DNA from: Alphaproteobacteria bacterium
GTDB lineage: Bacteria; Pseudomonadota; Alphaproteobacteria; Micropepsales; Micropepsaceae
Direction of reading: 5' to 3'
Length of the DNA stretch: 64,000 nucleotides
Assembly (NCBI GenBank): GCA_017308475.1
Contig: JAFKEU010000004.1
Span: forward strand, 186,001 to 250,000
Made by a program: the position numbers and the translations under genes
Notes under the pieces: generated by a model
Told to the model about the DNA's origin: nothing
What the model saw: only the letters and a program-made list of their open reading frames with translations
Database searches by the model: none
Shown here: positions 1 through 64,000 of the stretch, piece after piece
Layout: every line of letters starts with the position of its first letter
Position numbering within the stretch: position 1 is the stretch's first letter

Positions 1-137
1 TCGGCGTCATGGAAGCGCCAAGCATAGATGCCTTTCGACGATCCGTCGGTATAGGTGCCGGAATAGAAGAAGTAATCGGCGGCCGATGCCGGCAGCGGCA
101 TCAGCAGCAGCGCGGCCAGCAGGGTCCGGCGCATCAT
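1..137 (-). CDS. Lactonase family beta-propeller protein (partial, N-terminus only)
   Basis: Only the first 45 or so codons lie in the window; the gene runs off the left edge. The peptide has a short signal sequence (two Met, two Arg, then a Leu/Ala-rich core ending near ASA-A) followed by YSGTYTDGSSKGIY, which matches the first blade of the 7-bladed lactonase/6-phosphogluconolactonase (Pgl/YbhE) family. The predicted signal would put the protein in the periplasm. Its ATG overlaps the TGA of the upstream diheme cytochrome gene (ATGA), so it is the third gene of a translationally coupled operon with a PQQ dehydrogenase. Hydrolysis of the sugar lactone made by that dehydrogenase is a natural role, but this is inference. 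The first of two adjacent ATG codons is taken as the start. Confidence 0.75.
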   Translation of the reverse strand, partial: MMRRTLLAALLLMPLPASAADYFFYSGTYTDGSSKGIYAWRFHDA

Positions 138-979
138 TGGGCGTCCGCGGTTTGCTTGTGGCCCTGGCGGGTCAGGAATGCGAGCAGATCGCGGAATTCA
201 TCCGGCGACAGGCGCTTGTCATAGTCGGTCGGCATGATGCTGCCCGGCCTGATGGTGACACTGGTCAGTTCGTCGCGATCGAAGGAGTGGAATGTCCCGT
301 CCATGCCGATGAATTGCACCGACCAGTGATCCTGGTTGCGCATCACCCCGTCGATGGTGCGGCCGTCCTTTGTCACCACCTGCACCGGGTCATAGTCCAT
401 CGGCGGGATCGCCGGCAGGTGCACGCCGCCGTCGCCGAAGACGCGGTGCTCGACCTTGGTCAGCGCATTGACGATGGCCGTTGTCTTGCGGACGGCCGCG
501 ATGTTGGAGAGATCGGGCCCGGTCACCCCGCCCCGCCCGTTGATCATGTGGCAGGTGCCGCACTGGCCCTTGCCCCAGAACACCTGCTCGCCATGCGCCG
601 GATCGCCCGGCAACGGATTGTCCATGGCGGTGCCGCGCAGGGCGTTCACATAGGCGCCCAGCTTCAGGATGTCGTCACTGGAAATGCGCGTGCCCCAGGC
701 CGGCATGCCGGTGCCAGGAATGCCATTGCGCACCACCGCCACGATCTGGTCGATGCTGCGTTCGCCCCGCAGCGCCGTGCCCGCGCCCGAAAGCACAATG
801 GCGGGCGCGCGCTCGCCTGCGGTGGCGTCGGGTCCGTGGCAGGCGGTGCAATAGCGGTCGTAGGTGGCTTTTCCTTCCGCCACCGCCTGCGGATTGCCCA
901 GGAAGGGATTGGTGGAAGCCTTCGGCTGGGCCAGCGCCGGCGCGGCCGCCAGCAGCAAAAGGACAACGATGCGCTTCAC
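134..979 (-). CDS. Diheme c-type cytochrome, periplasmic
   Basis: A 281-residue exported protein: signal peptide to about residue 17 (ends ALA), then two CxxCH heme motifs, CTACH at 44-48 and CGTCH at 140-144. GMPAW near residue 92 supplies a likely axial Met for the first heme. After the second heme the C-terminal third (KDGRTIDGVMRNQD ... RDELTSV ... LSPDEFRDLLAFL) resembles the heme-binding domain often fused to propeller dehydrogenases in other phyla. It probably takes electrons from the PQQ dehydrogenase encoded directly upstream and passes them to the respiratory chain. Both junctions are 4-base ATGA overlaps, so synthesis of the three operon proteins is likely coupled. The electron-acceptor role is inferred from gene order and hemes. 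Confidence 0.88.
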   Translation of the reverse strand: MKRIVVLLLLAAAPALAQPKASTNPFLGNPQAVAEGKATYDRYCTACHGPDATAGERAPAIVLSGAGTALRGERSIDQIVAVVRNGIPGTGMPAWGTRISSDDILKLGAYVNALRGTAMDNPLPGDPAHGEQVFWGKGQCGTCHMINGRGGVTGPDLSNIAAVRKTTAIVNALTKVEHRVFGDGGVHLPAIPPMDYDPVQVVTKDGRTIDGVMRNQDHWSVQFIGMDGTFHSFDRDELTSVTIRPGSIMPTDYDKRLSPDEFRDLLAFLTRQGHKQTADAQ

Positions 980-2562
980 TGGGCACCGCCTTTCTCATCC
1001 GGCAAGCCGAAGGCGAAGATATTCGTCCCCGCGGCAATGGCGAAATACTGTTTGCCGCCCGCCATGTAGGTGATCGGGCTGGCGGTGATGAAATCGCCGG
1101 TATTGAAGTGCCACAGCGCCTTGCCGTTGCGCAGGTCGCGCACCGCTACCTGGCCATACTGTTCGGGCGCGAACAGGATGCCGCCCGCCGTGTTCATCAG
1201 GCCGGGACCGTAATGGTTGGAGCGCATCTCGGTGACGTCCCACATGCGCTTTCCCGTCAACGGGTCCATGGCGCGGATATGGCTGACCCATTTGTGCGCG
1301 TCTTCGGGGCTTTCGATGTAACTGGTGCCGGCGCCAGGCGCGGAACTGGCGCGGAAATTGACGCCGCAGCCTTCCACCGCATGAAAATAAAGCCAGCCTG
1401 TCTGAGGACTGTAGGTCGCCGACGGCCAGTTGGTCGCCCCCGCCGTGGAGGGACAGGTCAGCGTGCCTTTCACCGACGGCTTGGCGCCGTCGCCCTTCAG
1501 GATCGGCCGGCCCTCAGGCGTGAGGCCGGTGGCCCAGTTCATGTCATCGATGATCGGGTTGCCGCGCAGGAATTTTCCGGTGGTGCGGTCGATCAAATAG
1601 AAGAAACCGTTGCGGTCCGCCTGGGCCAGCAGCTTGCGCATCCTGCCCTGATATTCCGCGTCGAACAGCACCTTGCTGCCGCTGGCCGCATCCCAGTCGT
1701 GCTGGTCGTGCGGCGTGGTCTGGAAATGCCATTTCAGCTTGCCGGTATCGACGTCGATGGCGGCAATGGTGTCGCTGTAAAGATTGTCGCCCTCGCGCAC
1801 CTCGTTCGAATAGGGCGGATTGGGCTGGCCGGTGCCGTAGATGATGACGTTCTGCTCGGGGTCGTAGGAGCCGCTGATCCAGACCGCGCCGCCGCCTTCC
1901 CTGGTGTTGCCGGACCAGGTCTTGTATTCCGGATCGCCCGGCCTTGGGATGGCGTGCCAGGTCCAGGCGTGCCTGCCGGTTTTGGCATCATAGGCTTCGA
2001 TGAAACCATCGGGCTGGTCCAGGATGCCGACAATCACCTTTCCCTTGACGACATAGGGCGGCGCGCCCGAAAGCCGCCGTCCAGACGCGGTGGGCACGTC
2101 CCACACCACGGCGCCATTTCGCGCGTCGAGCGCCACCAGATGCGCATCGGTGGTGGCGACGAAGACCTTGTTGTCCCAAACCGAGGTGCCGCGATAGGCG
2201 GCGGTGGAGGCGGGCGGGCGCTGGTAGCGCCAGATCACATTGCCGGTCCTGGCATCGATGGCATCCACCCGGTTGAACTGGGCGATGTACATGATGCCGT
2301 CCTTGACCACGGGCGCCATTTCCAGCTCATGGCTGCCGGGCACGTGATAGACCCATTTCACCGCGAGGCGGTCGGCGTTCTGTGTGTTGATCTGGGTCAG
2401 CGGCGAATGGCGCTGGGAATTGTAGGTTCCCCCATAAACCGTCCAGTCGCCCGGCGGGGACGGGCCGGGGTCATTTATGCTCACGTCAATTTTGGAGGGC
2501 TGGGCCGGCGCGGCTGCCGGCACCAGGAACAGCCCCACCAGAAGGGCATTCCGCAGCCTCAT
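976..2562 (-). CDS. PQQ-dependent dehydrogenase (quinoprotein), exported
   Basis: A 528-residue eight-bladed PQQ dehydrogenase with a Sec signal (ends APAQ). Visible family features are the opening blade (DWTVYGGTYNSQRHSPL), repeated W-motif blades such as DARTGNVIWRY, and CPSTAGATNWPSATYSP near residue 380. Substrate could be a sugar or alcohol; the downstream lactonase favours an aldose or cyclic alcohol. The metal-site segment reads PHDQHDWDAAS, so the catalytic Asp is followed two residues later by a second Asp, the pattern associated with lanthanide-dependent XoxF/PedH-type enzymes. No cytochrome domain is fused; the partner cytochrome is the next gene. The ATG is preceded by a GGGGGAA ribosome site. 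First gene of the operon. Confidence 0.88.
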   Translation of the reverse strand: MRLRNALLVGLFLVPAAAPAQPSKIDVSINDPGPSPPGDWTVYGGTYNSQRHSPLTQINTQNADRLAVKWVYHVPGSHELEMAPVVKDGIMYIAQFNRVDAIDARTGNVIWRYQRPPASTAAYRGTSVWDNKVFVATTDAHLVALDARNGAVVWDVPTASGRRLSGAPPYVVKGKVIVGILDQPDGFIEAYDAKTGRHAWTWHAIPRPGDPEYKTWSGNTREGGGAVWISGSYDPEQNVIIYGTGQPNPPYSNEVREGDNLYSDTIAAIDVDTGKLKWHFQTTPHDQHDWDAASGSKVLFDAEYQGRMRKLLAQADRNGFFYLIDRTTGKFLRGNPIIDDMNWATGLTPEGRPILKGDGAKPSVKGTLTCPSTAGATNWPSATYSPQTGWLYFHAVEGCGVNFRASSAPGAGTSYIESPEDAHKWVSHIRAMDPLTGKRMWDVTEMRSNHYGPGLMNTAGGILFAPEQYGQVAVRDLRNGKALWHFNTGDFITASPITYMAGGKQYFAIAAGTNIFAFGLPDEKGGAQ

Positions 2563-2701
2563 TGGCGTTCCCCCGTTTTTTCTTCACTAGACCAAAAAAG
2601 TTGCCGCTGGGGAAGGGGACCGCTTTGCCGGACGCGGCGTGCAGGTCGCCTTTGGCCGTCAATGCTCTAATATCGCCACGTCCCTCCCCCGCGAGGCCAC
2701 G

Positions 2702-3313
2702 TTGCACAATCTGGTTTCCGCCTTCATTACCCTGTTCGTGGTCGTCGATCCCATCGGGCTGGGACCGATGTTCCTGGGCGTGACCCAGGGCCTGCCCGCC
2801 TCGGTGCAGCGCAAGGTCGGCCGCGATGCCAGCATCATCGCCTTCTGCGTGCTGGCCGGGTCTGCCCTGATCGGCGACTGGCTGCTGAAGGCGCTGGGCA
2901 TCGGGCTTGAAGCCTTCCGCATCGCCGGCGGACTTCTTCTGTTCGTGATCGCCTTCGAGATGGTGTTCGAGATGCGCGCCGAGCGCAAATCCAGCGATGC
3001 CTCTCCGCAGGGGCGCGCCTCCGTCGCCGCCTTTCCGCTGGCCATTCCGCTGATGGCGGGGCCGGGCGCGATCACCGCATGCGTGCTGCTGGCGGGCCGC
3101 GCCCAGGGCAACTGGCTGGAACTGGGGCTTCTGATCGGGATCATCGCCGTGATGCTGGCGATCTGCTACCTGGTCTTTTTGACATCGGGTGCGCTGCAAC
3201 GCTTTCTGGGGCCGCGCGGCCTGATCATCGCCGGGCGGCTTCTGGGCGTGCTCCTGGCGGCGATGGCGGTCCAGTTCGTGGCCGATGGAATCCTTGCTTT
3301 GGCGCGGCACTGA
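2702..3313 (+). CDS. MarC family integral membrane protein
   Basis: About 203 residues with six hydrophobic segments. The N-terminal segment reads LVSAFITLFVVVDPIGLGPMFL, the hallmark of the MarC/UPF0056 family (the VDPIG turn); a second signature is AFPLAIPLMAGPGAI in the middle, matching the family's inverted repeat. MarC proteins sit in the inner membrane; their substrate is unsettled, with amino-acid export proposed for some members. An ATG lies upstream at 2639, but the family usually starts just before this first helix, so the TTG at 2702 with GAGG six bases upstream is preferred. The gene diverges from the PQQ operon across about 140 bases that must hold both promoters. Confidence 0.8.
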   Translation: MHNLVSAFITLFVVVDPIGLGPMFLGVTQGLPASVQRKVGRDASIIAFCVLAGSALIGDWLLKALGIGLEAFRIAGGLLLFVIAFEMVFEMRAERKSSDASPQGRASVAAFPLAIPLMAGPGAITACVLLAGRAQGNWLELGLLIGIIAVMLAICYLVFLTSGALQRFLGPRGLIIAGRLLGVLLAAMAVQFVADGILALARH

Positions 3314-3320
3314 ACGGCCG

Positions 3321-4490
3321 TCAGGCGGCGCGGGCCATGGGGGGCTTGCCGCTGATTCCCGCGCCCCATGAGATCAACCCCGGCCATTGTCGCAGCAAGA
3401 CGAGGCTTGCGGCACGGGAAGGACCGTGCATCGCCCCCGCCGCGAACAGCGCCGCCGCATGGATGCGCAGGGAAAATCGCCGACGCCAGGCACCCGCATA
3501 GCGGCGCCCTGCCGCGTCAAGGTCACCGTCGCGGCCCGCGGCGATCAGGGTGGCGGCCAGCAGCGCCGAGCCCTGGATCGCCATGCTGATGCCCTCGGCG
3601 ATGACGGGATGGGCTTCGCCCGCGCTGTTGCCGGTAAAGAAAATCCCCTGATGGTAGCGCGGGCGGATGCCGGGCCGGATCGGGCCCGCCGCCAGTACCG
3701 CACCGGCCGGCAGCGCGCCATCCAGCGCCGCGTCCGCGCCCTGTGTCGTCGCGCGGATATGGGCAATCACTGCTTCGCCCGCCCTGCCGCCATGGCGGGC
3801 GCGCGCAGCCTCCAGCACATCGCGGCGAATGCAGCAGGACAATGAAAGACGCCCGCCATCGCTCTCCACCAGCCCGCCATAGCCCCCCGGAAATGCAAGG
3901 AGCGGCATCAATCCGTCGGGAAGACGGCCGCCGGTGAAATTGGCCTTGAAGGCCAGCAGGTCCGATGGCGCATGACTGCGCGGCTGCCGGAAAGCACCTT
4001 TGGCCGACCAGGAGCCGCATGCCGCGATCACGATGCGCGCCCGTTCCGTCATGGTCTGTCCGCCGGCCAGCAATGTGCAGGCAAAGCCTCGCCCGTCGCG
4101 GATCACGGACACCAGTTCGCAGGGCTGGCGCAGCCGGGCGCCCATAGCCACCGCCGCATCGCGCAGCATAAGGTCGAGATGTTCACGCCCCAATGCCTGG
4201 CCCAGAAATGCGTGATCCCTTGCATGCAGCATCGCCCTGCCGGCAAAGACACCCACCCGCCGGACCTGCGGCCCCGCCATGCCGATGAACCTGTCCGCCA
4301 CGCCGCAGCTTTCCAGCACCGGCAGACTGGCGGCGGAGATGAACTCGCCGCAGACCTTGCGGCGCGGAAATTCGCTTGCCTCGACCAGCGCCACCTGCCA
4401 GCCGGAAGCGGCCAGCAGGCGCGCTACCGTCGCTCCCGCTGGTCCGGCGCCGACGACCAGCGCGTCAAACATGGCGGGCCGCGAAGACAT
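3321..4490 (-). CDS. FAD-dependent oxidoreductase/hydroxylase of a type III PKS cluster
   Basis: A 389-residue flavoprotein of the geranylgeranyl-reductase / aromatic hydroxylase superfamily. Visible are the N-terminal dinucleotide fold VVGAGPAGATVARLL (residues 12-26) and RRKVCGEFIS around residue 43, typical of the PHBH-like reductase branch. A second FAD contact region is FTGNSAGEAHPVIAEGISMAI, where canonical members have GDAAG. It is the third gene of the polyketide cluster and overlaps the methyltransferase gene by 26 bases (8 if the internal ATG at 4472 is used; neither start has a clear ribosome site). In the Streptomyces srs system a flavoprotein of this kind hydroxylates an alkylresorcinol to a quinone; the same role is inferred here. 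Confidence 0.82.
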   Translation of the reverse strand: MSSRPAMFDALVVGAGPAGATVARLLAASGWQVALVEASEFPRRKVCGEFISAASLPVLESCGVADRFIGMAGPQVRRVGVFAGRAMLHARDHAFLGQALGREHLDLMLRDAAVAMGARLRQPCELVSVIRDGRGFACTLLAGGQTMTERARIVIAACGSWSAKGAFRQPRSHAPSDLLAFKANFTGGRLPDGLMPLLAFPGGYGGLVESDGGRLSLSCCIRRDVLEAARARHGGRAGEAVIAHIRATTQGADAALDGALPAGAVLAAGPIRPGIRPRYHQGIFFTGNSAGEAHPVIAEGISMAIQGSALLAATLIAAGRDGDLDAAGRRYAGAWRRRFSLRIHAAALFAAGAMHGPSRAASLVLLRQWPGLISWGAGISGKPPMARAA

Positions 4491-5136
4491 GGCCGAACGG
4501 AAAGCCGCGATATTCGCGCAGATGCCAGTTCAGGGCATCCGGCCACAGATGCGACAATTCCCGGTCGCGAAAGCCGGCGCGCACGCTGGCCGGCGCGTCA
4601 TGCCGGGTGACATCGTTGCATCCCAGCAGAAACAGCAGCCGGGCGGCGGCCAGTGCAGACGGTGCGCGCCGCGGTTCGCACGCGACGAAGGCCCGCGTTT
4701 TTTTCGCCGCCAGGGCCAGAAGCCGCGCCAGCGCATCGTCGCCGAAATGATGCAGGAACAGGTTGGCGGTGATGGTATCGGCGTCCAACCCGTCCAGCAC
4801 GTCGAATACGTCGCCCGCGACGACCTCGCAGTGCCAGCCCAGCGCACGGATTCTGTCGCGGGTCGCGGTGTCCATGCAGGGCTGGCGGTCGACCACCAGC
4901 ACCTCGACACCCGGCCAGCGCGGCGCCAGGCGCCTTGCCAGCGACAGCAGGAAACGGCCGTCACCAGAGCCCAGATCGGCAAGCCGGCGCGGCGGCGCCA
5001 TCCTGCGCAGGGCCCCCGCCATCAGCCCGCGCTGGCGCATCAGCAGATTGATCAGCACCAGGTCGCGCCGCGACGCCAGGGCGCGCGGATCGGCCGGCGG
5101 CAGCGTATCGAGGAGTTCGGGCACAGGCTGGCGCAC
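4465..5136 (-). CDS. Class I SAM-dependent methyltransferase of a type III PKS cluster
   Basis: A 223-residue Rossmann methyltransferase. Motif I is LADLGSGDGRFLLSLA (residues about 52-67), followed by the acidic VEVLVVDRQP at strand 2 and GDVFDVLD at strand 3, then NLFLHHF near strand 4. The likely start is a GTG placed directly after the TAG stop of the polyketide synthase, so translation is probably coupled. In comparable three-gene clusters the methyltransferase modifies the phenolic lipid head group made by the synthase; whether it is an O- or C-methyltransferase cannot be told from sequence alone. The segment LGCNDVTRHDAP is distinctive and could be used to recognise orthologues. Confidence 0.83.
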   Translation of the reverse strand: MRQPVPELLDTLPPADPRALASRRDLVLINLLMRQRGLMAGALRRMAPPRRLADLGSGDGRFLLSLARRLAPRWPGVEVLVVDRQPCMDTATRDRIRALGWHCEVVAGDVFDVLDGLDADTITANLFLHHFGDDALARLLALAAKKTRAFVACEPRRAPSALAAARLLFLLGCNDVTRHDAPASVRAGFRDRELSHLWPDALNWHLREYRGFPFGHVFAARHV

Positions 5137-6213
5137 CTATGCCGCCATGCGGAACGTCATGGTTTCGGCGAACAGGCCGGGTCCGAACGACATGGCACAT
5201 CCCGGAGCGCCTGCGGGGGCGCCGCGCATCAGCCGGTCCAGCACGAACATCACCGTGCCCGACGACATGTTGCCGAAATCATGCAGGACCCCGCGCGAGG
5301 TCGCCAGTGCGGAAGGCGCAAGCGCGAAGGCCTGTTCGACCGCATCCAGCACCGTGCGGCCGCCCGGATGCACCGCCCACAGGGCAATGTCGTCCGGCTC
5401 GGCGCCGCCGAGGATGGCGCCCCTGGCGCCCGAAAGCGCCCTGCGGACGGCGCCGGGCACGCCGCCCGACAGCACCATGTCGAATCCCTGCCCGCGGATA
5501 TTCCAGCGGATGAGGTCGGCGCTGTCCGGCACGAGTGCCGCATGGAAGCCGCCGATCGCCGCACCGTGCGGCTCAGCCGTCACCAGCGACGCCGCACAGC
5601 CGTCCGCGAACAGCAGGAAGGACAGGATGTCTTCCAGGTCGCCGGTTTCCTGCAGGTGCAGGGTGCAAAGCTCCAGGTTCACGGTCACGACCCGGGCCGC
5701 CGGTTCGGACCGCACGATATGGCGCGCAAGCTTGAGCGCGTTGATCGCCGCATAGCAGCCCATGAAGCCCACCATCGTGCGCTCCACCTCCGGGCGAAGG
5801 CCGCAACGGGCAATCAGTTCCAGATCGACGCCCGGCGCGGCAAATCCGGTGCAGCTGGCGATGATCAGATGGGTGACGGTGGCGGGGTCTTCGTCCTTCA
5901 GCAGCGCACCGACGGCTTCGGCAGCCAGCCCCGGCGCGAACGCCTCGTACAGGTGCATGCGGGCGGCGGTGTCCGGAAAGGCGCCCAGGCGATAGAAGCG
6001 ATAGGCATCGCTGGCGGCATCCTGTCCATCCTGGTGCGCCGGGTTGAGGAAGGAATGGCGGCGGGCGATGCCGCTGCGTCCGGCCATCCGGTTGAAGAGC
6101 GCCAGCCGCCGGTTGTCGCCGTGCAGCATGAGGCGCGCGAAGTCCAGGAACGCGCCATGCACGTCATGCGGCGGAACCGCAGTGGCGATGCGGTTGATGA
6201 AGGCATCGGTCAT
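5137..6213 (-). CDS. Type III polyketide synthase (chalcone/stilbene synthase-like)
   Basis: 358 residues from the ATG at 6213, chosen because GGAAG lies six bases upstream; an in-frame extension to 6270 has no such support. The thiolase-fold catalytic triad is complete: Cys121 in ASCTGFAAPG, His282 in AVHPGGRTVLD and Asn315 in FGNMSSGTVMF. MVGFMGCYAAINAL and the C-terminal SFGPGLFAE loop are also typical. Such enzymes condense an acyl-CoA starter with malonyl-CoA to alkylresorcinols or alkylpyrones. With the adjacent methyltransferase and flavoprotein this forms a compact pathway, probably for a methylated and oxidised phenolic lipid in the membrane. The product is inference; the family call is firm. 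Confidence 0.93.
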   Translation of the reverse strand: MTDAFINRIATAVPPHDVHGAFLDFARLMLHGDNRRLALFNRMAGRSGIARRHSFLNPAHQDGQDAASDAYRFYRLGAFPDTAARMHLYEAFAPGLAAEAVGALLKDEDPATVTHLIIASCTGFAAPGVDLELIARCGLRPEVERTMVGFMGCYAAINALKLARHIVRSEPAARVVTVNLELCTLHLQETGDLEDILSFLLFADGCAASLVTAEPHGAAIGGFHAALVPDSADLIRWNIRGQGFDMVLSGGVPGAVRRALSGARGAILGGAEPDDIALWAVHPGGRTVLDAVEQAFALAPSALATSRGVLHDFGNMSSGTVMFVLDRLMRGAPAGAPGCAMSFGPGLFAETMTFRMAA

Positions 6214-6338
6214 GACGGGCTTCCATTTCGGCGTAAAAGCCAAACGCGCAATGCCGCCATTACGCTCCAAAGTCTATCATCAGATTGTGGCAGACGGATT
6301 GGGGGCTGGAATTTGACCCAACAATCCCGCCGCGCCTG

Positions 6339-8402
6339 TCACCAAAGATGCACGCGCCGGTCGGGCGGCAGATAGTATTTCTGCCCCGCCTTCACGCCGA
6401 ACGCGGCGTACCATTCATTCTGGTTGCGCGTCGGCCCGATGACGCGGAATTCCGCCACCGTGTGCTCGTTGGAAAGCGTCTGGGTGCGGATCGCGCTTTC
6501 GCGCATCTTGGTGCGCCAGATCTGGCCCACCGACAGGAAGAAGCGCTGGTCGCCGGTATAGCCGTCCAGCACCGGCGCGGGCTTTCCGGCCAGCGACAGG
6601 TGATACGCCTTGAGCGCGATGGCGACACCGGCATTGTCGGCGATGTTCTCGCCCAGCGTGTTGGCGCCGATGACGTGCAGGCCGGGCAGCGGCTCGAAGG
6701 CGTCATACTGCGCCACCAGCGCCTTGGTGCGGGCGTCGAAGGCGGCGCGGTCCTCCTTGGTCCACCAGTCCTGGAACACGCCATGGCCGTCATACTTGCT
6801 GCCCTGGTCGTCGAAGCCGTGGCTGATCTCGTGGCCGATCACCATGCCGATGCCGCCGTAATTGACCGCATCGTCCGCCTTGGGATCGAAGAAAGGCGCC
6901 TGCAGGATCGCCGCCGGGAACACGATCTCGTTGAAGGAGGGATTGTAATAGGCGTTGATGGTGGACGGCGTCATGCCCCATTCGGCCTTGTCGACCGGCT
7001 GGTTGATGCGCGCCACCTCGCGGTTCCATTCGAACTCGCCGGCGCGCTGCACGTCGCCGATCAGGTCCTGGCGTGTGATGGTGAGCGCGGAATAGTCGCG
7101 CCACTTGGTGGGGTAGCCGATCTTGGGCGTGAACAGGTGCAGCTTCTCCAGCGCCTTTTCACGGGTGGCCGGGCTCATCCAGTCCAGCGTCCTGATATCG
7201 GCCTCATAGGCCTTGAGCAGATTGGCGACCAGCTCGTCGGCCTTGGCCTTGGCCTGTGGTGGGAAATAGCGCGCGACATAGAGCTTGCCCAGCGCTTCGC
7301 CGATCAGGTTGTCCAAAAGATGCACGCCGCGGGTCTTGCGGTCGAGCTGCTGGGTGCGTCCGCCCAGCACCGTGCCATAGAAGCTGAACGACAGATCGTC
7401 GAAGCGCTTGGGCAGATAGGCCGCGAAAGTGTGCAGGTAATGCACCACCAGATAGTCGCGCCAGGTCGAGACCGGGGTGTTCTTGAAGATGGTGCCCAAA
7501 GGTGCGAAGGCTGTCTTTTCGGCCACGATCACCTGGCGTTCGCTGCCGTCGGGTTTGGTCAGCGGGATATGGGTCTCGGCCAGGAAGGAATCCCAGTCGA
7601 AGTCCGGCGCCAGCGTCTTCAGTGCCGAAACCGGCATGGGATTGTAGATCTTGTCGGCGTCGCGGCGGTCGGCGCGGTTCCACTGCACCTTGGCGATCTC
7701 GGTCTCCAGCGCCAGGATGCGGCCGGCTCGCGCGGCGGCATCGCTCATCCCCGCCAGGGTCAGCATGTCGGTGAGATATTTGCGGTACGCATCGCGCGTC
7801 TTGACCAGCGCCGGGTCGTCCTTGAGGTAATAGTCGCGGTCGGGCATGCCGAGGCCCGACTGGACCAGGTTGACCGAATAATTGTCGGGATGCTTGTCGT
7901 CGACGCCCACGCCGATGCCATAGATGCTCTGGGTGGAAAGCTTGACCGAGGCCATCGCCCTGGCCACGTCGGCGTGGGTCTTCAGGCCTTCCAGATAGTC
8001 GAGGTCCTGCTGCACCGGCCCCAGGCCCGCCGCCTCGATCGCGGCGGTGTCCTCGAAGGCGTCATAGAGATCGTGCAGCTTCTTCTCTTCGACCGTGAGC
8101 TGGCTTTCCGGCTTCGCCGCCAGGTCCGAGACGATGGTCTTGAGCCGCTCCTCGCTCAGGATCTGCAGGTCCTGGAAGGAGCCGGTGGAGGAACGGTCCG
8201 GCGGGATCGTGGCCGTCTTCAGCCAGCCGCCATTGACGTAATCGAAGAAATCGTTGCCCGGCAGCACGCTCTTGTCCATCGCGGCCAGGTCGATGCCCCA
8301 TTTCCCCAGTTTCGGGCCGTCCTGCGCCAGGGCCGGCGAGCCCAGAACCAGGCCGGTCAGAAGGGCGCCGCACAGGACGGCGCGTAAAGGGCGTGAGGAC
8401 AT
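6339..8402 (-). CDS. M13 family zinc metallopeptidase (neprilysin/PepO-like), exported
   Basis: A 687-residue protein with a signal peptide (ends PALAQ). The zinc site is VIGHEISHGFDDQGSKYD (HExxH), the third ligand Glu lies in LGENIADNAGVAIA, and the substrate-binding NAYYNPSFNEIVFPAAIL precedes it. The chain ends in the family's usual aromatic C-terminus (RRVHLW). Length and domain order match full-length oligopeptidases, with an all-alpha N-terminal half and a catalytic C-terminal half. It probably degrades peptides in the periplasm. It stands alone between the polyketide cluster and two secreted proteins, with about 125 bases upstream of the polyketide synthase start. Confidence 0.95.
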   Translation of the reverse strand: MSSRPLRAVLCGALLTGLVLGSPALAQDGPKLGKWGIDLAAMDKSVLPGNDFFDYVNGGWLKTATIPPDRSSTGSFQDLQILSEERLKTIVSDLAAKPESQLTVEEKKLHDLYDAFEDTAAIEAAGLGPVQQDLDYLEGLKTHADVARAMASVKLSTQSIYGIGVGVDDKHPDNYSVNLVQSGLGMPDRDYYLKDDPALVKTRDAYRKYLTDMLTLAGMSDAAARAGRILALETEIAKVQWNRADRRDADKIYNPMPVSALKTLAPDFDWDSFLAETHIPLTKPDGSERQVIVAEKTAFAPLGTIFKNTPVSTWRDYLVVHYLHTFAAYLPKRFDDLSFSFYGTVLGGRTQQLDRKTRGVHLLDNLIGEALGKLYVARYFPPQAKAKADELVANLLKAYEADIRTLDWMSPATREKALEKLHLFTPKIGYPTKWRDYSALTITRQDLIGDVQRAGEFEWNREVARINQPVDKAEWGMTPSTINAYYNPSFNEIVFPAAILQAPFFDPKADDAVNYGGIGMVIGHEISHGFDDQGSKYDGHGVFQDWWTKEDRAAFDARTKALVAQYDAFEPLPGLHVIGANTLGENIADNAGVAIALKAYHLSLAGKPAPVLDGYTGDQRFFLSVGQIWRTKMRESAIRTQTLSNEHTVAEFRVIGPTRNQNEWYAAFGVKAGQKYYLPPDRRVHLW

Positions 8403-8432
8403 GAAGCTCTCCGGGTTGGGGACGGGACAAGC

Positions 8433-9149
8433 TTAGGGCGACGGCGCGGGATTTTCCACATTCGCCGGCTTCTGGATCACAAGGCCGGGGGTCACATAGC
8501 CGCCCTGGGGATCGCGGGCCAGGGAGACGGTTACCACCGCGCCCGGCGACACCAGATCGGCATTGCCCATGCTGAGCGCCATTACCGGCGCGCCTTTCGG
8601 CACGCCGATGTCGGCCGCTCCGTTGCAGGACAGCGCACTGGCTATGGCGGGCGGGCCCGCGCGGCCCATGCAGATGCCGCCGCTCTCGGCGGCGCCGCGA
8701 TAGCCGAGCGAAAACCCGGAAGATGATATCTTGGTCACTTTTCCGTTGACCATGGTGCGGCCGCCTTCGGCAAAGCGCCCCTCGCCCGTGCCGGCCAGGC
8801 CCGGCGGATAGACGAACACTTCCTGTGCCGTCAGCCGGCCGTCGCTTTCGGACACCGCCGCGCCGGCATAGTCACCTTCCTTGACGTCGGAGAGCTTGGC
8901 CGGAGCCGTCACGGCATAGCGCGTCTGCGGCAGCACCGAGACGGTGAACGGGCCGCCCGGAAGCGATGCGGGCCTCGCAGCCCCCCCCGTGGAGGAATCG
9001 GATATCGGATCGAGACGCAGTTCCTTGCCGTCAAAGCTGACGACCCTGGCCTTGATGCGCGGCGCCGGCTGGGCCAAGGCGCAAAACAGCGGCGCCGCGG
9101 CACAAAGCACCGCGGCGCCCCCGACAATCGCACGTAAGGTCCGGCTCAA
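8433..9149 (-). CDS. Secreted protein of unknown function (DUF5666-like)
   Basis: 238 residues with a hydrophobic leader ending near CALAQ. The mature part holds short beta-rich units such as RIKARVVSFDGKELRL and TMVNGKVTKISSSGFSLGY, reminiscent of the DUF5666/OB-like repeats of bacterial secreted proteins. It also has three cysteines (one in the leader, then GGICMG and ALSCNG). No catalytic motif was seen. The only in-frame start giving a full signal peptide is a TTG at 9149, with no strong ribosome site. It follows the exported methyltransferase gene by 13 bases on the same strand, so the two are probably co-transcribed. Confidence 0.6.
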   Translation of the reverse strand: MSRTLRAIVGGAAVLCAAAPLFCALAQPAPRIKARVVSFDGKELRLDPISDSSTGGAARPASLPGGPFTVSVLPQTRYAVTAPAKLSDVKEGDYAGAAVSESDGRLTAQEVFVYPPGLAGTGEGRFAEGGRTMVNGKVTKISSSGFSLGYRGAAESGGICMGRAGPPAIASALSCNGAADIGVPKGAPVMALSMGNADLVSPGAVVTVSLARDPQGGYVTPGLVIQKPANVENPAPSP

Positions 9150-9162
9150 CAGGCTGGCCGCG

Positions 9163-9927
9163 TTACTGGGGCTTCTGGAACTTGAGCATCATCTGGTCGG
9201 TGTGGCCGCGAATGTCGGACTCGAAGACCTTCTCGGAATGGTTGTCGGCGGGGTTTGCGAGCTCCTTGCCCTCGTCCACCAGCTTGAAGCCGGCGGCTTC
9301 CACTTCGGACTTCACCGTCGATTCCTTGATCCGGTGCAGCGTCTCGGTGACGTCGTCGGGGGCGTCCGCGGCGGCGCGATGGTCGACGATGATGTAATAG
9401 CCGCCGGGCTTGAGCGCGTCGTATATGGCCTTGTTCACCTTGCCGACATCGGTGTCATAGGGCTTGTTGTGCATGTCGTGATAGTTCAGCGAGGTCCAGA
9501 CCACATCGACCTTCTGCGGCGTCGCGAACTGGTCCAGCGGCGCGTGGATCACCCCCAGGTCGGGATAGGTGGCCTTGAGGTCGGCGAACTGGTTGTCGGG
9601 GTCCTTGCCCTGGCTTTTCAGGCGCGCGTCATACTGGGTGCCGAAATAGGCATAGACGTGGCCGCCCGGCTCCACCGCGCGGGCGAAGATGCGGGTGAAA
9701 TAGCCGGCGCCGGGCAAGAGGTCCACCACCACCTTGCCGGGGGTGACGCCGGCGAAGGCCAGCATCTCTGCGGGCTTGCGGTTCTGGTCGCGGGCCTTGT
9801 CGGCTTCGGGCCGGGCCGGATCGGCGACAGCGGCGGTCATTTTCGCCGTCACTGTGGCGGCCGGGGCCAGCGCCGTGGATGCGGCCAGGAGGGCTGCTCC
9901 GGCCAAAAGCAGGCTGATGCGTGTCAT
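9163..9927 (-). CDS. Exported SAM-dependent methyltransferase-like protein
   Basis: 254 residues: signal peptide (MTRISLLLAGAALLAAS ... ALAPAA) and then a class I methyltransferase fold with motif I VVVDLLPGAGYFTRIFA, strand 4 VDVVWTSLNYHDM, and LKPGGYYIIVDH as the post-I motif. It belongs to the group annotated as predicted methyltransferases (COG4798), which keep the fold but carry an export signal. A periplasmic SAM enzyme is odd because SAM is cytoplasmic, so the fold may bind something else. The segment RPEADKARDQNRKPAEMLAFAG between leader and motif I is conserved in family members I recall. It lies upstream of the DUF5666-like gene. Confidence 0.72.
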   Translation of the reverse strand: MTRISLLLAGAALLAASTALAPAATVTAKMTAAVADPARPEADKARDQNRKPAEMLAFAGVTPGKVVVDLLPGAGYFTRIFARAVEPGGHVYAYFGTQYDARLKSQGKDPDNQFADLKATYPDLGVIHAPLDQFATPQKVDVVWTSLNYHDMHNKPYDTDVGKVNKAIYDALKPGGYYIIVDHRAAADAPDDVTETLHRIKESTVKSEVEAAGFKLVDEGKELANPADNHSEKVFESDIRGHTDQMMLKFQKPQ

Positions 9928-10006
9928 GGTCCCACACTCCCTTTTTGCATTACGGCTTTTGAAATCCGCGCGGGAGCCTAGCGCATCCGGCGCCGTCTGC
10001 GAAAGC

Positions 10007-10486
10007 TCAGGCGGGTACCTGGATTGGATAGCCGGGCGCCTGCTTGGAGGCGTGGATGACCAGCGAGCTCTTGACGCTGGCCACGTTTTTCTCGGCAGTC
10101 AGCGTGTCGGTGATGAAGGTCTGGAAGGCCGACAGGTCGGAGGCGACGCATTTGAGGATGAAGTCCACCTCGCCCGAGAGCATGTGGCATTCGCGCACCT
10201 CCGGCCAGCGGCGCGCGCTCTCCTCGAAGGTCTTGAGATCGGCATCCTTCTGGCTGGCCAGCCCGACAAAGACGAAGCCCGTTACCTCGAAGCCCAGTTG
10301 CCTGCCGTCCAGTTCGGCGTGGTAGCCCCGGATATAGCCCGATTTCTCCAGGGCGCGGATGCGCCTGAGGCACGGCGGCGCGGTGATGCCCGCCCGGCGG
10401 GAAAGTTCAACATTCGTGATACGGCCGTCGGCCTGCAATTCGCTGAGGATGCGAAGGTCGATCGGGTCCAGTTTGCGGGTGTCCAA
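10007..10486 (-). CDS. Lrp/AsnC family transcriptional regulator
   Basis: 159 residues: N-terminal winged helix-turn-helix (LDPIDLRILSELQADGRITNVELSRRAGITAPPCLRRIRALEKSGYI) and a C-terminal RAM domain (VTGFVFVGLASQKDADLKTFEES ... GEVDFILKCVASDLSAFQTFI). Such proteins respond to amino acids and often control amino-acid metabolism. The reading frame suggests a TTG start at 10486, without an obvious Shine-Dalgarno. The gene diverges from trxB across about 210 bases. Lrp, thioredoxin reductase and LysR genes next to each other recur in alphaproteobacteria, so this may be a conserved block rather than a chance arrangement. Confidence 0.88.
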   Translation of the reverse strand: MDTRKLDPIDLRILSELQADGRITNVELSRRAGITAPPCLRRIRALEKSGYIRGYHAELDGRQLGFEVTGFVFVGLASQKDADLKTFEESARRWPEVRECHMLSGEVDFILKCVASDLSAFQTFITDTLTAEKNVASVKSSLVIHASKQAPGYPIQVPA

Positions 10487-10700
10487 GGAGTGCCCGGAGA
10501 TAAAGCGGATCGCTTATACTGCTGCCCCAAGATGCGCGCAATAATATTTCTCGATTCGAACAGAAACGGTCGGCGCGACCGGGCGGCGGGGTCTTTCCTG
10601 ACTTTATGCACTGGGATTGATTTTCGACCCGCTTGATTTTGTCCGTGCCTATTCCGATATGACATGCCCAGACCCGCAAAAGCCGCAGAGCGTTCCCGCC

Positions 10701-11696
10701 ATGGTGATCGAGCCCAAAATCCCCGCGCAGCACCCCTCCCCCCAACATTCCAGGGTCATCGTCCTGGGCAGCGGCCCGGCTGGCTGTACCGCCGCCATCT
10801 ATGCCGCCCGCGCCATGCTGGAACCCACCCTGATCGCGGGGCTCCAGCCCGGCGGGCAATTGACCATCACGACCGAGGTCGAAAACTATCCCGGCTTCGC
10901 CGAGGCCATCCAGGGCCCCTGGCTGATGGACCAGATGCAGGAACAGGCCCGGGCGCTGGGTACGAAATTCGTCAATGACACGATCGCCCGGGTGGACCTG
11001 TCGCGCCGGCCCTTCACGCTGATGGGCGATGGCGGCGACATCTACACCTGCGACACGCTGGTTATCGCCACCGGCGCCAGCGCCAATTGGCTGGGGCTTT
11101 CCAGCGAGAACCAGTTCCAGGGCTTTGGCGTGTCGGCCTGCGCCACCTGCGATGGTTTCTTCTATCGCGGCAAGAAGGTGGCCGTGGTCGGGGGCGGCAA
11201 TACCGCAGCCGAAGAGGCGCTGTTCCTGACCAACTTCGCCGACCATGTGACGCTGATTCACCGCCGCGACACGCTGCGCGCCGACAAGACCAACCAGATG
11301 CGGCTGGCGGCCAACAGGAAAATCGAAATCCTCTATGACACCGAACTGGCCGAAGTGTTGGGCACCACCGAGCCCAAAGGCGTGACGGGTGCGCGCCTGC
11401 GCAATACCGTCACCGGCAGTCATCACGAGATTGCCGTGGATGGGGTTTTCATCGCCATCGGCCATTCGCCGGCGACCGGCCTGTTCACGGGCCAGCTGGA
11501 CATGGACGGGGATGGCTACATCCTGACCGCGCCGGATTCCACGCATACCTCGGTGGCGGGCGTGTTCGCCGCCGGCGACGTCAAGGACAGGACCTTCCGC
11601 CAGGCGGTGACGGCGGCGGGCATGGGGTGCATGGCAGCGCTGGAGGCCGAACGCTTCCTGGCCGCCGCGCACGCCGGAGAACTGCCGGTCGGATAG
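10701..11696 (+). CDS. trxB: Thioredoxin-disulfide reductase
   Basis: 331 residues from the ATG at 10701; an in-frame extension to 10617 adds residues before the usual start. FAD fold VIVLGSGPAGCTAAIYAAR near residue 19, redox-active CATC at Cys147-Cys150, NADPH fold VAVVGGGNTAAEEALFL, and the C-terminal VFAAGDVKDRTFRQAVTAAGMG, all diagnostic of low-molecular-weight thioredoxin reductase. It transfers electrons from NADPH to thioredoxin in the cytoplasm. It precedes a LysR regulator by 24 bases on the same strand, so the two likely share a transcript. Confidence 0.96.
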   Translation: MVIEPKIPAQHPSPQHSRVIVLGSGPAGCTAAIYAARAMLEPTLIAGLQPGGQLTITTEVENYPGFAEAIQGPWLMDQMQEQARALGTKFVNDTIARVDLSRRPFTLMGDGGDIYTCDTLVIATGASANWLGLSSENQFQGFGVSACATCDGFFYRGKKVAVVGGGNTAAEEALFLTNFADHVTLIHRRDTLRADKTNQMRLAANRKIEILYDTELAEVLGTTEPKGVTGARLRNTVTGSHHEIAVDGVFIAIGHSPATGLFTGQLDMDGDGYILTAPDSTHTSVAGVFAAGDVKDRTFRQAVTAAGMGCMAALEAERFLAAAHAGELPVG

Positions 11697-11720
11697 GCAA
11701 GAACAACCCGGGGGCGCGAC

Positions 11721-12617
11721 ATGGACTGGGACAAGCTTCGCATTTTCCACGCCGTGGCAAGCGCCGGCAGCTTCACGCATGCCGGCCAGGCGCTGGGGCT
11801 TTCGCAGTCGGCGGTAAGCCGGCAGATCAGCGCGCTGGAGGAGGAAATCTCCACCCCGCTGTTCCAGCGCCATGCCCGCGGCCTGACCCTGACCGACGAG
11901 GGCGAGCTTCTGTTCGGCGCGGTGGCCGATGTTCTGAAGCGTCTGGCGGCCGCGGAGGAGTCGCTGAAGAATGTCCATGAACATCCGCGCGGCACGCTGA
12001 AGATCACCACGGCCCACGGCATCGGCGCCTATTGGCTCTTGCCGCGGCTGGGCCAGTTCCTGGCACAGTATCCGGACGTGGAAATCCATCTGGTGATGGA
12101 CGACCGCGAGCTGGACCTGGCGCAGCGGGAAGCCGACTTGGCCATCCGCATGCGCGCCCCGGTGCAGGCCGACCTGATCCAGAGAAAGCTGTTCACCGTG
12201 CATTATCACATGTACGCGTCGAAGAAATACCTGAAGGACCACCCCACGCCCCGTACGATGGAAGAGATCGCCGATCACACCATCATCGTCTATGGCGAGA
12301 CGGCGGGGCCGGAGATCCGCGACATCAACTGGCTGCTGGAAGCCTTCAAGAAACACGGCAAGCCGGGCGACAAGGGCAGAGTGGTCCGCATCAACAACGT
12401 CACCGGCATCCTGCAGGCGGTGGAGGCCGGGCTGGGCATAGGCGTGGTCCCCGACTATGTCGCCGCCCAGTATCCGGGCCTGGAGCGGGTGCTGCCCGAC
12501 GTGGATGCGCCGGGCTTCGACGTGCACCTCGTCTATGCGGACGCGCTGCGCCAGTCCAAGCGGGTGGCGGCGTTCCGCGATTTCGCGGTGAAGGCGTCGA
12601 AAGACTGGCAATATTGA
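11721..12617 (+). CDS. LysR family transcriptional regulator
   Basis: 298 residues. The N-terminal helix-turn-helix is MDWDKLRIFHAVASAGSFTHAGQALGLSQSAVSRQISALEEE in type; the C-terminal effector domain begins near residue 90 (GTLKITTAHGIGAYWLLPRL). LysR proteins bind DNA as tetramers and respond to a small ligand. It sits 24 bases downstream of trxB on the same strand, an arrangement I recall from other alphaproteobacteria, so a redox or envelope role is possible but unproven. A stem-loop (GTCGCCC ... GGGCGAC, 12669-12692) follows the stop and may end transcription. Confidence 0.9.
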   Translation: MDWDKLRIFHAVASAGSFTHAGQALGLSQSAVSRQISALEEEISTPLFQRHARGLTLTDEGELLFGAVADVLKRLAAAEESLKNVHEHPRGTLKITTAHGIGAYWLLPRLGQFLAQYPDVEIHLVMDDRELDLAQREADLAIRMRAPVQADLIQRKLFTVHYHMYASKKYLKDHPTPRTMEEIADHTIIVYGETAGPEIRDINWLLEAFKKHGKPGDKGRVVRINNVTGILQAVEAGLGIGVVPDYVAAQYPGLERVLPDVDAPGFDVHLVYADALRQSKRVAAFRDFAVKASKDWQY

Positions 12618-12668
12618 GGCGTCCGGCGAGGGCCTTGAAATGCCCCCGCCGCACCCCATTTTGGTTGT

Positions 12669-12692
12669 GTCGCCCAGTCCCCCCAGGGCGAC
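12669..12692 (+). terminator. Stem-loop after the LysR gene
   Basis: Seven-base arms GTCGCCC (12669-12675) and GGGCGAC (12686-12692) around a C-rich loop, about 50 bases after the LysR stop. No T-run follows, so an intrinsic terminator is only one reading. Confidence 0.4.
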
Positions 12693-12791
12693 AACGCCTC
12701 GCTCTTCCCCCCTTGAGCGTGGTTCCAGGGCCGGTGCAGCGCCTCTTTTGGCAGCTTCGCCGGCCCTTTGGTTTTCCGCACCCCTCACTGG

Positions 12792-12860
12792 GCAAAATCC
12801 AAGCACTTGGCTTGATCGCCAAGTGCAGGATTTTGCGTCCTCTCCCTCAAAGGGAGAGGA
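12792..12860. repeat. Tandem palindromes between convergent genes
   Basis: Two hairpins lie back to back. The first pairs GCAAAATCC (12792-12800) and GCACTTGGC (12803-12811) with GCCAAGTGC (12818-12826) and GGATTTTGC (12828-12836). The second is a perfect ten-base stem TCCTCTCCCT (12838-12847) / AGGGAGAGGA (12851-12860). The pair sits between the convergent LysR and PPC-domain genes and could be a bidirectional terminator or a dispersed palindromic repeat; its copy number elsewhere would decide. Confidence 0.6.
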
Positions 12861-12869
12861 AATTTGGCG

Positions 12870-13412
12870 TCAGCGATAGGCCTTGTCGTCGATGCCCTTA
12901 AGGTCCGCGTCCAGCACGCCGACCGTGACGATGGCATAGGTGAAGACCTCGGTCCCAGGCTCCAGGTGGCCGGCGATCGCCCTGGGGCCGGTGCCCAGCG
13001 TCATATGGGCGTGGACCTTGCCGTCCACGACATAGCCGTTCATGCCCACCAGGTCGCAGGGCGTATTGGGCTCGTCCGTGAAGATGTTCTGAGTGGGAAA
13101 ATCGCGGTTGCTGACCTGATGCACATGATAGCCGCGCAAGGAACCGATGCCCGACAGGATCACGCCGCTGCGGATGTGCTGCTGCTTCACCAGCTTTTCG
13201 ATCCCGGCCAGAAGGTCGGTCTTGTATTTCATCCGCATCACCACGATGCGGCTGAAATTGCCGCTGATGGCATAGGCGTCCGGCACCCTGTCGCTGTTGG
13301 GCTTGGTGTCCGAGGGCGAAGCCGCGGTCGTGACGATGCGGGTGGCGCCGATCGCTTCCAGGGGCGCTGACGCCATCAGCAGGCCAAAGAGAATGGGCAG
13401 CGCGCGTGTCAT
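12870..13412 (-). CDS. Exported PPC (DUF296) domain protein
   Basis: 180 residues from the ATG at 13412, chosen because AGGGGGA lies upstream and it opens directly on a signal peptide (MTRALPILFGLLMASAPLEAIGA). The mature part is a single PPC/DUF296 domain: YAISGNFSRIVVMRMKYKTDLLAGIEKL, then SGVILSGIGSLRG and KVHAHMTLGTGPRAIAGHLEPGTEVFTYAIV. The His pair in VHAHM and GHL matches the metal-binding cluster of the fold. PPC proteins in plants bind DNA, whereas prokaryotic members are trimers of unknown function; an export signal argues against a DNA-binding role here. The neighbours give no functional hint. Confidence 0.78.
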   Translation of the reverse strand: MTRALPILFGLLMASAPLEAIGATRIVTTAASPSDTKPNSDRVPDAYAISGNFSRIVVMRMKYKTDLLAGIEKLVKQQHIRSGVILSGIGSLRGYHVHQVSNRDFPTQNIFTDEPNTPCDLVGMNGYVVDGKVHAHMTLGTGPRAIAGHLEPGTEVFTYAIVTVGVLDADLKGIDDKAYR

Positions 13413-13467
13413 GGGTGTCCCCCTGTCGGATTGCACGGGGACAGACTGGCACGATTCCGCGCCGGAT

Positions 13468-15528
13468 TTATGCCGCGCTGCGGGTCGCCACCACCTGGTC
13501 GGCCAGCTTGCCGTTCAGTTCCGACAGCCGGTCGAATTCCATCTCATAGGTACCCACCCCCTGGGTCAGCGATCGCAGGTCCACGATCAGGTCCGACACT
13601 TCGGCCAGCGGCAATTCGGCCTGGACCGTATCCCAGCCGCGCCAACCCGGCCGGGCGTCATAGCCCAGAAGCGCGCCGCGCCGGCCGCTGATCAGGGCGT
13701 TCACCCTGGAGGTGGCATCCGACGGCACATGCACCTTCACCCGCATGATGGGCTCCAGCAGCACAGGCGAACAGTTCGGCATGCCCTCGCTCATGCCCAG
13801 GCGGCCCGCCGTCTGGAAGGCGGCATCCGACGAATCCACGGTGTGATAGGAGCCGTCGACCAGTGCCACGGCGATGTCGACCACCGGAAAGCCCAGCGGG
13901 CCTTCCTTCATATAGTCGCGAACGCCGCGTTCGACCGAGCCGATCCACTGCTTGGGCACCACCCCGCCCTTGATGCGGTCCTCGAAGACGAAGCCGGACC
14001 CGCGCGGAAGGGGGCGTATCTCCAGCACCACGTCGCCGAACTGGCCATGGCCGCCGGTCTGGCGCTTGTGGCGGCCGCGCGCGGTAGTGGGTTTTCGGAT
14101 GGTCTCGCGATAGGGCACGCGCGGAGGATGGGCCTCCAGATGCAGGCCGTGGCGGCTTGCCATCCGGTCCAGGGCAACCTTGAGGTGGATTTCGCCCTGA
14201 CCGGCCAGGATCATTTCCTGCATCTCGCCATTCTGCTCGAAACGCAGAGAGGGGTCCTCCTCGCACAGCCTGGCGATCGCAGTGGTGAGCTTGACCTCGT
14301 CCTTGCGGTCCTTGACGGCGACGGCCAGGCGATGGACCGGTGTCAATATCTCGGTTGTGGCGCGACCACCACCATCCTTGGCGGTGGACAGGATCTCGCC
14401 AGTGTTGAATGCCTCCAGCCGCGCCAGCGCTACCGTGTCGCCCGCCTCGGCCGCATGGCGCTTGATCTGGCGGTCGCCGCACAGCGCGAAGATGCCACCA
14501 ATGCGCGATTCCCGCCCGCCTTCGCCATGCAGCACCGCCCCGTCCTTCAGATGGCCGGACAATACCCGCACCAGACTGAGCTTGCCGCCATGGCCGCCAT
14601 GCATGGTCTTGAGCACCACCACGGCCGGTTCGCCGGACACGCCGGCGCGTTCGGCGGCAACCGTCACGTCTGGCACGTCGTGACGCAACGCCTTGAGCAG
14701 GCGGCGCACACCATTGTCGCCTTCCGCCGAGCCGATCAGCACCGGTACCACCTGGCCTTCCGCCAGTTCGCGCCGGATATCGCCGAACACTTCGTCGCGC
14801 GAGGGTTCGACTTCGGTCAGCAGTTCCTCCATCAGGTGTTCATCATGGTCGGCCAGCTTCTCCAGCATCTCGAAGCGGGCTTCCTTTTCCCGGCGCACAT
14901 CGGCGATGTCGACCACTTCGGAGGCGGCGTGGGGTCGGTAGGCGAAGGCCCGCTCCAGCGCCAGATCGACAAAGCCGGTGGCCACGCCCTGGTCCCAAAT
15001 GGGAAGCTGGCGCAGCAGGGGGGGCCGGTCGCTGACGTCTTTCAGCACGGCCAGCAGCGCCAGAAGGGAATCGCGCGCCTTGTCGAACTTGTTGACGAAT
15101 ATCATGTGCGGGATGCCCGCATCGGACAGCCGCTTCAGGTAGGGCTGGAGCAGGACGGCCTTGGCCGGCTCGGGCTCGCAGACCACTACGGCCGCGTCGA
15201 CGCCGGGCAGAATGTTCAGCGTGTCGCCCAGGAACTCGATCGAACCGGGGCAGTCCAGGAAGGTGAACTCCTCGTCCAGCCAGCTGGTGCAGAGCGTGTT
15301 CACCTCCACGCTCATCTGGCGGGCGCGCGCTTCGGGGCTGGCGTCACCCAGCGTGTTGCCGGCGGGAACCGAGCCCTTGCGCTGAATCGTGCCGGTGATG
15401 GCGGCGATGCTTTCCAGCAATGAGGTCTTGCCGCTGCCATAGGGGCCCACAAGGGCGATGGCACGCGGCCCGGATTTTATCTTTCTGGATGTTCCTGCCT
15501 GATTGTCATTCTGGGTATTGGGGGACAT
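13468..15528 (-). CDS. Elongation factor G-like GTPase (EF-G paralogue)
   Basis: 686 residues from the ATG at 15528, which has GAGGAG a few bases upstream; an in-frame extension to 15708 lacks this. The G domain shows GPYGSGKTSLLESI (G1), DCPGSIEF (G3) and NKFDKA (G4), followed by EF-G domains II-V (YRETI ... RQTGGHGQFGDVVLEI ... RRGALLGYDARPGWRG). In true EF-G, G3 reads DTPGHVDF and its His positions the water for GTP hydrolysis; here that residue is Ser. The protein therefore belongs to the EF-G-like (EF-G2) group, whose role is less clear than translocation. No ribosomal protein or EF-Tu genes are nearby, which fits a paralogue rather than the housekeeping factor. Confidence 0.88.
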   Translation of the reverse strand: MSPNTQNDNQAGTSRKIKSGPRAIALVGPYGSGKTSLLESIAAITGTIQRKGSVPAGNTLGDASPEARARQMSVEVNTLCTSWLDEEFTFLDCPGSIEFLGDTLNILPGVDAAVVVCEPEPAKAVLLQPYLKRLSDAGIPHMIFVNKFDKARDSLLALLAVLKDVSDRPPLLRQLPIWDQGVATGFVDLALERAFAYRPHAASEVVDIADVRREKEARFEMLEKLADHDEHLMEELLTEVEPSRDEVFGDIRRELAEGQVVPVLIGSAEGDNGVRRLLKALRHDVPDVTVAAERAGVSGEPAVVVLKTMHGGHGGKLSLVRVLSGHLKDGAVLHGEGGRESRIGGIFALCGDRQIKRHAAEAGDTVALARLEAFNTGEILSTAKDGGGRATTEILTPVHRLAVAVKDRKDEVKLTTAIARLCEEDPSLRFEQNGEMQEMILAGQGEIHLKVALDRMASRHGLHLEAHPPRVPYRETIRKPTTARGRHKRQTGGHGQFGDVVLEIRPLPRGSGFVFEDRIKGGVVPKQWIGSVERGVRDYMKEGPLGFPVVDIAVALVDGSYHTVDSSDAAFQTAGRLGMSEGMPNCSPVLLEPIMRVKVHVPSDATSRVNALISGRRGALLGYDARPGWRGWDTVQAELPLAEVSDLIVDLRSLTQGVGTYEMEFDRLSELNGKLADQVVATRSAA

Positions 15529-15733
15529 GAGCGCCTCCTCGCGCGAAAACCGTTTCGGCTTTCGGGGCGCCTTTTGGGGTCCGTCCCTGGCACTGCAATA
15601 TGGGGCGGGCCGCTTTCGCGTCCCTCCAGTTCGAGGATGCTCCGACTCCCGTGCACCGAAAGCAAGGCTTTTCGGATGGCGCGCCGGCAAATGTGAGTGC
15701 CCGGCCATTCAGGCACTGATATGCAAGGATTTT

Positions 15734-15961
15734 CTAGGCGTTCGCGTCGTAGGTCAGCGATATCATCGCCAGGAAAACCGCCAGCAGCGCGCCATCGACC
15801 ACCAGCCGGTTCAAACGGTGCGCGCCCCAGCCCGTATGGCGCAAGAGGACATTGCCGCCAACCAGTGCCACCACGAACAGGGCGGTGGCCAGCCAGCCCT
15901 GCCAGCTTCGCGGACTGGGGCCCCAGCCGACAAGCTTGGGTCCGAACCAGCCGCGCCTCAT
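15734..15961 (-). CDS. Small membrane protein in the slipin operon
   Basis: 75 residues. It starts with a charged, aromatic segment (RRGWFGPKLVGWGPSPRSWQGW) followed by two hydrophobic helices (LATALFVVALVGGNVLL and LVVDGALLAVFLAMISL). I recall similar small proteins beginning WFGPKxxGWG in proteobacteria but no assigned function. The ATG overlaps the slipin stop by four bases (ATGA), giving strong evidence for the same operon. It might assist the slipin in the membrane; that is inference. Confidence 0.68.
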   Translation of the reverse strand: MRRGWFGPKLVGWGPSPRSWQGWLATALFVVALVGGNVLLRHTGWGAHRLNRLVVDGALLAVFLAMISLTYDANA

Positions 15962-16857
15962 GTCTGGCTCCTGGGCACCGACGGGACCGACGGTGCGGAG
16001 GATGGCGCCGGGCCGGCGTCGATCCTTGCCATGTTGAGGGCAAAGGCGGCGGCACCCGGATTCATCGCATCGACCATCGACGTCGGCATCAGGATGGTGG
16101 CGCCGCGCTCCTTGGTGGTCTCATAGATGATGTTCATGGCGCGCAGCTGCAGCGCTTCGGGGTTGGTGGCGTAGATCTTCGCGGCATTGAGGAATTTCTG
16201 CGCAACTTCCTCTTCCGCCGAGCCAAGGATGACGCGGGCCTGCTTCTCGCGTTCGGCCTGGGCCTGGCGGCTCATGGCGTCCTGCAGGTTCTGGGGAATG
16301 GCGACGTCGCGAATCTCCACCGAATTGACGGTCACGCCCCATTCGGCGGTCTTGGCGCCGATCACCGCCTTCAGCGTCGCGTCGGCCTCCTTGCGCTCGG
16401 ACAGGAGCTCGGACAGCAGGGACGATCCGATCATCTCGCGCAATGAGGTCTGGGCGACGCGCTGGATCGCGCTGTTGTAGTCGACAATCTCCAGCGCGGC
16501 GCGCTCGGCGTCATGCACCATCCAGAAGACGATGGCATCGACATTGACCGGCACCGTGTCGCGGGTCAGCGCCTGCTCGGCGGAAAATTCGGAGGTGCGG
16601 ATGCGCTGATCGATCCACACCGTCACCACATCGATGATCGGAACCAGGATGAAAAGCCCCGGTCCCTTGATCGCATGCAGCTTGCCCAGCCGCAGGATCA
16701 CCGCCTTTTCCCATTGCTGGGCCATCTTGATGGAATAGCCCAGGAAAACGCCGACCAGCCCCAGGACCACGGTGATCCATATCGGAAGTTCGGCCAGCCG
16801 CGCCGCCACCGCGGCGCCGATGAAGATGATGAATACCAGGGCACTGATGGCGTTCAT
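15958..16857 (-). CDS. Slipin / stomatin-like SPFH-domain membrane protein
   Basis: 299 residues from the ATG at 16857, which has GGAG eight bases upstream. One N-terminal membrane segment pair (ISALVFIIFIGAAVAARL and IWITVVLGLVGVFLGYSI) precedes an SPFH domain: WEKAVILRLGKLHAIKGPGLFILVPIID, then VDAIVFWMVHDAERAALEIVDYNSAIQRVAQTSLREMIG and the C-terminal coiled coil AMSRQAQAEREKQARVILGSAEEE. Stomatin-type proteins form rings at membranes and organise microdomains. The frame stays open for 62 more codons up to 17043, where an ATG overlaps the GntR stop and encodes a further hydrophobic helix; a longer 361-residue product is therefore possible. The gene lies downstream of a YtrA-type regulator and probably under its control. 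Confidence 0.88.
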   Translation of the reverse strand: MNAISALVFIIFIGAAVAARLAELPIWITVVLGLVGVFLGYSIKMAQQWEKAVILRLGKLHAIKGPGLFILVPIIDVVTVWIDQRIRTSEFSAEQALTRDTVPVNVDAIVFWMVHDAERAALEIVDYNSAIQRVAQTSLREMIGSSLLSELLSERKEADATLKAVIGAKTAEWGVTVNSVEIRDVAIPQNLQDAMSRQAQAEREKQARVILGSAEEEVAQKFLNAAKIYATNPEALQLRAMNIIYETTKERGATILMPTSMVDAMNPGAAAFALNMARIDAGPAPSSAPSVPSVPRSQT

Positions 16858-17039
16858 GTGCGTCTCCTGACTTTGATTTCGGTTGCTGGGATTGCCGGGA
16901 TCAGCCGGCATTGCCGCCCAGGGATCGGCCGGACGGGAAAGCACGCGCGCGGGGCGCGGGCGCAGCGCCGAGCTGAGCAGGATCAGCACGATGGCCACGA
17001 TGATGATCAGCGGCACCAGCGCGCCCATCAGCGCCGCAA

Positions 17040-17426
17040 TCATGGCACCCGCCCTGTCTGTTTGTGGGCCAGCGCCGCCAGCGCGGCGGCCAGATCGTCC
17101 AGCCGCACGCCCATCGCCTGGGCCTGGGCGGCGACGACAGCTGCCAGCGCGGCGGCGTCGGCGGCCGCCGACCTTTGGACGGGCGGCAGATCGGCGACGA
17201 AGCTGCCACGCCCCTGCACCATGGTGATGATCCCCTCGCGTGCCAGTTCGCCATAGGCGCGCTGGACGGTGTTGAGGTCGATGCGCAGCGCCACCGAGAC
17301 TTCGCGCATGGTGGGAAGGCGCTCACCCGGCTTCAGGTCGCCCCGGCCCACCGCCGCCGCGATCTGCTCGCGCAGCTGGATGTAGATCGGCACGCCACTG
17401 TCCTGAAGCTTCAGGTTCGCGAGCAT
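17040..17426 (-). CDS. GntR family (YtrA subfamily) transcriptional regulator
   Basis: 128 residues: winged helix (VPIYIQLREQIAAAVGRGDLKPGERLPTMREVSVALRIDLNTVQRAYGELAREGIITMVQGRGSFVA) and only a short Ala-rich helical tail (about 50 residues), the size typical of the YtrA subfamily, which lacks a ligand-binding domain. YtrA regulators usually repress their own operon and neighbouring membrane transport genes. The slipin and the 75-residue membrane protein follow on the same strand with overlapping codons. A 26-base palindrome ends five bases before the start codon, consistent with autorepression. Confidence 0.9.
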   Translation of the reverse strand: MLANLKLQDSGVPIYIQLREQIAAAVGRGDLKPGERLPTMREVSVALRIDLNTVQRAYGELAREGIITMVQGRGSFVADLPPVQRSAAADAAALAAVVAAQAQAMGVRLDDLAAALAALAHKQTGRVP

Positions 17427-17431
17427 GGAAC

Positions 17432-17457
17432 CATTGTATGATAACGTTCATACAATG
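17432..17457. promoter_or_regulatory. Palindromic operator and promoter of the GntR-slipin operon
   Basis: Perfect ten-base arms CATTGTATGA (17432-17441) and TCATACAATG (17448-17457) around TAACGT. On the minus strand a -10-like TATCAT lies inside the palindrome, 17 bases from a -35-like TTGGGG, placing the likely transcript start a few bases from the ATG at 17426. The mRNA would be nearly leaderless, and repressor binding would cover the promoter. Confidence 0.7.
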
Positions 17458-17464
17458 CAACCCC

Positions 17465-17500
17465 AAAAAAAGCCGGCAGCCCACAGAGGCGACCGGCTTT
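17465..17500 (-). terminator. Intrinsic terminator of the aminotransferase gene
   Basis: Read on the minus strand, AAAGCCGG (17500-17493) pairs with CCGGCTTT (17476-17469) and is followed by a run of seven T. It lies just after the aminotransferase stop and just before the GntR promoter, insulating the two. Confidence 0.75.
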
Positions 17501-17508
17501 CCGAAGTC

Positions 17509-19460
<1,952 letters not shown>

Positions 19461-19597
19461 CGCATCGGGGGGCCGTGCCCGGCCGATGTGATTGCCGTCT
19501 CTGCTGGCTTTTCGGCGGGTGAGGCCGCAATATCGGTGCAGGCGCGGCTGTCGCCACCGGTCAAGAAACAAGACCCGTCCCGGGCATGGAGGAAAAG

Positions 19598-20674
19598 ATG
19601 TTGAAAAGGCGCGATTTCCTGTCCTCGTCGCTGGCCGTGGCCGGCGTGGCCATGGTGGGGACACCGGCGAAGGCACGGGGCCTTGATCCGGCCAATCCCG
19701 ACATCCTGTTCGGCACCACCGGGTCGGTATTCGGAAGCTGGCCCGGCAAGTCGCTGAAAATGTCGACCAACATGCGAATGATGCTGGAGGACTGCAAGCA
19801 TTACGGCCTGGAAGGGTTCGAGCCCTATTCCGGCCAGGCGGCGCAGTATCTGGACAATGTGGCGGGGCTCAAGCAACTCAGCCGCGAGACGGGGGTGGCG
19901 ATTGCCTGTATCGGCGACCTGCCGCGCCGGCCGTCGGCGGCCGCCGCGCCGCGCCCGGCCAATGCGCCGCCGCAATATCCCTGGCTGGGCGGCGAGGGCC
20001 GCGCCAAGCTGATCGCCGAGATGGAAGCCTGCGCCCGCGATTTCCTGCAGCCCCTGGGCATCGATCACTGGAAGAACAATATGGGCGAGCGTCCGCCCCA
20101 GGGGCCGAGTGACGACCAGCTCAAGGGCCTGGCCGACACCGCCAATGAAATCGGCCGTCGCACCAAGAAGTATGGCGTGCGCCTGGCGCTGCATCCGCAT
20201 ATCTGGGGCCCGATGGAACGCGAGCATGAATTCCGCCGCGTGCTGGAGCTGACCGACCCCAACTATGTCTCCATCATCATGGATACCGGCCATAACGTGC
20301 TGGGCGGAATGGATCCGGTGAAGATGACGGACGAATATTTCCCCCGCATCGCCGAATTCCACCTGAAGGATACGTTCCCGCGCTTTCGCGGCAACAAATC
20401 CACACCCAGCCGGGAATCGCAGACCCCGCCGAACAAGAGCCTGTATGCCGCCGTCGGCCAGGGCGGCGGGGTGGATTTTCCCGGCGTGTTCGCGGTCATG
20501 CGCAAGAAGCATTTCAAGGGCTGGGCGGTGTTCGACATCGATGCGCCCCGGGCCGGCGACGGCACCGGCACGGTCGATGACAATCTGGCGGCCTGCGTCA
20601 ATTACCTGCGCACCAAGCTGGGGGTAAAACTGCCGCCCGCCAACGGCAAGACCGGACTGTACCGGGAGGCATGA
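19598..20674 (+). CDS. Tat-exported sugar phosphate isomerase/epimerase (TIM barrel)
   Basis: 358 residues from the ATG at 19598 (another ATG lies four codons upstream at 19586). The leader MLKRRDFLSSSLAVAGVAMVG holds a twin-arginine motif. The barrel has GLEGFEPYSGQ, IACIGDLPRR, RLALHPHIWGPMEREHEF, IIMDTGHNVLGGMDP and EFHLKDTFPR: His, Glu and Asp/His ligands as in the xylose-isomerase-like AP-endonuclease 2 family. It probably acts on a sugar or inositol derivative outside the cytoplasm. A related protein is encoded at 37914-38930 with the same export route. It is flanked by the lipoprotein gene and its pseudogene copy. Confidence 0.85.
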   Translation: MLKRRDFLSSSLAVAGVAMVGTPAKARGLDPANPDILFGTTGSVFGSWPGKSLKMSTNMRMMLEDCKHYGLEGFEPYSGQAAQYLDNVAGLKQLSRETGVAIACIGDLPRRPSAAAAPRPANAPPQYPWLGGEGRAKLIAEMEACARDFLQPLGIDHWKNNMGERPPQGPSDDQLKGLADTANEIGRRTKKYGVRLALHPHIWGPMEREHEFRRVLELTDPNYVSIIMDTGHNVLGGMDPVKMTDEYFPRIAEFHLKDTFPRFRGNKSTPSRESQTPPNKSLYAAVGQGGGVDFPGVFAVMRKKHFKGWAVFDIDAPRAGDGTGTVDDNLAACVNYLRTKLGVKLPPANGKTGLYREA

Positions 20675-20724
20675 CGGCTGTCGTCTCCGGCGCGGGGCGC
20701 GCGGCTGGGGCCGGTCGATGGCTG

Positions 20725-20929
20725 GGCGGCGGGCTGGGACGGCGTGAAGCCGTGGGTGTTCGATTTCGACGGCGAGACCTTCCACAAGCCCGGCGGCATC
20801 GGGCCCAGATGGAATGGGACAGGGCGACGGGCCGGACGATGCTGGAGCTTTACATCGGCGCGCCCGGCGTTCCCGGTGACGCTGAGGCCGGTGGACTCAT
20901 TCCACGACAACCCCTGGGCGCAGGGGTAG
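20725..20929 (+). pseudogene. Frameshifted partial copy of the 19002-19460 lipoprotein gene
   Basis: The frame from 20744 gives VKPWVFDFDGETFHKPGGI, matching VKPRMFDFDGKTFRKPGGI of the intact gene, and its end (ARPAFPVTLRPVDSFHDNPW) matches the intact C-terminus. Between them about 17 residues match only in another frame (QMEWDRATGRTMLELYIG), because the copy has lost one base near 20806 and two bases near 20858 relative to the intact gene. The first two thirds of the gene, with the signal peptide, are missing. A decayed duplicate is the simplest reading. Confidence 0.8.
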
Positions 20930-20936
20930 AATAGAG

Positions 20937-21491
20937 TTATCTAGCAAAATCTATGGAAGCTTGGTGAGGCTGTCTAAAATCTTCAAGCTCCACCTTCCGA
21001 CGAATATCCGTTTGAATATCGGGATCGCAGCGATTCAATAGGGTTCCAAGGTCATCTAGCGAAGCTATCGTCACAAACTCACGCCAGGGCGCAAAATATA
21101 TAACAACTTTCTTCCCCTGCCTGACTAATTCGAATGCGTTCGCTATCGATCCAACACTCTGTCCATCCCATAACACAAATCCAAAATCAGCCAGAGCTGC
21201 CATCGCCTTATCTTTTTTTTCGTAAAACTCTCGCCCCTTAATATTAGGTTCTACATCGATTAGCTGGCTCGCCCAGCGACCAATGTTATTGCGACAATAT
21301 CCACCAGAACAAAAAACGGTCACCTTGGGATATGCGACATGAAACAGAAATGTCTGCATTGCCTTATCTGCACCATTGGCATCGCCGATTAATATCTCAA
21401 GATTATTTGAGATCATATTCTTGAGGCGGGCACGAACCTCGTCACTAAGCCTACTTATTTTTCTCGATCCAGATAAAAAGACCTTACTCAT
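20937..21491 (-). CDS. SLOG-like Rossmann protein, second gene of a low-GC pair
   Basis: 184 residues. The N-terminus KVFLSGSRKISRLSDEVRARL followed by NLEILIGDANGADKAMQTFLF has the layout of SLOG/DUF2493-type nucleotide-binding folds (strand, GSR loop, then GDxxGAD). ALADFGFVLWDGQSVGSIANAFELVRQGKKVVIYF gives the second half of the fold, with the WDGxSxGSxxN stretch as a likely ligand loop. SLOG domains bind or cut nucleotides; one in Thoeris ThsA senses a cyclic ADP-ribose signal. The start overlaps the phosphoribosyltransferase stop by four bases. Base composition is about 45% GC in two hand-counted 60-base lines, far below the surrounding genes, which suggests horizontal acquisition. The precise family is uncertain. 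Confidence 0.7.
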   Translation of the reverse strand: MSKVFLSGSRKISRLSDEVRARLKNMISNNLEILIGDANGADKAMQTFLFHVAYPKVTVFCSGGYCRNNIGRWASQLIDVEPNIKGREFYEKKDKAMAALADFGFVLWDGQSVGSIANAFELVRQGKKVVIYFAPWREFVTIASLDDLGTLLNRCDPDIQTDIRRKVELEDFRQPHQASIDFAR

Positions 21492-22063
21492 CTGACGCTC
21501 CGGGTCTTAGTCATTGTCAAAACATTGACCGAAGCTGCGCCACCTTTTTCATAAAGCAACTTTGTCGCCACACGCAGGGTCGAACCAGACCGATAGAGAT
21601 CGTCAATCAGGAGAATTTTCTTCCCTGCCGCTGCTCTTTCGTCATTTAGCTTGATGGCATCGTTCAAGCGCTCCTCCCGTTCTACGGGATCACTAATGCC
21701 TTTGAGTTCAGCGTCACCGTCATTTCCAAGGAGATCTGCCAGAACTCTCACGTCACGGCGAGCGCCGAGCTCTGCAGCAATCAACGGAACAGGTTGGATA
21801 ATGCGGCTTTTATTGGTAGGTGGAATAGGAACCAGGAGATCGAATGTCTCGACCCCCTTGATAGAGTCCAAAAGCTTTACAATGCTGGCAAGTGCCGTCC
21901 TGTCACCCCGATACTTCAGCCGATAAACAAGCTCACCCATTTCACTTCGCTCATTATCGAACCTATCGTGTCCGAACTCGTCGACACCTAAATAGGTGCT
22001 GGCAGTCGTATGAAGGTCATAGGCTAGGCCCTTCTTCCAGTTTCCCACGAGCGGATAAGTCAT
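21488..22063 (-). CDS. Phosphoribosyltransferase-like protein, first gene of a low-GC pair
   Basis: 191 residues of the type I PRTase fold. The PRPP loop is KKILLIDDLYRSGSTLRVATKLL near residue 150 (two acidic residues, then SGST), and FDLLVPIPPTNKSRIIQPVPLIAAELG around residue 75 matches the ComF-type substrate side. The first 50 residues (NWKKGLAYDLHT ... DRFDNERSEMGELVYRLKYRGD) also recall ComF proteins, which start with a short N-terminal region before the LKYxGD motif; the usual zinc-finger cysteines are absent. Codon use is AT-rich like its partner. It might make or salvage a nucleotide that the SLOG partner reads or cleaves. No obvious ribosome site precedes the ATG. Confidence 0.78.
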   Translation of the reverse strand: MTYPLVGNWKKGLAYDLHTTASTYLGVDEFGHDRFDNERSEMGELVYRLKYRGDRTALASIVKLLDSIKGVETFDLLVPIPPTNKSRIIQPVPLIAAELGARRDVRVLADLLGNDGDAELKGISDPVEREERLNDAIKLNDERAAAGKKILLIDDLYRSGSTLRVATKLLYEKGGAASVNVLTMTKTRSVR

Positions 22064-22113
22064 CTGCGTCAGCCTAAATCGATTTCAGCTCCAGCTTATC
22101 AGAATCCATCGTC

Positions 22114-22132
22114 TAACTGCATAGGACAGTTA
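22114..22132. promoter_or_regulatory. Inverted repeat upstream of the PRTase-SLOG pair
   Basis: Perfect six-base arms TAACTG (22114-22119) and CAGTTA (22127-22132), 51 bases before the PRTase start, within the AT-rich upstream region. It may be an operator; no regulator gene is part of the unit. Confidence 0.35.
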
Positions 22133-22202
22133 CTCTCAAAAGTCCGATGCAACCAGCCCTTGGCGTTGGCATTGTTCCGTCCCGGCCCGCACGCCCGAGC
22201 CG

Positions 22203-22640
22203 TCACTCCCCACCCAACTGCGCCAGGACAGGCGCGAGAAGCGGGGTGATGCGGCGCAATTCCTCGCGGTGGATGGCTGACAGGCCCGCCAGGATTTTGT
22301 CGCCCGCCGCCGTCAGCGACAGGATGATCTTGCGCCGGTCGTGCGCGTCGGCCTGACGGCGCACAAAGCCCGCCGCCACCAGCCGGTCCACCAGTCCCAC
22401 GGCGCTGTGATGGCGCACGCCCAGCCGCTCGGCCAGGTCGCCCACCGTGACGGCGCCGCCGGGAAAACCCTTGATCGCCAGAAGCGCCTGGTGCTGGCGC
22501 GGGGCAAGGCCCGCATCCTCGGCCGCGTTTTCGCTGAAGGCGAGGAAGCGGGCCAGGCGATAGCGGAACTCGGCCAGCAGCTGATAGTCGCGGCTGGAGA
22601 GCGCGGTCACTTGCCCCTTTTTCGCCGTTTTCTTCGCCAA
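22203..22640 (-). CDS. MarR family transcriptional regulator
   Basis: 145 residues: DNA-binding winged helix GLAPRQHQALLAIKGFPGGAVTVGDLAERLGVRHHSAVGLVDRLVAAGFVRRQADAHDRRKIILSLT, with flanking dimerisation helices. The TTG at 22640 is chosen because a full GGAGG Shine-Dalgarno lies six bases upstream. The gene diverges from a ClC chloride channel gene; the shared 60-base gap contains a strong palindrome (22658-22676), so it likely represses itself and perhaps the channel. The ligand is unknown. Confidence 0.9.
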   Translation of the reverse strand: MAKKTAKKGQVTALSSRDYQLLAEFRYRLARFLAFSENAAEDAGLAPRQHQALLAIKGFPGGAVTVGDLAERLGVRHHSAVGLVDRLVAAGFVRRQADAHDRRKIILSLTAAGDKILAGLSAIHREELRRITPLLAPVLAQLGGE

Positions 22641-22657
22641 AACCGTCCTCCTTGATT

Positions 22658-22676
22658 TATATCGCAGTGCGATATA
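22658..22676. promoter_or_regulatory. MarR-type operator between divergent MarR and ClC genes
   Basis: Perfect eight-base inverted repeat TATATCGC-AGT-GCGATATA. It lies 18 bases before the MarR start and 28 bases before the ClC start, the usual position and symmetry of a MarR dimer site. Confidence 0.75.
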
Positions 22677-22703
22677 GATGGCCCGCCCTATCCGGAAACA
22701 GCC

Positions 22704-24494
22704 ATGACCTCCCGCACCGACTCATTGCGCGACTTTACCGCCGACGGACGGCTGATCGTGCTGTCGGCGATGGCGCTGGTCACCGGCACGCTGGGCGCGC
22801 TGGCGGCCTGGGTGCTGCTCAAGCTGATCAACCTGGTCACCAACCTGGCCTATTTCCATGTCCTGTCCACGGTGCCCCATCACCTGGCGCAGGCCAGGCT
22901 GGGGCCGGACAGCATCCTCATTCCCGTCATCGGCGGCCTGATCGTCGGGCTGATGGCGCGCTATGGCTCGGAAAAGATCCGCGGCCACGGCATTCCCGAG
23001 GCGCTTGAGGCGATCCTGATCGGCCAGAGCCGCATCGCGCCCAAGGTCGCCCTGCTCAAGCCCCTGTCGTCGGCCATCGCCATCGGAAGCGGCGGGCCGT
23101 TCGGCGCCGAGGGGCCCATCATCATGACCGGCGGGGCACTGGGCTCATTGTTCGCGCAGTTCTTCGACATCAGCCCGGCCGAGCGCAAGACGCTGCTGGT
23201 GGCGGGCGCCGCCGCGGGCATGACCGCGATCTTCGGAACCCCGGTCGCCGCCGTGCTGCTGGCGGTGGAGGTTCTTCTGTTCGAATGGAAGCCGCGCAGC
23301 TTCGTGCCCGTCGTGGTGTCGGCTAGCGTGGCGATGGCCTGGCGGCCCTTGCTGGTCGGCGGCTGGCCGCTGTTCGCGCACAATCTCATGCCAGCGATGC
23401 CGGTGTGGGGCCTGGCGGTGTGCGTGGGCGTCGGCGTGGTGTCGGGGCTGCAGTCGGCGGTGATGTCCTGGACGCTCTATGGCGTGGAGGACCTGTTCCA
23501 CCGGCTGCCGATCCACTGGATGTGGTGGCCCGCGCTGGGCGGCATCGTGGTGGGGCTGGGCGGCTGGCTGGACCCGGCGGTGCTGGGCGTCGGCTATGAC
23601 AATATCCGCGCACTGATCGACGGGACGATGCCCATGCACGCGGCGGCGACGCTGCTGGTGGGCAAGGCCGTGGTGTGGATCGCCGCGCTGTCGTCGGGCA
23701 CGTCGGGCGGCGTGCTGGCACCGCTTTTGATGATGGGCGGGGCGCTGGGGGCGATCGAGGCGCATGTCCTGCCCTTTGGCGGCGCGGGCTTTTGGGGGCT
23801 GGTGGCGATGGCGGCGGTTCTGGGCGGCACGATGCGCGCGCCGTTGATGGCGACGGTCTTTGCCGTCGAACTGACCGGCGATCTTGCCGTCATGCCCGCG
23901 GTGCTGGCCGCGTGTGCGGCATCCTTTGCGACCACGGTGCTGTTGATGCGGCGCTCGATCCTGACCGAGCGGCTGGCGCGGCGGGGCCAGCATCTGTCCT
24001 ATGAATATGCCGTCGATCCCTTTGGCGTGATGCGCGTCGGCGACATCATGACGAAAAAGGTCGACAGCCTGCCGGTCACCACGACGATCGGCGAGGCCAT
24101 CGGCTTTTTCGACACCGTGTCCGGGCGGCTGCGGCACAAGAGCTATCCCGTGCTGGACGGCGATGGCCGCGTCACCGGCATGGTGTCCCGCTCGGACGTG
24201 CTGCGCTGGATGCGCGAGGATTTTCCGGCCGGCGAAACGCTGGGCGAGCATGCCAAGGACCAGACGCTTTTCCTTGCCCATGCCGACGAGCTGGTCGGCC
24301 ATCTTGCGGACCGGATGGCGGCCGCCGATATCGGCCGCGTTCCCGTCGTCGAGCCCGGCAGCGGGCGCCTGGTGGGACTGGTGGCGCGGCGCGATCTTTT
24401 GCGCGTGCGCGCCCATGCCGCCCGCCAGGAAAACGGCCCGCGCAAAGCCGCCAGCCGCCATGCCGCCAAAGGCCATCTGGAGACGTCCGGCTGA
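22704..24494 (+). CDS. ClC-family chloride channel/antiporter with CBS domains
   Basis: 596 residues. The ClC core holds the selectivity motifs in order: GHGIPEALEAIL, GSGGPFGAEGPIIMTGG with the gating Glu, and GTSGGVLAPLLMMGGALG. The first motif has His where E. coli ClC has the central Ser (GSGIP). Ten or more hydrophobic helices fill residues 20-420. The C-terminal 150 residues form two CBS domains (VGDIMTKKVDSLPVTTTIGEAI ... DGRVTGMVSRSDVL and AAADIGRVPVVEPGSGRLVGLVARRDLL) that usually bind adenine nucleotides and gate transport. Whether it is a channel or an H+/Cl- exchanger is not decided. Divergent from the MarR gene with a shared operator. Confidence 0.93.
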   Translation: MTSRTDSLRDFTADGRLIVLSAMALVTGTLGALAAWVLLKLINLVTNLAYFHVLSTVPHHLAQARLGPDSILIPVIGGLIVGLMARYGSEKIRGHGIPEALEAILIGQSRIAPKVALLKPLSSAIAIGSGGPFGAEGPIIMTGGALGSLFAQFFDISPAERKTLLVAGAAAGMTAIFGTPVAAVLLAVEVLLFEWKPRSFVPVVVSASVAMAWRPLLVGGWPLFAHNLMPAMPVWGLAVCVGVGVVSGLQSAVMSWTLYGVEDLFHRLPIHWMWWPALGGIVVGLGGWLDPAVLGVGYDNIRALIDGTMPMHAAATLLVGKAVVWIAALSSGTSGGVLAPLLMMGGALGAIEAHVLPFGGAGFWGLVAMAAVLGGTMRAPLMATVFAVELTGDLAVMPAVLAACAASFATTVLLMRRSILTERLARRGQHLSYEYAVDPFGVMRVGDIMTKKVDSLPVTTTIGEAIGFFDTVSGRLRHKSYPVLDGDGRVTGMVSRSDVLRWMREDFPAGETLGEHAKDQTLFLAHADELVGHLADRMAAADIGRVPVVEPGSGRLVGLVARRDLLRVRAHAARQENGPRKAASRHAAKGHLETSG

Positions 24495-24627
24495 GCGAAT
24501 CCAGCCCGTTAGCGCTCGCATCGGGTAATCCGCCGCGTTGACATTTCTGCGCCCCGGCCCGAGCGTACGGGAACAAGAAAATGCGGGCAAAGCCCCGCGT
24601 TCCCAGGGGCGAAGAGGCATTACAATC

Positions 24628-26559
24628 ATGAAATCGAAGTTTCGTCTGGCCACGGCACTGGCCGGCCTGGTGCTGGCGGGCGCCGCATTCACCGGCCTTT
24701 CGCAGGCGCAAACAACCTATAGCGCCGAGCAGTCCAGCATCGGCACCCTGCTGGAAAACCCGCAGACACGGTCGATCTTCGAGAAATATTTCCCCGAACT
24801 GGCCCACAGCCCGCAGCTGACCCAGGCGCTGGAAGTCACCCTGCCCGAGATCAAGGCCAACAATCGCGGCATCGTGGCGAACGGGGTAGTCACCGACGCC
24901 AAGATCGCGGCCATGGACGCCGACCTGGTGAAGCTGGCGGCCATGCCGAAAGCCGCCCCGCCGCCGCCGCCGCCCGCCGTGGCCGACTGGCCAACCTGGG
25001 GCTATGACCAGTCGCGCACCGCCTGGAACCAGGGCGAGAAGACGCTGAACAAGGACAATGTCGGCAAGCTGAAGGTGCTGTGGAAGGCCCAGCTGGACGT
25101 TCCCATCAACAAGGATGTGCTGTCGACCATGACGGCGCCGGTGATCGCATCGGGCATGGATGTGGGCGGCAAGACCCGCGACGTGATGTTCGTGCTGGGC
25201 GCCAACGACACGATCTATGCGCTGGATGCCCAGACGGGCGAGAAGCTGTGGCAGAAGAACTTCCCCAATCCGCACAAGGCGACCACGCCGGCATCGTGGC
25301 TGTGCCCCAACACCGCCAACGACACGCCCACCATCGACAAGAAGCGCGGGCTGGTTTTCTTCATCCCCAGCGACGGCAAGCTGCGCGGGGTCTCGGTGGC
25401 GGACGGCAGCGAAAAGCTGACGCCGATCCAGATGGTGGCGCCTTTCGCCCGCGCCTGGAGCCTGAACCTGATCGGCGACGTGGTCTATTCGCCGTCGGGC
25501 CGCGCCTGCGGCGAGGTGTTCGACAAGGGCTCGCGCATGGGCGCGGCGGCGCTGTCGGGCCTGCGCCGCGCGCTTCCCGGCGCGCTGCACGACGCCTCGG
25601 CGGTGAATGCAGTCGATACCTCGGACTTGTCGCATCCCGAGGTCACCCACTTCTTCACCAGCGGCGCACGGCCGGCCGCGCCCTGGGGCCGCGGCGGCGC
25701 GGTGAAAGGGCCCGGCGACAGCGTGCTGGTGGAGACTTCGAACGGCCTCTATGACCCGGCGGCGGGCAATTACAGCGAAAGCGTGCTGCGCCTGGCACCC
25801 CAGGCGACGCGCCTGATGGACAGCTTCACGCCCGAGAACTGGCGCGACAACCTGGCCCATGACATGTCGGGCTCGGCCAGCCCCACCATCTTCGACTTCT
25901 CGGGCAAGACCATCATCGCGGTGTCGCAGAAGGAAGCGGTGCTGCGGCTGCTGGATGCGGCCAGGCTGGGCGGCGACAACCACATGACGCCGCTATGGGC
26001 CTCGCCCAAGCTGGGCAATGACAAGAAGATCGGCACCGATCCGGGCCAGGGCGTGTGGGGCGCGGTCAGCACGTGGCTGAGCCCCGACGGCCGGCGCTTC
26101 CTCTATCTGCCCATGCAGGGGCCCGCCAGCGTGGACCAGCCCAAATTCCCCATCACCAACGGACCGGTGCCCAACGGCACGATCCTGGCGTTCGAGGTGG
26201 TGAACAACAATGGCCAGATCAGCGCCGAGCCACGCTGGAGCGGCAACGACATGATCATGCCCGATCCGCCGGTGGTGGCGAACGGAGTGGTCTATGCCCT
26301 GTCGACCGGCGGCCAGGCGATGCAGAACTATGCCAAGCCGGGCGGCCCGCGCATGCCCTGGACGGAAAGCAACACGCTGCGCTCGACCCCGGTCGACAAC
26401 ATGAAGCTGTATGCCTATGACGCGGTGAGCGGCAAGCAGCTGTTCAACAGCGGCAAGGCGATCCCCGACTGGGTGCATTTCAGCGAGCCGGTGGTGGCGC
26501 TGGGCAAGGTCTATGTCGTCACCCATGACGCGCATGTGTTTGCGTTCGGGTTGAAGTGA
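24628..26559 (+). CDS. PQQ-type beta-propeller dehydrogenase with an N-terminal extension
   Basis: 643 residues from the ATG at 24628. A signal peptide (ends SQAQT) is followed by about 90 residues of predicted helix (SIGTLLENPQTRSIFEKYFPELAHSPQLTQALEVTLPEI), then a proline run, and only from DWPTWGYDQSRTAWNQ does the propeller begin. Propeller blades are visible as NDTIYALDAQTGEKLWQKNF and AYDAVSGKQLFNSG. The metal-site Asp pattern of alcohol dehydrogenases is not evident, so substrate and even cofactor are open. The extension resembles a repeat I recall in some secreted gluconate-family proteins but I cannot place it. A strong hairpin (26582-26612) follows the stop. Confidence 0.75.
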   Translation: MKSKFRLATALAGLVLAGAAFTGLSQAQTTYSAEQSSIGTLLENPQTRSIFEKYFPELAHSPQLTQALEVTLPEIKANNRGIVANGVVTDAKIAAMDADLVKLAAMPKAAPPPPPPAVADWPTWGYDQSRTAWNQGEKTLNKDNVGKLKVLWKAQLDVPINKDVLSTMTAPVIASGMDVGGKTRDVMFVLGANDTIYALDAQTGEKLWQKNFPNPHKATTPASWLCPNTANDTPTIDKKRGLVFFIPSDGKLRGVSVADGSEKLTPIQMVAPFARAWSLNLIGDVVYSPSGRACGEVFDKGSRMGAAALSGLRRALPGALHDASAVNAVDTSDLSHPEVTHFFTSGARPAAPWGRGGAVKGPGDSVLVETSNGLYDPAAGNYSESVLRLAPQATRLMDSFTPENWRDNLAHDMSGSASPTIFDFSGKTIIAVSQKEAVLRLLDAARLGGDNHMTPLWASPKLGNDKKIGTDPGQGVWGAVSTWLSPDGRRFLYLPMQGPASVDQPKFPITNGPVPNGTILAFEVVNNNGQISAEPRWSGNDMIMPDPPVVANGVVYALSTGGQAMQNYAKPGGPRMPWTESNTLRSTPVDNMKLYAYDAVSGKQLFNSGKAIPDWVHFSEPVVALGKVYVVTHDAHVFAFGLK

Positions 26560-26581
26560 TTCCCTGATTTCGTGGCTTGGC

Positions 26582-26612
26582 AAGGGGCGGCGCATTTTGT
26601 GTGCCGCCCCTT
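26582..26612 (+). terminator. Hairpin terminator after the propeller gene
   Basis: AAGGGGCGGC (26582-26591) pairs with GCCGCCCCTT (26603-26612), extending to 13 pairs with one wobble around TTTTG. The same style of hairpin (GGGGCGGCGCA arms) recurs at 29481-29506. Confidence 0.65.
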
Positions 26613-26663
26613 CGCGTTGCTGCTGCAATGGGCGATTGCGGCACGCACAGGCTCCGGAGGGGG

Positions 26664-27011
26664 TTACTTCCAGTTGTGAAAAGCAAAGAACGCCGCACCG
26701 ACGATCAGCCCAAACGACACGAAGTGGTTCCAGCGCAGCGGCTCGCCCAGCCATGTCACCGAAAAGACAGCAAATACGACCAGGGTGATTACTTCCTGCA
26801 TCGTCTTGAGCTGGGCGGCGGAATAGACCTGGTGGCCGATGCGGTTGGCCGGCACGGCGAAACAGTATTCGAAGAAGGCGATGCTCCAGCAGAGCGGGAT
26901 CACGACCCACAGCGCGGCATGCGGATATCGGAGCTGGCCGTACCATGCGAACGTCATGAAGACATTCGAACAGCACAACAGCACAATCGGTGCGAGATAG
27001 TTCCAGTTCAT
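26664..27011 (-). CDS. DUF486 small multidrug-resistance-like membrane protein
   Basis: 115 residues with four hydrophobic segments: LAPIVLLCCSNVFMTFAWYG, AALWVVIPLCWSIAFFEYCFAVPANRIG, SAAQLKTMQEVITLVVFAVFSVTWL and HFVSFGLIVGAAFFAF. This order and the PANRIG and LKxxQE motifs match DUF486 (DMT superfamily). GGGGATCTGA precedes the ATG. The function of the family is not established. Upstream, a second copy of the first 23 codons is found (27157-27225), separated by a palindromic segment. Confidence 0.88.
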   Translation of the reverse strand: MNWNYLAPIVLLCCSNVFMTFAWYGQLRYPHAALWVVIPLCWSIAFFEYCFAVPANRIGHQVYSAAQLKTMQEVITLVVFAVFSVTWLGEPLRWNHFVSFGLIVGAAFFAFHNWK

Positions 27012-27086
27012 TCAGATCCCCGTCTTCGGAAGCGAAATGGCAGGCTGCCCTCCGGCGCCTCGCTCAAGCTCGGCGCGTTCGGCGCT

Positions 27087-27111
27087 CAAATCGGTACACT
27101 GTACCGATTTG
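27087..27111. repeat. 25-base perfect palindrome upstream of the DUF486 gene
   Basis: Arms CAAATCGGTACA and its exact complement around a single C, with outer GGCGC (27081-27085) and GCGCC (27115-27119) also able to pair. The centre resembles TetR-type operators, but no TetR gene is nearby. It lies inside the 145-base segment that separates the DUF486 gene from its truncated duplicate, so it may be part of a small mobile element. Confidence 0.65.
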
Positions 27112-27156
27112 CCCGCGCCGCTACGCTGTCGCTAAGCGCCGCCGGTCGCGCCTCAC

Positions 27157-27225
27157 CCAGGCGAACGTCATGAAAATGTTAGAACAGCACAACAGCAGGA
27201 TGGGCGCGGGCATCGGCCAGGTCAT
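27157..27225 (-). pseudogene. Truncated duplicate of the DUF486 N-terminus
   Basis: Translating from the ATG at 27225 gives MTWPMPAPILLLCCSNIFM, then TFAW, nearly the same as residues 1-23 of the intact protein (LAPIVLLCCSNVFMTFAW). After that Trp codon the frame runs into unrelated sequence and stops twelve codons later. This is a remnant of a duplicated or rearranged gene, in the same orientation as the intact copy. Confidence 0.75.
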
Positions 27226-27345
27226 TTTGAAATTCCTTGTAACAGCTACGTGGCAACGGCACTGACGGTGTTTGTTTCATCCGCGGCGCGCGCATTCGAT
27301 CGGGAAAAATTCCCGAACGCGCGTGATGATAAATAATATTTTCGC

Positions 27346-27550
27346 CCAGCCTGAATAGAGCGGCCTTTCACGACACACCGATACAAATTTGCCGGCGCCA
27401 AGGCTTCACCTGCGCCGCACGGAGGAGGATGTTTGCCTCTGGTCCTGTGTCCGTTCGGCGCTCCACCTTAAGGATACAGCCAACAGCGACGGCCGGGTCG
27501 GCTTTTGTGCCCCCCACGTAAAGCCCTTGGCCCGGCCGTCCAATTTTTTC
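27346..27550 (+). ncRNA. Candidate small RNA with intrinsic terminator
   Basis: Two strong structures lie in order. First is an 11-of-12 base stem GCGCCGCACGGA (27412-27423) / TCCGTTCGGCGC (27450-27461). Second is a terminator-like hairpin with perfect ten-base arms GACGGCCGGG (27488-27497) / CCCGGCCGTC (27531-27540), inner pairs GGCTTT / AAAGCC, followed by CAATTTTTTC. TAATAT at 27334-27339 may be the -10, giving a transcript of about 200 bases. The stretch CACCTTAAGGATACAGCC faintly recalls the 3' part of 6S RNA, but I would not assign a family. The 5' end is a guess. Confidence 0.42.
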
Positions 27551-27553
27551 AAT

Positions 27554-27620
27554 GCCCCTTGTTCGCAAAGCCGGGCCTCGCGGTGGCCGCAAGCTGTGTT
27601 GGGCCTTGCGGAAAAGGGGC
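27554..27620. other. Long imperfect hairpin downstream of the candidate sRNA
   Basis: GCCCCTT (27554-27560) pairs with AAGGGGC (27614-27620), and the stem continues inward (TTCGCAA with TTGCGGAA, GCC with GGC) to about 19 pairs with two mismatches. It may be a structured leader or a separate RNA. Confidence 0.4.
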
Positions 27621-27903
27621 GGGGCGGGACTGAAAAATTTGCCGCGCCCTCCCCCATTTGTCAGAATATGGCGGTTGGCGGTGTCCACTCGCCGCTGAGA
27701 GATTCCATTAAGCCCCTGAAAAGCCTTGAAGCTGTACCGGCGCGACAAAGCTTTACAGCGCAGGGGCCTTGCCTGATGCCCACCCGTCGCCATATTTGGG
27801 CGAGATGGTGGAACCGGGGGAGAATTCTAAGTGCCCGCGCGACCGCCCGCGCCATATTGCTCCCCACGCCGTTAGACCATACGCCGATAGAAAAGAGAGT
27901 TTG

Positions 27904-29364
27904 ATGAAATCCCTCCTTCCCGGTGCCCGCCTGAAGGGTGCGCTTCTCAAGGGTGCCGGTGCCGTGGCGCTGTCTGCTGCTCTGGCCGCCTGTACCACCA
28001 ACCCCACCCCGCTCGACCGGCCCGGCGACGTGCCCGCATCCTTCGAACAGCCCGCGCCGAATCTACAGGCGCCGCTGTGGCCGTCCAGCGACTGGTGGAC
28101 CACCTTCCAGGCCGACGAACTGACCCAGCTTGAGGCGACCGCACAGAAGGAAAACCTGGACATCGCCCAGGCCGCGGCCCGCGTGATCCAGGCCGAGGCG
28201 CAGGATGGCGTGGCCTTCTCGGCGCTGCTGCCGACGCTGGATGCATCGGGCGGCTACAAGCGCCAGGGTGCCGGCCATCCGCACGGCCCGGCCTTCACCA
28301 CCTGGTCGGCGGGACTTTCCGCCAGCTATCAGCAGAGCTTTTTCGGCGGGGAGTATTTCAACCTGCAGGCGGCGCGGCAGAGCCTGCGCGCCAGCCGCTA
28401 CAACGCCGCCGTGATCGGCCTGTCCATCGAGGCGCAGGTGGCGGACCAGTATTTCACCGTGCTGTCGCTGCGCGAGCGCGTCGCCATCACCCGCGCCAAT
28501 GTCGACGCCGCCAAGCGCATCCTGACCATCACCCAGGCAAAAGTGTCGAGCGGCGTGTCCTCCAACCTGGACCTGGCCGAACAGCAGGCCGTGTTGGCGC
28601 AGCAGGAAGCCCAGCTGCCCGGCCTGATCGAGCAGGAAAAGGAAGCGCGCTATGGCCTGGCCATCCTGATGGGCCGCGCGCCGGAGCGTTATGAGGTCAA
28701 GGGGCAGAACCTGGACGAGATCACCTCGCCCACGGTAAAGCCGGGCCTGCCGTCCGAGCTGCTGCTGCGCCGTCCCGACATCGCCCAGGCCGAGGCGCAG
28801 CTTTACGCGGCGCACGCCAATGTCGATGCGGCACGTGCCGCCTTCTTCCCCTCACTCAGCCTGACCGGCACCGGCGGATATTCGGCCGGCGCGCTGGCGG
28901 GACTGATCAATCCGGCCAACATGGCCTTCACCATCGGCGCCAGCATCTTCCAGTCGATCTTCGACGGCGGCCGGGTCAAGGCGCAGAGCGACCTTGCCAA
29001 GGCGCAGGAGACCGAGCTGATTGCCGCCTATCGCAAGGCGGTGTTCAGTGCCTTCGCCGACGTGGAATCCTCGCTGGGCCAGGTGCAGGCCACCACCGAG
29101 CAGCTGGACCTGATCCAGACCCAGGTGAAGGCCAGCGCCGAAGCCTTCCGCATTTCCGAGCTGCAGTATCGCGAGGGCACCATCGACATCCTGTCACTGC
29201 TCAATGCCCAGCAGCAGCTGTTCACGGCCCAGAATTCGCTGGTGGTGACAAAGCTGGCGCGGCTGGAAGCCAATATCGGCCTCTATTCGGCGCTGGGCGG
29301 CGGCTGGAAGCAGGACGAATCCGACGCGAACTACAAGTACCAGCTCGACTGGTGGCCTTTGTAA
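27904..29364 (+). CDS. NodT-family efflux outer membrane lipoprotein (orphan)
   Basis: 486 residues from the ATG at 27904; the open frame before it lacks a signal. The leader ends in the lipobox LAAC. Two OEP repeats follow, seen as DWWTTFQADELTQLEATAQKENLDIAQAAARVIQAEA and LLRRPDIAQAEAQLYAAHANVDAARAAFFPSLSLTG, the latter the NodT hallmark. Such trimers form the outer membrane duct of tripartite RND or MFS pumps. No inner-membrane pump or adaptor gene is adjacent, so it must serve a pump encoded elsewhere. GAGAG just upstream may be the ribosome site. Confidence 0.92.
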   Translation: MKSLLPGARLKGALLKGAGAVALSAALAACTTNPTPLDRPGDVPASFEQPAPNLQAPLWPSSDWWTTFQADELTQLEATAQKENLDIAQAAARVIQAEAQDGVAFSALLPTLDASGGYKRQGAGHPHGPAFTTWSAGLSASYQQSFFGGEYFNLQAARQSLRASRYNAAVIGLSIEAQVADQYFTVLSLRERVAITRANVDAAKRILTITQAKVSSGVSSNLDLAEQQAVLAQQEAQLPGLIEQEKEARYGLAILMGRAPERYEVKGQNLDEITSPTVKPGLPSELLLRRPDIAQAEAQLYAAHANVDAARAAFFPSLSLTGTGGYSAGALAGLINPANMAFTIGASIFQSIFDGGRVKAQSDLAKAQETELIAAYRKAVFSAFADVESSLGQVQATTEQLDLIQTQVKASAEAFRISELQYREGTIDILSLLNAQQQLFTAQNSLVVTKLARLEANIGLYSALGGGWKQDESDANYKYQLDWWPL

Positions 29365-29377
29365 GCTGAACCCCTCC

Positions 29378-29506
29378 GTCAGCAACTCGGTCTGCCTCTG
29401 GCAGACACATCGTTGCTGACATCTCCCCTTCCGGCTTGCTTCGCAAGCGAAGGGGAGGAGGGGCTGTGTGGCTCGGCAGAGGGGCGGCGCAGAAATGCGC
29501 CGCCCC
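29378..29506. repeat. Array of three perfect hairpins after the NodT gene
   Basis: First, GTCAGCAAC (29378-29386) pairs with GTTGCTGAC (29412-29420), enclosing GTCTGCC / GGCAGAC. Second, CTCCCCTTC (29423-29431) pairs with GAAGGGGAG (29449-29457), enclosing GCTTGC / GCAAGC. Third, GGGGCGGCGCA (29481-29491) pairs with TGCGCCGCCCC (29496-29506) around GAAA. It lies between convergent NodT and RcnR-like genes. The third hairpin is a likely terminator; the first two look like a dispersed intergenic repeat. Confidence 0.65.
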
Positions 29507-29530
29507 TTCGCATTGCGCGGGCAGGCCGGC

Positions 29531-29809
29531 TCAGCGGATGTACGAGCGCAGCACTGCCACCAGTTCGCCGGCGGCTTCCTTTTCGTCGCGGCTGGGCCTG
29601 CGCGCCGGATCCATCATGTGCATCTGGATATGATCGTCGACCACCTCGGCCATCATGCCGTTGATAGCGCCGCGCGCCGCAGTCAGAAGACGCATGACTT
29701 CGGTACAGCCCGCTTCGGCCTCCAGCGCCCGTTCGATCGCGTCCACCTGGCCGCGCAGCCGGCGCACGCGGTTGAGCAGCTTCTGCCGGTCGGCGATGGA
29801 GTGTGTCAT
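29531..29809 (-). CDS. Metal-sensing transcriptional repressor (RcnR/FrmR/CsoR family, RcnR-like)
   Basis: 92 residues from the ATG at 29809; the frame stays open upstream but crosses the operators. The all-helical DUF156 fold is clear: RQKLLNRVRRLRGQVDAIERALEAEAGC ... LLTAARGAINGMMAEVVDDHIQMHM. Counting from this start, the ligand residues are His3, Cys35, His60 and His64, exactly the set of the nickel/cobalt sensor RcnR rather than the copper (C-H-C) or formaldehyde pattern. It diverges from an OprB-type porin gene; the gap has two CCCC/GGGG palindromes of the kind these repressors bind. Confidence 0.88.
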   Translation of the reverse strand: MTHSIADRQKLLNRVRRLRGQVDAIERALEAEAGCTEVMRLLTAARGAINGMMAEVVDDHIQMHMMDPARRPSRDEKEAAGELVAVLRSYIR

Positions 29810-29827
29810 TTCGTCCTTTCCGCCAAA

Positions 29828-29868
29828 ATACCCCATGGGGTATGTCGGCGCTATACCCCTGGGGGTAT
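29828..29868. promoter_or_regulatory. Two RcnR/CsoR-type operators
   Basis: ATACCCCATGGGGTAT (29828-29843) and ATACCCCTGGGGGTAT (29853-29868), with 25 bases between starts. C/G tracts flanked by ATA/TAT are the known recognition form for this repressor family. They sit 19-59 bases from the regulator start and about 93-133 bases from the porin start. Confidence 0.8.
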
Positions 29869-29960
29869 ATAGCCCGGCGTGGGCCCGCACAAGGCGGGCC
29901 TTCACCAGACCGTCTTGAACCGCCGCCAGAGTGCGGCCAGATTTTCCGGAAACCCCCGTC

Positions 29961-31262
29961 ATGGCGTGCGACGCCCTGCTTCTGTCGGGCCTGCTGGCGG
30001 CCTGCCCCGCCAACGCCTTCGCCGGCGACGGCATCGCGCTGCACGGGCAGGCCGTCTTCGTGGACCAGTATCATCCCGCTTTCCGCTCGCCCTATCGCGG
30101 ACCCAACAGCCTGGACCCAGGCAGCCAGGGCCGGGAGACCTTCAGTGCCACCCTCTATGCCGGGGCAAGGCTGTGGGACGGCGGTGAGGTGTGGGCGAAT
30201 CCGGAGATTGACCAGGGTTTCGGCCTTTCCAACACGCTGGGGCTTGCGGGGTTTTCCAGCGGCGAAGGCTACAAGGTGGGCAGCAGCACGCCCTATCTCA
30301 GGCTGCAGCGGCTGTTCTTCCGCCAGACCTTTGACCTGGGCGGCAAAAGTGAGACGGTGCAGGACGGCGCCAACCAGATGGGCGGCACCCGCACCGCCGA
30401 CAGTCTGGTCCTGACCGCCGGAAAGATCTCCGTCACCGACATATTCGATACCAATCCTTACGCCCACGATCCGGCGCGCGACTTCCTGAACTGGGCTGTC
30501 ATCGATGCCGGCGCCTATGATTATGCCGCCGACGCCTGGGGCTACAGCTACGGCGCCGCCGCGGAGTGGTCGCAGGACTGGTGGACATTGCGCGCCGGCG
30601 CCTTCGCCCTGTCGCGCGTGCCCAATACCACCGAACTGCAGACCGATTTCCGCCAGTTCGAGCTGGTGGCGGAAGCCGAGGCACGCCACCAATGGCGGGG
30701 ACGGCCGGGCAGCATAAAGCTACTGGGCTTCATCAATCGCGGCGACATGGGCGGCTATCACGATGCGGTGCACCTGTGGCTCGCCGGCGGCATGGCGCCC
30801 GACACCGCGCTGGTGCGCCGCTATGCGTCACTTCCGGGCGGCTCGATCAACCTTGAACAGCAGGTCAGTGGCATGCTGGGCGTCTTCGCACGCGCCAGCT
30901 TCAATGACGGCAGCAAGGAAGCCTTCGAGTTCACCGAGATCAACCGGTCGTTCTCGGCCGGCCTGTCGCTTTCGGGCGCCGCCTGGGGCCGGCCGGGCGA
31001 CAGCGCCGGTGTCGCCGGGGTGGTCGACGCCCTCTCCTCCTCCGCGCGCGCCTATTTCGCCGCCGGGGGCCTGGGCATCCTGATCGGCGACGGGCAGCTT
31101 CCCAGTTATGGGACCGAGGACATACTGGAAACCTATTACAGCGCGTGGATCACCCAATGGCTGGCCGCGACCGCCGACTACCAGTTCGTCGCCAACCCGG
31201 CCTATGCCGGGTCGCGCGGGCCGGTATCGATTCTGGGCGCCCGGCTGACGGCGCAGTTCTGA
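29961..31262 (+). CDS. OprB-type outer membrane porin
   Basis: 433 residues from the ATG at 29961 (a GTG lies ten codons earlier). The leader ends near ANAFA-GDG. The body matches the carbohydrate-selective porin OprB: LHGQAVFVDQYHPAFRSPYRGPNSL, ETFSATLYAGARLWDGGEVWANPEIDQGFGLSNTLGLAGF, then KISVTDIFDTNPYAHDPARDFLNWAVIDAGAYDY, ending with a terminal Phe as in barrel proteins. Known members import sugars, but control by an RcnR-like sensor suggests a metal-complex or metal-linked substrate in this case. The aldo/keto reductase gene is convergent immediately after. Confidence 0.85.
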   Translation: MACDALLLSGLLAACPANAFAGDGIALHGQAVFVDQYHPAFRSPYRGPNSLDPGSQGRETFSATLYAGARLWDGGEVWANPEIDQGFGLSNTLGLAGFSSGEGYKVGSSTPYLRLQRLFFRQTFDLGGKSETVQDGANQMGGTRTADSLVLTAGKISVTDIFDTNPYAHDPARDFLNWAVIDAGAYDYAADAWGYSYGAAAEWSQDWWTLRAGAFALSRVPNTTELQTDFRQFELVAEAEARHQWRGRPGSIKLLGFINRGDMGGYHDAVHLWLAGGMAPDTALVRRYASLPGGSINLEQQVSGMLGVFARASFNDGSKEAFEFTEINRSFSAGLSLSGAAWGRPGDSAGVAGVVDALSSSARAYFAAGGLGILIGDGQLPSYGTEDILETYYSAWITQWLAATADYQFVANPAYAGSRGPVSILGARLTAQF

Positions 31263-31263
31263 A

Positions 31264-32238
31264 TCAGCGCAGGTTGCCGGCGATGGCCTTGGGACGATAG
31301 GGCTCTTCGAGATGCTTCACCTCGTCGTCCGTCAGCACGATCGAGGCGGCGGCGATGGCATCTTCCAGGTGACTCATCTTCGAGGCGCCGACGATGGGCG
31401 CGCTGACGCCTTTGGCCAAGAGCCAGGCGGTGGCGATCTGGGCGTTCTTCGCGCCGCGCTTCCTGGCCGTCTCCTCCACCCGGCGCAGCGTCTCGACATC
31501 GGCATCGCCGAACTTCATGTCCAGGATATTGTCGCTTTTGGCGCGCGTGGTCTGCCGGTCCAGCGCATGCGCCGCGGGGCGGCCCAGGAAGCCGCGCGCC
31601 AAGGGGCTCCAGGGGATCACACCGATGCCCGCGTCATGGCAGAGCGGAAGCATCTCCCGCTCCTCCTCCCGATAGACGAGATTGTAGAAATTCTGCATGG
31701 AGACGAACTTCGTCATCCCCATCTTCTCCGCCGTGGAGAGGTATTTGGCGAACTGCCAGGCATGCATGGAAGAAGCGCCGATATAACGCGCCTTGCCCGC
31801 TTTCACCACGTCGTGCAGTGCCTCGATCGTCTCCTCGATCGGGGTGGCATTGTCGAAGCGGTGGATCTGGTAGAGATCGACATGGTCCATGCCCAGGCGG
31901 GCGAGCGAATTGTCGATTCCCGCCATGATGTGCTTGCGCGACAGCCCGCCATTCCTGCCGTCGACCGGAAAGAAGACCTTGGTGGCCAGGACGTAATCCT
32001 CGCGCGACGGACAGAAATCGCGCAGCGCCCGGCCGACGACTTCCTCCGACACGCCCTGCGAATAGATGTCGGCGGTGTCGAAGAAATTGATCCCCGCCTC
32101 CAGCGCGCGGCTGATGAAGGGGCGGCTGGCTTCCTCGTCCAGCACCCAGTCGCGCCAGCCGGGCGATCCATAGGTCATGGTTCCCAGGCAGATGCGCGAA
32201 ACCTTCAGGCCCGTATTGCCCAGGCGAACTTTTTCCAT
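31264..32238 (-). CDS. Aldo/keto reductase
   Basis: 324 residues. The barrel shows the catalytic set: GINFFDTADIYSQGVSEEVVG (Asp and Tyr), DYVLATKVFF (Lys) and LDMDHVDLYQIHRFD (His), followed by GASSMHAWQF and FVSMQNFYNLVYREEEREMLPLC. The C-terminal NADPH site is LAKGVSAPIVGASKMSHLEDAI. It belongs to the YajO-like group of NADPH aldo/keto reductases, which reduce aldehydes and sugars. The stop is one base from the porin stop on the other strand, so the two genes are convergent. Confidence 0.93.
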   Translation of the reverse strand: MEKVRLGNTGLKVSRICLGTMTYGSPGWRDWVLDEEASRPFISRALEAGINFFDTADIYSQGVSEEVVGRALRDFCPSREDYVLATKVFFPVDGRNGGLSRKHIMAGIDNSLARLGMDHVDLYQIHRFDNATPIEETIEALHDVVKAGKARYIGASSMHAWQFAKYLSTAEKMGMTKFVSMQNFYNLVYREEEREMLPLCHDAGIGVIPWSPLARGFLGRPAAHALDRQTTRAKSDNILDMKFGDADVETLRRVEETARKRGAKNAQIATAWLLAKGVSAPIVGASKMSHLEDAIAAASIVLTDDEVKHLEEPYRPKAIAGNLR

Positions 32239-32301
32239 GACCGGAACTCCAGACGATGCGGACGCGATTATGCAGAACGTCCGGTCATGCGGAAGGGCCG
32301 A

Positions 32302-32862
32302 TCATGCGGCAGGCTTCAGCGCCTGCGAAACGGCGATATAGCCCACACCGGTGCTGATGAAATTCACGCCGGTCAGGACGCCCAGCGCGACCAGCGAGAT
32401 GGCCGGCCAGCCCACCACGATCAGGATCGCCACCACGATGCTGGCGATGGCCGACAGCAACATCGGGCCCCAGCCGCGATGCGGCCGCATCTCCAGCGCG
32501 AAATAGGTCTCGACCGCGCCCTGGAACATGAACAGCAGGCCCACCATCAGCGTCAGCGCCACCGCCCCGGCCATGGGGCTGAACAACAGGAAAAGTCCCG
32601 CGGCGACGAACAGAAGGCCGGTGACCAGCGCGCCGAAAAAGGGTCCGGTGCCGTGGATGGTGAAGGCGCTGGCGACCAGAAGCACCCCAGCCATCAGGAG
32701 CACCCAGCCGGCGAACAGCGCCACCGCCAGGGTGGAGATGACCGGAAAGATCAGCGCGACGACGCCCAGAATGGCCATGCCAAGGCCCACCCAGAAAAGC
32801 CGGCGCGAGCCCGCCCGAATCCGCCCGTGAAACAGACTGTCGATGACCGAAGTCGCACTCAT
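32302..32862 (-). CDS. HdeD family membrane protein
   Basis: 186 residues from the ATG at 32862, preceded by GGGGGTAAAG. Six hydrophobic helices: LFWVGLGMAILGVVALIFPVIS, LAVALFAGWVLLMAGVLLVASAF, FFGALVTGLLFVAAGLFLLFSP, GAVALTLMVGLLFMFQGAVETYFAL, GPMLLSAIASIVVAILIVVGW and ALGVLTGVNFISTGVGYIAV. This is the HdeD/DUF308 pattern linked to acid or stress resistance. It follows the aldo/keto reductase gene's promoter side on the same strand; joint regulation is possible. Confidence 0.88.
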   Translation of the reverse strand: MSATSVIDSLFHGRIRAGSRRLFWVGLGMAILGVVALIFPVISTLAVALFAGWVLLMAGVLLVASAFTIHGTGPFFGALVTGLLFVAAGLFLLFSPMAGAVALTLMVGLLFMFQGAVETYFALEMRPHRGWGPMLLSAIASIVVAILIVVGWPAISLVALGVLTGVNFISTGVGYIAVSQALKPAA

Positions 32863-33531
32863 GGCTTTACCCCCGTGCAAAGTTCCGGCGACGTTAGAAG
32901 CCGGACAGGGGGCGGGCAATCATCTGGATCAAATTTTCAACCCGGGAAGCACCAGAAAGCAGAAGAGGCGGGAGCCGTCGCTCTCGCCTCGCCTGCATCA
33001 TCAGTGCGCCAGCTCTGTGCATGGCCCCCTTGCGGAGGTCTTCACCATTCCGGCCGTTCGCGACGCACCAGTCGCCTTCACGCTTGCGCGCTCCGGTTCC
33101 CGGTCCGCGTTTAGCCCCGGCCTCGCGGCCTTGGCTTGCGCGGCCTGCCGAGCGGTTTGCCGCCGCTTGCAGGTTCATCGGCCAGTGACCCACGTTTTCA
33201 CATGGTCACGCTTTCGCGTGTCTGCGCTTGCGCGCTATCACCGTCCCCCGTGCTCCCCGGCGCCCATCGGCTTTCACCGCCGGCATTCCGGCAGGGGGCT
33301 GTGGCTTCCCGGTTCATCGCGGCCTTGCGAGCCACAAGTCCGTTCCCCGGACCACATGGTGAAATGAAACGCCTGACTCGTTTCCGGCGCAAGCACGTGT
33401 TGGCGTTATCCACAGAGGCATGATTCGCGGGCGCAATGTGACGACAGGGGGGAACTCATGGAACTTCTTCCGGCTTTGCCGCATTGTTCCGTTGCCACAT
33501 CCCACGGGCATTTGGGATCAAGCCTTTGACC
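32863..33531. other. Gene-free region (about 670 bases)
   Basis: No convincing coding frame: the longest frames are Arg/Gly/Ala-rich and lack family similarity. It contains a nine-pair stem AGGCGGGAG / CTCTCGCCT (32966-32989), many short GC-rich inverted motifs, and one perfect DnaA-box word TTATCCACA (33406-33414). The right end should hold the promoter of the Mla-type operon. There is no AT-rich unwinding region and no second DnaA box, so an origin is not supported. Confidence 0.5.
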
Positions 33532-34677
33532 ATGATCGAAGCTGCTTCTGACGCACCGGAAGCCTGGTTCACGCTGGACCGGGACGGCGGGCGGCTGACC
33601 CTGGGCGGGGCCTGGGTCACCGCCCATTGCGCCCAGCTCGACAAGGCGCTGGGCGGCCAGGACTGGAATGGCCGCGGCGACGTCGCCATCGACGCCAGCA
33701 AGCTGGAGCGGCTGGACAGCGCCGGGGCGTGGCTTGTGCTGCGGACCCGGAAGTCGCTGGAAGCGGTCGGGCGCAAGGTCTCGCGCCTGGACCTGCCCGA
33801 GATGTATGTGCCGCTGCTGAAGGCGGTTGAGGGCGCCAAGCCCTGCGAGCCCTATGTCTCGCGCATTCCGCCGGGCTTTCGCGGCCGGCTCTATCGCATC
33901 GGACGTGCCACCGTGCATGCCGGACGCCAGGGCTGGTCGATCCTGGGCTATCTGGGGCGGGTAACGGTGGAAGCGGCCGAGGCGCTGGTGCGCCCGGCAC
34001 GCAACCTGCGCATCCCCGCCATCTTCCACCAGGTGGAAGAAACCGGAATCAACGCGCTGCCGATCGTGGGGCTGCTGGCCTTCCTGATCGGCATTGTGCT
34101 GGCCTATCAGGGCGCCGACCAGCTGAAACGCTTCGGCGCGGAGATATTCACCATCAATCTTCTGGGCGTGGGCGTCCTGCGCGAGATCGGCGGGCTGATC
34201 ACCGCCATCATCGTGGCGGGGCGCAGCGGCAGTGCCTTCACCGCCCATATCGGCACGATGCGCGTCAACGAGGAAATCGACGCGATGCAGACAATGGGCC
34301 TGAACACGGTCGAGACGCTGGTCTTGCCGCGCATCATCGGGCTTGTCATCGCGCTGCCTCTTCTGACCTTCTATTCGGACGTGATGGGCCTTCTGGGCGG
34401 GGCGTTCATGTGCTACTTCCAGCTGGGCATCACCATCCATGTCTTCCTGCGCCAGCTGCAGGACGCGATAACGCTGAACACGCTGCTGGTCGGCCTGGTC
34501 AAGGCCCCGGTGTTCGCCTTCGTGATCGCGCTGGTGGGCTGCTATGAAGGCTTCCAGGTGGAGCGCAATGCCGCCAGCGTCGGGCTGCTGACAACCCGCG
34601 CCGTCGTGGAGGGCATTTTCCTGGTGATCGTGCTGGACGCGGCCTTTTCCGTCATGTTCTCGGTGCTGGGGGTCTGA
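33532..34677 (+). CDS. STAS-MlaE fusion, ABC transporter permease for lipid transport
   Basis: 381 residues from the ATG at 33532. The N-terminal 100 residues form a STAS-like domain (GDVAIDASKLERLDSAGAWLVLRTRKSL), as in MlaB, fused to the permease. The permease holds the MlaE signature QVEETGINALPIVGLLAFLIGIVLAYQGADQLKRFGAEIFTINLLGVGVLREIGGLITAIIVAGRSGSAFTAHIGTMRVNEEIDAMQTMGLN. The Mla system moves phospholipids between inner and outer membranes. Fusion removes the need for a separate mlaB gene, and none is present. First gene of a four-gene operon; the ATG of the next gene overlaps its stop. Confidence 0.93.
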   Translation: MIEAASDAPEAWFTLDRDGGRLTLGGAWVTAHCAQLDKALGGQDWNGRGDVAIDASKLERLDSAGAWLVLRTRKSLEAVGRKVSRLDLPEMYVPLLKAVEGAKPCEPYVSRIPPGFRGRLYRIGRATVHAGRQGWSILGYLGRVTVEAAEALVRPARNLRIPAIFHQVEETGINALPIVGLLAFLIGIVLAYQGADQLKRFGAEIFTINLLGVGVLREIGGLITAIIVAGRSGSAFTAHIGTMRVNEEIDAMQTMGLNTVETLVLPRIIGLVIALPLLTFYSDVMGLLGGAFMCYFQLGITIHVFLRQLQDAITLNTLLVGLVKAPVFAFVIALVGCYEGFQVERNAASVGLLTTRAVVEGIFLVIVLDAAFSVMFSVLGV

Positions 34678-35462
34678 TGGCCGGCGCGCCGAAACAGGAT
34701 GACGTGGTGATCTGCATCCGCGGCCTGGTCACGGGCTTCGGCCGCAAGACGATCCACGACCATCTCGACCTGGACGTGCGGCGCGGCGAGGTGCTGGGCG
34801 TGGTCGGCGGCTCCGGCTCGGGCAAGAGCGTCCTTTTGCGCGCCATCATCGGCCTGATCCGCCCGCGCGAGGGAACGGTGAAAGTCTTCGGCCAGCCGCT
34901 CGGCGAGGTCGAAGGCGGCGAAATGCACCGCCTGGAGATGCGCTGGGGCGTTCTGTTCCAGGAAGGCGCGCTGTTTTCGTCCCAGACCGTGGCGGAAAAC
35001 ATCCAGGTGCCCCTGCGCGAATACACCAATATGTCCCAGGAGCTGATGGACGAGATCGCGGCGGTGAAGCTGAGCCTCGTGGGCCTGCCGCCGGATGCGG
35101 CCCACAAATATCCCAGCGAATTGTCGGGCGGCATGAAGAAGCGCGCGGGACTGGCGCGCGCGCTGGCGCTGGACCCGGAGCTGCTGTTCCTGGACGAGCC
35201 GACTTCGGGTCTGGACCCGATCTCGGCGGACGGGTTCGATGCGCTGATCCGCCAGCTGCAGGAGAGCCTGGGCCTGACCGTGTTCATGGTCACGCACGAC
35301 ATCGACTCGCTGCGCGCGGTGGCCGACCGGATCGCCGTGCTGGTGAACGGGAAGATCATCACCGGCACCATCGCCGAGCTGCGGAAGAATCCGGATCCCT
35401 GGATCCAGGAATATTTCTCCGGCACGCGCGGGCGCGCGGCGCTGGAAGGCACGGAGGCGTAG
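34677..35462 (+). CDS. MlaF-type ABC transporter ATP-binding protein
   Basis: 261 residues with all ABC motifs: Walker A GGSGSGKSVLL near residue 42, signature LSGGMKKRAGLARALAL near 142, Walker B LLFLDEPTSGLDP near 168, and switch His in MVTHDIDSL. The LSGGMKKRAGLARA wording is typical of MlaF/Ttg2A. It powers the STAS-MlaE permease from the cytoplasmic face. Start and stop overlap those of the permease (TGATG) and the MlaD-like gene begins four bases after its stop. Confidence 0.94.
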   Translation: MAGAPKQDDVVICIRGLVTGFGRKTIHDHLDLDVRRGEVLGVVGGSGSGKSVLLRAIIGLIRPREGTVKVFGQPLGEVEGGEMHRLEMRWGVLFQEGALFSSQTVAENIQVPLREYTNMSQELMDEIAAVKLSLVGLPPDAAHKYPSELSGGMKKRAGLARALALDPELLFLDEPTSGLDPISADGFDALIRQLQESLGLTVFMVTHDIDSLRAVADRIAVLVNGKIITGTIAELRKNPDPWIQEYFSGTRGRAALEGTEA

Positions 35463-35466
35463 AGCC

Positions 35467-36336
35467 ATGGAAACCAAGGCAAACTATGTCGGCGTCGGCG
35501 CTTTCGTCCTGGCCTGCGTGATCGGGCTGGTGGTGGCGATCATGTGGCTGGCCGGCGTGCAGTACAGCCAGGAATACGCCTATTACGAAGCCAATTTCAA
35601 AGGACCGGTAACAGGGCTGGGCACCGGCACCGTTACCCGCTTCAACGGCATCGAGGTGGGGCGCATCAAGGACCTTGCGTTCGATCCCACCGATCCCCAG
35701 CGGGTGATCGTGACCCTGCAGGTGCGCCCGGGCCTGAACATCCGCCAGGACAGCGTCGCCTCGATCGAGAGCCAGGGACTGACCGGCGGCACCTATGTCG
35801 AGATCAGCGGCGGCACGGCCAATTCGCCGCTGCTCACCGCCAGGGATGACGAGCGCTATCCGGTGATCCGCACCAGGCAGTCCACGCTGCAGCAGCTGGA
35901 ACAGTCCGCGCCCGAAGTGGTGGCAAGGCTGAACATCGCGACCCAGCGCATAAACGACCTTCTCAACGACAACAACCGCAGGGCCCTGGCCCATGTGCTG
36001 GCGAACCTGGACGAGACTACCAGCGCCATCGCCAAACGCAGCGCCGACATCGACGCGGCCATCGCCAATGCCAACCAGGCGGCGGCCAACTTCAATGAAG
36101 CGTCCAGGGAGCTGCAGCCCGCGATCAACCAGGCCGGCGTGACGCTGCGCAAATACAGCAAGGTGGCAGATGATGCCGACGCCTTCATCAATGGCGAGGA
36201 GCTGTCGCAGCTTTCCGACCTGATCGGCGAAACGCGGCGGCTGGTGGCGAACCTGGACCAGTTGTCCGATCAGGTGAACCGCCAGCCCACCACACTTCTG
36301 TTCGGCGACCGGCGCAAGGGATACCAACCCAAATGA
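35467..36336 (+). CDS. MlaD-type MCE domain protein
   Basis: 289 residues: one N-terminal membrane helix (VGAFVLACVIGLVVAIMWLAG), then an MCE domain (YYEANFKGPVTGLGTGTVTRFNGIEVGRIKDLAFDPTDPQRVIVTLQVRPGLNIRQDSVASIESQGLTGGTYVEISGG) and a long coiled-coil tail with regular NLDETTSAIAKRSADIDAAIANANQAAANFNEASRELQ. Such proteins form hexameric rings in the periplasm that pass lipids. The extended coiled coil is longer than in E. coli MlaD and resembles PqiB/YebT or Ttg2C variants that reach across the periplasm. Confidence 0.93.
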   Translation: METKANYVGVGAFVLACVIGLVVAIMWLAGVQYSQEYAYYEANFKGPVTGLGTGTVTRFNGIEVGRIKDLAFDPTDPQRVIVTLQVRPGLNIRQDSVASIESQGLTGGTYVEISGGTANSPLLTARDDERYPVIRTRQSTLQQLEQSAPEVVARLNIATQRINDLLNDNNRRALAHVLANLDETTSAIAKRSADIDAAIANANQAAANFNEASRELQPAINQAGVTLRKYSKVADDADAFINGEELSQLSDLIGETRRLVANLDQLSDQVNRQPTTLLFGDRRKGYQPK

Positions 36337-36343
36337 GGACCAA

Positions 36344-36988
36344 ATGATGGAGCGGCGAGTCTTTCTGGGCGGCGCGGCGGCGCTTGTCCTGCCGGGCTGC
36401 AGCAGCGACCTGATCGGCCCCCCGCCGGCGGGACGGATCTATACCCTGCATCCGGACTTCACCGCACCGAAGGGGGCGAGCGCGGCGGGCGAAAAAGTGG
36501 GCTGGGCGCTCGCGATCGACCGGCCCGATGTGCCCGGCGGACTGGACACCGACCGCATCGCCCTGTTCCAGCCCGGCGGCATGCAGGACTACTACGCCAA
36601 CGCCACCTGGCCCGACCGCCTGCCCGCGCTGATCCAGCGCGCGCTGCTGGACGGGTTTGAACGCTCGGGCCGCATCGCGGCGGTGGCGCGCGAACAGGAA
36701 TCGCTGCACGCCGATTATGCGCTGGTCACCGAGGTAAAGGATTTCGCCGCCCACTACACCACGCAGGACGGCATTCCCCAGGTGAGCGTGGCGATCATGG
36801 CCAAGCTGGTCGTCACCCATGGCCGCAAGATCGCGGCCAGCCAGGCGGTCGGTCATTCCGCATCGGCGGGTGCCAACAGCGTCGGCGCGGTGACACAGAC
36901 ACTGACGGAACTGCTGGGCCAGTGCACCCAGGACATCGTCGCCTGGGCCCTGTCGCAGCCGGCGCCCGCCCCGCAGACGCCCGGCTGA
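36344..36988 (+). CDS. ABC-type transport auxiliary lipoprotein (PqiC-like)
   Basis: 214 residues with twin starting Met and a leader ending in lipobox LPGC (Cys near 20). The mature domain reads RIYTLHPDFTA ... VGWALAIDRPDVPGGLDTDRIALFQPGGMQDYYANATWPDRLPALIQRALLDGFERSGRIAAVAREQ, the DUF330/PqiC fold (ABC-type transport auxiliary component). It most likely anchors the MCE tunnel to the outer membrane. It closes the operon eight bases after the MlaD-like gene. Confidence 0.88.
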   Translation: MMERRVFLGGAAALVLPGCSSDLIGPPPAGRIYTLHPDFTAPKGASAAGEKVGWALAIDRPDVPGGLDTDRIALFQPGGMQDYYANATWPDRLPALIQRALLDGFERSGRIAAVAREQESLHADYALVTEVKDFAAHYTTQDGIPQVSVAIMAKLVVTHGRKIAASQAVGHSASAGANSVGAVTQTLTELLGQCTQDIVAWALSQPAPAPQTPG

Positions 36989-37051
36989 GGGGAACCGCCC
37001 CGTACCGGTGCGTGTTTCCTTCAGGGAATGCGAAACAGGCGGAGTTCACCC

Positions 37052-37225
37052 ATGCTGAAATGGGCGCTTATCTTCTTGCTGATCGGACTTGTCGCCGGCG
37101 TGCTGGGCTTTACCGGCGTCGCGGGTGCCTCCATTGCCATCGCCAAATTCCTGTTCTTTATCTTCATCGCCATCTTCCTGATCCTGTTGATCGTGGGGCT
37201 GACGGCGGCGCGCCGCATCACCTGA
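37052..37225 (+). CDS. DUF1328 small membrane protein
   Basis: 57 residues with two helices: [49 protein letters not shown]. This is the DUF1328/YtjA family, short stress-linked inner membrane proteins. GCGGAG lies seven bases upstream of the ATG at 37052. It stands between the Mla operon and the convergent glycosylase gene, whose stop overlaps its 3' end by eight bases. Confidence 0.86.
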
Positions 37226-37745
37226 AGCCCGCGCCCTGATCCTGGCGCACGGCGTTCGCCAGCGCGCGCCAGGGCGCGATGTCCCAATGGTTGGCGGCAA
37301 GCGGCGACGGCGACGGCAATATCCAGACCCGCGTGGCGCCTAACGGCTGCGGCTGTTCGCCGGCCACGGCCTTTGCGCCCATCACGCGCCTGCCGGCATT
37401 GAGGCTGGTGAAGGCCAGATGCTGCGGGGCCGCCCTGGCGATGCGCGCGCGCAACGCCGCGGCGGCCTTCTCGCCCAGGGCGTCCGCGGGCAGCTGGTGA
37501 TCCATGCCATAGGCGAATTTGGCGATGTCGGTCAGGCCGATCCCCAGGTCCCACAAGAGGGCATACTCGGACGGCGCCAGGAGCCGCGGCGTCAGGCCCA
37601 CCTCATGCAGCGTCCTCCAGAAGCGGTTCTGGGCATGGGCGTAATAGGCCTGTTGCAGCGCCGACTGGCGTCCAGCGGCGGTGCCGCAGAATACCAGCCT
37701 CAATCCGGGCTTCAGCCGGTCGGGAAGGACATGCTTTCTGGCCAT
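37218..37745 (-). CDS. mug: G/U mismatch-specific uracil-DNA glycosylase (Mug/TDG type)
   Basis: 175 residues from the ATG at 37745. The active-site region [37 protein letters not shown] matches the Mug motif GxNPG...AHPxNRFW, with AAG where canonical enzymes have [27 protein letters not shown] follows, and the C-terminal [12 protein letters not shown] is the intercalation loop equivalent (LPNPSGLSR in E. coli). These enzymes remove uracil or thymine opposite G. The catalytic-loop Asn of Mug reads Ala here, so activity may be altered. Start context is plain. Confidence 0.83.
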
Positions 37746-37913
37746 CAGGGCGCATGAATAAGGTCCGGCCTGTCCGGCCGCAACGGCCGCTTTACGCACG
37801 CGCACACTTATGGCTTTCGCCGCCCGGCGCGCCGGCTGAGACAATTTGGGCAAGACAGGCGGCGGGCCGGTGTGCGACTGTCCGCGGACAAAAAGAACAT
37901 ACCGGAGGAACCC

Positions 37914-38930
37914 ATGGACTTCGCATCCCCCTCCCGCAGGCGCTTTCTGAGCGGCGCCGCCGCCTTCGCCGGTGCCGCCACGATGAGCGCCACGCCGGCC
38001 GCCGCGGCGGGTGGAAAACTGCCCTTCCGCTATTCCTACAGCGCCATTTCCTGGGACACCAATGTCGAGGAAGCCATCCGGGTGGGCCACAAGCTGGGCT
38101 TTCCCGGCGTGGAGCCCTTCCGGCACAATGTGGTGAACTATCTGGGCCGCCCGCTGGCGCTGAAGAAGATCCTGGACGATGCCGGCATGCAGATGGCCAC
38201 CTGTTCGAACGGCGGCGGGCCGGATTTCTCGGGCAATTTCTTTGACCCGGCCAAGGCGGCCAAGACGGTGGCCGACCACATCAAGTTCGCGCGCGAGTTC
38301 ATCAAGCCCTTCGGCTATGTGAACCATTTCAAGATGAACATGGGCCCGCGCCCGCCGGGCTATGACACCAGCGACGACAACATCAAGCAGTGCGCCGAAA
38401 GCCTGAACAGGATCGGCATGGAGACGCTGAAGCTGGGCATCAGGCTGGCGCCCCATCCCCATGTCGGCTCGCTGGTGCAGAACCAGCATGAGGTCGACCT
38501 TCTGATGAAGGAGACCGATCCGCGCTATGTGTGGATGACGGCCGACACCGCCCATCTGGTGCTGGGCGGGCTGGACCCGATTGAGGTCCTGACCACCTAT
38601 TGGCCGCGCATCGCCGAAATCCACTACAAGGGCGCGCCGACGAAGCTGAAGGGCAACCGCAAGGTGGCGGTGCCGCGCACGGGGCCGGAGTCGGGCGGCC
38701 ACAACTGGTTCCGCAACATGAGCGGGCCGGATTCGGGCGGCGTCGATTTCCCCCGCATCCAGAGATATCTGGTCGAGAAGAACTTCAATGGCTGGGTGAC
38801 GCTGGACTATGACGCCTCGATGATCCCCAAGGGCAGCACGATGGAAGCGGTGCTGGCCAAGGACAAGCAGTACATCATCAATGTGCTGAAGGTTGACCCC
38901 AAGGCGAATTTCACCAACGGCAGCGCCTGA
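37914..38930 (+). CDS. Tat-exported sugar phosphate isomerase/epimerase, second copy
   Basis: 338 residues from the ATG at 37914, preceded by GGAGG. Leader SRRRFLSGAAAFAGAATMSAT carries a Tat motif. The barrel has KLGFPGVEPFRHNVVNYLG, MQMATCSNGGGPDFSG, KMNMGPRPPGYD, IRLAPHPHVGSLVQNQHEV, VWMTADTAHLVLGGLDP and AEIHYKGAPTKLKG, aligning blade by blade with the 19598-20674 protein. The two are diverged paralogues, not recent copies. It likely handles a sugar or cyclitol in the periplasm. A bidirectional hairpin follows (38955-38981). Confidence 0.85.
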   Translation: MDFASPSRRRFLSGAAAFAGAATMSATPAAAAGGKLPFRYSYSAISWDTNVEEAIRVGHKLGFPGVEPFRHNVVNYLGRPLALKKILDDAGMQMATCSNGGGPDFSGNFFDPAKAAKTVADHIKFAREFIKPFGYVNHFKMNMGPRPPGYDTSDDNIKQCAESLNRIGMETLKLGIRLAPHPHVGSLVQNQHEVDLLMKETDPRYVWMTADTAHLVLGGLDPIEVLTTYWPRIAEIHYKGAPTKLKGNRKVAVPRTGPESGGHNWFRNMSGPDSGGVDFPRIQRYLVEKNFNGWVTLDYDASMIPKGSTMEAVLAKDKQYIINVLKVDPKANFTNGSA

Positions 38931-38954
38931 AAAAGCCGCGTTCGTGCACGCAGG

Positions 38955-38981
38955 AAGGCCCGCGGAAATCCCGCGGGCCTT
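38955..38981. terminator. Bidirectional terminator
   Basis: AAGGCCCGCGG (38955-38965) pairs perfectly with CCGCGGGCCTT (38971-38981), followed by a T-run on the plus strand. It lies between convergent isomerase and glycosidase genes. Confidence 0.8.
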
Positions 38982-38984
38982 TTT

Positions 38985-40115
38985 CTATTCGGGCAATGGC
39001 GGGACCTGCCCACGCGGGGCATTCGCCAGCGCCTTGATGATCTCCACCTCCCGCGCGCGATAGGGCGTGCCATCGCCGTGCAGGATGTCGTGGAACCAGA
39101 TGGTCGGGGGGCGCAGCACGTAAGGGCGCTGCCAGCTGTCCCAGGGCATGTCGGTCTGCGTCTTGCCGTTGACGAAGCCCCAGTTGATCATGCCGATGTC
39201 CATCTTTTTGCCGATGGGCAGGATCGTGTCGAACGTCGAGCCGTTGCCCCGCGCCATATATTCGGTGCAGAGGATGGGACGGCCATAGCCTGTCAGCGAC
39301 TTCGCGCGCGCCTCGAAGGTTTCCGGCCAGCTGTAATCGTGAAAGCTGATCACGTCGGACTGGGTAAGCTGTGTCTTCTCGATCGCGTTCAGCCCGTCCA
39401 GCCTGTCCCAATGGGCGTCGTGCCAGACGCCGCTGGTAAGCGGCTGCACGGGATCGACGCTGCGCGCCCAGTCATAGACTCGCGGCAGAAGCCGGGTGAC
39501 GCGGGCGATCTTGGCAGGCACATTGTCCTGATACTGGCCCACCGGATTGTCCGGCTCGTTCCACAGGTCCCAGCCTAAAATGCGGTCGTCCTTTGCAAAG
39601 GCGCCGACCACACCCTTCACATAGGCCTCAAGGCGCGGCTCCTCGACCGGATTGTTCAGCGCCTCGGCACCGGGCCCCTGCACCCAGCCGGAATTGTGCA
39701 CGCCGGGGATCGGGGGATGCTGCGGCCCCAGCCTGGGATGTGGGTCCCAGCAGGAATCGAACAGCACGAAAAGCGGCTTGATGCCGTGGCGCGCGGCGAT
39801 GGCGAGAAACGTGTCGATGCGCTTTTTGAATCCGGCGGCATCCTGCTGCCACAGAAGATCGTGCAGGAAGACGCGCATGGTCGTCATGCCCATCGCCTGC
39901 GCCCAACCGAGCTCGCGGTCGATCTGGGTCGGGTTGAAGGTGCCTTCCTGCCACATCTCGAGCTGGTTGATGGAGGAGGCATTGATGTAATTGGCGCCCA
40001 GCGGCCATTTCTGCCCGGCATACCAGGCCTTTGCCTCGTCCGGCGTCCAGCGTTCGCGCGCCGTGGCGGGGGTAGCCGCAAGCAACGCCGCCGCGACAAG
40101 CAGATATTTCTTCAT
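38985..40115 (-). CDS. Secreted glycoside hydrolase (clan GH-A, GH5-like)
   Basis: 376 residues with a signal peptide (ends PATA). The (beta/alpha)8 barrel shows GMTTMRVFLHDLLWQ early, the acid/base Glu in ILGWDLWNEPDN and the nucleophile Glu in RPILCTEYMARG, both in their strand 4 and 7 places, plus ISFHDYSWPETF. Family-level similarity is to cellulase/mannanase-like GH5 and related clan-A enzymes often labelled 1,4-beta-xylanase. Substrate is unknown. Together with the Tat isomerases and PQQ enzymes it suggests plant-derived sugar use. Confidence 0.88.
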   Translation of the reverse strand: MKKYLLVAAALLAATPATARERWTPDEAKAWYAGQKWPLGANYINASSINQLEMWQEGTFNPTQIDRELGWAQAMGMTTMRVFLHDLLWQQDAAGFKKRIDTFLAIAARHGIKPLFVLFDSCWDPHPRLGPQHPPIPGVHNSGWVQGPGAEALNNPVEEPRLEAYVKGVVGAFAKDDRILGWDLWNEPDNPVGQYQDNVPAKIARVTRLLPRVYDWARSVDPVQPLTSGVWHDAHWDRLDGLNAIEKTQLTQSDVISFHDYSWPETFEARAKSLTGYGRPILCTEYMARGNGSTFDTILPIGKKMDIGMINWGFVNGKTQTDMPWDSWQRPYVLRPPTIWFHDILHGDGTPYRAREVEIIKALANAPRGQVPPLPE

Positions 40116-40169
40116 GGAGCCCCCCGTTGTGTGGGGAGCAGTATGGCCGCTTCGCCCGGCGCTGAAAAG

Positions 40170-40424
40170 TCAGCCCACCAGCTTGGGGTCTTCGTCGCGG
40201 TGGCGGCGGCGGATGGCATCCAGCATCTTGGGATCCAGCTTGCCGGCATCCAGGATCACCTTTTCGGCGTCGACATCCACGATGGCAGCCACCGGCACGT
40301 CGTAGTCGCCCGCATCCTCGACATAGACCATGATGCCGTGCCTGTGGACCCGGCGTACCGCGCCCACCGAATCGTCGCCGTCGTGGAGGAAGACGTCGAA
40401 ACCTTCCTGGATCTTCTCATGCAT
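40170..40424 (-). CDS. Small hypothetical protein
   Basis: 84 residues from the ATG at 40424, which has AGAGG eight bases upstream. MHEKIQEGFDVFLHDGDDSVGAVRRVHRHGIMVYVEDAGDYDVPVAAIVDVDAEKVILDAGKL suggests a small beta-barrel of the PRC or DUF2171 kind that binds in the cytoplasm. It follows the UBP zinc-finger gene by fourteen bases on the same strand and may be part of that unit. No function can be given. Confidence 0.7.
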   Translation of the reverse strand: MHEKIQEGFDVFLHDGDDSVGAVRRVHRHGIMVYVEDAGDYDVPVAAIVDVDAEKVILDAGKLDPKMLDAIRRRHRDEDPKLVG

Positions 40425-40438
40425 CGCCAAAACCTCTT

Positions 40439-40750
40439 TCAGACATAACGCGGAATGGGGCCAATCTGTTCGGTCACGTCAGCGCCCAGGCTGAACATCA
40501 CTTCGTCGACATAGCACCAGCCCCAACCCTCCGGCGGGTCATAACCTTCAATGATGGGATGCCTGGTGTGGTGAAAATGCCTTGTGGCGTGCTTGCCGCG
40601 GCTCTGGTCGCAGCAGCCGACATGGCCGCAGATGCGGCACAGGCGCAGATGCACCCATTCCCAGCCCAGCTTCAGGCATTCCTCGCAGCCTTTGCTGCCG
40701 GGCGTGACTTTCCGGATGGTATCGAGGTGAGAGCAGAACTCGGACACCAT
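40439..40750 (-). CDS. UBP-type zinc finger protein
   Basis: 103 residues that are almost entirely one UBP (BUZ) zinc finger: CSHLDTIRKVTPGSKGCEECLKLGWEWVHLRLCRICGHVGCCDQSRGKHATRHFHHTRHPIIEGYDPPEGWGWCYVD. All the Cys and His ligands of the eukaryotic ubiquitin-hydrolase finger are present, yet bacteria lack ubiquitin. In bacteria such proteins are often encoded next to a cNMP-binding flavoprotein, as here. A role in redox or stress sensing is the usual guess. Confidence 0.93.
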   Translation of the reverse strand: MVSEFCSHLDTIRKVTPGSKGCEECLKLGWEWVHLRLCRICGHVGCCDQSRGKHATRHFHHTRHPIIEGYDPPEGWGWCYVDEVMFSLGADVTEQIGPIPRYV

Positions 40751-40848
40751 TCAACTTGCCTCGTTCCCGCCCGCTCGCCGGGGCTCGCGGCGGTCGCCGC
40801 CTTTCGCATGTCCGCCGGACAAGCTTATGCACCTTGCGCGCCGCCGGC

Positions 40849-42546
40849 TCACTCGGCCGCCTGGCGGGATTCGGCAATCTCGCGCTGGCGGGCCAGCCAG
40901 CCGTGGATCGCAGCCACCACGGTCGAACCCTCCCCCACCGCCGCGGCCACGCGCTTGACCGAGCCGGCGCGCACATCGCCCACCGCATAGACGCCTTCGC
41001 GGCAGGTCTCGTAAGGGTGGCGCCCGTCCTGGCCCGTCAGCACAAAGCCCTTCTCGCCCAGCTTCACATTGGCATCGGCCAGCCAGTCGGTGTTGGGATC
41101 GGCGCCGATGAAGGAGAACAGGTGCCGGGCCCGGCAATCGCTCTCGGCACCGCTGTCGCGCTGTTTCAGGCGCACGCTGGTCAGCCCGTTCCCGTCGCCT
41201 TCCAGGCCCGCCACTTCCGTGCGCAGAAGTACTTCGACATTGGAAAGGCCGCGGATGCGGTCGACAAGATATTGCGACATTGTGGCTTCCAGGCTTCGTC
41301 CGCGCACCACCATGGTGACCTTGCGCGCCTTGGTCGCCAGATAGACCACCGCCTGGCCGGCGGAATTGCCCGCCCCCACCAGCACCACGTCAGTGCCGGC
41401 GCACAGCCGCGTCTCTACCGCGCTCGCCCAGTAATGCACGCAGCTGCCTTCGAACATGGGCAGGTTTTCCAGCCCCAGCCGGCGATAGCGTGCACCACAG
41501 GCCAGAACCACGCTGCGCGCCCGCACGGGTTCATCCTGGTTCAAGCCCACATGGAACAGGCCGTCGCCGTCCAGCCCGGGGCTCAGGCGCACTGCTTCCT
41601 CGGGGATGGCGATCTCGGCGCCGAACTTCTGCGCCTGGTTGTAGGCGCGCCCCATCAGCGCCAGGCCGGTAATGCCGGTGGGAAAGCCCAGATAGTTTTC
41701 GATGCGCGCGGAAGCGCCGGCCTGGCCGCCAAAGGCGCGGCAGTCCAGCACCAGGGTGCAAAGCCCCTCGGACGCGGCATAGACCGCGCAGGCCAGGCCC
41801 GCGGGCCCCGCCCCGATCACCACCATGTCATAGACGGTATCGGGGTCGATGCGCTGAAGCAGACCGATGCAGCGCGCCAGCTCCACCTCGCCGGGATTGT
41901 GCAGCAGCTGGCCGCCCGGGCACAGCACGATGGGAAGCTGGTCGGAGGTGACCTTGAAACGGTCCTGCAGCGTCAGCGCGCACGGATCGGTGCGCGAATC
42001 CAGGCTGCGATGGGGATGGCCGTTGCGGGTGAGGAAATTTTCCAGCCTGAGCATGTCGGCACTGCCGAAGGGGCCGATCAGGATCGGGCCGGTCTCGCCC
42101 GCCTGCAACAGGCCGACGCGGCGCAGGATCAGCGCGCGCATCAGCCGCTCGCCCAGCTCGGCTTCCTGGACCAGCACGTCGCGCAGCGCGCCCGGCGGCA
42201 CCACGATGGCCTCCACATCCTCGCTCGCCAACGCATCGACCAGCGAGGGCCGGCCGGAAAGCTGGGCAAGTTCGCCCAGGAAATTGCCCGGCCCGTGTTG
42301 GGTGATGGACTGGCCGGAAGAGATGGCGCCGCCCTTGCGCACCTCTATGGCGCCGGAGATGACGAAGGCCAGGCCCGGCGCCACCTCACCCGCCTTCATG
42401 ATGAAGGTGCCCCTGGGAAAAACCTGAATTCCGCCAAAGCGTTTCAGCCGCTCGAAATCATGCGCATCCAGGGTGGGAAACATCTGTTCGCGCCGTGCTT
42501 CCATGATGGGTGTGCCGCTGCTGCCCATGACCATCCCATCGTACAA
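40849..42546 (-). CDS. Cyclic nucleotide-binding / thioredoxin reductase-like flavoprotein
   Basis: Up to 565 residues. Residues 20-150 are a cNMP-binding domain (FPRGTFIMKAGEVAPGLAFVISGAIEVRKGG ... GPGNFLGELAQLSGRPSLVDALASEDVEAIVVP). From about 240 a TrxR-like FAD/NADPH module follows (YDMVVIGAGPAGLACAVYAASEGL and VVLVGAGNSAGQAVVYLA). Where thioredoxin reductase has its CxxC the sequence reads HYWASAVETRLCAG, so it lacks the redox pair. It may be a sensory flavoprotein rather than a disulfide reductase. The start is a TTG at 42546 or an ATG at 42534/42528. The UBP zinc-finger gene follows on the same strand. Confidence 0.9.
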   Translation of the reverse strand: MYDGMVMGSSGTPIMEARREQMFPTLDAHDFERLKRFGGIQVFPRGTFIMKAGEVAPGLAFVISGAIEVRKGGAISSGQSITQHGPGNFLGELAQLSGRPSLVDALASEDVEAIVVPPGALRDVLVQEAELGERLMRALILRRVGLLQAGETGPILIGPFGSADMLRLENFLTRNGHPHRSLDSRTDPCALTLQDRFKVTSDQLPIVLCPGGQLLHNPGEVELARCIGLLQRIDPDTVYDMVVIGAGPAGLACAVYAASEGLCTLVLDCRAFGGQAGASARIENYLGFPTGITGLALMGRAYNQAQKFGAEIAIPEEAVRLSPGLDGDGLFHVGLNQDEPVRARSVVLACGARYRRLGLENLPMFEGSCVHYWASAVETRLCAGTDVVLVGAGNSAGQAVVYLATKARKVTMVVRGRSLEATMSQYLVDRIRGLSNVEVLLRTEVAGLEGDGNGLTSVRLKQRDSGAESDCRARHLFSFIGADPNTDWLADANVKLGEKGFVLTGQDGRHPYETCREGVYAVGDVRAGSVKRVAAAVGEGSTVVAAIHGWLARQREIAESRQAAE

Positions 42547-42662
42547 TGTGTCCGCCTCAGACTAGCCCAAAGCGGCCCTGCCCGGCCAGCGTGCATCGGC
42601 CCGCGCGGCTGAACCCGGCAGCGTTCCACGCGTTACTACCGCTGGTTCAGGGAGGGCACCGC

Positions 42663-42818
42663 ATGCTTCGACTGGTATTGTTGATCATCCTGATATTGCT
42701 GCTGATTGGATCCTTTCCTCTTTGGCCCTACAGCGCGGGATGGGGTTATGGCCCCAGCGGCGGCCTGGGCCTGCTGCTGATCATCCTTCTGGTCCTAGTC
42801 GTCATGGGACGGCTATAG
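42663..42818 (+). CDS. DUF3309 small membrane protein
   Basis: 51 residues: MLRLVLLIILILLLIGS, then FPLWPYSAGWGYGPSGGLG and a second helix LLLIILLVLVVMG. The WPYSxGWGYGPSGG loop identifies DUF3309. Function unknown; family members are widespread in proteobacteria. GGGAGG lies about eight bases upstream of the ATG. The 3' end overlaps the convergent esterase gene by six bases. Confidence 0.85.
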   Translation: MLRLVLLIILILLLIGSFPLWPYSAGWGYGPSGGLGLLLIILLVLVVMGRL

Positions 42819-43889
42819 CCAGCGTTTCAGCCAGCGGCCGATACGCCCGGCCAGCTCGGGCGGCATTTGCTGCGCGAGGATGGATTTGATTGCCGGTTCG
42901 GGCGGTTCCGGGACGACGTGGATCGCGGGCCCGGTGCGCCTGGTCGGGGCTTGCCTGTCCAGTCCCCAGAACTGCGCGATGTGCAGGCTGGAAGGAATCG
43001 CCGCCTCCAGGATGAAGGGGGCGGGGATGCCGTGGCCTTGCGCGGCGGCGATGGGCACGCCATGGCCAAGCCCGGCCAGGGCATGGCTTTCCAGCACCAG
43101 CCTTCCGCTGCCGTCGCGCCAGCGCCGGCGCAAATGGCCGCCGGCCTCGTCTTCCTGCACATGCGCCACATCATGCAGATGGGCCCACTGCGCCACGCTG
43201 GCCTGCGCATTGGCGGGATGGACGACCTGGTCCTGAAGGCCGTGCCAGATCGATACCACCGGCCAGGGACCGTCATGGCCGCTGGCGCGGCGCACATGCT
43301 CGCTCCAGGCGCGGCCATCGCGTTCGGGCGGTGCCTTCATGGCGTCGATCGCCTCGCGCACATTCTGCGCGGCACCGGCGGGAAGCCCCGCCACGATGGC
43401 CCCGCCCGCAAATTGCTCGGGATAGGCGGCCAGCATCGCCGCCGTCATCGCTCCGCCCGCCGAAAGCCCGGTGATGAAGATGCGCCTGTCGTCCAGCCCA
43501 TGGCGCTCAACCATGAAGGCGATCATCCGATGGATGGAGCCCGCCTCGCCGCTGTCGCGCGCGGTATCGGTGGGCTGGAACCAGTTGAAGCAGGTGTTGG
43601 GATTGTTGACGGCGCGCTGTTCGGGCGCGAGCACCGCAAAGCCCAGATCGGCGGCAAGCTGGAACCAGCCGGTCCCCAGGCCATAGCCGGCGGCGGTCTG
43701 GCCGCAGCCATGCAGGATCACCACCAATGGTGCGCCCGGCGGCAGCCCCGGCGGGACATAGCGCAGAAGGCGCAGCTGGCCGGGATTGGGGCCGAAATCG
43801 GTTTCCTCCACCACATCGGAAACAAGGATGCGATGGCCCAGGGGCTTGGGTTTCAGCGTCCAGCCGCGGGGAAACACCTCTAGGGCCAT
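42813..43889 (-). CDS. PHB depolymerase family esterase
   Basis: 358 residues, alpha/beta hydrolase fold. LVVILHGCGQTAAGYGLGTGWFQLAADLGFAVLAPEQRAVNN gives the oxyanion region, GLSAGGAMTAAMLAAYPEQFAGGAIVAGLPAG the nucleophile Ser, and SIWHGLQDQVVHPANAQ the Asp. No signal peptide is visible, so it would act inside the cell, as poly-3-hydroxybutyrate or acetyl-xylan-type esterases of this family may. A TGC-AGT-GCA element 39 bases upstream resembles PhaR sites of PHB genes. Confidence 0.87.
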   Translation of the reverse strand: MALEVFPRGWTLKPKPLGHRILVSDVVEETDFGPNPGQLRLLRYVPPGLPPGAPLVVILHGCGQTAAGYGLGTGWFQLAADLGFAVLAPEQRAVNNPNTCFNWFQPTDTARDSGEAGSIHRMIAFMVERHGLDDRRIFITGLSAGGAMTAAMLAAYPEQFAGGAIVAGLPAGAAQNVREAIDAMKAPPERDGRAWSEHVRRASGHDGPWPVVSIWHGLQDQVVHPANAQASVAQWAHLHDVAHVQEDEAGGHLRRRWRDGSGRLVLESHALAGLGHGVPIAAAQGHGIPAPFILEAAIPSSLHIAQFWGLDRQAPTRRTGPAIHVVPEPPEPAIKSILAQQMPPELAGRIGRWLKRWL

Positions 43890-43927
43890 GGGACTCGCCG
43901 GGTCATGGTCACAGCCTCAATATCATG

Positions 43928-43941
43928 TTGCAGTGCAGCAA
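43928..43941. promoter_or_regulatory. Possible PhaR-type operator upstream of the esterase
   Basis: TTGCAGTGCAGCAA, containing TGC-AGT-GCA. PhaR regulators of polyhydroxybutyrate genes bind TGC-rich words of this kind. Resemblance only. Confidence 0.3.
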
Positions 43942-44052
43942 TATCAAGACAGAAGGCAAAACCGCGCAAATATGGGGAACTTTTCCACCACTTCTTAACC
44001 GTTGATTTTCCCGGGCCGCGACGGGCGGCGGGTGCGATGCGATTTATGGCGC

Positions 44053-44292
44053 ATGGACGATGAGGCTGACATCGCTCCCGCGCAAGCGCAGGAGCTGCGC
44101 AGGAGGCTGGCCGTGGCCGCGGCACTGCGGCGGCTGGCCCAGGACGCGCCCGTGAGCGAGGCGTCGCTGTATGTGGCGGCGGCCAATGCGCTGGCACGCA
44201 GCGCGGCGCGGATGGCGGGATTGCTGCCCGAACTGCCGGAGGAGCGGCGCGAGCGCATGGGCCCGTACAGGCCGGTGGACATGCGTATCTGA
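44053..44292 (+). CDS. Small hypothetical helical protein
   Basis: 79 residues from the ATG at 44053. The sequence is helical and charged: ADIAPAQAQELRRRLAVAAALRRLAQDAPVSEASLYVAAANALARSAARMAGLLPELPEERRERM. No domain recognised. It fills the space between the esterase and the convergent PQQ dehydrogenase genes. The opposite strand has an equally open frame with a serine-rich product that looks like a shadow. Moderate doubt remains. Confidence 0.5.
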   Translation: MDDEADIAPAQAQELRRRLAVAAALRRLAQDAPVSEASLYVAAANALARSAARMAGLLPELPEERRERMGPYRPVDMRI

Positions 44293-44294
44293 AC

Positions 44295-45953
44295 TCAGTT
44301 CGCGGACCGGCCATCCAGCGCGAAGATCGCCACCGCATCGGTGAAGACGGGCCGGCCCTGCGGCACATGTCCGCCGCGGCAGCCATTGGCGCCCACGGCG
44401 ATATATTGCACGCCGTGCACCTGATAGGTGATGGGCGGTGAACAGACGCCCGTGCCGAGGTTCGTGCTCCACAACCTCTTTCCCGTCGCCGCATCGAAGG
44501 CGCTGAAGTCGCCATTCATCTCGCCCGCGAAGATGAGGCCCGATGCGGTGGCCAGCACGCCGCCATACATGGGCTGCGCCGAACGGTACTGCCAGGCGAT
44601 GCGGCCGGAATTGACGTCGATGGCGGTAAGCGTGCCGGACTGGGGACCGTCGGCGCGCTTCATCACTCCGCCGGTGTGGCGCCCCACCCATGGGCCGCCG
44701 GGCCTGGAGTCCCGGTATTCGATGGCGGTGAAGGTCATCGGCACATTGGCGCCCAGCACGTAGAAATAATGGGTGCGCGGCGAGAAGGCGGGCGGCTGCC
44801 ACAGGCTGCCGCCCGACACGCCCGGCAGCAGGGTAACGCCATCGAAGCGGGGCGGGGTGAACATGTTGGCGCTCTGCTCGACGAAGGGCTGCGACTTGTA
44901 GAGAAGCTTGCCGGTCAGGCGGTTGACGATGAAGACGTTGCCGACCTTGCCCGCCTGGCCTGCTGCCGGAACGATCCGTCCATCCGGTCCCCTGGCGTCG
45001 AACAGCATGACGGGCGCGCTGGCGTCATAGTCCCATAGATCGTGGGGCACTTCCTGATACCACCATTTCAGCCCGCCGGTCTTTGCGTCGATGGCAACGA
45101 TGGAGTCGGTATAGGCATTGTCGCCGGGCCGCGTTTCGCCGCGATAGTCGGGATTGGGATTGCCGGTGGCGAAGATGACGAGGCCGTTCTTCGGGTCGAT
45201 GGCCGGGGTGTTCCATACTGAGCCGCCGCCGAATTTCCAGGCATCCCCACCCCATGTGTCTCCGCCAGGCTCGTCCGGCGCGGCGGTGGTGCGGAATTCC
45301 CACTTCTTCTCTCCGGTTTCGGCGTCATAGGCTTCGACCATGCCGCGGGTTTCATACTCGGCGCCCGCCGTGCCCACGATCACCAGCCCGTCATCGACCT
45401 GGGGCGCGAGCGTATAAGTGTAGTAGTGCTTAGGTTCCGGGTGGGTCTTTGCCGGATCGGTCTGCCATGCGAGATGGCCGGTCCTTGCATCGAGGGCCAC
45501 CAGATGGCCGTCGAACAGCGCGGTATAGACCTTGCCATAGGCGACAGCCACGCCGCGCGCCTGGGGGCCGCAACAGGCTTCGGTGTAGTCCAGCTTGTCC
45601 GGCTTCCATTCCCAGAGCCGCTTGCCGGCCGCCGCGTCCCACGCCTGCACATGATTGGTGGCGGTGACGAGATAGAGCACGCCATCGATCGCCAGCGGCG
45701 TGGCTTCGAAACTGTTGGCGACCCCGGTGTGCAGCGTCTGCACAAGCTTCAGCCGGGAGACGGTTTTCCTGTCGATCTGGGTGAGCGGCGAGAAGCGCTG
45801 GTTGTCGAAGGTGCGCCCGTGCAGGCGCCAATTGTCCCTGTCGGCATTGGCATCGACCAGAAGGCGATTCTCGGCGGCCCGCTGACCGGGTGCAAGCGCG
45901 GCGGCCGGCATCGCCAGCGCGGCCGCCAGGGAAAGCAAGAACACGAACCGCAT
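44295..45953 (-). CDS. PQQ-dependent alcohol dehydrogenase, exported
   Basis: 552 residues from the ATG at 45953, preceded by AGAGGT. Signal ends AAALA. Propeller motifs: NWRLHGRTFDNQRFSPLTQID, a vicinal cysteine pair in YTEACCGPQARGV (the quinoprotein disulfide), GDAWKFGGGSVWNTPAIDP and the metal site VPHDLWDYDASAPVMLFD. The Asp two residues after the catalytic Asp is the lanthanide-enzyme hallmark. No cytochrome gene is adjacent, so electrons must go to a cytochrome encoded elsewhere. It diverges from putA with a 70-base gap. Confidence 0.9.
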   Translation of the reverse strand: MRFVFLLSLAAALAMPAAALAPGQRAAENRLLVDANADRDNWRLHGRTFDNQRFSPLTQIDRKTVSRLKLVQTLHTGVANSFEATPLAIDGVLYLVTATNHVQAWDAAAGKRLWEWKPDKLDYTEACCGPQARGVAVAYGKVYTALFDGHLVALDARTGHLAWQTDPAKTHPEPKHYYTYTLAPQVDDGLVIVGTAGAEYETRGMVEAYDAETGEKKWEFRTTAAPDEPGGDTWGGDAWKFGGGSVWNTPAIDPKNGLVIFATGNPNPDYRGETRPGDNAYTDSIVAIDAKTGGLKWWYQEVPHDLWDYDASAPVMLFDARGPDGRIVPAAGQAGKVGNVFIVNRLTGKLLYKSQPFVEQSANMFTPPRFDGVTLLPGVSGGSLWQPPAFSPRTHYFYVLGANVPMTFTAIEYRDSRPGGPWVGRHTGGVMKRADGPQSGTLTAIDVNSGRIAWQYRSAQPMYGGVLATASGLIFAGEMNGDFSAFDAATGKRLWSTNLGTGVCSPPITYQVHGVQYIAVGANGCRGGHVPQGRPVFTDAVAIFALDGRSAN

Positions 45954-46023
45954 CCGCACCTCTTTGTTATTTTCGGTCGTCTGGAAGGGGTGAAGGCTCA
46001 TAGCATGCCGCGCGCCGCCCGTC

Positions 46024-49000
46024 ATGGCGGGGACACCGAAGAACGCCTATATCACCGCCATGGACTGGAACGGCCTGGACGAATTCAAATACCAACCCGA
46101 GCGTGCGGCGCTTGGGGCGCTGCTGGCCGAGGCGCCGCTGGACGGGGCAGCGCGTGAAACCGTGCGCGCCCAGGCGGTGGCGCTGGTGCGGGCGACACGT
46201 GCGCGGGCGCACCGCCAGGGCGTTATCGAAAACTTCCTGCAGGAATTTTCGCTTGGCACACAGGAGGGCCTGGCGCTGATGTGCCTGGCCGAGGCGCTGC
46301 TGCGCACGCCGGACCAGGCGACGCAGGACCGGCTGATCGCCGAGGCGGTGGGCGGAGGCGACTGGGAAGGCCATCTGGGCAAGTCCGACAGCCTGTTCGT
46401 CAACGCCTCGACCTGGGGGTTGATGCTGACCGGCCGGCTGGTGGAGATCGGCAGCGAAGCGGAACAGGACGCGCCCGCCTTTTTGCGCCGGCTGGTGGCG
46501 CGGGCCGGCGCGCCGGTGATCCGCGCCGCCATCGTGCAGGCCATCCGCATCATGGGCGAGCAGTTCGTGCTGGGCCGCACCATCGAGGATGCATTGAAGC
46601 GCGCGGGCCGTGAAGGCTTTCTGTGTTCCTTCGACATGCTGGGCGAAGGCGCGCGCAGTGGCGACGATGCGATGCGCTACGAGGCGGCCTATGCGCGGGC
46701 ATTGGAGGCGATTGCCGTCACGGCCGCGGGAAAGGACGGCCCGGAACGGAGCCACGGCATTTCGGTGAAGCTGTCGGCGCTGTCGCCGCGCTATGAGCCG
46801 TTGCAGGAACGGCGCGTGTGGGACGAACTTTATCCCCGCCTGCTGCGGCTGGCGAAGCGGGCCGCGGACGCGAACATCAACATGACCCTGGATGCGGAGG
46901 AAGCCGACCGGCTGGTGCTGTCGCTGCGGCTGCTGGAAGGGCTGGCGGGCGAACCGGCGCTAGGATCGTGGGGCGGGCTGGGCCTGGCGGTGCAGGCCTA
47001 TCAGAAGCGCGGCATCCATGTGATCGGCGAAGCGACGAGGCTTGCGCACGCCACAAACCGGCGGCTGATGGTACGGCTGGTCAAGGGTGCCTATTGGGAC
47101 AGCGAGATAAAACGGGCCCAGGTGGCGGGACGGCCCGGCTATCCCGTCTTCACCACCAAACCGGCGACCGATCTGTCCTATCTGGCGTGCGCGGCGCGGC
47201 TGATCGCGGCGACGCCCGCGCTCTATCCCCAGTTCGCCACCCACAATGCCCACACGCTGGCGGCGGTGCGCGCGATGGCCGCGCATCGGGGCGTGTCCGT
47301 TGAATATCAGCGGCTGCACGGCATGGGCGAGGCGCTGTATGAGGGCGCCGGTGAACTGTTCGGGCCGATGACCGTGCGCGCCTATGCCCCGGTGGGGGCG
47401 CATGAGGATCTGCTGCCCTATCTGGTGCGGCGGCTGCTGGAGAACGGCGCCAATACGAGTTTCGTGCACCAGCTTCTGAACGAGGACGTGCCGCCGGAGG
47501 ATGTGGTGGTCGATCCCATCGGGGCGGTGGAGAAAGCGGGCGCGCAGCGCCATCCGCGCCTGCCCCTGCCTGTCGATCTGTATGGCGACCGGAAGAATTC
47601 GCTGGGCGTGGATGTGAGCATAGCCGCCGAACGGGACCGCCTGGTTGCGGCGGTGAAGGACTTCCAGCCCGAGCCCGGCAATGGCCCGGTGGTGGTATCG
47701 CCCGCCACCGGCCGGATCGTCGGCCATGTGGCCGAAGCCACGGCAGCGGAGATCGACGCGGCCTTCGCAGCCGCGCGCGCCGCGCAGCCGGACTGGGACG
47801 CGCGGGGCGGCGACGGACGAGCCCAGGTTCTGGAGGCGACGGCCGATGCGCTGGAAGGAGCGCGCGAGAAGCTGATCGCATTGTGCGTGCTGGAGGCGGG
47901 CAAGACTTATGGCGATGCCGTCGCCGAAGTGCGCGAGGCCGCCGATTTCTGCCGCTATTACGCCATGCTGGCGCGACGGCAGTTCGCGGGCGCCGAGGAA
48001 CTGAAGGGGCCGACCGGCGAGCGCAACCTCCTGGCGCGGCACGGGCGCGGCGTCTTTGCCTGCATCAGCCCATGGAATTTTCCGCTGGCCATTTTCACCG
48101 GTCAGATCTCCGCCGCGCTGGCCGCCGGCAATGCCGTGCTGGCCAAACCGGCCGAGCAGACGCCGCTGATCGCGCGCACGGCGGTGCACCTGTTCCACGG
48201 GGCGGGGTTGCCGCGCGATGCGTTGCATCTTCTGCCGGGCGAAGGCCGCAGCGTGGGCGAAAAGCTGGTCACGCATCCCGATTGCGGCGGCGTCGCCTTT
48301 ACCGGCGGCACCGACACGGCCCGGCGCATCAACGGATTGCTGGCAGAGCGCCAGGGACCGATCATACCCTTTATCGCCGAGACCGGCGGGCTGAACGCCA
48401 TGTTCGTCGATACCAGCGCCCAGCGCGAACAGGTGCTGGACGATGTGCTGCTGTCGGCCTTCGGATCGGCAGGCCAGCGCTGCTCGGCACTGCGCATCCT
48501 GTTCTTGCCGAACGAGACGGCGGATTACCTGATCGAGGGCCTGAAGGGCGCCATGTCGGCACTGGTGGTGGGCGATCCCGCCGATCCGAAAACCGATGTC
48601 GGGCCGGTGATCGACGAAGACGCGCGGGCCGCACTGGAACGGCATCTGGAACGGCTTGAGCGCGAGGCGAAGGTGCTGCATCGCCTGGCCGCGCCGGCTG
48701 GCGGCACGTTCTTTGCCCCGGTGCTGGCGGAGATTCCATCGGCGCACTTTCTGTCGCGCGAAGTGTTCGGGCCCATCCTGCACGTGGTGCGCTATGACCC
48801 GGCGGAGGCCGAAATGGTCGCGCGCGATTTCGCGGGCAATGGTTATGGCCTCACCCTTGGCATCCATTCGCGCGTCGAAAGCTTTGCCGAGGCCATTCGC
48901 CGTGCGGTGCCGGCGGGCAACAGCTATGTCAACCGCTCCATCACCGGCGCGGTGGTGGGGGTGCAACCTTTCGGCGGCGAGGGCCTGTCGGGCACCGGAC

Positions 49001-49104
49001 CCAAGGCGGGCGGGCCACTGGCGCTGTCGCGCTTCTGTGTGGAGCGTGCGGTTTCGATCAACATCGCCGCACGGGGCGGCGATCCGGCGCTGTTCAATCT
49101 CTGA
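46024..49104 (+). CDS. putA: Bifunctional proline dehydrogenase / glutamate semialdehyde dehydrogenase
   Basis: 1026 residues. The N-terminal barrel (residues about 40-480) has RLMVRLVKGAYWDSEIKRAQVAGRPGYPVFTTKPATDLSYLACA and ATHNAHTLAAVRAMAA. The C-terminal aldehyde dehydrogenase (about 530-1010) shows ISPWNFPLAIFTGQISAALAAGNAVLAKPAEQTP, FTGGTDTARRIN, AETGGLNAMFVDTSAQ and the catalytic Cys in GSAGQRCSALRI. Both steps turn proline into glutamate with channelling. The E. coli N-terminal ribbon-helix-helix DNA-binding domain is absent, so it cannot repress its own gene. A second ATG at 46060 is possible. Confidence 0.95.
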   Translation: MAGTPKNAYITAMDWNGLDEFKYQPERAALGALLAEAPLDGAARETVRAQAVALVRATRARAHRQGVIENFLQEFSLGTQEGLALMCLAEALLRTPDQATQDRLIAEAVGGGDWEGHLGKSDSLFVNASTWGLMLTGRLVEIGSEAEQDAPAFLRRLVARAGAPVIRAAIVQAIRIMGEQFVLGRTIEDALKRAGREGFLCSFDMLGEGARSGDDAMRYEAAYARALEAIAVTAAGKDGPERSHGISVKLSALSPRYEPLQERRVWDELYPRLLRLAKRAADANINMTLDAEEADRLVLSLRLLEGLAGEPALGSWGGLGLAVQAYQKRGIHVIGEATRLAHATNRRLMVRLVKGAYWDSEIKRAQVAGRPGYPVFTTKPATDLSYLACAARLIAATPALYPQFATHNAHTLAAVRAMAAHRGVSVEYQRLHGMGEALYEGAGELFGPMTVRAYAPVGAHEDLLPYLVRRLLENGANTSFVHQLLNEDVPPEDVVVDPIGAVEKAGAQRHPRLPLPVDLYGDRKNSLGVDVSIAAERDRLVAAVKDFQPEPGNGPVVVSPATGRIVGHVAEATAAEIDAAFAAARAAQPDWDARGGDGRAQVLEATADALEGAREKLIALCVLEAGKTYGDAVAEVREAADFCRYYAMLARRQFAGAEELKGPTGERNLLARHGRGVFACISPWNFPLAIFTGQISAALAAGNAVLAKPAEQTPLIARTAVHLFHGAGLPRDALHLLPGEGRSVGEKLVTHPDCGGVAFTGGTDTARRINGLLAERQGPIIPFIAETGGLNAMFVDTSAQREQVLDDVLLSAFGSAGQRCSALRILFLPNETADYLIEGLKGAMSALVVGDPADPKTDVGPVIDEDARAALERHLERLEREAKVLHRLAAPAGGTFFAPVLAEIPSAHFLSREVFGPILHVVRYDPAEAEMVARDFAGNGYGLTLGIHSRVESFAEAIRRAVPAGNSYVNRSITGAVVGVQPFGGEGLSGTGPKAGGPLALSRFCVERAVSINIAARGGDPALFNL

Positions 49105-49116
49105 TTCAGATTGGCT

Positions 49117-52100
49117 CTAATATTCGAACTGGTAGCTGAGGCCGACGCTGCTGCCATTGTCCTGCAGCGCCGTGCTGGTGGTGGCGGTGGCGCCGGTGGA
49201 GAGCGTCGCCTGGGCTTTCAGGCGCCTGGTGATGTCGACCTGCACCTGGGTCTGGGTGCCGCCCGACAGGTTCTGCTTCACGCCCACATAGACGCCGTTC
49301 GCGACATAGCGTCCGGCTTCCACCGTGGTCTGGGTTTGCGTGCTGCCGGCCACCGTGGCCGAGCCGACCGCCAGCCGGTCCAGACCCAGCGTGCGGCGAA
49401 CCGCCGTCAGCGGATTGAAGCCGCCGCCCACGCCGCCCATCGCCGCCAGTGCCTGGGCGATACTGGCCAGTTGCAGCGGCGAAAGCTGCTTGACGCTTTG
49501 CTGGAACAAAAGGCGGGCGACGATCTCGTCCTGCGGCAGCGAGGGCGAACTGGAAAGGGCAATCTTCGGCGCAGAGGCATAGCCGGTGATGGACAGGGTT
49601 GCGGTGACGCCGCCGGACTCGGTGTGTGCCTCGAAGTCCAGCCTGGGGTCCATCCGGCGGCGCACGCCCGTACCGTCGAAGGTCACGGTGCCGGAATCGA
49701 ATTGCAGGGTCTGGCCGCCCAGGCTGTATTCGCCGCGCACCATGCGGAAGCTGCCGCCACCCAGGGGCTCGGCGGTGGTGCCCGACAGCCGCATGTCGCC
49801 GCCCATCACCGCATCCACGCCATGGCCCCGCACGAAGATGGGGCCGGACGTTGCGATTGTCACATCGAGGGCGATGCGGTTGGTGGACGGCGGCGGAGGC
49901 GGTGGCAGCCCCCGGCGCCGGACATTCAGCACCGCGACTTCGGGCGGGAAATTTTCCGGCAGGTTGATCTCGCCGCGCGTGATGTCGAGCTTGCCGGAGA
50001 GGTCGAGCAGGTCTTCCAGCTTGCCCTTCAGCGCCAGATTGCCCGACATGGTCGCGGTGAACAGGTCGCTGACAATGGGCCGCGCCTGGCTGGCGGCGAA
50101 CACCATGTCCACCGGCAGGCCGGGTGCCGCCAGGTCGATGCTGCCGCTGCCCTGGATGGTCCCCGGCCCGGACTTGCCGTTGAGGCTGGCGATGGTCAGG
50201 CGCGCGCCCTCGGCCTTGATGCTGGCGGCGATGTCGCGGACATGGATGCCGCGCGCGAAATCCTGAAGCTCGCCGCCGGAAAGATCTGCCCCGCCGCTGG
50301 TGCGCGGATTGGCGGGCGTGCCGGCGATGTCGGCGTCGATGGCAAGGATGCCCCGCGCGCGCCGTCCGCCCGGTGCCAGAACCGGATCGAGCAGGGCCAT
50401 ATCCAATCGGCCTTTCGCGTGGAGCGCCATCGCACCATCCATGGCAAGAGGCGCGCGGCCGCTCAGCGCCAGATCGGCGGATGTGCCGGCGCGGATGCTT
50501 GCATCGACGATGGCGTGATCGCCGCCAAGCTGAAGGTCCGCCTTCACGGTGGCCGGAGCCACACCGCGGCCGATGGCGGCGGCGCTGAGATTTTCGGCCG
50601 CCAGCACGATATGGCCGCCGGGCGCCGATGACGTGCCCGACAGGTCAATGTCGGCGGACAGCGTGCCGCGCGGGCCGATCGTGGGCATCAGGCGCGGAAT
50701 GTCTTCCAGCTTCACGCCATCCACTCTTGCCTGGAACGACAAGTGGGGTGCGATCTGCCCGGACGCGGTGATGGTGCCACCGCCCAGATGCGCCGCCAGA
50801 TGTTCGATCGCCAGGTCCTTGCCATAGGCAATGTTCGCGGGGCCGTCCAGCGTCAGCGTGCCGCCGCGCCATTCGCCTCGGAGCGCGGTGAACGTGAGAT
50901 TGCTGGACGGCGCGTCCAGTTCCGCCGAAGCGGAAAGACGAGCCGCATTGCCGCCGCTGTCCTTGAGGGCCAGCGACAGGTCCGCAGCAAGATTGCCGGG
51001 CGGACCGTTGGCCTTGATCGTGCCATCGCCGGTGAAGCCTGCCGCGGCGATGCCGTGCGCATCGGCCGCAAGCGCCAGCACCGGCTTGCGGAACAAATCA
51101 TCCGCGCTGCCGTGGGCGCTCAGCGCCGCCAGCTTCGCGCCGCCGGCGGCAAGATCGGAGAGCCGCAGGTCGAAACTGGCGTCGCTGCTTTTGCCGCGGG
51201 CGGTCAATGCGGCCTTCGCCTCCACGCCGCCCGAAAGGCCGGCGCCGGTGAAGGGCGCGATGTCGGCCATCTGCGCCAGCGCCAGGTGCAGGCTGCCGTG
51301 CGGCGGCGTCTTGTCCGGCAGGGCCAAATGGGCTTCGGCATCCAGCGATTTCCATCTGGCGGTGACGTCCAGCCGGTGCAGGGTCTTGTCCGCCAGCGTG
51401 GCCAGCAGATGCAGCGGCGCATCGTTCAGCGTGCCGTTTGCGGTCAGCCGCGCCGTGGCCGGCATGGGCAGTCCTTCCGCCGTCAGGGCAAGCGCGATGC
51501 GGTGCGGGACAAAGCCCGCTGCCGCCATCATCGCTTCGCCCTGGGCTTTCACGGCGGCGGTGCCCAAGGGGCCGTTGACCGTTCCGTGCAGCGACAGTTT
51601 TCCCTTCAGCGAGCCGGCCAATTGCGACAGGTCCGACAGCGCGACGACGGCGCGGTATGCCAGCACGCCCTTTTTCAGTGTGCCGGCCAGATCGCTGGAA
51701 ACGCCGGCACCCTTGAAGACAAGCCGCGACTGCATGATGTCGCTGCCCTGAAGCAGGGCGGTGAGGGACAGTTCGGAACGACCCAGAAGCCGCGCCGCAA
51801 CCGCTGTGCCCTTGGCATCCAGCGTGCCCTGCAGCCCCACTTGCAGGCCGGTGCCGGCAAGGCGCGCGGCCAGGTGCAGGCGGCCGCTGCCGTCAAGGTC
51901 CATGTTGTGGCGCACGGTGAAGGGGGCAAGCGAAGGAATGACGACGTCCGCCGTCACCGCCTGTTCACCCGCGGTGGTGGCGTTGCCTTTCAGGCTGGCC
52001 AGCGGATGGACCAGCGCGAAGGTGACCGGCCGCGACTTTGCCTCAAGGTCGGCATGGGCTGACAGCAAAAGCGGCGCGTGGGCGAAAAGATCGGGCTGTT

Positions 52101-53091
52101 CTCCGGGAATGGTGACGCGCTCGGCGGTGCCTTTCATGTCGACAGTCCCGCCGGCCCCCTGTGCATCCAGCACCAGGCGGGAAGCGGCGATGCCGTCGAA
52201 ATGCGCCTGTGCCAGGTCCAGGTGTGCGTCGATGCGGGGCTGGGTGAAAGGTCCGTGGAAATGGCCTTCCGCCGACAGCGAGCGCCAGGAAATGTCGGCG
52301 TTGGGTGACATGGCCGGTGCGCTTGCACGAAAATCCAGGTCGGCACGCCCGCCGGCAAGCTGGATCGTGCCCTGCCCCGCCGCCTGAAGCGCACCCATCG
52401 AGGCGGAGATGGACAGGACATTTTTCACCGCGTCGCCCCGGGCTTCAGCCGCCACATTGACCGGCCCAAGGCCCGGCAGGCCCAGCAGCGTACCGAGGAT
52501 TCCGTCCGGGCCCTCACGGATGGCGATGCGGCCCCGCGCCACGTCCTGAACGATGGCGCCGTTGATGCGATACCTGTCGCGGCTGCCCGGCCGGGTCGCG
52601 GCGAGATCGGCCGACAGATCGTGCAGCGAGACAAAATGCAGGCGGCCCTGGGCCGACAGGGTTACGTCGCGTCCGGCTATCGCCGCGCCCAGTGCGATGC
52701 GCGGCGCCGACAGATGGGCGATGTCGATGACCGGTCCCTCGCCCTGTGAGGCGGAAGGCAATGGCTTTCGCAGCACCGCGATCCTGGCGGCGCGCACATC
52801 GTCGATATCGATATGGTTGAACAGCGCCGACAGCGCCGACCAGTCCAGGCTGATATCGTCGGCGCTGAGCCACATGCCCTGTTTATCGGCGACTTCCAAC
52901 CGTGCCGCGGTGATGTGGTCGGGAAAGAAGCCGCCAATGCCTGTGATGCGGACCTTGCCGCCCGACAGCGGCGTGACGAGGCGCGCCACGAGCGACAGGC
53001 CCGGGGGGGTGTAGAAGAGAAGTCCCAGCAGCAGCAGAAGCGTGGCCGCCACTGCCCCCATGCCGACCAGGATTTTGCGCCGCAGGGTCAT
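49117..53091 (-). CDS. tamB: Translocation and assembly module protein TamB
   Basis: 1324 residues. An N-terminal membrane anchor (RKILVGMGAVAATLLLLLGLLFYTPPG) precedes a very long, repetitive beta-rich body with DUF490 in the last 350 residues (TRGEINLPENFPPEVAVLNVRR ... GSFRMVRGEYSLGGQTLQFDSGTVTFDGTGVRRRMDPRLDFEAHTESGGVTATLSITGYASAPKIALSSSPSLPQDEIVARLLF) and a Tyr at the C-terminus. TamB spans the periplasm and supports outer membrane protein assembly and phospholipid transport with TamA. Its ATG overlaps the TamA stop by one base, so the pair is co-translated. Confidence 0.93.
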   Translation of the reverse strand: MTLRRKILVGMGAVAATLLLLLGLLFYTPPGLSLVARLVTPLSGGKVRITGIGGFFPDHITAARLEVADKQGMWLSADDISLDWSALSALFNHIDIDDVRAARIAVLRKPLPSASQGEGPVIDIAHLSAPRIALGAAIAGRDVTLSAQGRLHFVSLHDLSADLAATRPGSRDRYRINGAIVQDVARGRIAIREGPDGILGTLLGLPGLGPVNVAAEARGDAVKNVLSISASMGALQAAGQGTIQLAGGRADLDFRASAPAMSPNADISWRSLSAEGHFHGPFTQPRIDAHLDLAQAHFDGIAASRLVLDAQGAGGTVDMKGTAERVTIPGEQPDLFAHAPLLLSAHADLEAKSRPVTFALVHPLASLKGNATTAGEQAVTADVVIPSLAPFTVRHNMDLDGSGRLHLAARLAGTGLQVGLQGTLDAKGTAVAARLLGRSELSLTALLQGSDIMQSRLVFKGAGVSSDLAGTLKKGVLAYRAVVALSDLSQLAGSLKGKLSLHGTVNGPLGTAAVKAQGEAMMAAAGFVPHRIALALTAEGLPMPATARLTANGTLNDAPLHLLATLADKTLHRLDVTARWKSLDAEAHLALPDKTPPHGSLHLALAQMADIAPFTGAGLSGGVEAKAALTARGKSSDASFDLRLSDLAAGGAKLAALSAHGSADDLFRKPVLALAADAHGIAAAGFTGDGTIKANGPPGNLAADLSLALKDSGGNAARLSASAELDAPSSNLTFTALRGEWRGGTLTLDGPANIAYGKDLAIEHLAAHLGGGTITASGQIAPHLSFQARVDGVKLEDIPRLMPTIGPRGTLSADIDLSGTSSAPGGHIVLAAENLSAAAIGRGVAPATVKADLQLGGDHAIVDASIRAGTSADLALSGRAPLAMDGAMALHAKGRLDMALLDPVLAPGGRRARGILAIDADIAGTPANPRTSGGADLSGGELQDFARGIHVRDIAASIKAEGARLTIASLNGKSGPGTIQGSGSIDLAAPGLPVDMVFAASQARPIVSDLFTATMSGNLALKGKLEDLLDLSGKLDITRGEINLPENFPPEVAVLNVRRRGLPPPPPPSTNRIALDVTIATSGPIFVRGHGVDAVMGGDMRLSGTTAEPLGGGSFRMVRGEYSLGGQTLQFDSGTVTFDGTGVRRRMDPRLDFEAHTESGGVTATLSITGYASAPKIALSSSPSLPQDEIVARLLFQQSVKQLSPLQLASIAQALAAMGGVGGGFNPLTAVRRTLGLDRLAVGSATVAGSTQTQTTVEAGRYVANGVYVGVKQNLSGGTQTQVQVDITRRLKAQATLSTGATATTSTALQDNGSSVGLSYQFEY

Positions 53092-54926
53092 CAGAATGCC
53101 TGCCCCAGTCCGATATAGATCTCGAAGGCATTGCCGCCGCGCATGCGGTTGAGCGGGGCGGCCACATCCACGCGCACGGCGCCTATGGGCGTGTAATAGC
53201 GTGCGCCGACGCCGGCACCCACACGCAGCGCGCCGCTGAATGGTGCGCCGTCGGCGCTGGCCTGACCCGCATCGACGAACAGGGCGGCGCCCCAATCCTC
53301 GCCGATACGCTGGCGCCATTCCACCGTGGCGGCGTCCACCGATTTGGCGCCGACGGGGCTGGCGTCGGGAAATTGCGGGCCGATGGACTGATAGGCGAAG
53401 CCGCGCACCGTGGCGCTGCCGCCGGCATAGAGCCGCCGGTCGGGCGGCACCGACAGGTTGGAGCCGCCCAGGATGGACGCCACCAGCGCGCGCAGCGCCA
53501 GCACGGAACGGCCGTCGCCCGACATGTCGAAATAGGTCGAGCCGGAAATCTGCACCGGCAGGAACAGAAGATTGCTGTCGCCCAGAGACTGGGTGGGGGT
53601 GAGCGTCAGGTTCGCGCGCAGGCCGTGGGTCGGATCGGTCAGCGCGGCCGCATTGCCTGTGCTGTCGTAATTGACGCCGACCGGCAGGGCTATCAGCTGA
53701 TAGAGCTGGTCGGTGCCCTGCTGGGTGACCTCGTCATGGGTCAGCGACAGGCCCGCGCTGCCGCTCCACAGAGGGGAAAATTTCCGCCGCACATAGGCGG
53801 CCAGCGTCTGCGCCGTCTGGTCATAGGCCTGAAGCTGTTGCTTGACGCCCGACAGGTCGAATTCCAGCGTCTGGCCGGGTTCCTGGAAGAACCAGGGCTG
53901 GATGTACTGGGCGATCAGGTTGTAGCCCAGGCCGGCGCTGGCGGTGCCAAGCCCGGTGCCCCCCGCGGTGAGGTTGAGCTGTTCGCCGTTGCCGAACAGG
54001 TTGCGGTGCGACCAGGTCACCGACAGGCCGAGCCCCAGATCGGTCGAGTAGTTGCCCGACAGGGTGACGGCGTGCTGCTTGCGTTCCTCCACATCGAAGA
54101 TCAGCGGCATGCGCCCGCCGGCATCAAGCTTGCCCGCGGCCCGGACATTGACGCCGGAAAAGACGCCCAGCCCGACCAGCGCCTGGCGCGCGGCCTCGAT
54201 CCTGCTGGGGCGGTAGAGATCGCCGGTATGTACGCCCAGCGCCTGGCGGGCGAAGGACTGGTTGACCTCCTTCAGGCCCTGGAAACCGATGGCACCGATC
54301 TGCACGCGCTTGCCCGGCGTCAGCGTGAAGACGACGTCGATGGTATGGGCTGCATCGTCGGCGGTGGCTTCGGGCCCGTCAACCTTGGCCAGGGCATAGC
54401 CGTCTTCCTGCAGGCGGTTCAACAGCGCGGCCTGGGCATCCAGTATGTTACGCGCCACGGCGGGATTGCCCCGGGCGATGGTCAGGGCGTCGGCTGTGCC
54501 TTCGGGAACGGTGCCCTTCAGGGTGATGCGGCCGATGTGATAGAGCGGGCCAGGCGTCACCGCCGCCCTGACGGTAACGGTTGCGGCGGGCGCGTCGTCC
54601 AGCGCGGCGGCCAGGCCCGGATCATCCAGCGGCTTGCCGTCGATGGTGATGGCCACCTGGTTCTGGTAGTAGCCGAAACTGTCCAGCGCGGTCTGAAGGC
54701 GCGGCACATCCTCGCGTGCCCGCTCGATCAAGGCGAAGGGCGAGACCGCGCCCTTGCCGTTCAGGACGGCAAGCTGGGCGCTGGCCTGGAGCGTCGACTG
54801 CACCGCGCCCGAGGCGCCGGCGATCTGGAAATCGTATTTCTGGATGTCGGCGGCCCCTGCCTCCCGTGCCGCAATGAGGCACAGGAGGGGCGCAAGCAAC
54901 CACCCGGGAACTTTGTGAAAGGCCAT
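53091..54926 (-). CDS. tamA: Outer membrane protein assembly factor TamA
   Basis: 611 residues from the ATG at 54926; the open frame upstream (to 55271) lacks a signal. After the leader (ends AREAGAA) come three POTRA domains (DIQKYDFQIAGASGAVQSTLQASAQL, LYHIGRITLKGTVPEGTADAL and VQIGAIGFQGLKEVNQSFARQALG) and a 16-strand Omp85 barrel with the RGF motif in GGSATVRGFAYQSIGP, ending GLGQAF with terminal Phe. TamA is the outer membrane partner of TamB. Only a one-base overlap separates the two genes. Confidence 0.93.
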   Translation of the reverse strand: MAFHKVPGWLLAPLLCLIAAREAGAADIQKYDFQIAGASGAVQSTLQASAQLAVLNGKGAVSPFALIERAREDVPRLQTALDSFGYYQNQVAITIDGKPLDDPGLAAALDDAPAATVTVRAAVTPGPLYHIGRITLKGTVPEGTADALTIARGNPAVARNILDAQAALLNRLQEDGYALAKVDGPEATADDAAHTIDVVFTLTPGKRVQIGAIGFQGLKEVNQSFARQALGVHTGDLYRPSRIEAARQALVGLGVFSGVNVRAAGKLDAGGRMPLIFDVEERKQHAVTLSGNYSTDLGLGLSVTWSHRNLFGNGEQLNLTAGGTGLGTASAGLGYNLIAQYIQPWFFQEPGQTLEFDLSGVKQQLQAYDQTAQTLAAYVRRKFSPLWSGSAGLSLTHDEVTQQGTDQLYQLIALPVGVNYDSTGNAAALTDPTHGLRANLTLTPTQSLGDSNLLFLPVQISGSTYFDMSGDGRSVLALRALVASILGGSNLSVPPDRRLYAGGSATVRGFAYQSIGPQFPDASPVGAKSVDAATVEWRQRIGEDWGAALFVDAGQASADGAPFSGALRVGAGVGARYYTPIGAVRVDVAAPLNRMRGGNAFEIYIGLGQAF

Positions 54927-55107
54927 ATTGGTACAGTTTGCCCGCAGGATGTGTGGGCCCGCAATGGCTGCATGGGGTGGTTGCCCGATTATCGGCAAAC
55001 CATCTTTGTGATGCACGATCCGTCCGGAAGCGTCCATCCATCCCGCGCTTGACCTGATTGTGGCCGTTCTGTCTAGTGAAAAACGAGATCCTATCGCCGG
55101 GGCTGGG

Positions 55108-56142
55108 ATGGTGTACCGGGTCGCCAAGCTGGACGTGCAGCGCTGGCTGGACGGAATCGTGCCGGCATGGGCGGCGATCCTGATATGCGTCGCGCTGGGC
55201 GTGGGGGTTGCGGCCGCGTTGCGCGCCATAATGGATACGATCCTTCCCGGCGCGGCACCTTTTGCCTTCATCTATCCCGCGGCGCTGCTGGCCACGCTTG
55301 CGGGCGGCTGGATTTCGGGCCTGGGGACGCTGGCGCTGTCGCAGGTCCTGGCCTGGCGGTTCGTGCTGCCCATGAGCGTTACGCTGGCAAATCATCCCGA
55401 CCAGAAGATCGCCGCCACCATAGTGGTCGGCATCACGTGCTTGGCGGTGATCGCGGTGGGCGAAGGCTTCCGCCGCACCGCCCGCCACGCACTGGAAGCG
55501 CGCGACGACAAGCTGAAGGAGCGCGAGTTGCTTTACCGCGAATTGCAGCACCGGGTGGGCAATGATTTCACCATCGTGAGCAGCCTGCTGGACCTGCAGC
55601 GGCGGCGCAGCAACAATCCGGAAGCGCGCGACGCGCTGGAGCGGGCGCTCAGCCGGGTGCGGTCCATCGCCCGGATCCACCGCCACCTTTATGCCGTGCC
55701 GGGCATGGAACAGGTGCTTCTGGAACAGTATCTGACGGAATTGTGCGACGGGCTGCGCGACGCAGTGCTGCCGCCCGCCGGACTGTCGCTGACCTGCGAC
55801 TGCGCGCCGGTGATGATGTCGCGTGCGCGCGCCCTGCCCGTGGGTCTCGTGGTCAACGAGCTGGTGACCAATGCCGTCAAGCACGCCTTTCCCGACGGCC
55901 GCGACGGTACGATCATGGTGCGCTTCGCCGCCTCAGGCGACGGCTGGCGGCTGACGGTAAGCGATGACGGTATCGGGCTGGCGGCAACCGGCGGCAAGGC
56001 GGGGCTGGGCCGCGGGCTGATCGACAGTTTCGTGGCGCAGGCGGGCGGCACATTGTCTGTCGCCGGCGGCGCGGGCACGGAGGTGTTCCTGGACCTGCCG
56101 CGGGACGCGGCGGTGGCGGCGGCCGGACTGATCGGAGGTTAG
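55108..56142 (+). CDS. Membrane sensor histidine kinase (HisKA_2/HWE type)
   Basis: 344 residues from the ATG at 55108 (a GTG lies at 55060). Three to four hydrophobic helices (DUF4118-like: ILICVALGVGVAAALRAI, FAFIYPAALLATLAGGWISGLGTLAL) are followed by the HisKA_2 box LLYRELQHRVGNDFTIVSSLLDLQRRR with the phospho-accepting His, then the HATPase domain (GLVVNELVTNAVKHAF and LTVSDDGIGLA). This class is common in alphaproteobacterial stress signalling. No response regulator is encoded next to it, so it is an orphan kinase. Confidence 0.9.
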   Translation: MVYRVAKLDVQRWLDGIVPAWAAILICVALGVGVAAALRAIMDTILPGAAPFAFIYPAALLATLAGGWISGLGTLALSQVLAWRFVLPMSVTLANHPDQKIAATIVVGITCLAVIAVGEGFRRTARHALEARDDKLKERELLYRELQHRVGNDFTIVSSLLDLQRRRSNNPEARDALERALSRVRSIARIHRHLYAVPGMEQVLLEQYLTELCDGLRDAVLPPAGLSLTCDCAPVMMSRARALPVGLVVNELVTNAVKHAFPDGRDGTIMVRFAASGDGWRLTVSDDGIGLAATGGKAGLGRGLIDSFVAQAGGTLSVAGGAGTEVFLDLPRDAAVAAAGLIGG

Positions 56143-57407
56143 GCCGGCATCCCGGGCGCACGCGGCCGTTGCCGCACCAGGAACACATAGGCCACGATTC
56201 CACAGGCCAGGAAGAACAGCACCATCTGCATCGCCGCGGCGTAGCCGCCAGTGCGCTCCACCAGCCAGCCGGTGATGATCGGCGCCACAATGCCCGCGAC
56301 ACTGGCAGCGCAATTCTGGATGCCGATGATGCGGCCGGTCTTGCCGCTGGGCATCAGCGTCTGGGTCAGCGCCCAGTAATTGGCGGTGGCAAGGCCCAGA
56401 CCGGTGAGCGAGAAGATCGACACCACCAGTGCCCAGTCGAGCGATGTGAGCAGCGGGCTGAGTACCTCGGTCGAGGCCAGCAGGAAGCCGGCGATGGTAA
56501 AGCCCTTGCGCACCGCCACCGCATCGCGGCCGGCGCCGATCAAGCGGTCCGCCAGCCAGCCGCCCGCGATCGACATGATCGCCATGCCGGCAAAACTGAA
56601 GGTCGTGTAGACGCCACTGGATGTCAGCGACAGGCCGCGCGCCTCGCGCAGATAGGCGGGCATCCAGGTCATGCAGAAATAGACGAAATACATGTAGGCA
56701 AAGGTGCCGATGATCACGCCCAGGATGATGGGACTGGCCAGCAGCGTCAGCATCGGCGCATCGCCCTTGGCCGAAGCCAACTGGCCCGCCGCCGTGCCGG
56801 TGGCGCGATCGTCACGGACCGACCATAACCAGAGCGGCAGCCAGACCATCGCCGCCAGGCCGAGGATCAGGAACATGGCGCGCCAGCCATAGGATTCGAT
56901 CAAAAGCGCTGCCAGGACCGAGCCGATTGCAGGCCCGAACTTGGTGCCCGACATGTAAAGGCCGATGGCGAAGCCGCGCCTGTTCTCTTCAAAATTGTAG
57001 CGGATCCAGCGCATGCTGGCCGGCTGCATGATGGCTTCGCCCACGCCCAGCAGCAGGCGCACCGCGAACAGGCCGGCGAAGCCGGTGGTGAAGGCGGCCA
57101 GCGCGGTCAGCCCGCTCCACACCGCAAAGCAGATGGCGAGCGGATATTTGGAGCCGTAGCGGTCCACCAGCCAGCCAGCGGGAATCTGCAGCGCGGCGTA
57201 GGACCAGAAGAAGGCCGAATTGACCAGCCCGCGCTCGGTATCGCTGATCTGGAAGAAACCCTTGAAGTCGGCGTCGATGATGGCGAAGGACAGGTTGACC
57301 CGGTCGACATAAGCGACGATGCAGCCCAGTGTGAGCAGCACCACGATCCACCATTTGCTTGTCGCGGAATAACGCGGGATCGCCGCCGCCTGGGTTGTCA
57401 CGCTCAC
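56139..57407 (-). CDS. MFS transporter, anion:cation symporter (phthalate/glucarate permease) family
   Basis: 422 residues and 12 hydrophobic helices. VAYVDRVNLSFAIIDADFKGFFQISDTERGLVNSAFFWSYAALQIPAGWLVDRYGSK and LLLGVGEAIMQPASMRWIRYNFEENRRGFAIGLYMSGTKFGPAIGSVLAALL match the ACS family, which takes up sugar acids and aromatic acids. The start is a GTG at 57407 with GGGGGA upstream. It lies downstream of genes for an RraA-like and an HpaI-like protein on the same strand, which may process the imported acid. Confidence 0.9.
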   Translation of the reverse strand: MSVTTQAAAIPRYSATSKWWIVVLLTLGCIVAYVDRVNLSFAIIDADFKGFFQISDTERGLVNSAFFWSYAALQIPAGWLVDRYGSKYPLAICFAVWSGLTALAAFTTGFAGLFAVRLLLGVGEAIMQPASMRWIRYNFEENRRGFAIGLYMSGTKFGPAIGSVLAALLIESYGWRAMFLILGLAAMVWLPLWLWSVRDDRATGTAAGQLASAKGDAPMLTLLASPIILGVIIGTFAYMYFVYFCMTWMPAYLREARGLSLTSSGVYTTFSFAGMAIMSIAGGWLADRLIGAGRDAVAVRKGFTIAGFLLASTEVLSPLLTSLDWALVVSIFSLTGLGLATANYWALTQTLMPSGKTGRIIGIQNCAASVAGIVAPIITGWLVERTGGYAAAMQMVLFFLACGIVAYVFLVRQRPRAPGMPA

Positions 57408-57486
57408 CGTTTCCCCCGTTTTTCCCGGTGCCGGACGGCCGGCTGCCGGTTCTTGCGGGGACTATAGGAGCGGTGCTGGACGAAGG

Positions 57487-57531
57487 CAAAAAAGCCGACC
57501 CCGCCAGCCGGCGCGGGGGCTGGCGGCGGGG
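57487..57531 (-). terminator. Terminator after the RraA-like gene
   Basis: On the minus strand an 11-pair stem with a three-base bulge (CCCCGCCGCCAGCC / GGCTGGCGGGG) is followed by a T-run. It lies between the RraA-like stop and the MFS start, so the MFS gene probably has its own promoter. Confidence 0.7.
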
Positions 57532-57563
57532 CAGCCGCGTTCAAAAGAACCTTTCGGCAGGAC

Positions 57564-58526
57564 TCAGAGGCCGCCGCCGCCGGGCCTGGGATGCATCATC
57601 CGGTCGTAGAACTGGTTGTACATCTTGTCGAATTCGGCCTTGGACATTTTGACCTTCTCGGGATGCTCGGCCATGTACTGCTTGAAGCCGGCGAACTTCT
57701 TTTCATCCCAGCCGCCTTCCACCGAGCCGCCATTCTTGTTGGCCAGGTTGAGCTGGAAGTTGTAGTCGTCGGTCAACTTGATGAATTCCGCGGTGCTGAT
57801 GGCGTCTTCCGCCAGCGCGGCGGGAATGATCAGAACGCCGTCCCGCTTGGCCAGAACCAGATCGCCCGGCAGCACGGTGGCGCGGCCGATGCGGATCGGC
57901 ACATTGATGCCGGTCATTTCCATGTCGCGGATCGCGCTGGGATCGACGCTGCGATAAAAGCCGTTGAAGCCCTTGATCTCGCGGTTCTCCTCCTGGTCGC
58001 GGATGGCGGCATCGAAGACGAAGCCGTTGTGCGACTTGCCGTAGATGCCGTTGCCCAGGTTGGAGCCGATCAGGGTGCCTTCCACGCTCTTGCCGTAGCC
58101 GTCTGCGATATAGAGGTCGCCATCCTGCAGTTCGGCGATGGGCCAGCTGTTGTGGCCGCTGACCCGGCCTTCCTTCTTGCCTTCTGCGGTGATTGCCGCG
58201 GTCATGTCGGGCCGCTGGGGCATGTACTGGACGGTGAGCGCGCGGCCGGCGAAGGGGCGGTCGTCATGCAGCATCATCCAGCCGCCCTCATACTGGTTGC
58301 GGTAGCCGTGCTGGCGCAGATAGCCCCAGACGTCCTCGATGGTGCAGTCCACAGCCCGCTTCAGCAGATCGTCAGGAACCTTGGGCCGGCCGTCAGGGAA
58401 GCGCTCACCCTTCCAGTCGGAGGTATAAAACAGGATCTGCTCGCGGGTCTGCTTGACCTGTGCCATGGCCGGGACGGCGCTTAGCGCCGCCGAGGCCAGA
58501 AGGGCCGCCACAAAAATCTTCTTCAC
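57564..58526 (-). CDS. Exported RraA-like aldolase family protein
   Basis: 320 residues from the GTG at 58526, preceded by GGGAGAA. A Sec signal (KKIFVAALLASAALSAVPAMAQ) is followed by an RraA/demethylmenaquinone-methyltransferase-like fold (VDCTIEDVWGYLRQHG, AGRALTVQYMP, GYGKSVEGTLIGSNLGNGIYGKSHNGFVFDAAIRDQEE, then GDLVLAKRDGVLIIP). The RD pair in AAIRD and the GD of GDLVLA are the metal site of HMG/CHA aldolases of this fold. Enzymes of this family act on pyruvate derivatives in the cytoplasm, so an export signal is unusual. It sits with the HpaI-like gene upstream. Confidence 0.8.
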   Translation of the reverse strand: MKKIFVAALLASAALSAVPAMAQVKQTREQILFYTSDWKGERFPDGRPKVPDDLLKRAVDCTIEDVWGYLRQHGYRNQYEGGWMMLHDDRPFAGRALTVQYMPQRPDMTAAITAEGKKEGRVSGHNSWPIAELQDGDLYIADGYGKSVEGTLIGSNLGNGIYGKSHNGFVFDAAIRDQEENREIKGFNGFYRSVDPSAIRDMEMTGINVPIRIGRATVLPGDLVLAKRDGVLIIPAALAEDAISTAEFIKLTDDYNFQLNLANKNGGSVEGGWDEKKFAGFKQYMAEHPEKVKMSKAEFDKMYNQFYDRMMHPRPGGGGL

Positions 58527-58622
58527 GTCGTTCTCCCCAGCTTGTCGCGGCAGCCTTGCGCTGCCTGTATCTGATGAACCATGTCCGATTAAACCATATC
58601 CGGCAAATGGCCGCCTGCAAAA

Positions 58623-58652
58623 GAAAGGGCGGCCCGTAAGAGCCGCCCTTTC
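58623..58652. terminator. Hairpin between the HpaI-like and RraA-like genes
   Basis: GAAAGGGCGGC (58623-58633) pairs perfectly with GCCGCCCTTTC (58642-58652), with T-runs on both outer sides. It likely ends the HpaI-like transcript. Confidence 0.75.
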
Positions 58653-58674
58653 CCTTTTTCTCACGCGCCGGCCA

Positions 58675-59775
58675 TCAAACCGGCATCTTGCGCTTGGTGT
58701 ATTCACGGCCCATCTGGGCGACGGCCTCCCCGCCGCGGCCCGCCGCGATCACCATGGCACCGTCCTTGATCTGCTGGACGACATTGTTGTGGCCCGGCTC
58801 GGTTTCGGCGGCATTGAGGAACATCACCTTGTTCTTCTTGCATGCCGCCAGCACCTTGGCGCGCACCGCTTCCATGTTGGGCAGGGCCGAAACATCCTCG
58901 ATCACCTTGCCGGTCTTGTCACGCACCACCGGATGCCCCGAGAGCCCGCCATCGGCGACGCTGTGATAGCCGTTGAGCCAAAGATTGTGATCGCCCGGGC
59001 CCCATTCGGCGAAGGCGATACCCGGCAGCGCCAGCGTCGCGTCCACCGTCAAGTCGGCATAGGTGTCCTCGATCTTCACACCGAAGATCAGTTCGCCTTT
59101 CGGGTTCAGCGGCCACAGGTCGGCGATGTGCTGATAGGTGCCGCCGGCGACGCCCCAGATATTGGCGGCATAGCTGGCGCTGTTGCCGCGCAGGCCCCGC
59201 ATCGCCGTTTTCGGCACGCCGGGCCGGTCCTGGAAGGGATAGCGGCAGCCCATCAGGGCATAGGTCTCGATCGCCTTGGTGCTGCGGGCGTGGCAGATGT
59301 GAATGCCGGTGACGCCGGTACACAGGATCTGCTCGAGCACCCAGGTGTTCGCGCGGGCGTAAGGCTCGTCCAGGCCGATCACCGGCGGTGTAACGAAGGT
59401 GGCGGGGAATTTGTGGCCCGAACGCGTGGGGCCGCCGTCCTTGAGGCCGCGCATGAATTCACGCAGGTCCTTGAGGTCGAACAGGCCATGCTCCATCTCG
59501 ATGGAGATGGCGTCGGCCCAAGTCTTGGCCATCTTCTTGCCCTGCTCATAGGGATCGACGCCGGTCCCCACGCCCCAGCCGGTGTAATAGATGGGCTGGC
59601 CGTCTTCCCACAGCTCGATCACCTTGTTGAGGCGCCGGGGCTTATAGTTCATGTCGACGGATGAAGGCTGTTTGCCCGAATTGACCGGGCCCCGCTGTGC
59701 CATCGCCTTGGTTGCCGCAAGGCTTGCGCCGACGGCCGCGCCCGCCAGCAGAAGGTCGCGTTTCTTGATGTCCAT
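58675..59775 (-). CDS. Exported HpcH/HpaI aldolase family protein
   Basis: 366 residues. A Tat-like leader (KKRDLLLAGAAVGASLAATKAMAQ, with KR in place of RR) precedes a TIM barrel: GTGVDPYEQGKKMAKTWADAISIEMEHGLFDLKDLREFM, TGVTGIHICHARSTKAIETYALMGCRYPF and LIFGVKIEDTYADLTVDATLALPGIAFAEWGPGDHNLWL. The Glu-x-Asp of VKIEDT and EWGPGD are the metal and substrate sites of class II pyruvate aldolases. It is placed between the TonB receptor gene and the RraA-like gene, so all may treat one substrate after uptake. Confidence 0.82.
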   Translation of the reverse strand: MDIKKRDLLLAGAAVGASLAATKAMAQRGPVNSGKQPSSVDMNYKPRRLNKVIELWEDGQPIYYTGWGVGTGVDPYEQGKKMAKTWADAISIEMEHGLFDLKDLREFMRGLKDGGPTRSGHKFPATFVTPPVIGLDEPYARANTWVLEQILCTGVTGIHICHARSTKAIETYALMGCRYPFQDRPGVPKTAMRGLRGNSASYAANIWGVAGGTYQHIADLWPLNPKGELIFGVKIEDTYADLTVDATLALPGIAFAEWGPGDHNLWLNGYHSVADGGLSGHPVVRDKTGKVIEDVSALPNMEAVRAKVLAACKKNKVMFLNAAETEPGHNNVVQQIKDGAMVIAAGRGGEAVAQMGREYTKRKMPV

Positions 59776-59841
59776 TTGAATTCCTCCCGAGGATAAAGAC
59801 TGGCCCGCCCGGGGTTCCGGACGGGCCAGGTACGCCAGGGT

Positions 59842-62800
59842 TCAGAGCTTTGCCCGGATGCCCAACGACACGACGCGGCCGATCGGGCTGGCATTGAAGG
59901 CGTTGAAGCCGAATGCCGCGCCGGAGCTGGCGCCCGTGCCGTTGGCGGTGGTGTTGATGAAGGGCGGATTTTCATCAAGCACATTGTTGGCGTGGACATA
60001 GAGCTGGTCGCCGCCGAGCCAGCCATCCTCGAAGGTGTAGGCGACATTGACGTCCAGGGTTGTCCACGGGCTGACATGGTCGCCCGCCGTCGGCGTGCCG
60101 ATCGCGTTCGGCTTGAGCGGCGTGACCGAGGTCGAGTTCCAGTTGCGATAGGACGGGAAGTAATTGACATAGGCGTCCACCGCCCAGGGGCCCAGGGTCC
60201 AGCCGACATTCAGGCGGGTGTTGTATTCCAGCGAGGCGAAGGTGCCGTTGAAGCCCGACGTGCCCTTGATGCTGAAATAATTCGCGCCGTCATAACCCTC
60301 GTCGAACTTGGTGAAGAGGGTCAGATAATCGCCGACATGGAAGTTGCCCCAGTCGCCGGCGTCGAAGTCATAGTTGACGTCGAAGTCGATGCCCTGGATC
60401 CTGAGGTAGAGGAAGTTCGTCTCGTCATGCGCCCACAGGTAATAGGTACCGCCGGAAGGCAGCACGCCGGTGGTGGCGCCGTTGGCGACGTTGGTGAAGG
60501 CATCGATCTGCGATTGGGTGCAGCCGGCGCCGTTGTTGCAGACCTGGAAGAAATGGAACAGCGAAGGCACATTCGCCGTCTGCTGAATGTGTGCCGCGTT
60601 CACCGCACCCTTGAAGGTGTTGTGGAACATGGTCACGCTGGAATGGAAGCCCGGCAGCCAGTCGGGGTCGTAGTCGAAGCCCGCCGACCAGGCATAGCCG
60701 GTCTGCGGCTTGACGTTGACGAAGCCACCGCCCAGCTGACGCTCCAGGCCGCGGTCGCCGCCCACCCCGTTGGTGCCATCGGTGTGGCCCACAGTGACAT
60801 AGGGACAACCGGTCGAGGCCGAGACCGTCGAAGCCGAGCCGTTGATGGTGCAGACCGCGCCGGGGATATTCTGGATGCCTGGAAAGTTGGCGGCGGGGAT
60901 GTTGTTGAGCGCCCCACCCTGGGCCGCGCCGCCGCCATACATGTAGCCCAGCGACGGGTCGCCGATGGACAGCAATGGCGGGGCCACGAAAGCGGTGGAA
61001 TAGTTGCCGCGCAGCTTCAGGTCGTGGGTGGGTGCCCATTCCATGGCGAATTTGGGATTTGAGGTCTCGCCCACATCGCTGAAGCTGTCGATACGGCCCG
61101 ACACGTCGGCCGACAGCCTGTAGACGAAGGGAATATTCATCTCGGGCGACACCAGCGGCACCTGGACCTCGGCGAAGCCTGACGTCACCACGCGGTGATA
61201 GTGATAACGCTGGAGCGAGGCGCCGATCGAGCTGGACCCGATATTGGTGTTGCCCACCGCATCCTTCAGGATGTGCTGGGTATAGAGCTCACCGCCCAGG
61301 GCCACGCGCACCGGGCCGGCCGGCAGGTCGAACAGCGCGCCATTGACCGCGCCGCGCAGCTGGTTGGTGCTGTTGACGATGATCTGGGTGCTGTTCATCG
61401 AACTCAGCGAGCGGATCACATTGGCCGAGGTGAGGTTGCCGGCACCCGGCGCATGCCAGACGTCCAGCGCGTTGGCCGTGGTCAGTGGCGTGTTGAGCGA
61501 AATCACGTTCCGGCCGGCAATGTCGGTCGCGGTGGGATTGCCGCCCGAAAGAGCTGTGCCGTTCAACGCCAGATAGGCGCAGCTGGCGCAGAAGCCATTG
61601 TTGATGCCGTTGGTATAGGTGTTCTGGCCCAGCACCCAGTCGACATCGAAATGCCAGTTGTCGCTGATGTTGTAAGTGGCGTTGACCCGGTTGTAGATGA
61701 CGTTTTCCGAGGTCAGGTTCTCGGGCAACGGCGACAGCAGGTTCACCCAGGACACCTGTTCGGCCGTGGCAGTGGGATCGCCCGCAGGCGCCTGGAAGAA
61801 GGGATTGGCCTGGCCGGGCCGGTTGGCCGGCGCTACACCCCACGCGGTGGCGCCGCCGATGGTGCCAGGACCAGTCGTGCTGCGGGTGTGAAGGTCGTTG
61901 TAGGCCACGGTTTCAGTGATGTTCAGCTTGCCGCCGAAGAAATCCTGGCTGACCTTGCCAAAGACATTGGTGCGCTGGACCTGGGGCAGGATATCGCCAT
62001 AGATCGAATTGTTGCAGGGGCGCGCCGCCTGCGTATTCGGGAAGCCCGTCGCATCGCCCGGACCCGCATACCAGTAGCTGGGACCAGCGGCACCGGTCCG
62101 CGCCGTGGGGTGAATCGACGCCACCGGGCACGACACCGACTGCTGGTTGGACCCGCCGATGGAGGTGTAATTGCCCATGCTGGCGAAATCGCGATCGGCC
62201 ATCTCGATGTTGCTGCCATAGGTGTAGCTGGCAGCCAGCATCACATTGCCGTTCTCCCAGCCGGTACCCCACAGGATGTCGGCATTGGCGGTGTTGTAGC
62301 CGTCGCCGAAGCCGGTCTGGCCGTCGATCTGAAGGCCGTCAAAGCTCTTGCGGGTGATGAAGTTGACCACGCCCGACACCGCGTCGGAGCCGTAGATCGA
62401 TGAGGCGCCGTCGGCCAGCACTTCCACGCGCTGCAGCGCCACCACCGGAATGATGTTGGGATCGGCTTCCGCCCATTGCGCGCCGCCGCCGGGGATGCGC
62501 ATGCCGTCGACCACGACCAGGGTGGAGTTCGACGCGCTGGCCGCCAGATTGTGGATGTTGGGCGAATAGAAGGAATAGGTGTTCTCGCCCTGGCCGGCGG
62601 TGCCGGCGTTGGACAACTGGGGCAGCGAGGAAAGCACATCCGACACGCTGACCGGCGCGAGGGTCTGGATGGTGGTGGAATCGATCGTCGCCACATGCGA
62701 GCCGACCACTTCTGCACCGCGGATGCTGGTGCCGGTGACGGTCACCGCCTCCACCGACTGCGCCGCCGGCTGTGCGACCGCCGGCCCCGTCGAAAGCGCT

Positions 62801-62856
62801 GCTGCAAGCGCCAGCATGGACCCACTGATCGAGAATTTCTGCGCCAGTCTTGTCAT
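59842..62856 (-). CDS. TonB-dependent receptor
   Basis: 1004 residues. Signal peptide (ends AVAQ) is followed by the plug domain: VEAVTVTGTSIRGAEVVGSHVATIDSTTIQTLAPVSVSDVLSSLPQLS ... LVVVDGMRIPGGG ... ALQRVEVLADGASSIYGSDAVSGVVNFITRK. No STN signalling domain is present. The long beta-barrel ends with GRVVSLGIRAKL. The WNSTSVTPLKP and QLYVHANNVLDENPP motifs near the C-terminus are typical of the oligotroph-type receptors that import plant or aromatic substrates. It is the uptake gene upstream of the aldolase-like genes. Confidence 0.93.
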   Translation of the reverse strand: MTRLAQKFSISGSMLALAAALSTGPAVAQPAAQSVEAVTVTGTSIRGAEVVGSHVATIDSTTIQTLAPVSVSDVLSSLPQLSNAGTAGQGENTYSFYSPNIHNLAASASNSTLVVVDGMRIPGGGAQWAEADPNIIPVVALQRVEVLADGASSIYGSDAVSGVVNFITRKSFDGLQIDGQTGFGDGYNTANADILWGTGWENGNVMLAASYTYGSNIEMADRDFASMGNYTSIGGSNQQSVSCPVASIHPTARTGAAGPSYWYAGPGDATGFPNTQAARPCNNSIYGDILPQVQRTNVFGKVSQDFFGGKLNITETVAYNDLHTRSTTGPGTIGGATAWGVAPANRPGQANPFFQAPAGDPTATAEQVSWVNLLSPLPENLTSENVIYNRVNATYNISDNWHFDVDWVLGQNTYTNGINNGFCASCAYLALNGTALSGGNPTATDIAGRNVISLNTPLTTANALDVWHAPGAGNLTSANVIRSLSSMNSTQIIVNSTNQLRGAVNGALFDLPAGPVRVALGGELYTQHILKDAVGNTNIGSSSIGASLQRYHYHRVVTSGFAEVQVPLVSPEMNIPFVYRLSADVSGRIDSFSDVGETSNPKFAMEWAPTHDLKLRGNYSTAFVAPPLLSIGDPSLGYMYGGGAAQGGALNNIPAANFPGIQNIPGAVCTINGSASTVSASTGCPYVTVGHTDGTNGVGGDRGLERQLGGGFVNVKPQTGYAWSAGFDYDPDWLPGFHSSVTMFHNTFKGAVNAAHIQQTANVPSLFHFFQVCNNGAGCTQSQIDAFTNVANGATTGVLPSGGTYYLWAHDETNFLYLRIQGIDFDVNYDFDAGDWGNFHVGDYLTLFTKFDEGYDGANYFSIKGTSGFNGTFASLEYNTRLNVGWTLGPWAVDAYVNYFPSYRNWNSTSVTPLKPNAIGTPTAGDHVSPWTTLDVNVAYTFEDGWLGGDQLYVHANNVLDENPPFINTTANGTGASSGAAFGFNAFNASPIGRVVSLGIRAKL

Positions 62857-63277
62857 GACAATACCCTCCCCGGTTGTCGTGGGGGCGCACGGAAGGGTTC
62901 AGGCAAACTGCCTGTTCCCTTCACGCCACGCTTGGAGACTGACCAGACCGGCCGAGACTCCCCCCGGAACATTTTGTTTGATCCGCGAATGCGGATTTGT
63001 TGTGCGGCGATGTTTGGGGTGGGTGCTGATGACTGTCAAGCAATGTGCGTTTCGCAAAGATTGCTAGCTTGTAATGTTACTCCACCGCGACAAATTGAGA
63101 GCCTTTTGGCAACGGTATGTGCAATCGGATTTATCTGTACTCAATATGCGATCACGGCCGCGCGTGGCACATCCTCAACGCTGTTCGTCAACGCGTTGGA
63201 GCGGTGGAAGATAATTGGGAACAGGACCCGTGCGCGCGACTGTGCGGCTGCGGTAAGCGTGTGCCGCAGTTCAGCTC
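62857..63277. other. Gene-free region upstream of the TonB receptor (about 420 bases)
   Basis: AT-richer than its surroundings and without a plausible frame. It holds an inverted repeat ATCCGC-GAAT-GCGGAT (62981-62996) and a TTGACA word on the minus strand near 63031-63036 that could be a -35 element for the receptor gene. The right end follows the stop of the WLDCYY-repeat gene. Confidence 0.5.
62981..62996. promoter_or_regulatory. Inverted repeat upstream of the TonB receptor
   Basis: Perfect six-base arms ATCCGC and GCGGAT around GAAT, 125 bases before the receptor start. Possible operator; the cognate regulator is not in the window. Confidence 0.35.
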
Positions 63278-64000
63278 TTACTGAATTCGGTGCACCTTGA
63301 ACAATCCGGGTTCGCCCCGGACCTGCAGATTGTAGCTGCCCAGGAAGCCCTTGCTCAGACGCACCTGATAGGTGCCGGCGGGTTTCTTCCAACGCGCGTA
63401 GGTCGTGTCGCCGTTCACCTGGCGCCACACCTGGCCGTTGCGAAGGGTGACGGTGAACCAGCCGAGTTTGTCGAAACTGTACGACGCCATCTGCACAGAA
63501 AGGTGATCGGCGTTGCCCAGGGGAGACACTGGTAACGCTCTCATGCCAAACCCAGGCGCGGGATTGGCGGGCGGCGGCGCTTGCGCGGGAAGAATCGTCT
63601 GAAGCGCGGGCGTGCGCGGCGCCCCTTCCAGTCCCAGCCGCACACGCATCGGCTGCGCCGCAGCATAATAACAGTCAAGCCATTGCCGTTCGTCGCCAAG
63701 CGCGGTGCAGCGCACGGCGCTGCTCATCACCTCGTCACGCACGGGCACGTCGCCGGCCGCGGGTATGCCGGCGGGCGGCTGTGCCACCAGGCGGGTCTGG
63801 GATGCGGGCACGGGCCTTAATCCCAGAGAGGCCCGCACCGGCTGGGCGGCGCCATAATAGCAGTCCAGCCAGGTGCGCGAGTCACCGATTGCGGCGCAGC
63901 GAAACGCGCCCGACAGCACATCGTCGCGCGGGCGTGCCGAAGCCGCGCCGGCGGTGAACGCCAGCAGCCCCAGCGCAATGGCGATTGAGATCCTGTTCAT
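63278..64000 (-). CDS. Secreted protein with a duplicated WLDCYY motif
   Basis: 240 residues with the start codon at the last bases of the window. Signal peptide ends ASARP. Two copies of about 27 residues follow: RCAAIGDSRTWLDCYYGAAQPVRASLGL (near 34) and RCTALGDERQWLDCYYAAAQPMRVRLGL (near 97), each with two Cys. A different C-terminal domain (SYSFDKLGWFTVTLRNGQVWRQVNGDTTYARWKKPAGTYQVRLSKGFLGSYNLQV) looks like a beta-sandwich. No family name is known to me for the repeat. Probably periplasmic. Confidence 0.78.
   Translation of the reverse strand: MNRISIAIALGLLAFTAGAASARPRDDVLSGAFRCAAIGDSRTWLDCYYGAAQPVRASLGLRPVPASQTRLVAQPPAGIPAAGDVPVRDEVMSSAVRCTALGDERQWLDCYYAAAQPMRVRLGLEGAPRTPALQTILPAQAPPPANPAPGFGMRALPVSPLGNADHLSVQMASYSFDKLGWFTVTLRNGQVWRQVNGDTTYARWKKPAGTYQVRLSKGFLGSYNLQVRGEPGLFKVHRIQ

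Follow-up and report, generated by a model that had tools for sequence, protein, structure and literature searches.

Two overlapping genes within the 64,000-nucleotide stretch of DNA analyzed here (hereafter the window) encode a phosphoribosyltransferase (PRT) and a SLOG protein, which together probably form a horizontally acquired toxin–antitoxin module related to the PRTase/DprA-like pairs ShosTA and PsyrTA/RqlHI. The existence of the two-gene PRT–SLOG unit, described in the original prediction, was confirmed (Table 1), and the interpretation given there was partly supported.

Table 1 Coordinates of the PRT–SLOG gene pair and its sequence features in the window
Feature	Position	Strand	Basis
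PRT, ComF/ShosT-like phosphoribosyltransferase, presumed toxin, 191 aa	21488..22063	-	PADLOC, AF2, VIA
SLOG, DprA/YpsA/ShosA-like Rossmann protein, presumed antitoxin, 184 aa	20937..21491	-	AF2, Foldseek, VIA, hhalign
PRPP-binding loop ILLIDDLYRSGST, PRT residues 150-162	21578..21616	-	Residue conservation, 64 relatives
SLOG conserved loop GDANGAD, residues 36-42	21366..21386	-	Residue conservation, 70 relatives
SLOG C-terminal tail QASIDF, residues 177-182, resembling a clamp-binding motif	20946..20963	-	Family tail counts
ATGA, PRT stop and SLOG start, 4-nt overlap	21488..21491	-	Sequence; shared by relatives
Low-GC segment with the pair; exact insertion ends undefined	20935..22170	.	Composition

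Composition and genomic setting of the gene pair

The PRT gene lies upstream of the SLOG gene, the two overlap by four bases as originally described, and a GGAG ribosome site precedes the SLOG ATG. The 1,127-nt unit has a GC content of 47.2%, the lowest for its length in the window, against a mean of 65.7% (sd 2.2) and a minimum of 58.7% for the remaining segments of 1,127 nt. The values for the individual genes are 43.6% (SLOG) and 50.5% (PRT), and GC3 is 0.41 and 0.52, respectively, compared with 0.85 for the adjacent gene. The earlier estimate of about 45% GC was thus close, and the foreign origin proposed from it is upheld.

The flanking genes encode EF-G-like, SPFH, GntR, aminotransferase, small lipoprotein-like, TIM-barrel, MarR, chloride channel, PQQ, and efflux proteins; nine of these ten belong to ordinary cellular families in Pfam. 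Because PADLOC returned no match for any of the ten, this copy of the pair appears to lie outside a defense island, and such a setting was rejected for it. The window contains no tRNA gene as an insertion target, no convincing flanking repeats or promoter were found around the pair, and no empty syntenic insertion site was found in relatives. The marR–ClC order is kept in relatives and the opposite flank of the pair is not, which left the boundaries of the insertion undefined.

Two further observations concern the neighborhood. Positions 20733-20929, which follow the TIM-barrel gene and directly adjoin the low-GC pair, are a decayed partial copy of the lipoprotein-like gene at 19002-19460, matching its 3′ end with 83% identity across 185 aligned bases. 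The EF-G-like gene at 13468-15708 has all EF-G domains and a divergent GTPase region, and looks like a second, EF-G-like paralogue.

Fold and family of the PRT protein

An AF2 model of the PRT (pLDDT 94) was closest to Helicobacter pylori ComF (7p0h), which gave a VIA Z score of 14.9 and was also the best Foldseek match; ShosT (8zvc, VIA Z 11.7) was among the top structural matches. The originally proposed ComF-like identity is consistent with this fold and with a match to TIGR00201 (ComF; E 7e-10), which at 39 bits is below the cutoff of 233. In PADLOC, the protein matched PsyrT (5e-13) and ShosT (2e-7), and the PsyrT match spans PRT residues 39-189, corresponding to profile positions 537-686 of 689. 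Both PADLOC profiles match all 64 members of the PRT family, which, together with the fold near ShosT, argues for the toxin–antitoxin reading. The PRPP-binding loop is intact, as Asp155 and Gly160 are present in 100% and Asp154 in 98% of the 64 relatives, and the protein has no N-terminal CxxC zinc motif.

Fold, conserved loops, and domain fusions of the SLOG protein

The AF2 model of the SLOG protein (pLDDT 92) bore out the earlier assignment to a SLOG-like Rossmann fold. Foldseek matched it to DprA (4ljk, 7e-5) and ShosA (8zva, 1e-4), and the VIA Z scores were 14.0 for YpsA, 12.8 for DprA, and 12.2 for ShosA; LOG proteins also matched, and the SLOG domain of ThsA ranked lower. A profile of the SLOG family aligned to ShosA with an E value of 2e-5 in hhalign; for PsyrA, hhalign gave a probability of 4%. 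The window SLOG itself had no PADLOC match, including the ShosA and PsyrA models, and nothing was found in a sequence-profile search of the PDB. It exceeded none of the curated cutoffs of Pfam or NCBIfam; its scores against DprA were 12.7 bits in Pfam (cutoff 29.6) and 12.3 bits in NCBIfam (cutoff 191). Pairs of this kind may therefore escape annotation. Among 70 relatives, 37 matched DprA, nine ShosA, and eight PsyrA models, the PsyrA matches being weak. These family matches and the structural proximity to ShosA and DprA support the toxin–antitoxin reading.

Gly36, Asp37, Ala38, Gly40, and Asp42 of the GDANGAD loop are invariant in the 70 relatives, as are Arg67, Asp94, Trp108, Ser112/Gly114, and Asn118; these residues therefore likely mark a ligand pocket. 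An HI1420-type antidote domain (dnstrm_HI1420) is present at the C-terminus of seven relatives (best 6e-25), others carry a C-terminal HTH_37 or YhfG, and several are annotated as "addiction module antidote protein"; no such domain is present in the window SLOG. The fusions to antidote or HTH domains are a further argument for a toxin–antitoxin module. The same SLOG core thus occurs with differing C-terminal DNA-binding or antidote domains (e.g., L014, L016, and L049, A3 members), which suggests repeated domain swaps in the antitoxin.

Distribution and co-inheritance of the pair

We found at least 413 SLOG relatives in genome contigs (80 kept), 25 in viral contigs (IMG/VR), and 98 in plasmid records, 55 of them typed conjugative; INPHARED phage records gave no match. 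An intact PRT gene lies directly upstream of the SLOG gene in 93 of 121 fetched loci, 52 of which have the same ATGA overlap of 4 nt, and because this order recurs, the pairing is more than chance. In the host's family, the pair is present in 3 of 96 genomes. Across 398 phylum genomes (PRT family threshold E<1e-15), the PRT and SLOG families were found in an identical set, the window's own genome plus six others. Fainter PRT matches in further phylum genomes are ComF-like, and the five examined all lack SLOG. Distances between PRTs and between SLOGs were correlated over 55 pairs (Mantel r 0.78, permutation maximum 0.13). The pair is a co-inherited mobile unit with a sporadic distribution that is common on plasmids, and this co-inheritance is in line with a toxin–antitoxin module.

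On plasmids, relatives neighbor repA, ParDE, ParA, ParAB/RepC, CBASS genes, and RM genes, and the proximity to repA, parA, and ParDE also points to a toxin–antitoxin function. The neighbors of 31 chromosomal relatives, for which there was no control set, were mixed and included a few restriction–modification genes. Plasmid relatives are often found next to replication, partition, toxin–antitoxin, CBASS, or RM genes.

At ten loci (L020, L022, L055, L061, L067, L074, L077, L079, L099, and L109), the PRT gene is frameshifted, stopped, or a remnant beside an open SLOG gene, although SLOG-anchored searches favor intact SLOGs and some single PRT frameshifts in draft assemblies may be assembly errors. 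SLOG was open in 21 of 21 viral loci anchored on the PRT. Decay of the PRT beside an intact SLOG is what leads us to assign the toxin–antitoxin reading some of its weight. SLOG orphans without a PRT number about a dozen. Three of them (L008, L012, and L213), on Sphingobium, Mesorhizobium, and Methylobacterium plasmids, also lack a Gln-containing tail and are possible anti-addiction genes. At L035 (4705-5502), a deletion apparently joins the N-terminal half of the PRT in frame to SLOG. One sequence of the plasmid collection that carries the pair, a 2.17-Mb Neisseria gonorrhoeae record (L010, NZ_CP119142.1), is probably a chromosome.

Comparison with known PRTase/DprA-like modules

The original prediction gave no named two-gene system of this form, but ShosTA and PsyrTA/RqlHI are both named pairs of a PRTase and a DprA-like protein. 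ShosTA resembles the window pair in being an overlapping pair of a stand-alone PRTase and a DprA-fold protein, and both of its proteins rank among the top PDB matches. By contrast, ShosA lies upstream of ShosT in L150, the single ShosTA locus inspected, which is the opposite of the window order; the window SLOG lacks the N-terminal DprA region, and sequence similarity is low. PsyrTA/RqlHI consists of a RecQ-like helicase–PRTase toxin and a DprA-like antitoxin; the window PRT matches the PRTase domain of PsyrT, and the toxin-then-antitoxin order is common to both. The window PRT differs in having no helicase fused to its N-terminus and in its canonical PRPP loop (DDLYRSGST, compared with DDMVDSRWT in PsyrT), and the window SLOG is much shorter than PsyrA.

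In the proposed toxin–antitoxin module, the upstream PRT would be the toxin, which, by analogy with ShosT, may use or misuse PRPP and thereby disturb the purine nucleotide pool, with DNA or replication damage and growth arrest as the presumed outcome. ShosT has been described as a PRTase/pyrophosphatase whose action unbalances purine pools and is accompanied by DNA damage (PMC12593503). The SLOG protein, translationally coupled to the PRT, would be the antitoxin restraining it, by direct binding and/or by DNA-linked functions such as those proposed for ShosA. The former would be comparable to RqlI, which binds and counters RqlH; the toxicity of RqlH requires its PRTase domain and is abolished by mutation of the PRPP pocket (PMC4670107). 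On plasmids, the module would serve as an addiction element, and for the cell it may act by aborting infections by phages; in E. coli, a DprA–PRTase pair confers protection from both T7 and lambda (PMC9122126). Against the toxin–antitoxin reading stand the missing ShosA or PsyrA match of the window SLOG, the SLOG orphans, and the finding that the isolated PRTase domain of RqlH is not toxic (PMC4670107).

A C-terminal tail resembling the sliding-clamp-binding motif

The SLOG family shares a C-terminal tail, Qxx[LM][FL] or Qxx[LIMF]x[FL], which mostly ends 0-2 residues from the C-terminus. This motif, noticed post hoc, occurs in 57 of 87 SLOG representatives (<80% identity), compared with a mean of 6.3 (maximum 15) in shuffled sequences and two for the reversed pattern. 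Within the last 12 residues, it was found in 38 of 56 short SLOGs but in one of 117 neighboring proteins and none of 64 PRTs. The tail of the window SLOG is disordered after the core (model pLDDT 53-61), and in HTH-fused SLOGs the motif sits at the linker between the core and the HTH. Of 15 plasmid copies that were fetched for annotation and had no part in finding the motif, 8 carry it and 4 come close to it; the other three have no such tail and are orphans with no PRT.

The bacterial clamp-binding motif is Q-phi-x-[LM][FL] or Q-phi-x-[LM]x[FL] (PMC13254535), exemplified by QLSLPL, QADMF, and QTSMAF (PMC12309361). The SLOG family tail resembles this sliding-clamp (DnaN) binding motif, a similarity for which we found no earlier report. 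We regard it as quite possible, though somewhat short of probable, that this tail anchors the SLOG antitoxin to the beta sliding clamp, with the toxin kept inactive at the replisome or released when the replisome changes. Besides the enrichment over shuffled sequences and neighboring proteins, the coexistence at one site of five-residue (QLKLF, QAELF, and QMSLL) and six-residue (QGTLPL and QGSLNF) forms, as in known clamp motifs, favors this possibility. So does the pattern in the held-out plasmid copies, where paired SLOGs have strict or near tails and the three orphans none. Five of eight PsyrA proteins examined likewise have such tails (QLSLL, QKHLF, QKGLF, QKRLL, or QGTLGF). By contrast, PsyrA of an E. 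coli plasmid, of L199, and of Sinorhizobium (KRKRLFE, no Gln) and the one ShosA examined lack the motif, the strict consensus with an aliphatic residue at position 2 fits only 11 of 56 SLOGs, and the window tail QASIDF is a loose match with Ile at position 4. The known toxins SocB (PMC9690074) and RipA (PMC12795458) attack the clamp; we found no literature report of a clamp-binding antitoxin, and the one paper that deals with both a clamp-binding motif and an antitoxin concerns SocB, a toxin.

Disordered C-terminal tails that neutralize the toxin are common in antitoxins. The main rival to clamp docking is that the SLOG C-terminus inserts into the PRT and neutralizes it, the likeness to the clamp motif being coincidental, which we consider a fair possibility, though short of probable. 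The absence of the tail from the three plasmid orphans that have no PRT would fit such a role. Other orphans (L021, L025, L028, L089, and L094) retain the tail, and the alternation of five and six residues specifically suits the clamp pocket.

Alternative functions of the pair

The nucleotide-signal circuit of the original prediction, in which the SLOG protein senses or cleaves a nucleotide product of the PRT in the manner of Thoeris-like signaling, is improbable. SLOG folds bind nucleotides, and the high conservation of the GDANGAD, RNN, and S-x-G loops suggests a bound ligand. However, neither protein has an effector domain (SIR2, nuclease, or membrane), and on this ground the reading was rejected. 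Thoeris ThsA is a SIR2–SLOG fusion with a TIR partner, and neither SIR2 nor TIR is found in the window pair; moreover, the SLOG of ThsA is a lower-ranking structural match, and the toxin–antitoxin relatives, the antidote or HTH fusions of SLOG proteins, and the decay pattern fit a toxin–antitoxin module better. What stands of the earlier proposal is the link to phage or plasmid conflict. That the two are simply salvage or competence genes, a ComF with a DprA-like partner, is very unlikely despite the sequence similarity to both, and this identity was rejected: the genome has its own ComF-like (C2:125365) and DprA-like (C15:30382) genes elsewhere, the PRT shares the ComFC fold without its zinc-binding N-terminus and is not competence-linked, and the patchy, plasmid-borne distribution is not one of conserved vertical inheritance.

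Biological implications

As a probable toxin–antitoxin module, the pair extends the PRTase/DprA-like group by a compact branch carried on plasmids and prophages. The clamp-like tail bears on how such antitoxins connect to replication; if it is real, it would link the antitoxin to replication, and it might explain the DNA damage seen in relatives when the antitoxin is missing. We tentatively propose a widespread mobile class of PRTase toxin–antitoxin modules in which the SLOG antitoxin may be docked on the clamp by its tail and control of the toxin thereby coupled to the replisome. If this is true, clamp docking would let the module sense plasmid loss, fork collapse, or takeover of the clamp by a phage.
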